Source of the DNA: a virus | Reading direction: 5' to 3' (one strand) | IMG/VR virus record: IMGVR_UViG_3300030106_006344 | Location: 1 to 29,708 of that record | Length of the DNA stretch: 29,708 bases | Shown: positions 1 to 29,708 of the stretch, one piece after another | How the letters are laid out: each line of letters opens with the position of its first letter | Numbering within the stretch: position 1 is the first letter of the stretch | Position numbers and translations under genes: made by a program | Notes under the pieces: model-generated | The model's input: the letters and a program-made list of their open reading frames with translations, nothing else | Database searches by the model: none | Told to the model about the DNA's origin: nothing

Positions 1-1
1 C

Positions 2-241
2 AGACCTACAAAGTCTGGAGCTGGTATGACACGAGCCGGTGTCAAAGCATACCGAAGATTAAATCCCGGCTCTAAATTAAAAACAGCCGTGACTGGTAAA
101 GTGAAGCCAGGATCAAAAGCTGCAAAACGTAGAAAATCGTACTGCGCACGTTCACTAGGTCAGCTCAAAAGAGCATCAGCCAAAACACGTAATGATCCTA
201 ATTCAAGAATAAGACAGGCACGGAGAAGATGGAAGTGTTAA
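2..241 (+). CDS. Small basic phage protein, 5' end cut by window
   Basis: The reading frame is open to the window edge. The codons before the ATG at 26 read RPTKSGAG and run smoothly into MTRAGVKAYRR, so the true start probably lies upstream and the ATG at 26 is internal. The visible part (79 codons) is rich in Lys and Arg and carries a GSKAAKRRKSYCARS segment, and it ends in RRRWKC. Small basic proteins with this 'AAKRRKS-CAR ... RRWKC' pattern recur beside terminase and head genes of marine phages (recalled, not searched). The charge suggests nucleic-acid contact, perhaps in packaging, but no function is established. The stop codon is followed directly by the next ATG. Confidence 0.8.
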   Translation, partial: RPTKSGAGMTRAGVKAYRRLNPGSKLKTAVTGKVKPGSKAAKRRKSYCARSLGQLKRASAKTRNDPNSRIRQARRRWKC

Positions 242-523
242 ATGTCAGATCCAAAAAAAGGAACGGGTAAAAAACCAAAAGGTTCAGGCAGGAGGCTTTA
301 CACGGATGAGAATCCTAAAGATACTGTTGGTATTAAGTTTGCGACTCCTACTGATGCTCGTAAAACTGTTGCAAAAGTTAAAAAGATATCTAAACCGTTT
401 GCAAGGAAAATACAAATCTTAACTGTTGGTGAACAGCGTGCTAAAGTTATGGGTAAATCAAAAGTCGCTGCTATATTTAAAAAAGGGAAAGAATCTATTA
501 GAAAGGGTAGAAAAAATGGATGA
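242..523 (+). CDS. Small basic hypothetical phage protein (93 aa)
   Basis: This gene begins on the base after the previous stop codon, as in a tight phage operon. The product is strongly basic. Its N-terminus, GTGKKPKGSGRRLYTDENPKD, is a pattern I associate with small proteins near the terminase and head genes of marine phages. The middle (about residues 30-55) looks helical and the C-terminus is a Lys/Arg tail. No catalytic motif is visible. It may bind DNA or RNA, but that rests only on charge. The end overlaps the start of the next gene by 8 bases. Confidence 0.8.
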   Translation: MSDPKKGTGKKPKGSGRRLYTDENPKDTVGIKFATPTDARKTVAKVKKISKPFARKIQILTVGEQRAKVMGKSKVAAIFKKGKESIRKGRKNG

Positions 524-746
524 ACTAACAATAATCACAAGACTGCAAAAAGATCTTAAAGAATCCTATCAACAGATTGGTGATGCTATGATTGCAGGTA
601 GTATTGACAATATGGAGAAATACAAATATATGATGGGACAGGCACATGCCTATTTAAAAATATCACAGGATATCTCTAACCTGCTAAATAAGAAGGAGCA
701 ACAAGATGCAAAAGGAACAGTCATCAAACTCAACACCAAAGACTAA
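516..746 (+). CDS. Small helical hypothetical protein (76 aa)
   Basis: An in-frame ATG occurs as early as 426, but that stretch lies inside the upstream gene. The ATG at 516, preceded by an AGGG at about 505, gives a compact protein beginning MDELTIITRLQKDL and is the preferred start. The product looks entirely helical (MDELTIITRLQKDLKESYQQ, then MEKYKYMMGQAHAYLKIS) with no Cys and no catalytic pattern. It overlaps its upstream neighbour by 8 bases and the co-chaperonin gene by 41 bases. Its function is unknown; the position suggests a role in head assembly or packaging. Confidence 0.75.
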   Translation: MDELTIITRLQKDLKESYQQIGDAMIAGSIDNMEKYKYMMGQAHAYLKISQDISNLLNKKEQQDAKGTVIKLNTKD

Positions 747-1167
747 ATCTGCGTTGTTGGATAAATACGAGAAACAAAACGAAGAAGCACATCAAAAAGA
801 AGTAGATGGCTACGAACGTTTAAAGAAAAAAGAATCAGATAAATTACCACAACCAACTGGGTGGAGGATGTTAGTCCTTCCATTTAAAATGCCTGAAAGA
901 ACCAAAGGCGGTTTATATTTAGGACAAGAGACTATAGAGAGACAACAAGTAGCTTCTACTTGTGGTCTTGTTTTAGCACAAGGTCCACATTGTTATGATA
1001 AGGAAAAATTTCCTGAAGGACCATGGTGCAAAAAAGGAGATTGGGTTATCTTTGCAAGATATGCAGGTAGCCGAATACAAATCGATGGCGGGGAAGTAAG
1101 ATTGCTAAACGACGATGAGGTATTAGCAACCATCGAAAAACCCGAAGACATACTTCATCAATATTAA
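706..1167 (+). CDS. Phage GroES-like co-chaperonin (Cpn10)
   Basis: Residues about 50-147 follow the Cpn10 layout: a beta start (TGWRMLVLPF), a mobile-loop-like segment with the GG turn (PERTKGGLYLG, 63-73), then GLVLAQGP, KKGDWVIFARYAG and a closing VLATIE. Host GroES is about 95 aa; this protein has an extra charged N-terminal segment of about 48 residues. In the known family (T4 gp31 is the classic case) such proteins replace or modify host GroES so that the GroEL cage can fold the phage capsid protein. Its place just before the scaffold and capsid genes fits that role. A strong AAGGAG ribosome binding site lies about 11 bases before the ATG. Confidence 0.85.
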   Translation: MQKEQSSNSTPKTKSALLDKYEKQNEEAHQKEVDGYERLKKKESDKLPQPTGWRMLVLPFKMPERTKGGLYLGQETIERQQVASTCGLVLAQGPHCYDKEKFPEGPWCKKGDWVIFARYAGSRIQIDGGEVRLLNDDEVLATIEKPEDILHQY

Positions 1168-1184
1168 CATAGAAGGAGTAAACT

Positions 1185-2186
1185 ATGCCAGACACTGAAG
1201 AAGTGAAGAAAACAGTTGACCTAGATACTTCAGGTCCTGCAATGGATGTAGACATTCCAGAAAAACTGGATGAAAATGAAATTGTAGAAAAGGAAACTGT
1301 TAAAGAAGAACCAACTGTTAGACCGGTGGAAGATGAAAAAATTCCAGAGGATAAAACATTTGAGAATGAAAGAGAAACTAAGTTAGACGAAAAGAAAGAC
1401 GATACAGAATTGAAAGACTACTCTGATAGTGTACAGAGAAGAATTGCAAAGTTAACTAAGAAATGGAGAGAAGCAGAACGTCAAAAAGACGAAGCTGTTT
1501 CTTATGCTCAAAACGTTTTAAAAAAACAAAAAGATGCAGAGAGCAAACTTTCTAAATTACAACCTGACTTTGTAGCTGTAACTGAAGAGAGTATTAATTC
1601 AGGCGTAGCCGCAGCACAAGCTAAACTAGCAGCAGCGAGAGAAGCAAATGATCTCAAAGCTGAATCAGAAGCTTTAGCGTCTATATCTGAGTTTGGATAT
1701 AAAAGAGCTAAACTTGAGGAAACTAAACTTGCTCAAGCACAGTTCGAAAAACAACAAAAGGAAAGACCAGCTCCTGAAATTAACTTACAAAGAAATCAAG
1801 TAGCACAAGGAACACCAGATCCTAAAGCAAGCGCGTGGGCAGATAAAAACACGTGGTTTGGACAGGATACTGCTATGACTTACACTGCTTTTGATCTTCA
1901 TAAGAAGTTAACAGAAGTAGAGGGTTTTGACCCTTCAAGTGACGAGTATTATTCTGAAATAGATAAAAGAATAAGACTTGAATTCCCCCACAAATTTGCT
2001 AATAATGTAGATAAGGGAGAAACAATTCGACCGGCTCCGGTACAAACAGTAGCTTCAGCGAAGCGAAGTACCAAATCAGGTCGCAAAACTGTGAGGCTCA
2101 CACCATCACAGGTCGCAATCGCTAAAAAATTAGGTGTGCCACTTGAAGAATATGCGAAACAATTAAACATCACGAAGGAGGCATAA
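1185..2186 (+). CDS. Head scaffolding protein
   Basis: The first 80 residues are very acidic. Residues about 80-175 are a charged helical or coiled-coil stretch (VQRRIAKLTKKWREAERQKD, then Ala/Glu/Lys-rich helices). The C-terminal 40 residues turn basic and end in a short conserved-looking helix, LTPSQVAIAKKLGVPLEEYA. Low complexity, an acidic-to-basic polarity and a position two genes before the capsid protein are the usual marks of phage scaffolding proteins, which guide capsid assembly and then leave. The basic C-terminal helix would be the expected capsid-contact end (inference by analogy with P22 and phi29 scaffolds). An AAGGAG ribosome binding site precedes the start. Confidence 0.8.
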   Translation: MPDTEEVKKTVDLDTSGPAMDVDIPEKLDENEIVEKETVKEEPTVRPVEDEKIPEDKTFENERETKLDEKKDDTELKDYSDSVQRRIAKLTKKWREAERQKDEAVSYAQNVLKKQKDAESKLSKLQPDFVAVTEESINSGVAAAQAKLAAAREANDLKAESEALASISEFGYKRAKLEETKLAQAQFEKQQKERPAPEINLQRNQVAQGTPDPKASAWADKNTWFGQDTAMTYTAFDLHKKLTEVEGFDPSSDEYYSEIDKRIRLEFPHKFANNVDKGETIRPAPVQTVASAKRSTKSGRKTVRLTPSQVAIAKKLGVPLEEYAKQLNITKEA

Positions 2187-2190
2187 GCAT

Positions 2191-2655
2191 ATGAGCGAAG
2201 ATAATAAAAGAGCATCCCGTGCGAGTCAGACTAGAGAAAAAGTTTCTCAGAAGAAAAAAGTTTGGACTCCCCCGTCATCATTAGATGCACCCCCTGCGCC
2301 AACAGGTTTTAGACATAGATGGCTAAGAGCAGAATCTTTAGGATTCCAGGATACGAAAAATATCCAAGGAAGAATAAGATCAGGATACGAATTAGTGAGA
2401 GCTGATGAATATCCAGATTCTGAATATCCAGTTGTCGAAGATGGTAAGTACAAGGGGATGATCGGTGTAGGCGGCCTAGTGCTGGCTAGGGTACCGGAAG
2501 AGATTGCGCAGCAACGAAATGAATACTATGCGAAACAACATAGTGACAAAGTTGAAGCAATGGATAACGATCTTTTGAAGGAACAGCACCCAAGCATGCC
2601 AATCGATATCGATAGGCAATCGCGTGTGACTTTTGGTGGCTCAAAGAAATCCTAA
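2191..2655 (+). CDS. Hypothetical head-module protein (154 aa)
   Basis: This gene starts 4 bases after the scaffold stop with a strong AAGGAGG site that lies inside the end of the scaffold gene. The N-terminus is basic and disordered (about 1-40, with PPSSLDAPPAPTGF). A folded centre follows, with HRWLRAE, GYELVRADEYPD and a VGGLVLARVPEE segment, and the C-terminus is a charged helix. Small proteins of this kind sit between scaffold and capsid in many marine podovirus contigs, but I know no assigned function. A role as a minor head or assembly protein is inferred from position only. Confidence 0.75.
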   Translation: MSEDNKRASRASQTREKVSQKKKVWTPPSSLDAPPAPTGFRHRWLRAESLGFQDTKNIQGRIRSGYELVRADEYPDSEYPVVEDGKYKGMIGVGGLVLARVPEEIAQQRNEYYAKQHSDKVEAMDNDLLKEQHPSMPIDIDRQSRVTFGGSKKS

Positions 2656-2669
2656 TTAAGAATTCTTAA
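2656..2669. repeat. 14-bp perfect AT-rich palindrome
   Basis: TTAAGAATTCTTAA is perfectly self-complementary and starts at the base after the stop codon of the upstream gene. As RNA it would make only a weak stem with almost no loop, and no T-run follows, so it is not a convincing terminator. It could be a protein-binding site or chance in AT-rich DNA. Confidence 0.5.
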
Positions 2670-2711
2670 CCACTAGAGGATAAACTAAAATGTTCATAAG
2701 GAGGACATAAC

Positions 2712-3284
2712 ATGGCAAACAAAGACGCAGCGTTCGGTCTAAGACCGATCGGAAAAGTCGGACAAAATGATGCCAATCAAGGTTTATCCGAGTACAGTGT
2801 ATCTGCTAGTTCAGCAGCTATATATTTCCAAGACCCTGTGAGAGCAGCGTCTCAAGGAACTATAAGAGTTGCAGCAGCTGGTGAAACATTGATCGGTTCT
2901 TTGAACGGAATATTTTTTACCGACGCAAACACAAGTAAGCCTACGTTTGCAAACAATCTGAAAGCTTCTAACACAGCTACAGATATTGTTGCTTTCGTAG
3001 CAGATGACCCGTATGAAAGATTCGAAATTCAATCGGACAACACACTTGCCTCAGCGCAAACTGATGTGTTCATGAATTACGACATCTTGTACACAGCAGG
3101 TGATTCAGCTAACTACGTTTCAAAAGTAGAATTAGATGACTCAACTGTAAGTACAACTTCAGGTCAGCTAAAAGTAATGGGAGTATCGACTAACATTGAC
3201 AATAACGATTTAACAACTTCAAACGTTAACTTCGTTGTTACAATTAACGAGCACTTCTACAAAGCCGCGGTAGCGGGAATCTAA
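2712..3284 (+). CDS. Probable capsid decoration / minor head protein
   Basis: The 190-residue product begins MANKDAAFGLRPIGKV, an opening common among small phage head proteins encoded beside the capsid gene. It is rich in beta-type sequence, Ser, Thr, Ala and Asp, has no Cys and has no catalytic pattern. A strong AAGGAGG site precedes the ATG. Its stop lies 15 bases before the major capsid start, so the two would be translated from one message. A decoration or stabilising protein on the capsid surface is the best reading, based on neighbourhood and general character rather than a specific motif. Confidence 0.65.
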   Translation: MANKDAAFGLRPIGKVGQNDANQGLSEYSVSASSAAIYFQDPVRAASQGTIRVAAAGETLIGSLNGIFFTDANTSKPTFANNLKASNTATDIVAFVADDPYERFEIQSDNTLASAQTDVFMNYDILYTAGDSANYVSKVELDDSTVSTTSGQLKVMGVSTNIDNNDLTTSNVNFVVTINEHFYKAAVAGI

Positions 3285-3299
3285 TAAGGAGATAACAAC

Positions 3300-4208
3300 A
3301 TGGCAATATCACGAGGACAATTAGTCAAGGAACTCGAGCCGGGTTTGAATGCCTTATTCGGTTTAGAGTATAAACGTTATGAGAATCAGCATGCTGAGAT
3401 ATATGTAACAGAAACTTCAGACAGAGCGTTTGAAGAGGAAGTTATGTTATCAGGTTTTGCAAATGCAGCAGTTAAACCAGAAGGATCTGCAGTAACTTTT
3501 GACACAGCTCAAGAGACTTACACAGCTAGATACACTATGGAAACAGTTGCGCTTGCATTCGCGATCACTGAAGAAGCGATCGAGGATAACTTGTATGACA
3601 GACTTGCTTCTAGATATACAAAAGCATTAGCTAGATCTATGGCGAACACAAAACAAGTTAAAGCAGTTGATCCATTGATCAATGGTTTCTCTGGAGGTAG
3701 CTTTACTTCTGGAGATGGTAGTAACTTATTCGTTACAAACCACCCAACGATCGCTGGAACAGTGTCTAACACTTTAGCAACTCAAGCAGACTTAAACGAA
3801 ACTTCATTAGAAGATTCGCTAGTACAAATAGCGAAGATGACTGATGAAAGAGGTTTAAAAATTGCAGCAAGAGGAGTGAAAATGATCGTTCCTTCTGAGC
3901 TACAATTTACTGCAGAGAGATTGATGAAGTCTCAAGGTAGAACTTCAACAGCTGACAACGATATCAACGCAATCGTTTCTATGGGAATGGTTCCTCAAGG
4001 TTACAGAGTGAACAATTTCTTAACTGACACTGATGCGTTCTTCTTAATTACTGACGTACCAAATGGTATGAAGTATTTCGAAAGATCGCCTATCAGAACA
4101 GCAATGGAAGGTGATTTCGATACTGGTAACGTAAGATACAAAGCTAGAGAAAGATACAGATTTGGTGTATCTGACTACAGAGGTATCTTCGGAGTATCTG
4201 GAGCGTAA
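3300..4208 (+). CDS. Major capsid protein
   Basis: The 302-residue product has the size and flow of a HK97-fold capsid protein: an N-terminal helix (AISRGQLVKELEPGLNALFG), a long charged segment, an ITEEAIEDN helix, an ALARSMANTKQVKAVDPLIN spine-like helix, and later KIAARGVKMIVPSELQFTAE and YFERSPIRTAME segments, which are frequent in capsid proteins of marine podoviruses. It follows the scaffold and the probable decoration gene. An AAGGAG site lies before the ATG and a terminator-like hairpin follows the stop, as expected for the most abundant virion protein. The fold assignment is by pattern recognition and would be decided by structure prediction. Confidence 0.85.
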   Translation: MAISRGQLVKELEPGLNALFGLEYKRYENQHAEIYVTETSDRAFEEEVMLSGFANAAVKPEGSAVTFDTAQETYTARYTMETVALAFAITEEAIEDNLYDRLASRYTKALARSMANTKQVKAVDPLINGFSGGSFTSGDGSNLFVTNHPTIAGTVSNTLATQADLNETSLEDSLVQIAKMTDERGLKIAARGVKMIVPSELQFTAERLMKSQGRTSTADNDINAIVSMGMVPQGYRVNNFLTDTDAFFLITDVPNGMKYFERSPIRTAMEGDFDTGNVRYKARERYRFGVSDYRGIFGVSGA

Positions 4209-4220
4209 TCGTAAAAAATT

Positions 4221-4250
4221 TGAGGCGGGACATAGTTCCGCCTCATTTCA
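4221..4250 (+). terminator. Terminator-like hairpin after capsid gene
   Basis: The sequence TGAGGCGGGAC-ATA-GTTCCGCCTCA (4221-4245) forms an 11-bp stem with one G-U pair and a three-base loop, starting 12 bases past the capsid stop. The 3' T-run is short (ATTTCAAT) and an A-run precedes the stem, so termination may be partial or the hairpin may protect the 3' end of the message. Confidence 0.6.
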
Positions 4251-4266
4251 ATAATAGAAAGCAAAA

Positions 4267-4533
4267 ATGAAACAAATTCTAGTAAATATCTGGGCTTATG
4301 ACCATCATGGTAGATTTACTATTATGTCAGAAGATAACCCAGCCTCACTAGAACAAGCTATACTTGACAAACTAGGAGAAAACAGTATAGTTTGGGAAAA
4401 GACGGGAATGTATGGCCGTCTTAATAGAATAACCTATGAGGAGGTTATGGATGGAGCAAATGCAAACACATCTGAACGACCTTTACACAAAGAAGAAGGG
4501 TCTGGATCTAGAATGGGAGCAGGAGCATCTTAA
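4267..4533 (+). CDS. Small hypothetical protein (88 aa)
   Basis: This is the first gene after the capsid hairpin. The N-terminal two thirds (MKQILVNIWAYDHHGRF, then a helix around PASLEQAILDKLGE) look like a compact alpha/beta fold. The last 25 residues overlap the next gene in another frame and are Gly/Ser-rich, probably unstructured. The ribosome binding site is weak (AGAAAG). I recognise no family. It may be a minor head or connector-associated protein, inferred only from position. Confidence 0.65.
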   Translation: MKQILVNIWAYDHHGRFTIMSEDNPASLEQAILDKLGENSIVWEKTGMYGRLNRITYEEVMDGANANTSERPLHKEEGSGSRMGAGAS

Positions 4534-4678
4534 AGAGGGTAGATATACTCTCAATATGGTTAAGATTGACCGAAGAGTCAGAGAAGTAATTAGCCATATA
4601 AAATTAGCAGAAGCTAAAAAAGAGCATCTAGCTAATAAGATCGAAGAAGCTGCACCCCAAGTTTCAGTAGCTACTTAA
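4451..4678 (+). CDS. Small helical charged protein (75 aa)
   Basis: An in-frame ATG also exists at 4436, but it overlaps a GAGGAGG motif (4438-4444) that would serve as the ribosome binding site for the ATG at 4451 with 6-base spacing, so 4451 is the chosen start. The protein is a continuous charged helix or coiled coil (MEQMQTHLNDLYTKKKGLDL, later HIKLAEAKKEHLANKIEEAA). It overlaps the previous gene by 83 bases. The function is unknown. A 161-base non-coding gap follows, holding a promoter and a structured leader. Confidence 0.7.
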   Translation: MEQMQTHLNDLYTKKKGLDLEWEQEHLKEGRYTLNMVKIDRRVREVISHIKLAEAKKEHLANKIEEAAPQVSVAT

Positions 4679-4726
4679 TAAAAAAGCTACATCGTTGAAT
4701 AAATCGCATTCACATTACAGGCTCTC

Positions 4727-4755
4727 TTGCACTCTATTAAAATCTAGTATATAAA
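4727..4755 (+). promoter_or_regulatory. Sigma70-type promoter
   Basis: TTGCAC (4727-4732), a 17-base spacer and TATAAA (4750-4755) match the bacterial -35/-10 layout in the largest non-coding gap of the window. Transcription would begin near 4762, exactly where the structured leader begins. No start site has been measured; this is from sequence alone. Confidence 0.55.
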
Positions 4756-4761
4756 TTAATC

Positions 4762-4819
4762 ACTATACAAATAAGTTCATGTAGACGAGTATAGTCGACG
4801 GCCTAAAGACTGCATGGAC
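4762..4819 (+). promoter_or_regulatory. Structured 5' leader with predicted pseudoknot
   Basis: GTTCATGTAG (4775-4784) pairs with CTGCATGGAC (4810-4819) over 10 bp including two G-U pairs. The enclosed 25 bases contain GTATAGT (4789-4795), which is the exact complement of ACTATAC (4762-4768) just upstream, so a 7-bp pseudoknot can form. A CGA/TCG mini-hairpin (4786-4788 with 4795-4797) is an alternative. The structure ends 7 bases before an AGGAGG site (4826-4831) serving the ATG at 4840. The bases ACTAT at 4837-4841, overlapping that start codon, could compete for the same loop. The layout resembles a cis-acting RNA switch or stabiliser; I do not match it to a named Rfam family. Confidence 0.55.
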
Positions 4820-4839
4820 GTAATTAGGAGGATAATACT

Positions 4840-5376
4840 ATGGCAAATACTACATTTGATGGTCCGGTACGATCACGTGCTGGATTCCAATCAATAGGAC
4901 CAGGATCAACTGTTGCGTTAACTGCAGCTACAAATTTAACTGTAGCAGCGCACGCAGGCAGAATTCTTACTATGGACCCTGTTGGAACACCTACAGCGAT
5001 TACTTTACCGTCAATCGTTGGCGGAACTGATTCAGCAACTGCAGGACCAGGAAGAGATCCAAACAACCCAAGCACAATTGGTACAACTTTTGAAATTCTT
5101 TTCATTGATGAATTCACTGGAACAATTTCAACTGATGGAACTGATAAGTTTGTAGGTTCAGTAATGATCGGTGTTAATGATGGAGCGAAAAAAGCTTTCG
5201 TACCTGCAGCAGCAAACGACGTTGTGAACTTAAATGGTGAAGCTGGAGCTGGTAACGCTACTACAGGTGGCTTAATCGGATCTAGAATTAAGTTTACTGC
5301 AACTGCAGAAAACACTTACATGGTTGAAGGTTTACTAATCGGTGATGGCACAATTGCTACGCCTTTTGGTAACTAA
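4840..5376 (+). CDS. Virion-type structural protein (178 aa), own transcription unit
   Basis: The product starts MANTTFDGPVRSRAGFQSIG; the 'FDGPVRS-x-x-GFQ' opening recurs in small structural proteins of marine phages. The rest is Gly-, Thr- and Ala-rich beta-type sequence with no Cys, consistent with a decoration, fibre-like or capsid-surface protein. A dedicated promoter and structured leader lie upstream, the ribosome binding site is a perfect AGGAGG, and a strong hairpin terminator follows 12 bases after the stop. That layout suggests high or separately timed expression. The exact virion location is unknown. Confidence 0.7.
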   Translation: MANTTFDGPVRSRAGFQSIGPGSTVALTAATNLTVAAHAGRILTMDPVGTPTAITLPSIVGGTDSATAGPGRDPNNPSTIGTTFEILFIDEFTGTISTDGTDKFVGSVMIGVNDGAKKAFVPAAANDVVNLNGEAGAGNATTGGLIGSRIKFTATAENTYMVEGLLIGDGTIATPFGN

Positions 5377-5387
5377 TAAATAATTAG

Positions 5388-5416
5388 ATGTGGGCCTTCG
5401 GGCCCACATAAAATTT
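5388..5416 (+). terminator. Terminator with TTCG tetraloop
   Basis: ATGTGGGCC (5388-5396), TTCG, and GGCCCACAT (5401-5409) form a perfect 9-bp GC-rich stem closed by a stable tetraloop. AAAATTTT follows, so the T-run is only four bases. The stem is the most stable hairpin I can see in the window and lies 12 bases past the stop of the 178-aa gene. Confidence 0.75.
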
Positions 5417-5429
5417 TAAGGAGAAAAAT

Positions 5430-5741
5430 ATGGCGACATTTGGATCGGCACAAGATTGCGAAAGCACTTATGTAAATACAGAAACATCTACTGTTCAAAC
5501 AGGTAGAACTAGAGTCTATGGTGTTTACTTAGATAGTGGGTCAGCAGCTGGAGATTTTCATTTAAGAGATGGAAGTTCATCTGGAACACTTAAGTTTAAA
5601 TGTAAAACACCTGCAAGCGCAGAAGGTATTACAATAACTTTTCCTGCACCTATACTTTGTAAAAGTGGAGTCTATGTTAATTTTACTACTGAACACGTTG
5701 TAGCAGCAACTGTCTTTCATAGTGGTGGAAACAATAATTAA
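5430..5741 (+). CDS. Small beta-rich structural protein (103 aa)
   Basis: A clear AAGGAG site precedes the ATG. The product (MATFGSAQDCESTYVNTETS...) is rich in Ser, Thr and Gly with alternating hydrophobic strands (GVYLDSGSAAGDFHLRDGSS, later ITITFPAPILCKSGVYVNF) and four Cys residues. This looks like a small single beta-sandwich domain. Location between head and adaptor genes suggests a virion component such as a decoration or head-fibre protein. I cannot assign a named family. Confidence 0.65.
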   Translation: MATFGSAQDCESTYVNTETSTVQTGRTRVYGVYLDSGSAAGDFHLRDGSSSGTLKFKCKTPASAEGITITFPAPILCKSGVYVNFTTEHVVAATVFHSGGNNN

Positions 5742-5750
5742 GGAGGCTAA

Positions 5751-6473
5751 GTGGCTTTCTCAGGCACAACTACATTCGAGAAAACTTTCTCGATCGATGA
5801 TATTATAACTGAGGCTTTTGAAAGATTAGGCTTCTTTGATTACTCTGGTAATGACTTAAAAACAGCAAGACGTTCTTTAAACATAATGTTTCAAGAATGG
5901 CAAAACAGAGGTACGCACTTTTGGGAAATTGCTGAAAATACTTTTACATTAGTTTCAGGTCAAAACGAATATACAATTTTTAGATCTACAACTGATGGAA
6001 CGTCAAGTCCTACAGCCGTTTATGGTGCTTCAGATATTCTTGAAGCTAGTTACAGAACGACAGCTAATGTTGACACGCCTCTTTCAAAAATAAACAGATC
6101 TCAATATTCTGCGTTTTCAAATAAAACTGCAACCGGACAACCTTCTCAATATTGGGTCCAAAGATTTATAGATAAAGTTACAATGACTTTGTACTTAACA
6201 CCTGGAACAACACAGGCAGGGAACTTTATACATTTTTATTATTTAAAAAGAATTCAAGATGCGGGAGATTATACTAACGAAGCAGATATAGTTAACAGAT
6301 TTGTACCATGTATGTGTGCAGGTTTAGCTTATTATCTGTCTATGAAAAAAGCTCCACAAAGAACACAAGAGTGTAAATTAATTTATGAGGATGAATTAAA
6401 CAGAGCGCTACAAGAAGATGGTTCACCAGCGAGTGTTTACATTTCACCTAAAACTTATTATCCGGAGATATAA
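5751..6473 (+). CDS. Head-tail adaptor / tail tubular protein
   Basis: The start is a GTG preceded by an AGGAGG at the usual spacing; no better ATG exists. The 240-residue protein has the pattern of podovirus adaptor proteins of the P22 gp4 / T7 gp11 type: an N-terminal helical start (FSIDDIITEAFERLGFF), 'DLKTARRSLNIMFQEWQNRG' with the Trp and Asn-Arg-Gly, a beta centre (FTLVSGQNEYTI), and a C-terminal helical part with FVPCMCAGLAYYLSMK followed by a YEDEL helix. Such proteins form the dodecameric ring that joins portal and nozzle. The stop overlaps the next start (TAATG). Confidence 0.8.
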   Translation: MAFSGTTTFEKTFSIDDIITEAFERLGFFDYSGNDLKTARRSLNIMFQEWQNRGTHFWEIAENTFTLVSGQNEYTIFRSTTDGTSSPTAVYGASDILEASYRTTANVDTPLSKINRSQYSAFSNKTATGQPSQYWVQRFIDKVTMTLYLTPGTTQAGNFIHFYYLKRIQDAGDYTNEADIVNRFVPCMCAGLAYYLSMKKAPQRTQECKLIYEDELNRALQEDGSPASVYISPKTYYPEI

Positions 6474-6844
6474 TGGCGAAATTTGCAAAAGGTAAATATG
6501 CATTAGCAATTTCAGATAGGAGTGGTCAAGCATTCCCTTGGAGACAAATGGTTACTGAATGGAATGGTGCGTTTGTCCATACTTCAGAGTACGAACGTAA
6601 ACAACCACAGTTAGAACCAAAACCTTTTGTAGCTGATCCACAAGGTTTAGAGCAAGCAAGACCTCAAAACTTTCCACCAAATCAAATTGGTGGTGGTAAT
6701 ATGGTTGCTAGTTTAGTTTTACCTGGTGACTTTGCATTTCAAACTGTTAGTAATGGCAGCATGGTTCCTGATGATCCGGGAGTGATTAATGGTAGAAGAC
6801 AAGCAATAACAAGATTAGGGAGTGTAACAATTAGTATATCATGA
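6473..6844 (+). CDS. Small structural protein between adaptor genes (123 aa)
   Basis: This gene overlaps both neighbours by a few bases, so translation is probably coupled. The N-terminus (AKGKYALAISDRSGQAFPWR) is followed by an EWNGAFVH segment, a Pro-rich middle (KQPQLEPKPFVADPQ, then NFPPNQIGGG) and a short beta C-terminus. The composition suits a small extended virion protein bridging other subunits. It is conserved in this position in marine podovirus contigs as I recall, with no assigned function. Confidence 0.7.
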   Translation: MAKFAKGKYALAISDRSGQAFPWRQMVTEWNGAFVHTSEYERKQPQLEPKPFVADPQGLEQARPQNFPPNQIGGGNMVASLVLPGDFAFQTVSNGSMVPDDPGVINGRRQAITRLGSVTISIS

Positions 6845-7491
6845 CGTACGATGAATTAAAAACAAAGATCAGAGATTACACAGAGGTGTCAAGTACAGTA
6901 TTAACTGATATTATTGTAAATGGAATTATAGAGGATGCTGAATTTAGAATTTTAAGAGATGTAGATTCTGACAACAATAGAAGATATGCAACAGCTTTAC
7001 TAGCTACCAATAATAGATTTATTCAAACTCCAGATAATACATTGGTAATTAGATCAGCTCAGATTGTAGATTCTGATGGAACTGCAGCTGCTGACAATAG
7101 AGATTTTTTACAATGGAGAGATACTAGTTTTATGTCTGAGTTCAATCCTAAAGGCAGTACAGGGGTCCCAAAATACTATAGCTGGTGGGACAAAAATCAT
7201 ATTGTGGTTGCCCCTACCCCTAATGCTACCTTTACAATTCAGTTAAATTATATCTTGAAAGATCCCGGATTATCTAGTACAAATCCTACTACATACATAA
7301 GTTTGAATTTTCCCAACGGACTATTGTATGCATGCCTAGTAGAAGCTTATGGCTTCCTAAAAGGCCCACAAGACCTCTTGCAATTATATGAACAAAAGTA
7401 TAAACAAGTGGTTGAAGGATTTGCAATTGAGCAAATGGGAAGAAGAAGACGAGATGAATATCAATCAGGTGTTCCTCGAGTCGGAAAATAA
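6841..7491 (+). CDS. Phage adaptor protein (SU10-adaptor type)
   Basis: The 216-residue product begins MTYDELKTKIRDYTEV and continues with IIVNGIIEDAEFRILRDVD, the helical opening of SU10-like adaptor proteins. A DFLQWRDTSFMSEFNP segment, 'PKYYSWWDKNHIVVAPTP' and a C-terminal helical end (LLQLYEQKYKQVVEGFAIEQ) follow, all typical of the same family. In phage SU10 this class forms a ring in the portal-nozzle stack. It overlaps its upstream neighbour by an ATGA. With the gp4-like gene at 5751 this gives two candidate ring proteins, as in other short-tailed phages with extended connectors. Confidence 0.8.
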   Translation: MTYDELKTKIRDYTEVSSTVLTDIIVNGIIEDAEFRILRDVDSDNNRRYATALLATNNRFIQTPDNTLVIRSAQIVDSDGTAAADNRDFLQWRDTSFMSEFNPKGSTGVPKYYSWWDKNHIVVAPTPNATFTIQLNYILKDPGLSSTNPTTYISLNFPNGLLYACLVEAYGFLKGPQDLLQLYEQKYKQVVEGFAIEQMGRRRRDEYQSGVPRVGK

Positions 7492-7508
7492 GTTAAGGAG
7501 AAAAAACT

Positions 7509-7949
7509 ATGGCAATAACACAAGCAATTTGTAATTCATTTAAGAAACAGCTTTTAGAAGCTGACATGAATTTCAAACAAACTGGTGGTGACAAGTTTAA
7601 GATAGCTCTTTACTCTTCAACAGCAACTCTAAACTCTGCAACAACTGCTTTTACAGCTTCAAGTGAAGTTGGAAACAGTGGTCAATACACTTCAGGTGGT
7701 GGATTACTTGTTAACAATGGAACTTCTATTACTGCAGGTGTAGCAAGAGTTGACTTCGCAGACAGGTCTTTTACTGGAGTGACGTTAACAGCTAGAGGTG
7801 CTTTAATCTACAATACATCTTCTGATACAACTAACGCATCAGTTTGTGTTCTAGACTTTGGAGCAGATAAAACAGCTACATCAGGAACGTTCACTATTCA
7901 GTTTCCAGCGCCAACTTCAACAGCAGCGATATTAAGAATATCGGGCTAA
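7509..7949 (+). CDS. Conserved phage structural protein (146 aa)
   Basis: The opening MAITQAICNSFKKQLLEADM and the later KFKIALYSSTATL, ARVDFADRSFTG, TARGALIYN and VLDFGADKTATSGTF segments form a pattern widely seen in tailed-phage genomes near tail or fibre genes. The sequence is an all-beta fold after an N-terminal helix. I know the family as a conserved phage protein without a firm function; a tail-surface or spike-associated role is likely. An AAGGAG site precedes the ATG. The stop is followed immediately by a hairpin covering the next ribosome binding site. Confidence 0.75.
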   Translation: MAITQAICNSFKKQLLEADMNFKQTGGDKFKIALYSSTATLNSATTAFTASSEVGNSGQYTSGGGLLVNNGTSITAGVARVDFADRSFTGVTLTARGALIYNTSSDTTNASVCVLDFGADKTATSGTFTIQFPAPTSTAAILRISG

Positions 7950-7966
7950 TAGGAGGTAAACTCCTA
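7950..7966 (+). promoter_or_regulatory. Hairpin hiding the ribosome binding site
   Basis: TAGGAG (7950-7955), loop GTAAA, CTCCTA (7961-7966) form a 6-bp stem. The 5' arm contains the AGGAG site and the last pair uses the A of the start codon at 7966. The upstream stop codon ends at 7949, so a ribosome finishing the previous gene would open the stem. This suggests translational coupling. Confidence 0.5.
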
Positions 7967-9840
7967 TGGCGAGTAAAATCTATACAGTTACCGTTGCTAC
8001 CGGTAGTTCATACGGTGGTGGTACAGGTAATGTATATTATTTAGACGGCGTTCGAAATGCGACTGGACCAGGTACAGTAGATTGGGTTACAGGTGCAACA
8101 CTTCGTTTTGAACAAAGTGATGCATCAAATGATTTTCATCCGTTAATTTTTTCTACAACTACAAGTCGAGATCAAATAATTTCGGCTAACGTAACTTATT
8201 ATCTTGATGGATCTAGCGATCAAGCAAATTACATAAACACAACTACATTTAATAACGCGACTACGCGGTATGTTGAAATAACTCCGCAGAGTCAAACAGA
8301 TTTTTATTATCTATGTTATGTGCATGGCATAGGTATGGGTGGAGTCATGAACATGACTCAAGATACTTGGAGTGCATTAGCATGGAACCATGGTCAATGG
8401 GGCGATCAAGATAATTCAACTTTACAACTTTCTGGTTTTTCTTTACCGATGGAACTTGGAGATGAATCCTCAACTCCTAGTTCTGGTTGGAGTTCTGCTG
8501 AGTGGGGTGATAACTCTTGGGGCAGCACAAACAATTTCTTACAACCAACTGGTTTTTCTTTAACTTCTAACCTTGGAACTTTAGATGCAGTCTTTCCTAG
8601 TTCTGGATGGGGCGGTGAATCTTGGAGTGAAGGAAGTTGGGGATCAGTTGGAACTGGAGATCAGATTGTAACTGGATTTGGTTTAGGAGTTGCACTTGGA
8701 AACGTAGGACAAACATCAAGTACAGGTTGGGGAAGATCAACTTGGGGCTCTCAAGTATGGAATGGTTTTGCAGATGTAATTCTTTCTGGTCAAGCAATGA
8801 CCGCAACTGTCGGTGATGAATTAATTAATACTGATATTAACTCTGGTTGGGGTGGTTCTCCATGGGGACATACTGGTTGGGGTGCTTATGGAACTTGTAT
8901 TTTAACTGGAAATGCTATTTCAACAACGCTTGCTAGCGTAACAATAGATAACGAAATTAATACTGGTTGGGGATCTGACGGTTGGGGCGTTGAAGGATGG
9001 GGAGAATCTATTCAAGTAGTTTCTGTTTCAGGTCAAACTATGACAGCCGCAGAAGGTTCTAGCGGAATAGAATTTGATGGAGATTCAAATGTAACAGCTG
9101 TTGGTAGATCAATGACAGTAAGTGCTCCTGCAACAGTAGAAGCTTTTGCTGCGTTTGTAGCAGAACCAACTGGTTTCCCTATGGGAATGAGTTTAACATT
9201 TGATGTTGCTAACGTTCCTACAACAGGATTTCCATTATCAGCTACTTTAGGAACGGCTATAGGAGATAATATTACATTTGCAGAAGTAAATGCATTCTCT
9301 GCTGGATATTGGGGATACAAATCTGCATGGGGTAATTTCGCATGGGGTAATGGACAAACAAATACTCTTGTAATGAGTATGTTAGAAAACTTCTCTGGTG
9401 CAGACCCTGCTCCAGATGCTGAAGCTACAGGTCAAGCTATGGCAATTGCTTTAGCTGCTGGCGATACTTTTGATATCAGAGGTGATGCAAATATAGCTCC
9501 ATTAGCTGCTATGGGTTGGAGTGATGCAACTTGGGGCGAATCTAGATGGGGTAATGGTTTATATAGACCAGATACTGATGATATTTTCCCATTGACAGCA
9601 TCTTTAGGAACAGCTACTTTAGATGCTAATACTATTGTTGATCTAACAGGGGTCACTTTACAAACTGTTCAATTAGGATCAGTTACAGTTACTGGAGAAG
9701 GTAACGTAATTCCTACTGGAAATAGCTTGACAATAGCTCAAGGTACAGGTACAAATGTACTGATTTGGAATGCAGTCGATACAGGTTCAGCGCCAACGAC
9801 ACCTCCAGGATGGCAGGAAGTTCCTACAAATGCTGCTTAA
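7966..9840 (+). CDS. Large tail/spike protein: cupredoxin-like head plus Trp repeats
   Basis: Residues 1-130 look like a cupredoxin domain: YTVTVATGS start, HPLIFST with H58, and YYLCYVHGIGMGGVM with C117, H120 and M124, the spacing of type-1 copper ligands (C-x2-H-x3-M). Residues 135-528 hold eight clusters of three Trp spaced W-x4-W-x4-W (one has x5), such as W135/140/145, W175/180/185 and W518/523/528, separated by about 30-60 residues rich in 'TGFSL...LG' beta strands. The rest is a similar beta region ending PPGWQEVPTNAA. No enzymatic motif is seen. It sits just before fibre and adhesin genes, so a tail-attached host-contact protein is the best guess. Copper binding is inferred, not shown. 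Confidence 0.7.
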   Translation: MASKIYTVTVATGSSYGGGTGNVYYLDGVRNATGPGTVDWVTGATLRFEQSDASNDFHPLIFSTTTSRDQIISANVTYYLDGSSDQANYINTTTFNNATTRYVEITPQSQTDFYYLCYVHGIGMGGVMNMTQDTWSALAWNHGQWGDQDNSTLQLSGFSLPMELGDESSTPSSGWSSAEWGDNSWGSTNNFLQPTGFSLTSNLGTLDAVFPSSGWGGESWSEGSWGSVGTGDQIVTGFGLGVALGNVGQTSSTGWGRSTWGSQVWNGFADVILSGQAMTATVGDELINTDINSGWGGSPWGHTGWGAYGTCILTGNAISTTLASVTIDNEINTGWGSDGWGVEGWGESIQVVSVSGQTMTAAEGSSGIEFDGDSNVTAVGRSMTVSAPATVEAFAAFVAEPTGFPMGMSLTFDVANVPTTGFPLSATLGTAIGDNITFAEVNAFSAGYWGYKSAWGNFAWGNGQTNTLVMSMLENFSGADPAPDAEATGQAMAIALAAGDTFDIRGDANIAPLAAMGWSDATWGESRWGNGLYRPDTDDIFPLTASLGTATLDANTIVDLTGVTLQTVQLGSVTVTGEGNVIPTGNSLTIAQGTGTNVLIWNAVDTGSAPTTPPGWQEVPTNAA

Positions 9841-9843
9841 AAT

Positions 9844-9858
9844 TAGTGTTTGACACTA
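9844..9858. repeat. Inverted repeat over the -35 box
   Basis: TAGTGT-TTG-ACACTA is a perfect 6-bp inverted repeat with a 3-base centre. The promoter -35 element TTGACA (9850-9855) lies inside it. As DNA it could be an operator; as RNA it is a weak stem. Confidence 0.5.
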
Positions 9859-9878
9859 TTTAAAATAATTTATAATAT
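9850..9878 (+). promoter_or_regulatory. Strong sigma70-type promoter before fibre gene
   Basis: A consensus TTGACA (9850-9855) is followed after 17 bases by TAATAT (9873-9878), or after 15 bases by a consensus TATAAT (9871-9876). It lies in the 59-base gap before the fibre-like gene, whose GGAG ribosome binding site is about 9 bases before the ATG. The fibre gene and those after it could thus be transcribed independently of the head genes. Confidence 0.6.
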
Positions 9879-9899
9879 ACTAAGAATTGGAGATAAAAA

Positions 9900-10970
9900 A
9901 TGGCGAACTCTACATCGGCAAACCTAAAACTTACAGTCCAAGCAACTGGGGAAAACTCGGGAACTTGGGGACAGATAACTAATACAAACTTATTAATTCT
10001 AGAACAAGCAATTGGTGGATTTCAATCAGTTGCAATTACTTCTGGAGCAACTTTAACTTTTTCTAACGGTGCTTTATCAAATGGTAAAAACGCTGTATTA
10101 AAATTAGTTGGAACAATCGGAGGAGCAGTTAACGTAACTATCCCTGATTCAATCGAAAAAACTTTTATAGTTGATAACGCAACTACTGGTGCTTACACAG
10201 TAACTTTCAAAACTACTTCAGGATCTGGAGTAACTTGGGCAGCTGCTGACAAAGGCACTAAAATGGTTTATTCAGATGGAACAAATGTTGTTGATACAGC
10301 ATTTACAGATTTATCATCTGACTTCTCACCACAACTTTCAGCAGACCTAGATGCAAATGGTAAGAACATTACTATTGACACTAACACAGGTATTATTGAT
10401 GAAAATGGAAATGAACAAATTAAATTTTCAACAACTGGATCTGCAGTTAACGAGTTTACAGTAGCTAACGCAGCTACAGGTAATGCTCCAGCAGTTTCTG
10501 TAACTGGTGGCGATACTAACATTGACTTAAACCTTACACCAAAAGGAACGGGTAGAGCGACTTTCAATGGTCAAGGTAAAATTCAAAGTATTGCAGAAAA
10601 AGTTACGACTGAAGCAACAGCTGCTACAGGAACAATCAACTACGATGTTCTTACTCAAGCAGTTTGGAATTTTACATCCAACGCAGCAGCTAACTGGACA
10701 TTAAATATTAGAGGTGATGGATCAAACTCATTAGACTCAATCATGGACACTGGAGAATCAATTACTATAGCGCATTTAGTTACGCAAGGATCAACTCCTT
10801 ACTACAATAGTGCAGTCACTATTGATGGTTCTTCTGTTACTCCTGAATACCAAGGTGGATCAGCTCCATCTTCTGGTAATGCTAGTTCTATAGATGTTTA
10901 TTCATACACAGTTATTAAAACTGGTTCAGCGACGTTTACAGTTTTAGCGTCTCAAACACAGTTTGCGTAA
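9900..10970 (+). CDS. Tail fibre-like protein (356 aa)
   Basis: The N-terminus (NLKLTVQATGENSGTWGQIT, then NTNLLILEQAIGG) is a conserved phage fibre or virion-attachment opening. The middle (about 60-230) is Thr/Ala/Gly/Asn-rich beta sequence with repeated GNGI-like and TPKGTGRATFNGQGKI segments typical of beta-helical fibres. The C-terminus (WNFTSNAAANWTLNIRGDG, YSYTVIKTGSATFTVLASQT) forms a separate beta domain often found at the end of marine phage fibres. It has its own promoter and is followed by the Gly-rich protein. Host receptor binding or fibre stem formation is the probable role. Confidence 0.75.
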   Translation: MANSTSANLKLTVQATGENSGTWGQITNTNLLILEQAIGGFQSVAITSGATLTFSNGALSNGKNAVLKLVGTIGGAVNVTIPDSIEKTFIVDNATTGAYTVTFKTTSGSGVTWAAADKGTKMVYSDGTNVVDTAFTDLSSDFSPQLSADLDANGKNITIDTNTGIIDENGNEQIKFSTTGSAVNEFTVANAATGNAPAVSVTGGDTNIDLNLTPKGTGRATFNGQGKIQSIAEKVTTEATAATGTINYDVLTQAVWNFTSNAAANWTLNIRGDGSNSLDSIMDTGESITIAHLVTQGSTPYYNSAVTIDGSSVTPEYQGGSAPSSGNASSIDVYSYTVIKTGSATFTVLASQTQFA

Positions 10971-10991
10971 TAAATTAGGAGGAGAAAGAGA

Positions 10992-11921
10992 ATGCCAATA
11001 ATTGCAAGTATCGGAGCAGGATCCGCAAGAGGACTAGGTTTTACATCTGGTTCAGCGGAAGCTGATTTTGATTATTTAGTTTTAGCCGGCGGCGGTGGCG
11101 GAGGAGTTTCGCCCGGAGGCGGCGGCGGAGCGGGAGGCCACAGAACTTCTTTTCCAGGAGGAACTAAAACAACTATTAAATCCGGACAAACAATTACAGT
11201 TGGAGGTGGCGGTAATGGCGGCTACGTTCCAGCGGGATACATTCCAGGAACTCGAGGCGGACTTTCTTCATCAGGAGATATTGAGTCTACAGGAGGAGGA
11301 GCAGCAGTTTCAGACCGAGCAGGCACAGATCCTTCAGGTCCTCCAAATGGAGACGTTTACGGAGACGGCGGATCTGGTGGGGGAACACCTCACAGAGGTG
11401 GTGCCGCAGGTACAGGAAATAAAGGAGGATATACTCCTTCAGAAGGAAATCCAGGAGGAACATCAGGAGATTCAAACTTCCAAGGTTCTGGTGGTGGAGG
11501 AGCTTCAACAGCGGGCACTCCAAACACAACAGGGACTGGCGGAAGCGGTTCTCCAGGAGGAAATGGAGTTTCTAATTCAATCAACGGATCAGCAGTAACT
11601 AGAGCCGGCGGTGGCGGCGGTGGAAATTATAATCCAGGCGGTGCCGGATCAGGCGGCCCAGGTGGCGGCGGAAATGGTGGAAACACTCAAGGAAATAACG
11701 GAACAGCTGGATCAGACGGCCTTGGCGGCGGCGGAGGCGGAGCTGGTTATAACAACGGCGCACAATCTGGTTTTGATGGTGGAAATGGTAAAGTTATTTT
11801 AAGAATTGCAGCTTCTGCTGCACCAGGAGGAATGGCTGTTTCACCAGGAGACAACACTATTGCAGATGATGGATCTGACAAAGTATTAACATTTAACGTA
11901 ACGGGGACTTTAAGTTTATAA
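10992..11921 (+). CDS. Glycine-rich adhesin-like tail protein
   Basis: After a short N-terminus the protein has DYLVLAGGGGGG at about residue 30, then about 220 residues dominated by Gly runs (GGGGG, GGNGG, GPGGGGNGGN), closing with GGNGKVILRIAA and a small C-terminal beta end (VLTFNVTGTLSL). This layout is that of Gly-rich phage adhesins whose polyglycine-II helices form a sandwich, as in T-even gp38, where loops between glycine runs contact the receptor. Glycine codons make the gene much richer in G and C than its neighbours: the row 11641-11700 is 36 of 60 G+C. An AGGAGG site precedes the ATG. It overlaps the next gene by one base. Confidence 0.75.
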   Translation: MPIIASIGAGSARGLGFTSGSAEADFDYLVLAGGGGGGVSPGGGGGAGGHRTSFPGGTKTTIKSGQTITVGGGGNGGYVPAGYIPGTRGGLSSSGDIESTGGGAAVSDRAGTDPSGPPNGDVYGDGGSGGGTPHRGGAAGTGNKGGYTPSEGNPGGTSGDSNFQGSGGGGASTAGTPNTTGTGGSGSPGGNGVSNSINGSAVTRAGGGGGGNYNPGGAGSGGPGGGGNGGNTQGNNGTAGSDGLGGGGGGAGYNNGAQSGFDGGNGKVILRIAASAAPGGMAVSPGDNTIADDGSDKVLTFNVTGTLSL

Positions 11922-12334
11922 TGGCTTATTTTTGTAAATTAACTGAAGAAGGAATAGTAGAGAATGTTATCGTAGTAAGTGATAGCGACGCTCAAAACGA
12001 AGCTCAAGGAGTTCAATTTCTTACAAGACTATATGGTGGTCATCCATATTGGAAAAAATGTGATAGAAATACAAGAGATGGTGTTCATTACGAGCCAAAT
12101 TCAAACACACCTTCTGCAGATCAAAGTCAAGCTTTAAGATGGAACTATCCAGGGATTGATTGGAAATACGACGCTGAATTAGATGCGTTTATTCCACCAA
12201 AACCATATCCTAGTTGGACTTTTAATTCAGCAACTAGAGGCTGGGATTCTCCTCAACCTCATCCTACTTATGACCCAGAAAACCCTGTAGTTTATCAGTG
12301 GAACGAATCCACTCAAACTTGGGACGCAATATAA
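11921..12334 (+). CDS. Small tail-associated phage protein (137 aa)
   Basis: The start MAYFCKLTEEGIVENVIVVS, the central GVQFLTRLYGG and YPGIDWKYDAELDAFIPPKP, and the closing VYQWNESTQTWDAI make a pattern often found in marine phage genomes next to tail fibre genes. No enzymatic motif is visible. The Trp/Pro-rich second half (YPSWTFNSATRGWDSPQPHP) looks like paired beta hairpins. A fibre-associated or fibre-assembly role is inferred from location. It shares one base with the Gly-rich gene, so the two are probably translated together. Confidence 0.75.
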   Translation: MAYFCKLTEEGIVENVIVVSDSDAQNEAQGVQFLTRLYGGHPYWKKCDRNTRDGVHYEPNSNTPSADQSQALRWNYPGIDWKYDAELDAFIPPKPYPSWTFNSATRGWDSPQPHPTYDPENPVVYQWNESTQTWDAI

Positions 12335-12364
12335 TCTAGACTTTTATTTTAATTTAAGTTATAG

Positions 12365-12381
12365 CTACCTTATAAAGGTAG
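12365..12381 (+). promoter_or_regulatory. Hairpin over the ribosome binding site of first oxygenase
   Basis: CTACCTT (12365-12371), loop ATA, AAGGTAG (12375-12381) is a perfect 7-bp stem. The 3' arm contains the only plausible ribosome binding site (AAGG) for the ATG at 12385. The upstream stop is 30 bases before the stem, so a terminating ribosome would open it less directly than at 7950. It may limit translation of the oxygenase cluster. Confidence 0.45.
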
Positions 12382-12384
12382 AAT

Positions 12385-13002
12385 ATGTTTAACTTAAAAA
12401 ATATTTACTGGGCCTATTGGGGTGCCAGTGGTTTGACTAAAAAAATTTGTAATGAAATAATAAAACAAGGATTATTTCAACGAAGGGAAATGGGTATAAC
12501 AGGTGGCAATACCTATCCTAAAAATAAAAAAGAATTAAAAAAACAACAAAAAATTAGAAACTCTGAGATTAGTTGGATAAATCAATTTTGGGTATATAAA
12601 GAAATAAGACCTTTTATAGAAGCATCAAATAAAGCTGCTGGTTGGAATTATCAATATGATTCTTTTGAAAAATGTCAGTTTACTATCTATGATTCTTCTA
12701 AAGGTAAACAACACTATGATTGGCATACCGATAATAAACCAGGTGAAGAAAGTAAAACGTGTAGAAAAATATCTACAAGTATTCTTTTAAATGATCCTTC
12801 AGAATATGAAGGCGGAGAATTATTGTTTAGATCTTATGTTCCCCCTTATGATAACGTTCCTAAAATAATACATACCAAAGAGATTATGCGACAAGGAACT
12901 GTTATAACCTTTCCATCTTTTGTTATGCATAAGGTAAGCCCTGTCACAAAAGGAATAAGATACAGTTTAGTTATTTGGCACAGAGGAGATAATTTTAAAT
13001 GA
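12385..13002 (+). CDS. 2OG-Fe(II) oxygenase, PKHD/prolyl-hydroxylase-like
   Basis: The C-terminal half is a double-stranded beta helix of the 2-oxoglutarate/Fe(II) type: YDWHTDN gives H114-x-D116, then STSILLNDPSEYEGGELLF, GTVITFPSFVMHKVSPVTKG with distal H182, and IRYSLVIW with R192 as the 2OG anchor. Every expected ligand is present, so it is likely active. Members hydroxylate prolyl, lysyl or other side chains, or small molecules, using O2 and 2OG; the substrate here is unknown. This is the first of seven consecutive relatives, and the next gene starts 4 bases inside it. Confidence 0.88.
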   Translation: MFNLKNIYWAYWGASGLTKKICNEIIKQGLFQRREMGITGGNTYPKNKKELKKQQKIRNSEISWINQFWVYKEIRPFIEASNKAAGWNYQYDSFEKCQFTIYDSSKGKQHYDWHTDNKPGEESKTCRKISTSILLNDPSEYEGGELLFRSYVPPYDNVPKIIHTKEIMRQGTVITFPSFVMHKVSPVTKGIRYSLVIWHRGDNFK

Positions 13003-13688
13003 AAAAGAATTACACTATTTTAAGAAAAATAATATCACCAGAAAAAGCAGAGTTTTTAAAAAATTATTATTTAAATAAAAGAAAAGTTAGTAGACTTTAT
13101 TTTGACACTGCTTTTATATCTCAGTTTAATAAAGAATACGGAATATGGAATGATCCTCAATGTATGGGTGCTTGGTCCAACTATGGAGATATAGCAGGAG
13201 ATACATTGTTAGAAGAATTACAGCCAATCGTTGAAAAATTTTTTAAGAAAAAACTATATCCAACTTATTCTTATGTAAGAGTTTATGAAAAAGGTCATTT
13301 ATTAGCAAGACACAAAGATAGAGAAAGCTGTGAGCTATCAACTACTTTAAATTTAGGAGGCACTGAGTGGCCTATTTACATAGATGAAAATCCTAAATCT
13401 GGTTTTTGGATTACAAAAGATTCTAAAGTAAAAGGAAATATAAGTATTAAAAAAGAAAACGATTATTATTCAGAGTTTAACAAAGGTAAAAAAGTTATTT
13501 TAAAACCTGGAGATATGTTGGTTTATCAGGGTGATAAGAACGAACATTGGCGAGAGCCTCTATCTCACGGAATGTGTGTTCAAATATTTTTACACTATGT
13601 TGATCAAACAGGTAAATTTCAAAAAAATATCTATGATAACAGACCTATGTTAGGAGTAGATAGTTCATTACAAAGAAAGGAGGATTAA
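12999..13688 (+). CDS. 2OG-Fe(II) oxygenase-family protein
   Basis: The iron site pattern is ARHKDRESCE (H105-x-D107) and, after VILKPGDMLVYQGDKNEHW, distal H183. The strand GMCVQIFLHYV that usually carries the 2OG-binding Arg/Lys has neither in the expected place; R185 in HWREP is the likely substitute, as in some phage relatives. The centre contains the family's CELSTTLNLGGTEWPIYIDE strand. At 229 aa it is the longest of the seven, with extra sequence between strands at about 135-165. It overlaps its upstream neighbour by an ATGA. Substrate unknown. Confidence 0.8.
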   Translation: MKKNYTILRKIISPEKAEFLKNYYLNKRKVSRLYFDTAFISQFNKEYGIWNDPQCMGAWSNYGDIAGDTLLEELQPIVEKFFKKKLYPTYSYVRVYEKGHLLARHKDRESCELSTTLNLGGTEWPIYIDENPKSGFWITKDSKVKGNISIKKENDYYSEFNKGKKVILKPGDMLVYQGDKNEHWREPLSHGMCVQIFLHYVDQTGKFQKNIYDNRPMLGVDSSLQRKED

Positions 13689-13689
13689 T

Positions 13690-13926
13690 ATGAATAATAT
13701 CGGTGCACCAGTTGCAGAAAAAGGACCAAACGATCTAGAAGCTACTATAGAAAAACAAAGATGTAAAATAGAAGAACTAGAATCCGTTATAAAATCAGAG
13801 GTTATGTATAATAAATATTTTAAACAAACCGTTAAAAGTGCAGAAATTCAGTTAGAGTTGTTAGCTAAACTAAACAAAGATTTAATTGAAGAGAACGCTA
13901 GACTAAAACTTTTGGTACAAAAATGA
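13690..13926 (+). CDS. Small coiled-coil protein inside oxygenase cluster
   Basis: The 78-residue product is almost entirely a charged coiled coil (LEATIEKQRCKIEELESVIK, then QLELLAKLNKDLIEENARLK). It has one of the best ribosome binding sites of the cluster (AAGGAGG, 8-9 bases before the ATG), while most oxygenases around it rely on overlap with the previous gene. It overlaps the next start by 4 bases. It could tether oxygenases to each other or to a virion protein, but that is speculation; no family is recognised. Confidence 0.7.
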   Translation: MNNIGAPVAEKGPNDLEATIEKQRCKIEELESVIKSEVMYNKYFKQTVKSAEIQLELLAKLNKDLIEENARLKLLVQK

Positions 13927-14516
13927 ATATAGAAGCAAATTTTTATTATCTTGGACCATTATTATATCGAACTAAAGTTTTTAATGAGGACTTAATAAAA
14001 ATATTTAAGTTAAATCAAAGAAGTAAAAAGCTTGATCACAGAAGTAGATTAGCTGGACATATTAAAAAAGAACATACTTTTGAAGATTTAGATAAACTTA
14101 GAAAAATTTTAGATCCTTATCTATTGTCCTTTAATTCAGTTTATCAAGAATGGTACGGTGATAGAATAAAACCCTATAAGATAGAATCTGCTTGGATAAA
14201 TTCTATGGTAGCGGGTGAATACAACCCTGTTCATTGTCATGTAAACTGTAATTGGTCAGCTGTAATGTTTTTAAAAATACCCGATAAACTAAAACGGGAA
14301 CAAGAAAAACACATAGGCACTGCATCTAAACCAGGTAGTATAAGTTTTTTAGCAGGGCCTGTTGTAGAAAATTATATTAATTTTAAAACTTTTACTCCGC
14401 AAAATGGAGACTTATTTATATTTCCTAAAAATTTATATCATTTTGTTGAACCATTTAAATCAAAAGGAGAAAGGATATCGTTAGCCTTTAATTTAGAATA
14501 TGAAGATAATAGATAA
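13923..14516 (+). CDS. 2OG-Fe(II) oxygenase-family protein (Oxy_5-like)
   Basis: The pattern follows the 2OG-FeII_Oxy_5 (PF13759) type: WINSMVAGEYNPVHCHVNCN with H104-x-H106, a following VMFLKIP strand, NGDLFIFPKNLYHFVEPF with distal H173, and GERISLAFNLEY with R184. In that family H-x-H in place of H-x-D is usual as I recall it. The N-terminal half (LGPLLYRTKVFNEDLIKIF) is the helical front of the family. It overlaps both neighbours, the downstream one by 17 bases. Substrate unknown. Confidence 0.8.
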   Translation: MNIEANFYYLGPLLYRTKVFNEDLIKIFKLNQRSKKLDHRSRLAGHIKKEHTFEDLDKLRKILDPYLLSFNSVYQEWYGDRIKPYKIESAWINSMVAGEYNPVHCHVNCNWSAVMFLKIPDKLKREQEKHIGTASKPGSISFLAGPVVENYINFKTFTPQNGDLFIFPKNLYHFVEPFKSKGERISLAFNLEYEDNR

Positions 14517-14994
14517 TTTTATAGATCAAGAATCATTCAATATATTACAAAAGACTATGATTGGAGATGACAATCAATTTGCTTGGTATCACTCTCATTA
14601 TAAAAATTTTAAAGGAGATGGTATGTCTCAATTCATACACATGTTTTTTATGCCTTACACTTATCAAAGTAATTTTCATCCTTTGATACATCCTATACTA
14701 GATAAGTTACAGGCGACAGCTTTGATAAGAATTAAAGCTAATCTTACAATGAAAACTCCAAAACCTCATACCTGTCATTTTCATGTAGATGTTGCAGAAA
14801 ACTATAAACATTCAAAAACTGCTGTGTTTTATGTAAATACTAATAATGGTTATACGTTATTTAAAAAAGGAAAAAAGAAAGTTGCTAGCGTTGCAAATAG
14901 AATAGTTATCTTTGATGCCAAAGAAGAACACACAACTGTTACTCAAACAGATACCAATATTAGAGTGGTTATTAATTTAAATTTTTTTAATTAA
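14500..14994 (+). CDS. Compact 2OG-Fe(II) oxygenase-family protein
   Basis: At 164 residues this is the shortest of the seven. It has CHFHVDVAENYKHSKTAVFY with H95-x-D97, the NTNNGYTLF turn, NRIVIFDAKEEHTTVT with distal H144, and TNIRVVINLNFF with R155. All ligands of an active enzyme are present. This short type (HVD ... NTNNGYT ... NRIVIFD) is common in marine phage genomes. The ATG lies 17 bases before the upstream stop, so reinitiation or coupling is likely. Confidence 0.85.
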   Translation: MKIIDNFIDQESFNILQKTMIGDDNQFAWYHSHYKNFKGDGMSQFIHMFFMPYTYQSNFHPLIHPILDKLQATALIRIKANLTMKTPKPHTCHFHVDVAENYKHSKTAVFYVNTNNGYTLFKKGKKKVASVANRIVIFDAKEEHTTVTQTDTNIRVVINLNFFN

Positions 14995-15527
14995 TGTCAA
15001 TTTATTTTAAGCAAAGTAAAAATTTTATGACGGAGAATAATATTAAGTTTATAGAGAAAACCGTTTTAAATGATAACTTTCCATATTTTTTTAATTCTAA
15101 TACATTAACAAACAAAGACGATGCTTTTTTTAGTCACCAAGTATTGCAAAGATTAGAACTATCTCCTAATTATACCCCTGTTAATTCAGAAGCTTTTGCA
15201 CCTACCATAGATATTCTTAACAACTTTGTTAATTCAATATCTGAAAAAGTAAATTTTTATACACGAATTTCCTATAACATGACTTTTAATAATGGGTATG
15301 AAAAAAGCGGAACGCATATAGATCATGAATATCCACACAAACAAATAATAATTTATTTAAACGATGCAGATAAAAAATCAAAAACCTGTATAGTGGATGA
15401 AAAAGATAAAGTAATTAAAAGCATTAGCCCTGAAAAATATAAAGGTATATGCTTTGATGCTCAACGTCATTTTAATTATAATCCTGCAACCAAACATAGA
15501 TTGATACTAGTAGCTACATTTATATGA
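14994..15527 (+). CDS. 2OG-Fe(II) oxygenase-family protein
   Basis: YEKSGTHIDHEYPHKQIIIY gives H108-x-D110, YLNDADKKSK and TCIVDEKDKV follow as strands, KGICFDAQRHFNYNPAT gives distal H159 and KHRLILVATF gives R169. The order and spacing match the short phage-type oxygenases such as its upstream neighbour, but sequence identity looks low, so this is not a recent duplicate. The first base of its ATG is the last base of the previous stop. It ends in an ATGA overlap with the next gene. Confidence 0.83.
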   Translation: MSIYFKQSKNFMTENNIKFIEKTVLNDNFPYFFNSNTLTNKDDAFFSHQVLQRLELSPNYTPVNSEAFAPTIDILNNFVNSISEKVNFYTRISYNMTFNNGYEKSGTHIDHEYPHKQIIIYLNDADKKSKTCIVDEKDKVIKSISPEKYKGICFDAQRHFNYNPATKHRLILVATFI

Positions 15528-16096
15528 TAAATAACTTTATAGAAAAATATACGATTGATAAAAAAATTTGTAGAGGACTGATAGAGTTATTTGAAAATAA
15601 CTCTGATAAACATAACCGGGGTATATTAAATTCCAGAAGAGCAGACTCTGTTAAAAAATCTACCGATATTAGTATTCCTAGTAATTATAATAAAAGTAAA
15701 TACTTCACTGATTATTTAAAAGAACTAACCAAAGCATTAAATAAATATCAAAAAAAATATATTTATAGTGATAAACATCAATGCATGTATGGTATATGTG
15801 AAAACATAAACATACAAAAATATAAACCAAAAGAAGGTTTTTATATTTGGCATCATGAAAACGATGGAACTTTTGAAAGTAAAAATAGACATCTGGTATT
15901 TATGACTTATTTAAATGATGTGAAGAATGGTGGTACAGCATTTTTATATCAAAATAAAAAATTTCAAGCTAAAACAGGATCTACATTAATATGGCCTGCA
16001 ACGTGGACACATACTCATAAAGGAGTTATTTCTAAGACACAAACTAAATATATTATTACCGGGTGGTATAGTTATTATAACAATGATAAAGCATAA
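15524..16096 (+). CDS. 2OG-Fe(II) oxygenase-family protein with H-x-E motif
   Basis: GFYIWHHENDGTFESKNRHL places H110-x-E112 where most relatives have H-x-D. VFMTYLNDVKNGGTAFLYQ is the usual next strand, GSTLIWPATWTHTHKGV supplies distal H163 or H165, and QTKYIITGWYSY supplies K175 in place of the usual Arg. The WHxE / THTH / KYIxTGW set is, as I recall it, a coherent subfamily rather than decay, so activity is plausible. It overlaps the next gene by 14 bases. Substrate unknown. Confidence 0.82.
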   Translation: MINNFIEKYTIDKKICRGLIELFENNSDKHNRGILNSRRADSVKKSTDISIPSNYNKSKYFTDYLKELTKALNKYQKKYIYSDKHQCMYGICENINIQKYKPKEGFYIWHHENDGTFESKNRHLVFMTYLNDVKNGGTAFLYQNKKFQAKTGSTLIWPATWTHTHKGVISKTQTKYIITGWYSYYNNDKA

Positions 16097-16679
16097 TTTA
16101 TTTCCAACTCTTATAACTGAAACAAATAATTTTCTATCTAGTATTCAATGCAATGATATATACAAGTATATTGTTAATAATAAAAAACTATTAAATAAAC
16201 ACCCTGCTATTACTACAGATCAATCAGGGTCTAGTCATTCTTCTATATCTAATTTTTTAATGCAGGTTCAAGGAGATGTACCTTCATGCTATAATATTAT
16301 CAATACAATCTTAGATACAAGTAAAGATTATTTAAAGACCTCATCTTTTAGTGCAAAGAATAGGTTAGACAATTCGTGGTTTAATATTCAAACTAAAGAC
16401 TCTATGTTAAAAGAACATACACATCCTTTATCTGTTTTATCTGGAGTAATTTTTATTAAGTCAGATAAAAACTCTAGCAAAGTTTATTTTGAAAATCCTA
16501 ATCCTTTTTTAAAGATAACTTCATTTAATGAAGGTAATAATCCTCACAGTTCTAAATCGTTTTCTTTTGTAGCAACCCCAGGCACAATGTTATTATTCCC
16601 TGCTTGGTTAACTCATGGCTCAAATAACGTAGCAAATAAAAGTAAAGAAAGAATTGTGTTAAGCTTTAATATTGTGTGA
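16083..16679 (+). CDS. 2OG-Fe(II) oxygenase-family protein (Oxy_5-like)
   Basis: This is the second protein of the 2OG-FeII_Oxy_5 kind. SWFNIQTKDSMLKEHTHPLS gives H112-x-H114, SVLSGVIFIK follows, GTMLLFPAWLTHGSNN gives distal H178 and KERIVLSFNIV gives R190. The start MIKHNLFPTLITETNNF matches the usual 'FPTxI' opening of that family. The gene begins inside the end of its upstream neighbour, and its TGA stop overlaps a GTG start of the next gene (GTGA). It closes the oxygenase run. Confidence 0.83.
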   Translation: MIKHNLFPTLITETNNFLSSIQCNDIYKYIVNNKKLLNKHPAITTDQSGSSHSSISNFLMQVQGDVPSCYNIINTILDTSKDYLKTSSFSAKNRLDNSWFNIQTKDSMLKEHTHPLSVLSGVIFIKSDKNSSKVYFENPNPFLKITSFNEGNNPHSSKSFSFVATPGTMLLFPAWLTHGSNNVANKSKERIVLSFNIV

Positions 16680-16987
16680 CTTTTTTAAATAAATTAAAAG
16701 ACAAAAAATTTGCATCTCAGAGTCAGAGAAAAAAAGAACTGTGGGATGTCGAAGGTATATTACATAATCAAAATTTAAAGTTTGATTTACGACCTTTAAA
16801 AAATAATGGTAAACAAGGATCTTTCAAAACTCAGGCTGACAAGATTGTTTATGATATAAAAGATCAATATATTATTGTGGATGTACCCGAGCTTCATACA
16901 TATTTAAAAGAGAAAAAGCTAAAAAAGGTAGTCTTGGAGGAGTTGATCTCTGCCCTGGAGTGGAATATAATACTACCAAAAATATAA
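16676..16987 (+). CDS. Hypothetical protein before nozzle gene (103 aa)
   Basis: The start is a GTG overlapping the previous stop as GTGA, with no good alternative ATG. The product (LNKLKDKKFASQSQRKKELW, then DVEGILHNQNLKFDLRPLKN) is charged, with a KQGSFKTQADKIVYDIKDQY segment and a helical C-terminus. I recall similar small proteins just before the nozzle gene of marine podoviruses, so it may serve tail assembly. No known domain. The ATG of the nozzle gene follows 23 bases after the stop. Confidence 0.7.
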   Translation: MTFLNKLKDKKFASQSQRKKELWDVEGILHNQNLKFDLRPLKNNGKQGSFKTQADKIVYDIKDQYIIVDVPELHTYLKEKKLKKVVLEELISALEWNIILPKI

Positions 16988-17010
16988 AAACTCTATATAA
17001 TACGGGAGTT

Positions 17011-18978
17011 ATGCTACAGAAACTTAATTTTAAACCCGGATTTAATAAACAAGCTACAGATTCAGGGGCAGAAGGCCAATGGGTTGACGGCGATTTTGTT
17101 AGATTTAGATATGGATTACCAGAAAAAATAGGTGGTTGGGAACAATTAACAGTAAGTCAAGAAACATTACCAGGAGCAGCTAGAGCTCAACATGCATTTA
17201 CCAGTTTTGGTGGTGAAAAATATGTAGCGATTGGAACATCTCAAGGTTTATTTTTATACTACGACGAAGCCTTTTATGACATTACCCCATTAGATTCTCA
17301 ACTCGTTGGGGCGGCTACTTTTGATACCGTCAATGGATCAGCTGAAGTAACTGTTAATTTTAGTGGTCATGGATTAGAAGTAGGAAGATATATTACTTTT
17401 GATACCATGAGTGTGACTCCAGGTGGTTTTAGCTCGGCTCTAACATTTACCGAAAAAGCTTTTGAGATTAGAGATGTTACAACCAACACTTTTAAAATTA
17501 CAACTCCTATAGCCGCTGGAGCTGGAGCAACAACTTCTACAGGGTCTGCAACTATTAAGCCGTATGTCACGGTGGGTCCAACATTTCAAACTAGAGGTTA
17601 TGGTTGGAGCACATATCTTTGGGGTGATTCTACATGGGGAACGTCTCGAACAGTAAGTAACGTTATTCTAGATCCAGGCATCTGGAGCCTTGATAACTTT
17701 GGAGAAGTATTAGTTGCAACTATTTTTAACGGAAAAACTTTTACTTGGGACGCAGGTGCATCTGCACCTAGAGGAAACAGGGCCTCTCAAACTACAACAA
17801 ATTTTCAAACAACCAATAATCCTACAGCTAGCAGATTAACTTTGGTATCTGATAGAGATAGACACTTATTTCATTTTGGAACTGAAACAACTATCGGAGA
17901 TTCAACTACACAAGATCCGATGTTTGTAAGATTTTCTAATCAAGAAGATTTAAATACTTATGCACCAACAGCTACTAACACTGCAGGGTCGTTTAGACTA
18001 GACACAGGAAACAAGATTGTAGCTGCTATACAAGGTAAAGATTATGTATTTTGTATAACAGATCAAGCTGCTTATGTTATTCAATTCGTTGGTCCACCAT
18101 TTACTTTTTCTGTAAGACAGGTTGGTACTAATTGTGGATGTATTAGTCCTAAAGGTGTATCGTATGCAAACGGAGCTGTGTGGTGGATGTCAGCTGAAGG
18201 AGGATTCTTTGTCTTCGATGGTACAGTTAAATCATTACCATGTTTAGTTGAGGACTTTGTATTTAGTACAGATGGAGATAATTTAGGAATAAACTATGGA
18301 GCATCTGATATTGTTTATTCATCACCTAACGCTTTATACACAGAGATAAATTGGTTCTATCCTAAATCTGGATCTGAACAAATTGATAGATGTGTAACTT
18401 ATAATTATTCTGAAAACGTATTTACAACTTCTTCATTGGATAGATCAAGCTATCAAGATCAAGGTGTATATTCTGAACCCTACGCAACAGATTATAATTC
18501 TACAGATACACCTGTATTTTCTGACATTAATGGTCTAACAAATCGGTTTGGTGCATCAATATATTATTGTCATGAAAAAGGAGACGATCAAGTAAATAGC
18601 TCTGGTACTACATCTATTAATGCATTTATTAAATCTGGAGACTGGGACATTACATCGAGAAGAAGTGCACTAGGACAGATGACAGGGGTAGCAGACTATA
18701 GAGGAGATGGTGAGTTCTTTATGTCAGTAAAAAGATTTATACCTGATTTTAAATATTTACGTGGTAATTCTACGGTTACATTGTTTTTAAATGACTATCC
18801 AGATAATGCTCCTGTAGGATCTCCACTTGGGCCCTTTACAATAACTAAAACCACTGATAAGATAGATACAAGAGCTAGAGGAAGACTAGTAGCTATTCAA
18901 ATAGCCAATACATCTACAGGCGAGTCTTGGAGATATGGAACCTTTAGACTTGATGCACAACCAGATGGAAGAAGATAA
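17011..18978 (+). CDS. Tail nozzle / P22 gp10-like stabilisation protein
   Basis: The reading frame extends back to a GTG at 16960 inside the previous gene. The ATG at 17011 gives the family's usual opening, MLQKLNFKPGFNKQATD, and is preferred even though its GGGAG site is very close. Residues about 20-45 hold QWVDGDFVRFRYGLPEKIGG, the signature of P22 gp10-like plug/nozzle proteins, followed by beta-propeller-like repeats (DRDRHLFHFGTE, YVFCITDQAAYVIQFVGPPF, GAVWWMSAEGGFFVFDGTV). The family forms the end of the short tail below the adaptor. A W199-x4-W204-x4-W209 motif matches the Trp repeats of the protein at 7966. It lies 9.5 kb from the adaptor genes, with the fibre and oxygenase genes between. 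Confidence 0.85.
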   Translation: MLQKLNFKPGFNKQATDSGAEGQWVDGDFVRFRYGLPEKIGGWEQLTVSQETLPGAARAQHAFTSFGGEKYVAIGTSQGLFLYYDEAFYDITPLDSQLVGAATFDTVNGSAEVTVNFSGHGLEVGRYITFDTMSVTPGGFSSALTFTEKAFEIRDVTTNTFKITTPIAAGAGATTSTGSATIKPYVTVGPTFQTRGYGWSTYLWGDSTWGTSRTVSNVILDPGIWSLDNFGEVLVATIFNGKTFTWDAGASAPRGNRASQTTTNFQTTNNPTASRLTLVSDRDRHLFHFGTETTIGDSTTQDPMFVRFSNQEDLNTYAPTATNTAGSFRLDTGNKIVAAIQGKDYVFCITDQAAYVIQFVGPPFTFSVRQVGTNCGCISPKGVSYANGAVWWMSAEGGFFVFDGTVKSLPCLVEDFVFSTDGDNLGINYGASDIVYSSPNALYTEINWFYPKSGSEQIDRCVTYNYSENVFTTSSLDRSSYQDQGVYSEPYATDYNSTDTPVFSDINGLTNRFGASIYYCHEKGDDQVNSSGTTSINAFIKSGDWDITSRRSALGQMTGVADYRGDGEFFMSVKRFIPDFKYLRGNSTVTLFLNDYPDNAPVGSPLGPFTITKTTDKIDTRARGRLVAIQIANTSTGESWRYGTFRLDAQPDGRR

Positions 18979-20078
18979 TGAGTGTAGATAAAAAAATATC
19001 ATATGAAAAAGATAAACCTGCAGTGCAAGGTGGTGTAGAAAATTATCTGGGTAGACAACCAGAAGTTCAAGCTCCAAGAAAATGGAAATCATCTCCTGAT
19101 AAACCAGAAACAGAATTAGCTTATATTACAAAAGCAGAAAAAGATTTAATTTTAAAAGCAAACATACACGGTGGATTAGAAAAGGGACCTAATATGGGTC
19201 CATCTGGAATTATGTCATTAGATAGTTTTGGTGATATAGGTGGAGCAGGTGCAGCTGGGGTAGATACAGCAGCTAGTGGTGAAGCTATGGCAGGCAGGGG
19301 TTTTTCTGGTAAAGGACCAAATGAAACACAATCTGCATTTGATGCAAGAAAAAGAAATCAAAGAGAAATTTTACAAAAAGCTGAACAACGACAAGCTGAA
19401 AGATTAGGTTATAGAGAACGTAAAAACATATCTGATTTTAAATCTAGAAAACCAATGGCAAAGTTTGGCATGAATATATTAAGTGGTCTTATGTCATTAA
19501 TTAATCCAGCTCTTGGTTTATTCACAAGAGGTATAAATTTTTTTGGAGACAAGCTTCAAGACCTTAGAGGTTATAATCCTGATGGAACTCCTAGAACTCA
19601 AGCAGAGTATGAAAAAGCTAGACTAGATAGACAATTAACTAATAGATTAGATAATTTATATGATCGAAAACTTTCAGGTAAAAATTACAGTCAAAAAAAT
19701 ATTGACATGTTAGAAGCAATGGGTGTTACGACATCAAAAGGTAATATTAAATCAGCTATTGAAAGAGATATTATAAACGAGCCAGAGATGCCACTGTTTT
19801 CAAAAACTTATATATCAAGTTTAGCTCAACCTAAGGTCAATACAATAGTACCACCAGCGAAGCCTTCAATAAAAGAAGGTATTCAAACTATTGATGTAGG
19901 AATTAATGACCCTGCATTTGATAATCAGTTGATAGCAGATGCTAGTTATGATCAACAAAAAAATGTGTTAGAAAATATTCTTAATACCGAAGACACTGGT
20001 GTAGGTGAGTTTATAGAAGACAAAGAACAAAAAGATAAAAGACAACAAGAATTGTTAAATGAAATAATGACAGGATAA
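18978..20078 (+). CDS. Virion protein with membrane-like segment (366 aa)
   Basis: The ATG overlaps the nozzle stop (TAATG). Residues about 48-81 (AYITKAEKDLILKANIHGGL, then GPSGIMSLDSF) form a motif seen in structural proteins of marine podoviruses. A charged helix lies at 120-155 (RKRNQREILQKAEQRQAERL). Residues 164-190 (GMNILSGLMSLINPALGLF...) are a hydrophobic or amphipathic segment long enough to cross or coat a membrane. The rest is polar and probably disordered. Position after the nozzle and before the large internal proteins suggests an ejection or internal virion protein; no enzymatic motif is present. Confidence 0.7.
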   Translation: MSVDKKISYEKDKPAVQGGVENYLGRQPEVQAPRKWKSSPDKPETELAYITKAEKDLILKANIHGGLEKGPNMGPSGIMSLDSFGDIGGAGAAGVDTAASGEAMAGRGFSGKGPNETQSAFDARKRNQREILQKAEQRQAERLGYRERKNISDFKSRKPMAKFGMNILSGLMSLINPALGLFTRGINFFGDKLQDLRGYNPDGTPRTQAEYEKARLDRQLTNRLDNLYDRKLSGKNYSQKNIDMLEAMGVTTSKGNIKSAIERDIINEPEMPLFSKTYISSLAQPKVNTIVPPAKPSIKEGIQTIDVGINDPAFDNQLIADASYDQQKNVLENILNTEDTGVGEFIEDKEQKDKRQQELLNEIMTG

Positions 20079-20242
20079 TGGCTAAAGTTACAGCATACAT
20101 ACCAGAGCCTAAACCTGAATACGATGCAGAAAATCAAAGGCAGGTTTTAGAAGCTTTAAATACTTTGCAACAACAACTTAATTTTTCTTTTCAACAAGAT
20201 TTAAAAAACGAACAAGAGACATTTAATTATTTTTTAACATGA
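20078..20242 (+). CDS. Very small phage protein (54 aa)
   Basis: The ATG overlaps the previous stop (TAATG) and the stop overlaps the next ATG as ATGA, so this frame fills the whole gap. The product starts MAKVTAYIPEPKPEYDAENQ, continues as one helix (RQVLEALNTLQQQLNFSFQQ) and ends DLKNEQETFNYFLT. Similar short proteins with a 'QQLNFSFQQDLKNEQETFNYF' end occur at this place in marine podovirus contigs as I recall. It is most likely a small virion or assembly protein. Confidence 0.8.
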   Translation: MAKVTAYIPEPKPEYDAENQRQVLEALNTLQQQLNFSFQQDLKNEQETFNYFLT

Positions 20243-20589
20243 GTATATTTTATAAAAACCAAGGTTTTAAACAATCTGACACAGCTAAAGCTACTGTGCT
20301 TACTTGTCCTACCGATGGGGCAATTATAGTTAAAAGTATATATTGTGCAAACAATGATGCATCATCATCTATCGTAGTAAATATGAATTTTGTTGACTCA
20401 TCTGATTCTAGTACTGAGTACGAATTTTTTCGAGATGATGTGCCAGCTAAGTCGCAAGTAAATGCTTCACCTCAGGGCTTGAATTTAGAAGCAGGAGATG
20501 CTATAACTGTACAAGCAGCTACAGGCAGTAATAAGATACAAGGCCTGATAAGTTATGCGCTTATAAACAGAGAGAATGAAAACGGATAA
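20239..20589 (+). CDS. Small beta-rich virion protein (116 aa)
   Basis: The product starts MSIFYKNQGFKQSDTAKATV and alternates strands throughout (LTCPTDGAIIVKSIYCANND, SSIVVNMNFVDSSD, NLEAGDAITVQAATGSNKIQ), ending in a GLISYALI strand. This fits a single beta-sandwich domain of the kind found in phage surface or fibre-associated proteins. It is linked to its upstream neighbour by ATGA and overlaps the next gene by 14 bases. No catalytic pattern is seen; a virion role is inferred from fold type and place. Confidence 0.7.
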   Translation: MSIFYKNQGFKQSDTAKATVLTCPTDGAIIVKSIYCANNDASSSIVVNMNFVDSSDSSTEYEFFRDDVPAKSQVNASPQGLNLEAGDAITVQAATGSNKIQGLISYALINRENENG

Positions 20590-20770
20590 TGTATATAAAA
20601 TAGATTGCACTACGATAACTACGTGGCGTAATACTAAAACTGGTGAAGTATTTAAAGAAAAGAAAGAAGGAACTGATATAGTTCAAGATGTAACTGTACA
20701 AGTTTCTCCGAAAGGCTTAGACATAATGCAGAAAGTAATGAATCAAAAAAATGATAAACCAAAAACCTAA
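20576..20770 (+). CDS. Small hypothetical protein (64 aa)
   Basis: The short product starts MKTDNVYKIDCTTITTWRNT and continues KTGEVFKEKKEGTDIVQDVT, a beta hairpin-like stretch, then a helix (GLDIMQKVMNQK). It overlaps the upstream gene by 14 bases and the glycosyltransferase by 20 bases. Strong positional packing and normal codon use support a real gene. Function unknown. Confidence 0.65.
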   Translation: MKTDNVYKIDCTTITTWRNTKTGEVFKEKKEGTDIVQDVTVQVSPKGLDIMQKVMNQKNDKPKT

Positions 20771-21692
20771 CGGCGGAACTGAATTACAATTCGACTATTT
20801 ATCAAAATACGTTGATGCAAAATTATTAAGTGAAGTACAGATCTGTACATCTGTGCCAGAAAAAATTCCATTACATCCTACAAAAGTAAATATCTTATGG
20901 CAAAAAAATTCTTACGATCAAAGTAATTTATATCCATGGTTTAAAGATAAATCTAATCATGACAAGTATGACTGGTATGTATTTAATAGTCATTGGACTT
21001 ATGAAAAATTTAGAAATCATTTTGATATACCTACACATAAATCTGTAGTAATTAAAAATGGTATAGATAAGATTGGTAAATCAGCACCCTATCAACAAGG
21101 TCAACCTATAAAAATTATTCATCAAAACACACCGTGGCGAGGATTGTCAGTATTATTAGGAGCTATGCAACTAATAAAAAATCCTTTGATAAGTTTAGAT
21201 GTGTATTCGTCTTGTGAGATATACGGAAAAGATTTTTATGAAAGAAACGATCATAACTATAAAGAATTATATAAACAAGCAGAACAATTAGATAACGTAA
21301 ATTACATTGGGTACAAACCAAATGGATTTATAAAAGATCACATGCATACGTATAACATGTATGTTTATCCAAGTATTTTTGAGGAGACATTTTGCATATC
21401 ACTATTGGAAGCAATGGCTGCAGGGTTGTATTGTATTACAACTAATTATGGCGCTCTGTTCGAAACAGGAGCAGAGTTTCCAATGTATATACCTTATGAA
21501 AAAGATTATAGATTACTAGCTAAAAAATTTGCATACGGTATAGAAGCTGCTGCTAATAGTTTACATGAAGAACAAATACATAATCATTTAGAATGTCAAT
21601 CTGCATATGCACAAACATACTACGGTTGGAATAAAATTGGTACATCTTGGAAAAGATTTTTGGAAGGAGCGGTAAATGCAAAAAAGTCCTAA
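20751..21692 (+). CDS. GT4-type glycosyltransferase (GT-B fold)
   Basis: The product has the C-terminal GT4 signature: MYVYPSIFEETFCISLLEAM with E212-x7-E220, the pair that contacts the nucleotide-sugar ribose, then AAGLYCITTNYGALFE. The nucleotide-binding half starts near KIIHQNTPWRGLSVLLGAMQ (121-140), with the usual TPWRGL basic/Gly contact. The N-terminal half is shorter than in cellular GT4 enzymes, so acceptor binding may be reduced or specialised. It would add a hexose to a glycan or protein. The next gene, a GT-A enzyme, starts 17 bases before its end, so the two are one unit. Confidence 0.85.
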   Translation: MINQKPNGGTELQFDYLSKYVDAKLLSEVQICTSVPEKIPLHPTKVNILWQKNSYDQSNLYPWFKDKSNHDKYDWYVFNSHWTYEKFRNHFDIPTHKSVVIKNGIDKIGKSAPYQQGQPIKIIHQNTPWRGLSVLLGAMQLIKNPLISLDVYSSCEIYGKDFYERNDHNYKELYKQAEQLDNVNYIGYKPNGFIKDHMHTYNMYVYPSIFEETFCISLLEAMAAGLYCITTNYGALFETGAEFPMYIPYEKDYRLLAKKFAYGIEAAANSLHEEQIHNHLECQSAYAQTYYGWNKIGTSWKRFLEGAVNAKKS

Positions 21693-22587
21693 AGCGCAAG
21701 GCGCAAACAATGAACCCATCTGGTTTGATAAGCCACCTAAAAACGGGGACACCGAAATTACCACGATCAATATTGGAACGACATCTCCCTACAAAATAAT
21801 GGTATGTACACCTGTGCATAGCGATGTGTCTATGCATTACTGTCAAGCAGTTTTAAAATTTCAACAAGACTGCATGCAAAGAAAAATACTAGTTAGTTAT
21901 ACTTTGATGAAATCATCTTTGGTTACACAAGGTAGAAACTTGTGTGTAGCCGAAATGCTTAACCACCCTGATCATTACACACATTTATTATTTATAGATT
22001 CAGATATAGACTTTCAGTCTAAAACTATTTTTACAATGTTAGAAAAAGATAAGGATGTTATTGGTTGTCCTTATCCTATGAAAACATTTGATTGGGACAA
22101 AGCTTGGAGACGAATGACTACAAAACATAGAGCTGTTAACGACAAAGATGACCTAGCAAAAGCTGGATATACATTTCCTTTAAAAGTAGAAGATCCTACA
22201 AAAATACAAGTAGAGGATGGAGTAGCAGAAGTAACTCATGCTCCTACAGGCTGTATGTTAATTAAAAGAGAAGTCATAGAAAAGATGATAAAACACTATC
22301 CTGAATTAGAAATATATCAGCCAACCATAATTAATGGTAATACAGAAAAAAAAGACAATATGTTCAATCTTTTTGATACTCTTCATGACCCAAAAACTAA
22401 AAGATACTTTGGTGAAGATTTTGGATTCTGTCAAAGATGGTCAGACATGGGTGGTAAAATACACGTGTATTTAAAAGATTATATCACACACATTGGTGAA
22501 TACTCTTATTGTGGTAGATTTTGGGACGACTTGTATCAAGGAAGTCAACCTCTCAAAGGTATTGACGATAGCAAAAAAATCAAATAA
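21676..22587 (+). CDS. GT2-like glycosyltransferase (GT-A fold)
   Basis: The N-terminal Rossmann-like strand (YKIMVCTPVHSDVSMHYCQA, 39-58), SSLVTQGRNLCVAEML, then HLLFIDSDIDFQ with the metal-binding D108-x-D110, and a GEDFGFCQRWSDMGGKIHVY acceptor/base segment (246-265) mark a GT-A enzyme of the GT2 or related kind. HIGEYSYCG (272-280) is typical of phage members. It would use a nucleotide sugar and metal to glycosylate a glycan or protein. Virion proteins or the host surface are possible targets. Confidence 0.85.
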   Translation: MQKSPKAQGANNEPIWFDKPPKNGDTEITTINIGTTSPYKIMVCTPVHSDVSMHYCQAVLKFQQDCMQRKILVSYTLMKSSLVTQGRNLCVAEMLNHPDHYTHLLFIDSDIDFQSKTIFTMLEKDKDVIGCPYPMKTFDWDKAWRRMTTKHRAVNDKDDLAKAGYTFPLKVEDPTKIQVEDGVAEVTHAPTGCMLIKREVIEKMIKHYPELEIYQPTIINGNTEKKDNMFNLFDTLHDPKTKRYFGEDFGFCQRWSDMGGKIHVYLKDYITHIGEYSYCGRFWDDLYQGSQPLKGIDDSKKIK

Positions 22588-22643
22588 AGTGTGATATTTC
22601 AGGATAAGTAGGCCTGCCTTTCAAATACAAATGAGACTAAATT

Positions 22644-23789
22644 ATGGCAATAACAGAGACTATACAAGCAAAAGAATTCACAGCAGGCGCACCAGATATA
22701 ACATTAAAGGGTGATCTAAGACCTAATCAAATGATGGCTTCAGGGCCAGACATGACAGATTCAATAAATGAATTAGCATTACAGTTATTTGGTAAAGAAC
22801 TAAGACTTTTAACAGAAGAAGAATTGGATATATTAAGAGATGAAGCTGAAAGACTTACACAAAAGTATATGGCATCAGGAGGCAGAGCACAATACGGTTT
22901 AGGTAGTATTGTAAAATCTATAGGTAAAGCTGTTAAAGGTGCTGTCAAAGGTGTAGCTAAAGGTGTAAAAAGTTTTGCTAGATCAGATTTAGGTAAAGCT
23001 GCTTTGTTGGGTGCAGGTATTTATGGATTAGGTGGTGGTTTTGGTACTGGTTTTAAATTAGGCAACTTACCCGGTGCTAGTTTATTTTCTGGAATGAGTG
23101 CTAAAGGCAAAGGCACATTAGCTTCATTTGCAATAGGATCATTAGGATCAGCTGTATTATCAGCAGCAGAAGCAGGTGGATTAGATACCAGCGATCCAAA
23201 CGCTGAAGTAGATTTAGAATCATTAACTGGTTATTTAACTAAAGGATATAAAAACTTAAATCCTAATGCTACAGACGAAGAAGTATTTCAGTTTGTACAA
23301 GAGAACACAGCAGAATATAGAGCTATGGGTGGACGTATAGGTTATTCAGATGGGACTCCTTCCTTTGAAGAATACATGCGAGAGCGAAAAGGTATAGAGC
23401 AAAAGATGAATATGGAACGACTCTATAAAGAATATTTAGAAGACCTGCGTAGAAAAAAAGTAGCTGAAGAAAAGACTATGGCAGCTACAGGTGGACGTAT
23501 AGGTTATGCTATGGGTACCGATGAAAAAGTAACCATGGCAGCAGGCATCGAGGGCCTACCAGTAAGACAAAATAAAGCTGGCGTAAAAGAACTAGATCTA
23601 AGAGAAACAGGTGGATTTATTCAACCTGTTGGTATAAAAGAGAAGGCTGACGACATCCCTGCGATGCTTTCAAATAATGAATTTGTATTCACTGCTGATG
23701 CTGTAAGAGCAGCAGGTGGTGGAGATGTTGATAAAGGTGCTCAACTTATGTATGACACCATGAAAAAATTAGAGAGTAAGGTAGTATAA
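22644..23789 (+). CDS. Internal/ejection-type virion protein with GGRIGY motifs
   Basis: Residues 79-84 (GGRAQY), 229-234 and 283-288 (both GGRIGY) repeat a short motif, with an exact 18-base DNA repeat behind the last two. Residues about 91-140 combine a Lys/Gly amphipathic run (GKAVKGAVKGVAKGVKSF) with a small-residue hydrophobic stretch (ALLGAGIYGLGGGFGTG). The C-terminal KADDIPAMLSNNEFVFTADA is a motif widespread in tail and internal proteins of phages. No enzyme motif is seen. The order (nozzle, then these large proteins) matches ejection proteins of short-tailed phages. No good ribosome binding site precedes the ATG at 22644. Confidence 0.7.
   Translation: MAITETIQAKEFTAGAPDITLKGDLRPNQMMASGPDMTDSINELALQLFGKELRLLTEEELDILRDEAERLTQKYMASGGRAQYGLGSIVKSIGKAVKGAVKGVAKGVKSFARSDLGKAALLGAGIYGLGGGFGTGFKLGNLPGASLFSGMSAKGKGTLASFAIGSLGSAVLSAAEAGGLDTSDPNAEVDLESLTGYLTKGYKNLNPNATDEEVFQFVQENTAEYRAMGGRIGYSDGTPSFEEYMRERKGIEQKMNMERLYKEYLEDLRRKKVAEEKTMAATGGRIGYAMGTDEKVTMAAGIEGLPVRQNKAGVKELDLRETGGFIQPVGIKEKADDIPAMLSNNEFVFTADAVRAAGGGDVDKGAQLMYDTMKKLESKVV
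23328..23345 (+). repeat. 18-base exact direct repeat, copy 1
   Basis: GGTGGACGTATAGGTTAT encodes GGRIGY in frame. An identical copy starts at 23490. Identity at the base level for 18 bases, including third positions, is more than the shared protein motif requires and suggests recent duplication or conversion. Confidence 0.8.
23490..23507 (+). repeat. 18-base exact direct repeat, copy 2
   Basis: This is identical to 23328-23345 and again reads GGRIGY. The copies are 162 bases (54 codons) apart in the same frame, so both motifs keep the same register in the protein. Confidence 0.8.
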
Positions 23790-24613
23790 TGGCAACAGAA
23801 ACAGTAACACAAACAACCCGAGCCGCACCTTTTATAGAAGCTGCCGGTAAAACTTATTTAGATGATCTACAAAAAGCCATTGGTGGTTTTAAGACAGCTG
23901 ATTTATCACAAGTTTATGGTCCACAATTTACAGCCGGTCTTGGTGCGTTAACACAAGATGCAATTAGTAGAGCAAGTGGTCTTGGATCTTTTCAACCTTT
24001 TTTACAAACAGCTGCTGGTCTTGCTCCAAAAACAGGAGCTGAATTACAAAGTTTAGTTCAAGGTTTTAAATCGCCTTATCAACAAGATGTAATTGATGCA
24101 ACACTAGCTGAGTTTGATGTACAAGCTGCGAAAGGTTTACCTGGTATTGCAGCTCAAGCTGTATCAAGAGGTGTTCTTGGTGGTGGTAGAGAAGGTGTAC
24201 AAAGAGCAGAGTATCAAGCAACAAGCGACAGGAACCGAGCAGCATTACTTGCACAATTAAATCAACAAGGATTTAGTCAAGCGCAAACAGCTTTAAATCA
24301 AGCTCTAACTAATCAATTAGGTTTAGCTAGATTATCTCCACAGTTGGCTGGTCAAGAAATTACTGGTTTAACTACACTAGGTGGATTACAACAAGCACAG
24401 ACACAAGCAGGTTTAACAGCTCAGCAACAGTTAGCTCAGAGACAGTTAGAGCAACCGTTGACTGCAGCTCAACAATACGGATCTGGTGTAACACAATTAA
24501 TAGCTGGTTATCCTGGTCAAAGAGTTCAAGATCAAGTCGTAGTTCCAAGCACGGCTCAAACAGCATTAGGAGCAGGAGCTACATTAGCAGGAATATATAG
24601 GGCGTTTAGTTAA
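23789..24613 (+). CDS. Gln/Ala-rich internal virion protein (274 aa)
   Basis: The ATG overlaps the previous stop (TAATG). The product is a helical Ala/Gln/Leu-rich protein: a start of APFIEAAGKTYLDDLQKAIG, a centre with GFKSPYQQDVIDATLAEFDV and a GGGREGVQRAEYQ turn, long Gln-rich helices (QQGFSQAQTALNQALTNQLG) and a C-terminal small-residue segment (LGAGATLAGIYRAF). This composition resembles internal core or ejection proteins that line the portal and form a channel in the host envelope (T7 gp14/gp15 are the functional analogues). No homology is claimed. Confidence 0.7.
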   Translation: MATETVTQTTRAAPFIEAAGKTYLDDLQKAIGGFKTADLSQVYGPQFTAGLGALTQDAISRASGLGSFQPFLQTAAGLAPKTGAELQSLVQGFKSPYQQDVIDATLAEFDVQAAKGLPGIAAQAVSRGVLGGGREGVQRAEYQATSDRNRAALLAQLNQQGFSQAQTALNQALTNQLGLARLSPQLAGQEITGLTTLGGLQQAQTQAGLTAQQQLAQRQLEQPLTAAQQYGSGVTQLIAGYPGQRVQDQVVVPSTAQTALGAGATLAGIYRAFS

Positions 24614-25446
24614 TGAAAATTTTTAGAAGACCAATGTTTAGAAAAGGTGGTGAAGCCATGACAGGTATTATGGAAAACATTGCACCTAGACAAAATTATG
24701 ATGAAGGAAAAAGCGTTTACGATGAAGCGGATGCTATCATTACTGAACGAATGGGACCTGTTCAAAAGGGCGATCCACTTACAGATTTTTTATTAACGTA
24801 TGGACCATCTCTTGCTGCCAGTAATTTACCTGGTGGAACTATGAGAAACATAGTTGCTGCAGCAGACAGACCAGTTGCTAATCTTTTAGCTCAGAGAAAG
24901 GCTGCCATGGAGAGAGAAGAAGCAAGAAAGCTAGCTGGTATTCAGTTAGGTGAAAGCATGGCTGAGAGAAAATTAAAAAGAGACATAGCTGAAATGAAGG
25001 CTGAAGACTCTGTTAATTTACTTCCAACATTCTTAGATCTATACGAAGGTAATTTAACACTAGCTCAAAACAGAAACAACTATGAAAAAAGTGGATTACA
25101 AACTAGAGCTAAAAATACTTTTGGTAAAAACTTTGCAGGTCTAGTTGGTGGTGACAGGCATGGAGATATCGAATCTAAAACTTTTAAAAATAAAAAGAAC
25201 GTAGGTAAAATATATTATGACATTGAAGATGGTCAATTTAAACAAGTTAGAAAAACACCAGATGGTTTTGGCATAAAAATTATTGATATAAATACATATG
25301 ATGCTGAAGCAGAGGAAGCTAAAAAAGTTCCAGCAGAAACTTATCCAGGAGAGTTTAGTGAAAACCCAGGATATAGAAGACCACCAAAAGAAGGATTTAT
25401 TATCAAAGAAAAAGAAGCGTTTGATATAGACGATCCTTCAGCATAG
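24613..25446 (+). CDS. Virion protein, MFRKGG-type N-terminus (277 aa)
   Basis: The opening KIFRRPMFRKGGEAMTGIME and the following APRQNYDEGK place a basic 'MFRKGG ... PR-x-x-Y-x-x-G' motif near the N-terminus, recurrent in structural proteins of marine podoviruses and related in style to the GGRIGY motif two genes upstream. About 55-115 is helical, with a PSLAASNLPGG segment and a LLAQRKAAMEREEARKLAG helix. The C-terminal part is charged and Pro-rich. It overlaps the upstream gene by one base. It is likely an internal or ejection protein; no enzyme motif is visible. Confidence 0.7.
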   Translation: MKIFRRPMFRKGGEAMTGIMENIAPRQNYDEGKSVYDEADAIITERMGPVQKGDPLTDFLLTYGPSLAASNLPGGTMRNIVAAADRPVANLLAQRKAAMEREEARKLAGIQLGESMAERKLKRDIAEMKAEDSVNLLPTFLDLYEGNLTLAQNRNNYEKSGLQTRAKNTFGKNFAGLVGGDRHGDIESKTFKNKKNVGKIYYDIEDGQFKQVRKTPDGFGIKIIDINTYDAEAEEAKKVPAETYPGEFSENPGYRRPPKEGFIIKEKEAFDIDDPSA

Positions 25447-25454
25447 GAGGATAA

Positions 25455-28400
25455 ATGGCAGAAGAATTTCTACCTCTAACACAAACAGAAAGAGACAACG
25501 ATACATCTTGGTACACATCTGTAGCCGCAGGTATTGCATCAGGTATAATTAAAGTACCTGAAGGAGTTTTTTCATTAGCAGCAGAACTTATTGATCTCGG
25601 TGCAGATACAAATCTTGCAGCAGATGTAGATAGATTTTTTGATAATTTAAATCCATTCGAAGAAGTAGCAGAAGAAAACGCATTAGGAAGACTTACTGAA
25701 GCATTAATTCAAGTAGGAGTTCCAGGTACAATAGGATTCAAAGCAGCTAATAAACTTGCAAGAAACATGACAGCAAGAGCAATACGAGCTAAACGTACAA
25801 ATGCTTTTGCTAGTTTTAAAAACAAAGCAGATAGAGCTAAGTTAAGTAGTGCATTAGATAAAGCAAAAGAATTAAATACAAAAGCAAAGTATCCAAGATT
25901 TGCTGTAGGTATTATGGGAGGTGCAGCCGGTGAAGCTTTTGTTGCTGATGTAGAAAAGATAGGAACGTTTGGAGATATGTTCGAAGGTGGTCCTACACAA
26001 CTAGATCGAGACGAAAGTTATGGTAGAGAAGATGCTGCTAGAAGATTAGCTAATAGATTAAAGTTTGGAGCGGAGTCTATTGCATTTACACCTTTTGTTT
26101 ATGGTGTGGGTAAGAGCGCCAAGCTTCTGGCATCAAGAGGCAAAGATCTAGCTTATAGCGATTCTAGATTTGCAAGATGGTTAGACAAATACGTTAGAGC
26201 TCCCTTCAGTCCTAGAGGCGGACTAACAGAAGAATTATTTGATGAAGAAAAAGTTAAACAAGCATTACAAGCTTCGGATCAAAACAGAGCTAAAGAGATT
26301 GTAGATAACATTACAAAAGAAGTAGATAGCTTTTATCCAGATGCAGAAAATCTTATTGGTAAAGCAGGTAAGGCGGAAAAAACAAAATTTTTAACAGGGC
26401 TCAACGAAGCTTTATTTAGTGGTAATATAAGAAAACCTTTAAACAAAGATGCACTAGATGATTTGATTGATCAGTTTGATAACTTAAATGTATCTGCAGA
26501 AAGCAAAGGTAATTTAATTGGTGGTATCAATAATGCCAGAGAAGAGTTTGTAAAACTAATCGATATACTAGATGCAAATGCTCAAGGAACTAAGCTAAAC
26601 AAAGGTGTTTCAGAGCTACAAACGTTATTAAAAGACAGAGTTTCTAACTGGATAGGTGGTACGTACAGAATATTTGAAGAACCAAGAAAAGGTTTCTTTA
26701 CAATCTTTAATAGATATACGCCAACAGATGAAGCAAAAGAATCAGCCATAAGATTTTTTAGAGAACAGATAGCAAAAGAAGCTGGTGATACAGGTTTTGA
26801 TGTAGCAACCAGTGATAAATATTTTAGAGAAGCTAAGGTACAAGTTGAAAGTTTGTTAAACGCTGTTCGAAACAAAGGTAAACCTAAAGCTCTTGGTTTT
26901 AACGATTATATAAATAAAACTATGGAAGGTAGACCAGGTTCAGATTTTGTAAAACAAGTTATAGATGACACTGCATTACCACCAAAAGAAATTAGAGAAT
27001 TACTTGGTGAGGTAACAGATCCAAGATATTCTGTTTACAATGCCATAACAAACTTATCTGCTGTAGCACGAACAACAGCTTATCTATCAAGTGTAGTTGC
27101 AAAAAACGATGAGATACAAAAAGCAGGAGGCAGAGGTTTTTTCTGGGCTAGTGAGGAAGCAGGAGAACAAGCATTAAGATCTAATACCACAGGTATAAGA
27201 ATGGTGCCAGTGGATGATATTGTAAAAGAACTACCTGGATCAGGTAAGTTTATTAACCCTGCAGCTGGTAAATTCACAACAGTTGAAATAGCAGAAGCTT
27301 TAAAAAATGCAAACAACATAGCAGGTGGCCTTCAAGGTTTTGTAAGAGGCGAAGGTAAAGAAGGAGCAGAAGCTGTCGTTAGTTGGATGTATAGAAATTT
27401 ATTATTATTTCCAAAAGGAGTATCACAATTAGCTAAGACAGTGTTTTCTATACCTACACACTTACGTAATATGTTTAGTGCGTTTGGTTTTGCCGGTGCT
27501 AACGGTACGTTATTTGACCCTGAGTTTTATACAAACGCATTTAAAGAAGGTATTGAGACATCAGGTCTATTAAAAGCTGGTGCACCTAGTGCTAAAGCAC
27601 AAGAAGCTTACAGAGAGTTATTAGAACTAGGAGTTGTAAACTCACAGGTACAGATAGCAGATTTAAAAGCTTTATTAACAGATGTAAGATTAGGTCAACA
27701 AGTTGCAAACATAGATACAACAGTTAGTCCTCTTATGAATACCATGAGAAAGATAAGAGACTTTGCTCAAGGTAAGTATGTTGCTGAGGATGATACATTT
27801 AAGATTGCAAACTATGTGGTTGAATTAAAAAGATTAAAAAATTACAGAGCAAACGGTAGACCTGTAAATAGAAATGTAATTAATTTACCTGAATCAGAAC
27901 TAAATATAAAATTTAACAGAGCAAGACAAAATGGATTCAAAGGAACTTACGATGAATTCTTAGATGACTTTGCATTAAAAACAGAAGCAGCTAATATAGT
28001 TAAGAACACAGTGCCTAATTATGCGTTCGTCGGTTCTGCTGTAAGAACAGCAAGACTATTACCTATTGGTAACTTCATGTCGTTTCCATCTGAAATGATT
28101 AGAACAACTACAAACATTGTTGAACAAGGTCTAAATGAAATGAGACACATACCGGCTCCAGGCATCAGGATTAAAGGAAGTAATATAGGTTCAACAGTCA
28201 CAGAAGTATTAGAAGATGGAACAGAAAGAGTTGTTAAAAACAATGCTATGACAACAGGTAGATATAAGACAGGTCTTACAAGATTATTAGGAATGGCAAC
28301 ATTTACTACAGGTGTACCAATAGCTTTAACTGAAGGAGCTATGGCTTTATACGATGTAACACAAGATGAAATGGATGCACTGCGAAGATTCGTACCTGAG

Positions 28401-29594
28401 TGGTCAAAAAATTCTACATTGATACCTATCAAAGATGAAGATGGTGAATTAAGATATATAGATTTTAGTCACAGTAATGCATACGATATAATTGGTAGAC
28501 CATTAAGAACTGTAGTTAATCAAATACAAGAGGGTGAGTTAACAGAAGAACAACTGCTTACAGGTTTTGTAAATGGTATTACAGAAGCCAGCGCAGAAAT
28601 AATGAATCCATTTATTGCTGAATCTATTTGGACAGAAGCAACAGCAGATTTAATTGTTAGAGGTGGTAGAACTGCAGATGGTAGACAGTTATACACAGAA
28701 CAAACATCAGCTGGTGATAAAGCTGCAATAAGATTTTTACATTTAGGAAATGCATTAGCGCCATCCTACAAACAATATATAAGACTAGTTCAAGCAGCTA
28801 CAGAAACTCCTACAAAAAGAGGGGACATATTAGATGTTGGTCCAGAGATAGCAGGGTTTATGGGACTACGTCCTATCAAAGTAGATCCACTATCATCAAT
28901 GGGATTTAAAATTGCAAACTATCAAAGAGGAATTAGAAATGCACGAAGAGAATTTACGGGTGGTTATTTTGGATTATTAAAAGGTGGACCAGTAGAAGTA
29001 AACGATATCATAACTAGATTTGCAAAATCTAACAATGCTAGATTTGGCGTTATGCAAGAAATGAAAAAAGATATTAACGCTGCAGAAACTTTAGGTGTGG
29101 GCACTAATCAGTTATATAACGAGTTTACTGAAAGACAAATTTCAGACAGAAGTTTTTACGATTTAAGAACAGGTAGATTTGATCCATACTTCCCATCAGA
29201 AGATATTGAAGAAAGATTTAGAGAAATAGCTAGAAGTTTAGGTGGAGTTAATCCATACGTAGTAGCAAGACCTATACTTAGAAGAATGCAATCAGATATG
29301 AGAAACGTATCTTTAGATTCACCATTATTATTTTCTACAGAGTTACCACAATTTAGTGAGGGAGGAGTTGTAGAAACATCTGCTCCGTTAAACTTAGAAG
29401 ATTATTTAATACCAGATATACCTACACCACCTATTCCAGGGAATGTAGCCTCTGCTAATCCAAATCCACAGGTAATACAAACTGCACAACAACAGCCCAC
29501 TATGACAGAACAGGGGTTGACAGCTTCTGAAAAAGCGTATTTATCTCAAGAAGAACAACAAATTTTATTAAAACAAAGAGGACTAATAACATAA
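25455..29594 (+). CDS. Giant internal virion/ejection protein (1379 aa)
   Basis: A strong AGGAGG site precedes the ATG. The product is the largest in the window: a helical N-terminus (AAGIASGIIKVPEGVFSLAA), long charged helical stretches, membrane-like or small-residue segments at about 646-683 (LLLFPKGVSQLAKTVFSIPT...), 866-886 (RLLPIGNFMSFPSEMI) and 946-968 (MATFTTGVPIALTEGAMALY), and a C-terminal tail with FSEGGVVE (about 1300) and a Gln-rich end. Size and position match the long ejection protein of short-tailed phages, which crosses the host envelope with the DNA. I see no clear lysozyme or transglycosylase catalytic motif, so any enzymatic role is undecided. Confidence 0.75.
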   Translation: MAEEFLPLTQTERDNDTSWYTSVAAGIASGIIKVPEGVFSLAAELIDLGADTNLAADVDRFFDNLNPFEEVAEENALGRLTEALIQVGVPGTIGFKAANKLARNMTARAIRAKRTNAFASFKNKADRAKLSSALDKAKELNTKAKYPRFAVGIMGGAAGEAFVADVEKIGTFGDMFEGGPTQLDRDESYGREDAARRLANRLKFGAESIAFTPFVYGVGKSAKLLASRGKDLAYSDSRFARWLDKYVRAPFSPRGGLTEELFDEEKVKQALQASDQNRAKEIVDNITKEVDSFYPDAENLIGKAGKAEKTKFLTGLNEALFSGNIRKPLNKDALDDLIDQFDNLNVSAESKGNLIGGINNAREEFVKLIDILDANAQGTKLNKGVSELQTLLKDRVSNWIGGTYRIFEEPRKGFFTIFNRYTPTDEAKESAIRFFREQIAKEAGDTGFDVATSDKYFREAKVQVESLLNAVRNKGKPKALGFNDYINKTMEGRPGSDFVKQVIDDTALPPKEIRELLGEVTDPRYSVYNAITNLSAVARTTAYLSSVVAKNDEIQKAGGRGFFWASEEAGEQALRSNTTGIRMVPVDDIVKELPGSGKFINPAAGKFTTVEIAEALKNANNIAGGLQGFVRGEGKEGAEAVVSWMYRNLLLFPKGVSQLAKTVFSIPTHLRNMFSAFGFAGANGTLFDPEFYTNAFKEGIETSGLLKAGAPSAKAQEAYRELLELGVVNSQVQIADLKALLTDVRLGQQVANIDTTVSPLMNTMRKIRDFAQGKYVAEDDTFKIANYVVELKRLKNYRANGRPVNRNVINLPESELNIKFNRARQNGFKGTYDEFLDDFALKTEAANIVKNTVPNYAFVGSAVRTARLLPIGNFMSFPSEMIRTTTNIVEQGLNEMRHIPAPGIRIKGSNIGSTVTEVLEDGTERVVKNNAMTTGRYKTGLTRLLGMATFTTGVPIALTEGAMALYDVTQDEMDALRRFVPEWSKNSTLIPIKDEDGELRYIDFSHSNAYDIIGRPLRTVVNQIQEGELTEEQLLTGFVNGITEASAEIMNPFIAESIWTEATADLIVRGGRTADGRQLYTEQTSAGDKAAIRFLHLGNALAPSYKQYIRLVQAATETPTKRGDILDVGPEIAGFMGLRPIKVDPLSSMGFKIANYQRGIRNARREFTGGYFGLLKGGPVEVNDIITRFAKSNNARFGVMQEMKKDINAAETLGVGTNQLYNEFTERQISDRSFYDLRTGRFDPYFPSEDIEERFREIARSLGGVNPYVVARPILRRMQSDMRNVSLDSPLLFSTELPQFSEGGVVETSAPLNLEDYLIPDIPTPPIPGNVASANPNPQVIQTAQQQPTMTEQGLTASEKAYLSQEEQQILLKQRGLIT

Positions 29595-29708
29595 TGCCAG
29601 CAGGTGATAAATTAAAACCAAAGAGTACTAGAGAACACTTATTATCTATATACGGATATATTACAGGTATCAAAAAAGATATGAAACATATGCACGAAGG
29701 TATTCACG
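29594..29708 (+). CDS. Small helical protein, 3' end cut by window
   Basis: The ATG shares a base with the stop of the giant protein (TAATG). The visible 38 codons read MPAGDKLKPKSTREHLLSIY, then GYITGIKKDMKHMHEGIH, and stay open at the window end. The 'STREHL' opening followed by a helix is common in small phage proteins encoded near the end of structural clusters. Function and length cannot be told from this piece. Confidence 0.65.
   Translation, partial: MPAGDKLKPKSTREHLLSIYGYITGIKKDMKHMHEGIH

Follow-up and report, generated by a model that had tools for sequence, protein, structure and literature searches.

A conserved leader with one hairpin and two predicted pseudoknots before a probable capsid spike gene of aquatic phages

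Genes and features at the locus

The window, as we call the whole stretch of DNA analysed here, comprises the 29,708 bases of a virus record. It encodes a major capsid protein (MCP) that shares 92% identity with the MCP of Pelagibacter phage HTVC027P, and the window phage is an HTVC023P-type pelagiphage, a phage abundant in the ocean. A promoter and a folded leader sit between the capsid gene and the gene of a 178-aa protein. In the following list P1 and P2 are helices and PK1 and PK2 are pseudoknots.

3300-4208: capsid gene, upstream of the leader
4727-4755, + strand: sigma70-like promoter TTGCAC-N17-TATAAA, read from the sequence; the TATA box is kept upstream of PK1a in relatives
4762-4768, + strand: 5' strand of PK1 (PK1a), ACTATAC, at the predicted mRNA 5' end
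4775-4784, + strand: 5' strand of P1 (P1a), from alignment covariation
4785-4787, + strand: invariant A and C at the start of the loop, with 4786-4787 as the 5' strand of P2
4789-4795, + strand: 3' strand of PK1, GTATAGT, in the apical loop of P2
4796-4797, + strand: 3' strand of P2, from the alignment
4797-4799, + strand: invariant GAC, from the alignment
4802-4806, + strand: 5' strand of PK2, CCTAA, from the anchor-fixed complement test
4807-4809, + strand: AGA, invariant in the 47-row alignment
4810-4819, + strand: 3' strand of P1 (P1b), from alignment covariation
4824-4828, + strand: 3' strand of PK2 (PK2b), TTAGG, three bases of which are common to the Shine-Dalgarno (SD) sequence
4826-4831, + strand: SD sequence AGGAGG
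4840-5376, + strand: gene of the 178-aa protein, a probable capsid spike by structure model and fold comparison

No Pfam or PHROGs family was found for the 178-aa protein. Its N-terminal peptide MANTTFDGPVRS is conserved and modelled at low confidence, and residues 1-20, mostly of low confidence in the model, are probably disordered. The remainder is modelled as a beta domain (mean pLDDT of the model 69.6). The best structural match is the C-terminal part of the capsid spike of Pseudomonas phage Pa223 (Z 10.3, rmsd 2.2, 99 aligned residues), and the Foldseek E-value, obtained with this model of pLDDT 69.6, is 1.6e-3. T4 baseplate domains of the gp9/gp10 type and domains of the tailspike-adaptor type follow with Z 8-10. 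The model thus points to a probable capsid spike. Across lineages the first 16 residues persist, and the rest of the protein varies from 73 to about 300 residues.

Several neighbouring features were noted in passing. A hairpin resembling a terminator, with few T's as judged by eye, lies shortly 3' of the capsid gene at 4222-4244, and a strong UUCG-capped hairpin at 5388-5409, without a T-run on the + strand, separates the spike stop codon from the SD sequence that follows. A GroES-like co-chaperonin (Cpn10) is encoded at 706-1164 and a group 1 glycosyl transferase at 20751-21689. The region 12385-16679 holds a run of seven small ORFs with a tandem of 2OG-Fe(II) oxygenases, which is odd for the structural region of a phage. 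The ORFs at 12385, 13923, 15524 and 16083 exceed the Pfam cut-off for 2OG-Fe(II) oxygenase families, those at 12999 and 14500 match such families under the cut-off and that at 14994 has no Pfam match; the scan excluded the short intervening ORF at 13690.

Fold of the leader and its covariation

The promoter proposed in the preliminary description, with a start near 4762, agrees with the sequence in its motif coordinates: the -35 element TTGCAC at 4727-4732 is separated by 17 nt from the -10 element TATAAA at 4750-4755, so that the first base of the RNA would be at about 4762. It is missing from the list of a mechanical promoter scan because the scan requires T as the final -10 base. TATA is found at most 16 nt from PK1a in all 63 distinct leaders of the window's subtype. 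A scan for -10-like boxes, whose last-base rule passes over this subtype, placed a box 6-9 nt 5' of PK1a in 26 of 49 leaders and at another position in 14, and found none in 9; in most leaders of class C (described below) the box lies 8-9 nt 5' of P1a. From these spacings we infer that the first helix lies at the mRNA 5' end. Across leaders, PK1a is 72-91 nt away from the start codon.

The predicted fold is compact. It consists of one hairpin and two pseudoknots, starts at the predicted 5' end of the message and ends at the ribosome-binding site. P1 has 10 bp, two of them G-U (4775-4784 with 4810-4819), exactly where the preliminary description had placed a hairpin. PK1 has 7 bp (4762-4768 with 4789-4795), and this pairing, too, had been foreseen. 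P2 is a short helix of two to three pairs, in the window 4786-4787 with 4796-4797. Since the 3' strand of PK1 lies in the P2 loop, PK1 would be a pairing of the mRNA 5' end with that loop. PK2 pairs the other half of the P1 hairpin loop (4802-4806) with 4824-4828. Thus P1 and PK1 of the earlier structure stand, but it was incomplete, as PK2 and the short P2 had been missed. Two details had to be corrected. The spacing between P1 and AGGAGG is 6 bases rather than the 7 given before, and ACTAT at 4837-4841, overlapping the start codon and thought to compete for the PK1 loop in an exclusive second state, is found in 17 of the 63 distinct leaders of the window's subtype and is not conserved.

Thermodynamic folding (MFE) of the window leader was uninformative: the fold of 99 nt gave a z of -0.08, no support beyond chance, and the centroid contains only P1. 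The evidence comes from comparison. Scans with the 178-aa protein and two named relatives gave overlapping sets of 80, 80 and 80 loci among the matches listed. Alignment A1 holds 47 non-redundant leaders, taken from 50 representatives of 158 distinct parsed leaders; L274 and L288 (no PK2), L289 (no PK1) and L001 (a near copy) were dropped and the window was added. In A1, 97.6% of the P1 cells are paired, with changes on both sides at 8/8 pairs, and 95.0% of the P2 cells, with changes on both sides at 2/3 pairs. For both helices together 96.9% of cells pair, a value reached by 0/500 shuffles, and versions slid along the alignment pair at 20-43%. The only invariant leader positions in A1 are the AC that opens the loop, GAC, the AGA before the 3' strand of P1 and the A of the start codon.

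A parser that seeks pairings is biased, and the pseudoknot tests were therefore repeated with strands fixed by the anchor alone, that is, solely by their distance to GAC or AGA. This test used 194 of the 205 leaders that carry the core described below (11 with a local P2 were excluded), of which 67 non-redundant ones remain; redundancy in the pseudoknot and helix tests was removed by a similarity cut, not by a tree. Among 54 non-redundant class A leaders, the PK1 5-mer has its exact complement upstream of P1 in 52 (15 distinct 5-mers) and the PK2 5-mer has its exact complement downstream in 52 (18 distinct 5-mers). When partners were swapped between leaders, exact complements were found in 27/2522 cases (1.1%) for PK1 and 37/2564 (1.4%) for PK2, and shuffled regions gave one in about 1 of 54 leaders. 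In class B, which has no PK2 by design, the PK2 test gave 0/12 after three misfiled leaders (L238, L262, L292) had been taken out. Taken one by one, PK1 exceeded 95% of shuffles in 31 of 50 leaders and PK2 in 43 of 50; single leaders are therefore often unconvincing by themselves. The compensatory changes on which the preliminary description had made its leader depend are present, and a promoter followed directly by a pseudoknotted leader RNA is supported by covariation in many phage contigs. Judged from these alignments, the fold is widespread and conserved across many aquatic phages, and of fold and conservation we are as good as certain.

Four architectures and one gene type

A common core can be given as a rule: P1, an unpaired A, P2 beginning with a C-G type pair, AC, the loop, AGA and the 3' strand of P1. 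Of the distinct starts with the N-terminal motif, 222 in all and of both types, 205 have this core, as do 10 of 1110 shuffled leaders. Among starts selected by protein it is present in 110 of 119; eight of the nine exceptions, inspected by eye, bear the element with a changed base, and the ninth (L097) is a paralogous second gene without it. The 205 leaders fall into class A with PK1 and PK2 (158), class B with PK1 and a GCCA loop replacing PK2 (34, or 31 after removal of the 3 misfiled class A rows), class C with a local P2 hairpin and the GCCA loop (8) and a form with a local P2 hairpin and PK2 (2); 3 rows have no clear architecture. As all four combinations occur, either pseudoknot can be swapped for a local element. 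With two tertiary modules that can each be exchanged while the core stays, this set amounts to a natural experiment in RNA evolution. Some leaders show further variants by eye. In the lineage of L254, L263, L272, L280, L282 and L328, PK2b is the loop of a 3-bp GTG/CAC hairpin, and PK2 thus looks like a kissing pair too. In L227, L238 and L292 a local CCTT/AAGG hairpin around the SD sequence overlaps PK2b, possibly as an exclusive alternative state.

The doubly replaced form, with local hairpin and GCCA loop, is Rfam family RF03012, Mu-gpT-DE, in which 'DE' stands for downstream element. The RF03012 model matches 8/8 class C records tested, 3 of them above the cut-off; 13 of 14 unrelated control genomes also give matches under the cut-off. 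In the window the model found nothing at the gathering threshold nor at E<=10, L009 and L244 likewise gave no match at E<=10 and the 9 bits of L254 are at chance level. An Rfam search of the window at both settings returned nothing relevant. RF03012 and the window form are both located before a MA.TTF.GPV gene and share the core (P1, unpaired A, P2 with C-G first, AC, and AGA before the 3' strand of P1). In RF03012 the P1 3' strand overlaps the SD sequence. The window form differs in its long P1, in a P2 of only 2-3 bp with its loop engaged in PK1 instead of a local P2 hairpin, and in PK2, which stands in place of the GCCA loop. R1, a covariance model of the window form, scored 62.8 bits on the window, 55.7 and 66.3 bits on the two isolates, 43-45 bits on class B leaders and only 17.6 bits (E 0.28) on a single one of the class C loci covered; its searches included one of 25 chosen loci. 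Because this direct match to class C is not significant, the kinship of classes A and C rests on the common core, the intermediates and the common gene. The window form is a new form of an RNA kind already known, and that kind is functionally uncharacterised.

With hardly an exception, the element stands before a single gene type, which encodes proteins starting MA.TTF.GPV. The pattern GACTGN4-7GCAGACN5-9AGAC, which selects on RNA features, occurs at no fewer than 120 places. Among the 120 listed, 96 have a P1 of at least 6 bp, and there a GP-type start comes next in 91, the contig ends in 2, variant starts follow in 2 (L318, L320) and 1 is a chance match (L325). The other 24 (P1 below 6 bp) include 5 with a GP-type start and 2 cut by the contig end; the rest look like chance. 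With a pattern for the window's subtype, ACTATA lies upstream in 120/120 matches listed (for L480, near a contig end, the check took in much more of the upstream sequence), and the start is strict in 111, variant in 8 and cut in 1. For the class C pattern the 120 matches listed have CCTGA upstream in 106, a GP-type start in 104 and both in 97. Apart from chance coding matches, the element was never seen ahead of an unrelated gene; of the class C rows that lack a start call, some were read downstream. No metabolic gene lies downstream in any RNA-selected set among the matches listed.

The element is also present in cultured phages, before HTVC023P gp41 and HTVC027P gp62. A search of genome contigs gave three loci, in a Pelagibacteraceae single-cell assembly, a Maricaulis MAG and a SAR86 MAG, with the element in 3/3 leaders; these are possibly viral contigs. 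Two phage records that were read, one of a Rhizobium phage and one from Manatee Spring, have the C-terminal domain only and lack both the N-terminal peptide and the RNA. RNA and peptide thus go together. In two contigs a second gene of the MA.TTF.GP type occurs without the RNA (L097, at 2072, and L259, on the reverse strand).

A candidate for translational control

That the leader acts in cis on the downstream gene is, in our judgement, very probable. That it does so as a 5'-terminal translational control element abutting the ribosome-binding site is the reading we favour by a little over even. RNA polymerase would start at about 4762, and the first bases of the message would pair with half of the P1 hairpin loop as PK1. 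The other half of the loop would pair, as PK2, with the sequence running into the SD sequence. The 5' end would then be folded in, and the last helix would contain the ribosome-binding site or hold it close: ribosome access would be poor with PK2 formed and restored with PK2 open, and spike translation would be set in this way. The invariant unpaired A, the AC/GAC and the AGA may form a compact core that a trans-acting partner could stabilise. Protection of the 5' end from decay would be a likely side benefit.

The main argument for translational control is that each class places the SD sequence within or next to a helix, though in its own way. Among 158 class A leaders the SD sequence overlaps PK2b by at least 2 nt in 91; PK2 also overlaps it in the window. 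It overlaps P1b in 8/8 class C leaders, and in class B a separate small local hairpin surrounds it (mean z -2.4 over 34 leaders, mononucleotide shuffles). The PK2/SD overlap suggests an exclusive choice between PK2 and a free SD sequence; since it is under 2 nt in 67 of the 158 class A leaders, occlusion is not universal there. The covariation of the fold, the -10-like boxes ahead of the first helix, the restriction to one gene type and the absence of the RNA from the two records without the N-terminal peptide also speak for this reading. The SD argument is not proof, because the ends of a short leader are near each other in any case, and the paralogous second genes with the same N-terminus and without the RNA count against control.

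To translational control with a partner we give about even chances, and naming the spike or the capsid protein as that partner is a distinctly tentative step. If the gene product were the ligand, the N-terminal peptide would have to bind, as about 16 N-terminal residues are the only part common to all downstream proteins. This is doubtful, as a classical RNA-binding peptide would look different. The capsid protein encoded upstream has an equal claim to the role, and feedback of capsid protein on spike supply is our leading guess for the trigger. The broadest version is speculative and rather doubtful: Mu-gpT-DE would be one corner of a large phage RNA superfamily, so far unrecognised, with two swappable pseudoknots around a fixed core, and capsid protein would bind this core and tie spike translation to capsid supply.

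The most serious competitor, to which we give roughly a one-in-four standing, is a constitutive 5' stabiliser or insulator. Here the buried 5' end would slow 5'-end-dependent decay with no partner and no switching, and in pelagiphages a strong post-stop hairpin would guard the 3' side, so that the spike message would be long-lived. The first helix does start at the predicted transcription start in all classes, and a strong hairpin (z below -2) directly follows the stop codon in the genes of 17 of 42 leaders, including the one at 5388-5409 in the window. However, most lineages other than pelagiphages lack this 3' hairpin, and a plain hairpin would suffice for protection, so that the invariant unpaired bases, the SD-linked PK2 and the class B SD hairpins would go unexplained. 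An antitermination or RNA-polymerase-modifying element like HK022 put, heading the tail-gene operon, would agree with the location right after a promoter, often right after a terminator hairpin, and with the long co-directional operon downstream. Yet put sites are not known to need SD contact, and the leader always stands before one gene type, with 72-91 nt between PK1a and start codon, and is coupled to the SD sequence of that gene, which makes such an element improbable.

A metabolite or ion riboswitch, the function first considered beside translational operator and 5' stabiliser, and the one of these three that is disfavoured, is slightly less probable still. Its anatomy would be alike, with a compact pseudoknotted fold, an invariant unpaired core and an SD-linked last helix; but the element sits only before virion structural genes of one type, with no metabolic gene in the RNA-selected sets, and matches no Rfam riboswitch family. 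A DNA-level signal such as a recombination or packaging site, whose inverted repeats would be complementary too and mimic RNA helices, can hardly be upheld: 29 of 376 P1 cells are G-U or U-G on the RNA strand, orientation and distance to one gene are fixed and a promoter lies in front. Two other ideas were dropped, a glutamine-riboswitch-like reading of the string GTTCA...GGACG, which found no Rfam support, and a hammerhead or other self-cleaving ribozyme, of which no known core was seen by eye.

Structured RNAs in comparable positions are known. HK022 put RNA, like the leader described here, is a structured RNA with which a phage transcript begins, but it acts on RNA polymerase and is not known to be coupled to an SD sequence. 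Our search of the literature on pelagiphage RNAs, Mu-gpT-DE, HTVC023P and phage operators found no paper on the leader. A likeness exists to the translational operator of T4/RB69 gene 32, where, as here, the leader of a phage mRNA carries a 5' pseudoknot shortly before the ribosome-binding site (PMC535899, PMC3014915). In gene 32 one simple pseudoknot nucleates cooperative binding of gp32 over an unstructured AU-rich stretch (PMC535899, PMC3014915), whereas in the leader described here one loop is shared by two pseudoknots that adjoin the SD sequence, and a protein partner is only proposed. The E. coli rpsO (S15) operator, named in PMC3014915, is another translational operator that contains a pseudoknot and belongs to its own gene; the likeness is by description only, and its ribosomal protein ligand is known. 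That 2010 review regards the T4 gene 32 pseudoknot as perhaps the only viral example that autoregulates translation (PMC3014915). The leader is a testable second candidate for such autoregulation by a viral pseudoknot, in cultured phages.

Follow-up and report, generated by a model that had tools for sequence, protein, structure and literature searches.

Marine phages commonly carry unexplained genes for oxygenases of the 2OG-Fe(II) superfamily, which have been read as metabolic genes partly through a 'ferrochelatase' partner. The closest described systems are the HTVC023P-type pelagiphages, for which eight non-orthologous 2OG-Fe(II) oxygenase genes were reported, frequently located near each other and with 'ferrochelatase' neighbours (PMC9599517). 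T4-like cyanophages likewise carry many divergent paralogues per genome, belonging to PF13640 and PF13759 (PMC9602691, PMC3037559)—S-SCSM1 has 24 oxygenase genes (PMC9602691). The accessible portions of these cyanophage papers give gene counts and propose metabolic roles; contiguity of the genes and a position beside a Gly-rich adhesin pair are not described in those portions.

Here we describe a locus from the phage group treated in PMC9599517. The window—the whole stretch of 29,708 nucleotides that was analysed—is a fragment of an HTVC023P-type pelagiphage: its nozzle protein is 75% identical to HTVC027P gp75, and the gene order from GroES to a large structural protein matches. The host of this marine phage is probably the abundant bacterium Pelagibacter. 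Seven different 2OG-Fe(II) oxygenase genes occupy positions 12385-16679, between the tail-tip adhesin genes and the tail nozzle gene. The earlier study found such genes nearby but not adjacent and took their neighbours as ferrochelatases, whereas here we find contiguous arrays of up to 9-11 members in which the 'ferrochelatases' and 'endonuclease V' are also oxygenases; the pairing of a Gly-rich protein with phrog_7759 is also new relative to that work.

The oxygenase array and its active sites

The original prediction placed seven oxygenase genes here, largely chained by overlaps of 1-17 bases, and both the reading frames and the overlaps are borne out; all coordinates below are on the plus strand. 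Oxygenase 1 (12385..13002) is P4H/PKHD-like, with matches to PF13640 (E 4.8e-14) and the PKHD-type enzyme PiuC (E 4e-7), and is followed by oxygenase 2 (12999..13688), which was placed by the fold match of its AlphaFold2 (AF2) model. The seven genes, at first described as consecutive, do not run in unbroken succession: a 78-aa coiled-coil-like ORF (13690..13926) with a strong Shine-Dalgarno sequence, AAAGGAGG, separates genes 2 and 3. This ORF has no PHROG match and only a weak relative, in one other locus (L015). Oxygenase 3 (13923..14516) matches PF13759 (E 5.7e-19) and, weakly, the solved structures 3BVC and 2RG4; oxygenase 4 (14500..14994) matches phrog_274 (E 5.8e-43); oxygenase 5 (14994..15527) is identified by its AF2 model and a profile match to PHD2; oxygenase 6 (15524..16096) matches PF13640 (E 1.5e-10); and oxygenase 7 (16083..16679) matches PF13759 (E 2.5e-17) and 2RG4 (E 1.4e-7). 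A 103-aa ORF (16676..16987) separates oxygenase 7 from the nozzle gene (16960..18978; gp10-like, phrog_3287 E 4.3e-75), which anchored our survey. It is a companion of sense-strand arrays with relatives in 15 other array loci, and these relatives often adjoin the nozzle or stand between oxygenases.

PHROGs assigns all seven array genes—to phrog_61 (genes 1 and 6), phrog_2954 (gene 2), phrog_81 (genes 3 and 7), and phrog_274 (genes 4 and 5). Pfam 2OG-FeII_Oxy models match six, with genes 1, 3, 6, and 7 above the curated cut-off, genes 2 and 4 below it, and no match for gene 5. Iterated profiles seeded with single members retrieve the other array members from the 2,052 ORFs searched, and a joint profile of genes 4 and 5 with their relatives matches PHD2 (E 2.8e-10), which marks kinship with prolyl hydroxylases (PHD/P4H) rather than their activity. 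Searching PDB sequences with the gene 2 profile gave no hit, so a fold comparison was needed; AlphaFold2 modelling was applied to the two weakest members, genes 2 and 5. The gene 2 model (pLDDT 87.5) has its best Z scores to SnoN (17.4), P. putida P4H (16.6), and PHD2 (16.3), and the gene 5 model (pLDDT 90.1) to 6n1f (16.1) and PHD2 (14.8). Both models align with 2OG oxygenases from end to end (Z 14-17), and the concern that several members might lack the fold did not materialize: the double-stranded beta-helix (jelly-roll) fold is indicated for genes 2 and 5 by these models, and for genes 1, 3, 6, and 7 by Pfam or PDB sequence matches.

The predicted metal sites agree with the earlier tally of four HxD, two HxH, and one HxE, each with a distal His. 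In genes 1 to 4 the ligands are H114xD116..H182, H105xD107..H183, H104xH106..H173, and H95xD97..H144; in genes 5 to 7 they are H108xD110..H159 (where the alignment column is one residue off), H110xE112..H165, and H112xH114..H178. Five of the seven thus carry the H-x-D/E...H triad, and in genes 3 and 7 the distal His goes with HxH. The HxH form is normal for their subfamily, since 2RG4 also has HxH; 2RG4 and 3BVC are solved, uncharacterised PF13759 oxygenases of non-phage origin that share this motif and match genes 7 and 3 in sequence. At the 2OG-anchor column of the last core strand, as placed by sequence alignment, six genes have Arg or Lys, and gene 2 has Gln195, as do its homologues. H105, D107, and H183 are invariant across 36 aligned sequences of the gene 2 family, and the pairing of Glu with a Lys anchor seen in gene 6 is the rule among the 40 members of its subfamily. 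Across array members overall, the catalytic His is kept in 261/267, the Asp/His/Glu in 265/267, and the distal His in 257/267 (~96-99%). In fold, metal triad, and size the array enzymes resemble PHD2/EGLN1, bacterial P4H, and PKHD-type PiuC; however, identity to these is only about 10-17%, and the HxH sites of genes 3 and 7 and the Gln of gene 2 at the usual anchor column set them apart. As far as sequence and predicted structure can show it, the seven genes encode genuine, divergent members of one oxygenase superfamily, with the active sites conserved.

Some array members are hidden in databases and papers under wrong names. Members of phrog_2954 (gene 2; 'ferrochelatase') and phrog_274 (genes 4 and 5; 'DNA endonuclease V') are oxygenases of the 2OG-Fe(II) superfamily. 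An alpha/beta chelatase fold for gene 2 was rejected: residues 1-229 align to 2OG oxygenases (Z 15-17), and the HxD..H triad is among the invariant residues. Pfam searches of 36 phrog_2954 members (E<=0.1) returned no ferrochelatase model, and the sole relevant match was 2OG-FeII_Oxy_2 (E 0.001, below cut-off). A T4-type DenV identity for the family of genes 4 and 5 was likewise rejected, the gene 5 model being a full-length 2OG oxygenase fold; 32 of 40 phrog_274 family members match 2OG-FeII_Oxy_3. Both labels have already entered published ecology and need correcting.

Array size and composition among relatives

The expectation that seven oxygenases in a row would be an outlier had to be discarded: this locus typically holds 3-6 in a row, runs of 8, 9, and 11 occur, and cultured T4-like cyanophages hold arrays of 9. 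Counted per nozzle-anchored locus, relatives of the window hold 0-9 oxygenases. Similar arrays are found in T4-like cyanophages and pelagimyophages, and an assembly chimera joining different genomes is very unlikely because comparable arrays are known from cultured isolates (HTVC023P, HTVC027P, S-RSM4, S-SM1, HTVC008M, and Mosig). In HTVC023P, HTVC027P, 023Pt_psg01, and one 62-kb contig, all detected oxygenases lie at the single tail locus.

The arrays draw on about 45-54 oxygenase subfamilies, with repeats within an array almost absent—5 pairs of genes from one subfamily share a locus, where shuffling would give about 35. This depletion, together with pairwise BLAST near noise within the array (E ~0.001 or worse), bears out the original argument against recent tandem duplication. 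Judged by these subfamily assignments, the array appears to be made up of distinct, non-redundant enzymes.

The adhesin pair and possible targets of the array

Upstream of the array lie a tail-fibre protein (9900..10970; phrog_31104, with a weak match to tail-fibre phrog_12796) and the first two genes of a core trio. The first encodes an adhesin-like protein with 34% Gly (10992..11921; phrog_2295 E 3.3e-28; Gly_rich_2 match below cut-off), which is our proposed substrate, and the second a phrog_7759 protein (11921..12334; E 2.5e-24), the usual partner of Gly-rich tail proteins and possibly an assembly factor. The array sits in a late-gene run directly behind this pair, and its combination of enzymes differs from phage to phage.

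A link between array and Gly-rich adhesin, suggested at the outset, has strong synteny support. Among HTVC023P-type loci, every sense-strand array with space for it has a Gly-rich ORF 5' of the nozzle (26/26), compared with 0/15 antisense arrays and 0/3 oxygenase-free loci; array orientation and adhesin type are confounded with phylogeny. The adhesin pair is missing from antisense arrays, so at least these need another target. In 18 loci the phrog_7759 gene lies 14-60 bases before the first oxygenase. Both genes are found 5' of the array in 37 of 60 metagenomic runs (three or more oxygenases, on contigs without an HTVC023P-type nozzle), compared with background ORFs at 8/314 for phrog_7759 and 21/314 for Gly-rich proteins (3-7%). 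T4-like S-RSM4 and S-SM1 show the same gene order, a tail fibre followed by phrog_2295, phrog_7759, and the array, and in HTVC008M the first three of these adjoin an inverted array. A further oxygenase cluster of S-RSM4 is interleaved with a gene for a tail assembly chaperone and lies close to one for short tail fibres. Pairs of Gly-rich and phrog_7759 genes also occur without oxygenases, in Melnitz, CRP-143, HTVC025P, Bellamy, and phiPsal1.

The pair recalls gp24 and gp25 of Pam3 (PMC9608196), a Gly-rich receptor-recognising tail fibre with a dedicated small partner, a chaperone; the abstract of that paper mentions no oxygenases. Sequence searches of the PDB linked neither the Gly-rich nor the phrog_7759 proteins to any solved chain. 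A literature search on phage tail hydroxylation returned no paper or unrelated ones only.

The nearest solved relatives of the array enzymes include protein hydroxylases, namely PHD2 and a P4H solved with EF-Tu. Both PHD2 and bacterial P4H act on proteins as hydroxylases; the superfamily also includes enzymes for small molecules and nucleic acids. The recurrence of arrays beside the adhesin pair in unrelated marine phages suggests that phages chemically modify their own attachment proteins with sets of enzymes. For the array, which is itself established, we infer such a target: with slightly less than even confidence, we read it as an exchangeable oxygenase set that is functionally part of the host-attachment module and modifies adhesin or fibre proteins of the phage itself. 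The oxygenases would be expressed together with the fibre genes, and each would hydroxylate or otherwise oxidise specific residues in the Gly-rich adhesin or in neighbouring fibres during assembly. The enzyme combination would then determine which surface chemistry the receptor-binding tip has, and exchange of an oxygenase gene would alter that chemistry with the adhesin sequence unchanged. In its fullest form—combinatorial modification with one enzyme per subfamily per phage, a hydroxylated Gly-rich adhesin, and attachment altered by gene exchange—the proposal is rather doubtful; if true, it would diversify phages by a route other than diversity-generating retroelements or fibre swapping. The tie to the adhesin pair in both podo- and myoviruses makes the substrate question directly testable on virions of cultured phages.

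Within the Gly-rich proteins, a collagen-type X-Pro-Gly target was rejected, with Pro-Gly not enriched (183 observed, 198.5 expected). A Trp-Gly-repeat protein (7966..9840; no PHROG or Pfam match), a probable fibre or tail component, is a candidate target outside the core trio. It had been named beforehand among the possible targets but gained no support as a special one: loci with and without it average 4.6 and 4.0 oxygenases, and neither it nor the glycosyltransferase has a clear effect on array size.

That glycosyltransferase, found downstream with an Anp1-like/phrog_1574 gene in the window and in HTVC023P and HTVC027P, bears on an alternative that we consider unlikely: the enzymes may act on glycans and lipids of the host surface, or on precursors of these, for receptor masking, superinfection exclusion, or envelope remodelling, and lie near fibres since both evolve with the host surface. 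Some arrays indeed have no Gly-rich adhesin, and SnoN, which gives gene 2 its highest Z score, is a small-molecule tailoring enzyme. Array size, however, does not follow the presence of the glycosyltransferase (4.3 with, 4.4 without), and the close arrangement with a virion adhesin is found again in unrelated phages.

Rapid turnover at the locus would also fit mobile cargo at a recombination hotspot, where assorted oxygenases pile up at adhesin loci without a common role. A relative with 85% nozzle identity (L007) has five array genes, two of them in subfamilies shared with the window; array GC is 26-30%, versus 36% for the whole window; and array strand differs among lineages. We nonetheless find this reading quite unlikely, given that the cargo is almost entirely one superfamily with conserved active sites, that subfamily repeats are avoided, and that almost no oxygenases lie 3' of the nozzle in the same scan.

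Auxiliary metabolism, as put forward in the literature, would involve iron or haem handling, or 2-oxoglutarate drawdown influencing nitrogen sensing. Published proposals rest on 2OG/NtcA (PMC3037559), on ferrochelatase partner genes (PMC9599517, PMC11561400), and on iron upregulation reported during HTVC027P infection (PMC12753301), and in phage Mosig the array adjoins genes with haem oxygenase and PcyA-like annotations. However, the 'ferrochelatase' partner itself has an oxygenase fold, so the haem link drawn from it falls away, and bulk 2OG drawdown requires neither many divergent enzymes nor a fixed site beside tail genes; we regard this role as improbable.

AlkB/TET-like modification or repair of phage or host DNA or RNA is highly improbable: S-SM1 has related single oxygenases among replication genes (uvsY/uvsW, uvsX/gp41) and 11/40 phrog_274 family members match Oxygenase-NA (PF09859) weakly, but the arrays are part of the tail module in podo- and myoviruses alike, and those 40 members give a single weak Tet_JBP match (E 0.048). 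Single oxygenases in replication modules are also seen in T4-like phages more broadly, which counts against the attachment-module reading.

Seven oxygenases of one superfamily

All seven genes that the original prediction placed at 12385-16679 were found on the plus strand of the window, and its tally of metal motifs—four H-x-D, two H-x-H, and one H-x-E—was right; they are not strictly consecutive, since a 78-residue ORF with a strong ribosome-binding site (13690-13926) splits genes 2 and 3. In Pfam, four genes (1, 3, 6, and 7) pass the cut-off for 2OG-FeII_Oxy_3 or _5, genes 2 and 4 give 2OG-FeII_Oxy matches that stay below it, and gene 5 has none. Every gene has a PHROGs family, with mixed names: phrog_61 and phrog_81 are called '2OG-Fe(II) oxygenase', gene 2 falls in phrog_2954 ('ferrochelatase'), and genes 4 and 5 in phrog_274 ('DNA endonuclease V'). 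When profiles grown from single array members were run on 2,052 ORFs, each profile from genes 1 and 3-7 retrieved all six of these genes, and gene 2 was also retrieved by those from genes 6 and 7; the seven genes therefore form one superfamily. The HMM and structure search proposed as a check agrees: the doubtful genes 2 and 5 were modelled, and both predicted structures align with 2OG oxygenases—gene 2 (pLDDT 87.5, residues 1-229) with SnoN, a bacterial P4H, PHD2, and PiuC at Z 15-17, and gene 5 (pLDDT 90.1) with 6n1f, a PKHD-type oxygenase, and PHD2 at Z 14-16. Human PHD2 is matched by the gene 4/5 family profile (E 2.8e-10), and gene 7 matches 2RG4, likewise an H-x-H protein.

The PHROG, RefSeq, and GenBank labels 'ferrochelatase' (phrog_2954; 12999-13688) and 'DNA endonuclease V' (phrog_274; 14500-15527) are unsupported for these phage proteins, the predicted fold being that of a 2OG oxygenase. 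In cyanophages and pelagimyophages, the public annotation of an array gene may be oxygenase, ferrochelatase, endonuclease (V), or hypothetical. Oxygenases have been reported with a 'ferrochelatase partner' (PMC9599517, PMC11561400); for the phrog_2954 family, this partner is, as predicted from model and sequence, another oxygenase. This identification rests on the fold model, invariant HxD..H residues, and profile linkage rather than biochemistry; the ferrochelatase label is a foundation for two ecology papers.

Array length, composition, and turnover

We surveyed 80 IMG/VR loci with a nozzle gene related to that of the window (16960-18978). Zero to nine oxygenases per locus lie 5' of the nozzle and only three, all loci combined, lie 3' of it; this near-absence downstream serves as an internal specificity control for the scan. 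The claim that seven in a row is unusual did not hold up: where 3 kb or more of upstream sequence was available (61 loci), a run most often has 3-5 genes, and five loci, the window among them, have at least seven, these lengths being lower bounds because of contig ends. Two more HTVC023P-type contigs (L212, L214) have 11-gene runs; in HTVC023P, HTVC027P, and 023Pt_psg01, all detected oxygenases are at the nozzle-upstream tail locus.

Array relatives were found by tblastn in hundreds of T4-like cyanophages and also in pelagimyophages, with nine members in S-RSM4 (88.7-95.0 kb) and S-SM1 (33.5-39.7 kb), five in HTVC008M, and six in Mosig. A second S-RSM4 cluster (151.6-155.4 kb; 7556-11419 of locus L091) is interleaved with a tail assembly chaperone and adjoins virion structural and short-tail-fibre genes. 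At the array end in Mosig, a SAR11 phage, are genes (39.7-40.9 kb; 9651-10887 of locus L093) annotated haem oxygenase and phycocyanobilin:ferredoxin oxidoreductase.

The 267 array members fall into 45-54 subfamilies (BLAST grouping, E 1e-15 to 1e-20). Same-subfamily pairs within a locus number five at the stricter BLAST setting, against 35 expected by shuffling (1,000 shuffles, minimum 19). The metal His is kept in 261 of the 267, Asp/His/Glu in 265, and the distal His in 257; because this triad is nearly invariant, we argue that the members are probably active enzymes. Active-site type follows subfamily, the pairings being E/K, D/R, D/Q, and H/R. The usual Arg/Lys 2OG-anchor column holds Phe in some H-x-H subfamilies (15 members) and Gln in some D subfamilies (43 members), which may have another co-substrate pose or non-2OG chemistry. 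Array content is in fast turnover: of the five array genes at locus L007, where nozzle identity is 85%, two belong to subfamilies that the window also has. GC content is 26-30% in the array versus 36% in the window. Directly after gene 7 lies a 103-residue ORF (16676-16987) with relatives in 15 other arrays; its protein accompanies arrays on the same strand as the late genes (sense-strand arrays), with a mean of 5.8 oxygenases where present and 3.7 where absent.

Phages with multiple oxygenases are known—up to 24 in S-SCSM1 (PMC9602691)—as is co-location of oxygenases in HTVC023P-type phages (PMC9599517). To judge by the published accounts as far as available, the new elements are the contiguous arrays, which reach 9-11 members, the new identity given to members labelled ferrochelatase or endonuclease V, the composition of one gene per subfamily, and, in unrelated phages, the pairing with the adhesin module described below.

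Adhesin neighbourhood and possible role

Sense-strand arrays are accompanied by a Gly-rich protein (phrog_2295 where scanned; 10992-11921 in the window) and a phrog_7759 protein (11921-12334). Among HTVC023P-type loci, all 26 sense-strand loci with room for it have the Gly-rich ORF, against 0 of 15 antisense arrays and 0 of 3 oxygenase-free loci. In 18 loci, a gap of 14-60 bases separates the end of the phrog_7759 gene from the first oxygenase. The order tail fibre, phrog_2295, phrog_7759, array recurs in S-RSM4 and S-SM1; in HTVC008M, the same three genes adjoin an inverted array. Across contigs lacking an HTVC023P-type nozzle, both partners lie 5' of the array in 37 of 60 runs of at least three, against background ORFs of the same contigs at 8/314 for phrog_7759 and 21/314 for Gly-rich proteins; these counts denote association, not probabilities, because the contigs are not phylogenetically independent. 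Gly-rich/phrog_7759 pairs also occur without oxygenases; the adhesin module can therefore do without these enzymes, which are an addition to it. In one lineage, HTVC027P included (loci L002, L009-L014, L031, L036-L038, L058, and others), the whole array lies on the strand opposite to the late genes, and there is no Gly-rich adhesin.

The data establish that the genes encode oxygenases, that they form an array in which subfamilies are almost never repeated, and that this array is syntenic with the adhesin. Beyond this, the best-supported reading is that the array enzymes oxidise the phage's own adhesin or fibres; here we infer co-expression, substrate, and benefit. The array genes would be expressed together and their products would oxidise residues of the adhesin or fibres during assembly; if every oxygenase acts at its own site, the combination would define the chemistry of the receptor-binding tip. 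Antisense arrays, where the Gly-rich gene is absent, would need a different fibre target or role, and a collagen-like motif was sought in the candidate Gly-rich proteins and not found. Rivals to adhesin or fibre oxidation are that the enzymes modify the envelope or glycans, that the array is cargo at a recombination hotspot, that the oxygenases have a metabolic role, or that they modify nucleic acids.

The record, 29.7 kb long, is part of a virus of the HTVC023P/HTVC027P pelagiphage type. Its nozzle protein shares 75% identity with HTVC027P gp75 and 55% with HTVC023P gp72, and between GroES and the large structural protein its gene order is that of this type. On these grounds, the host is probably a SAR11 bacterium. 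A 624-residue protein (7966-9840) with regularly spaced Trp-Gly-type repeats has no family match, and relatives occur in most HTVC023P-type loci. Within the tail module (20751-22587), a GT1-type glycosyltransferase is followed by an Anp1-like/phrog_1574 protein; the pair is conserved in HTVC023P and HTVC027P, and could possibly glycosylate the virion or the host surface.
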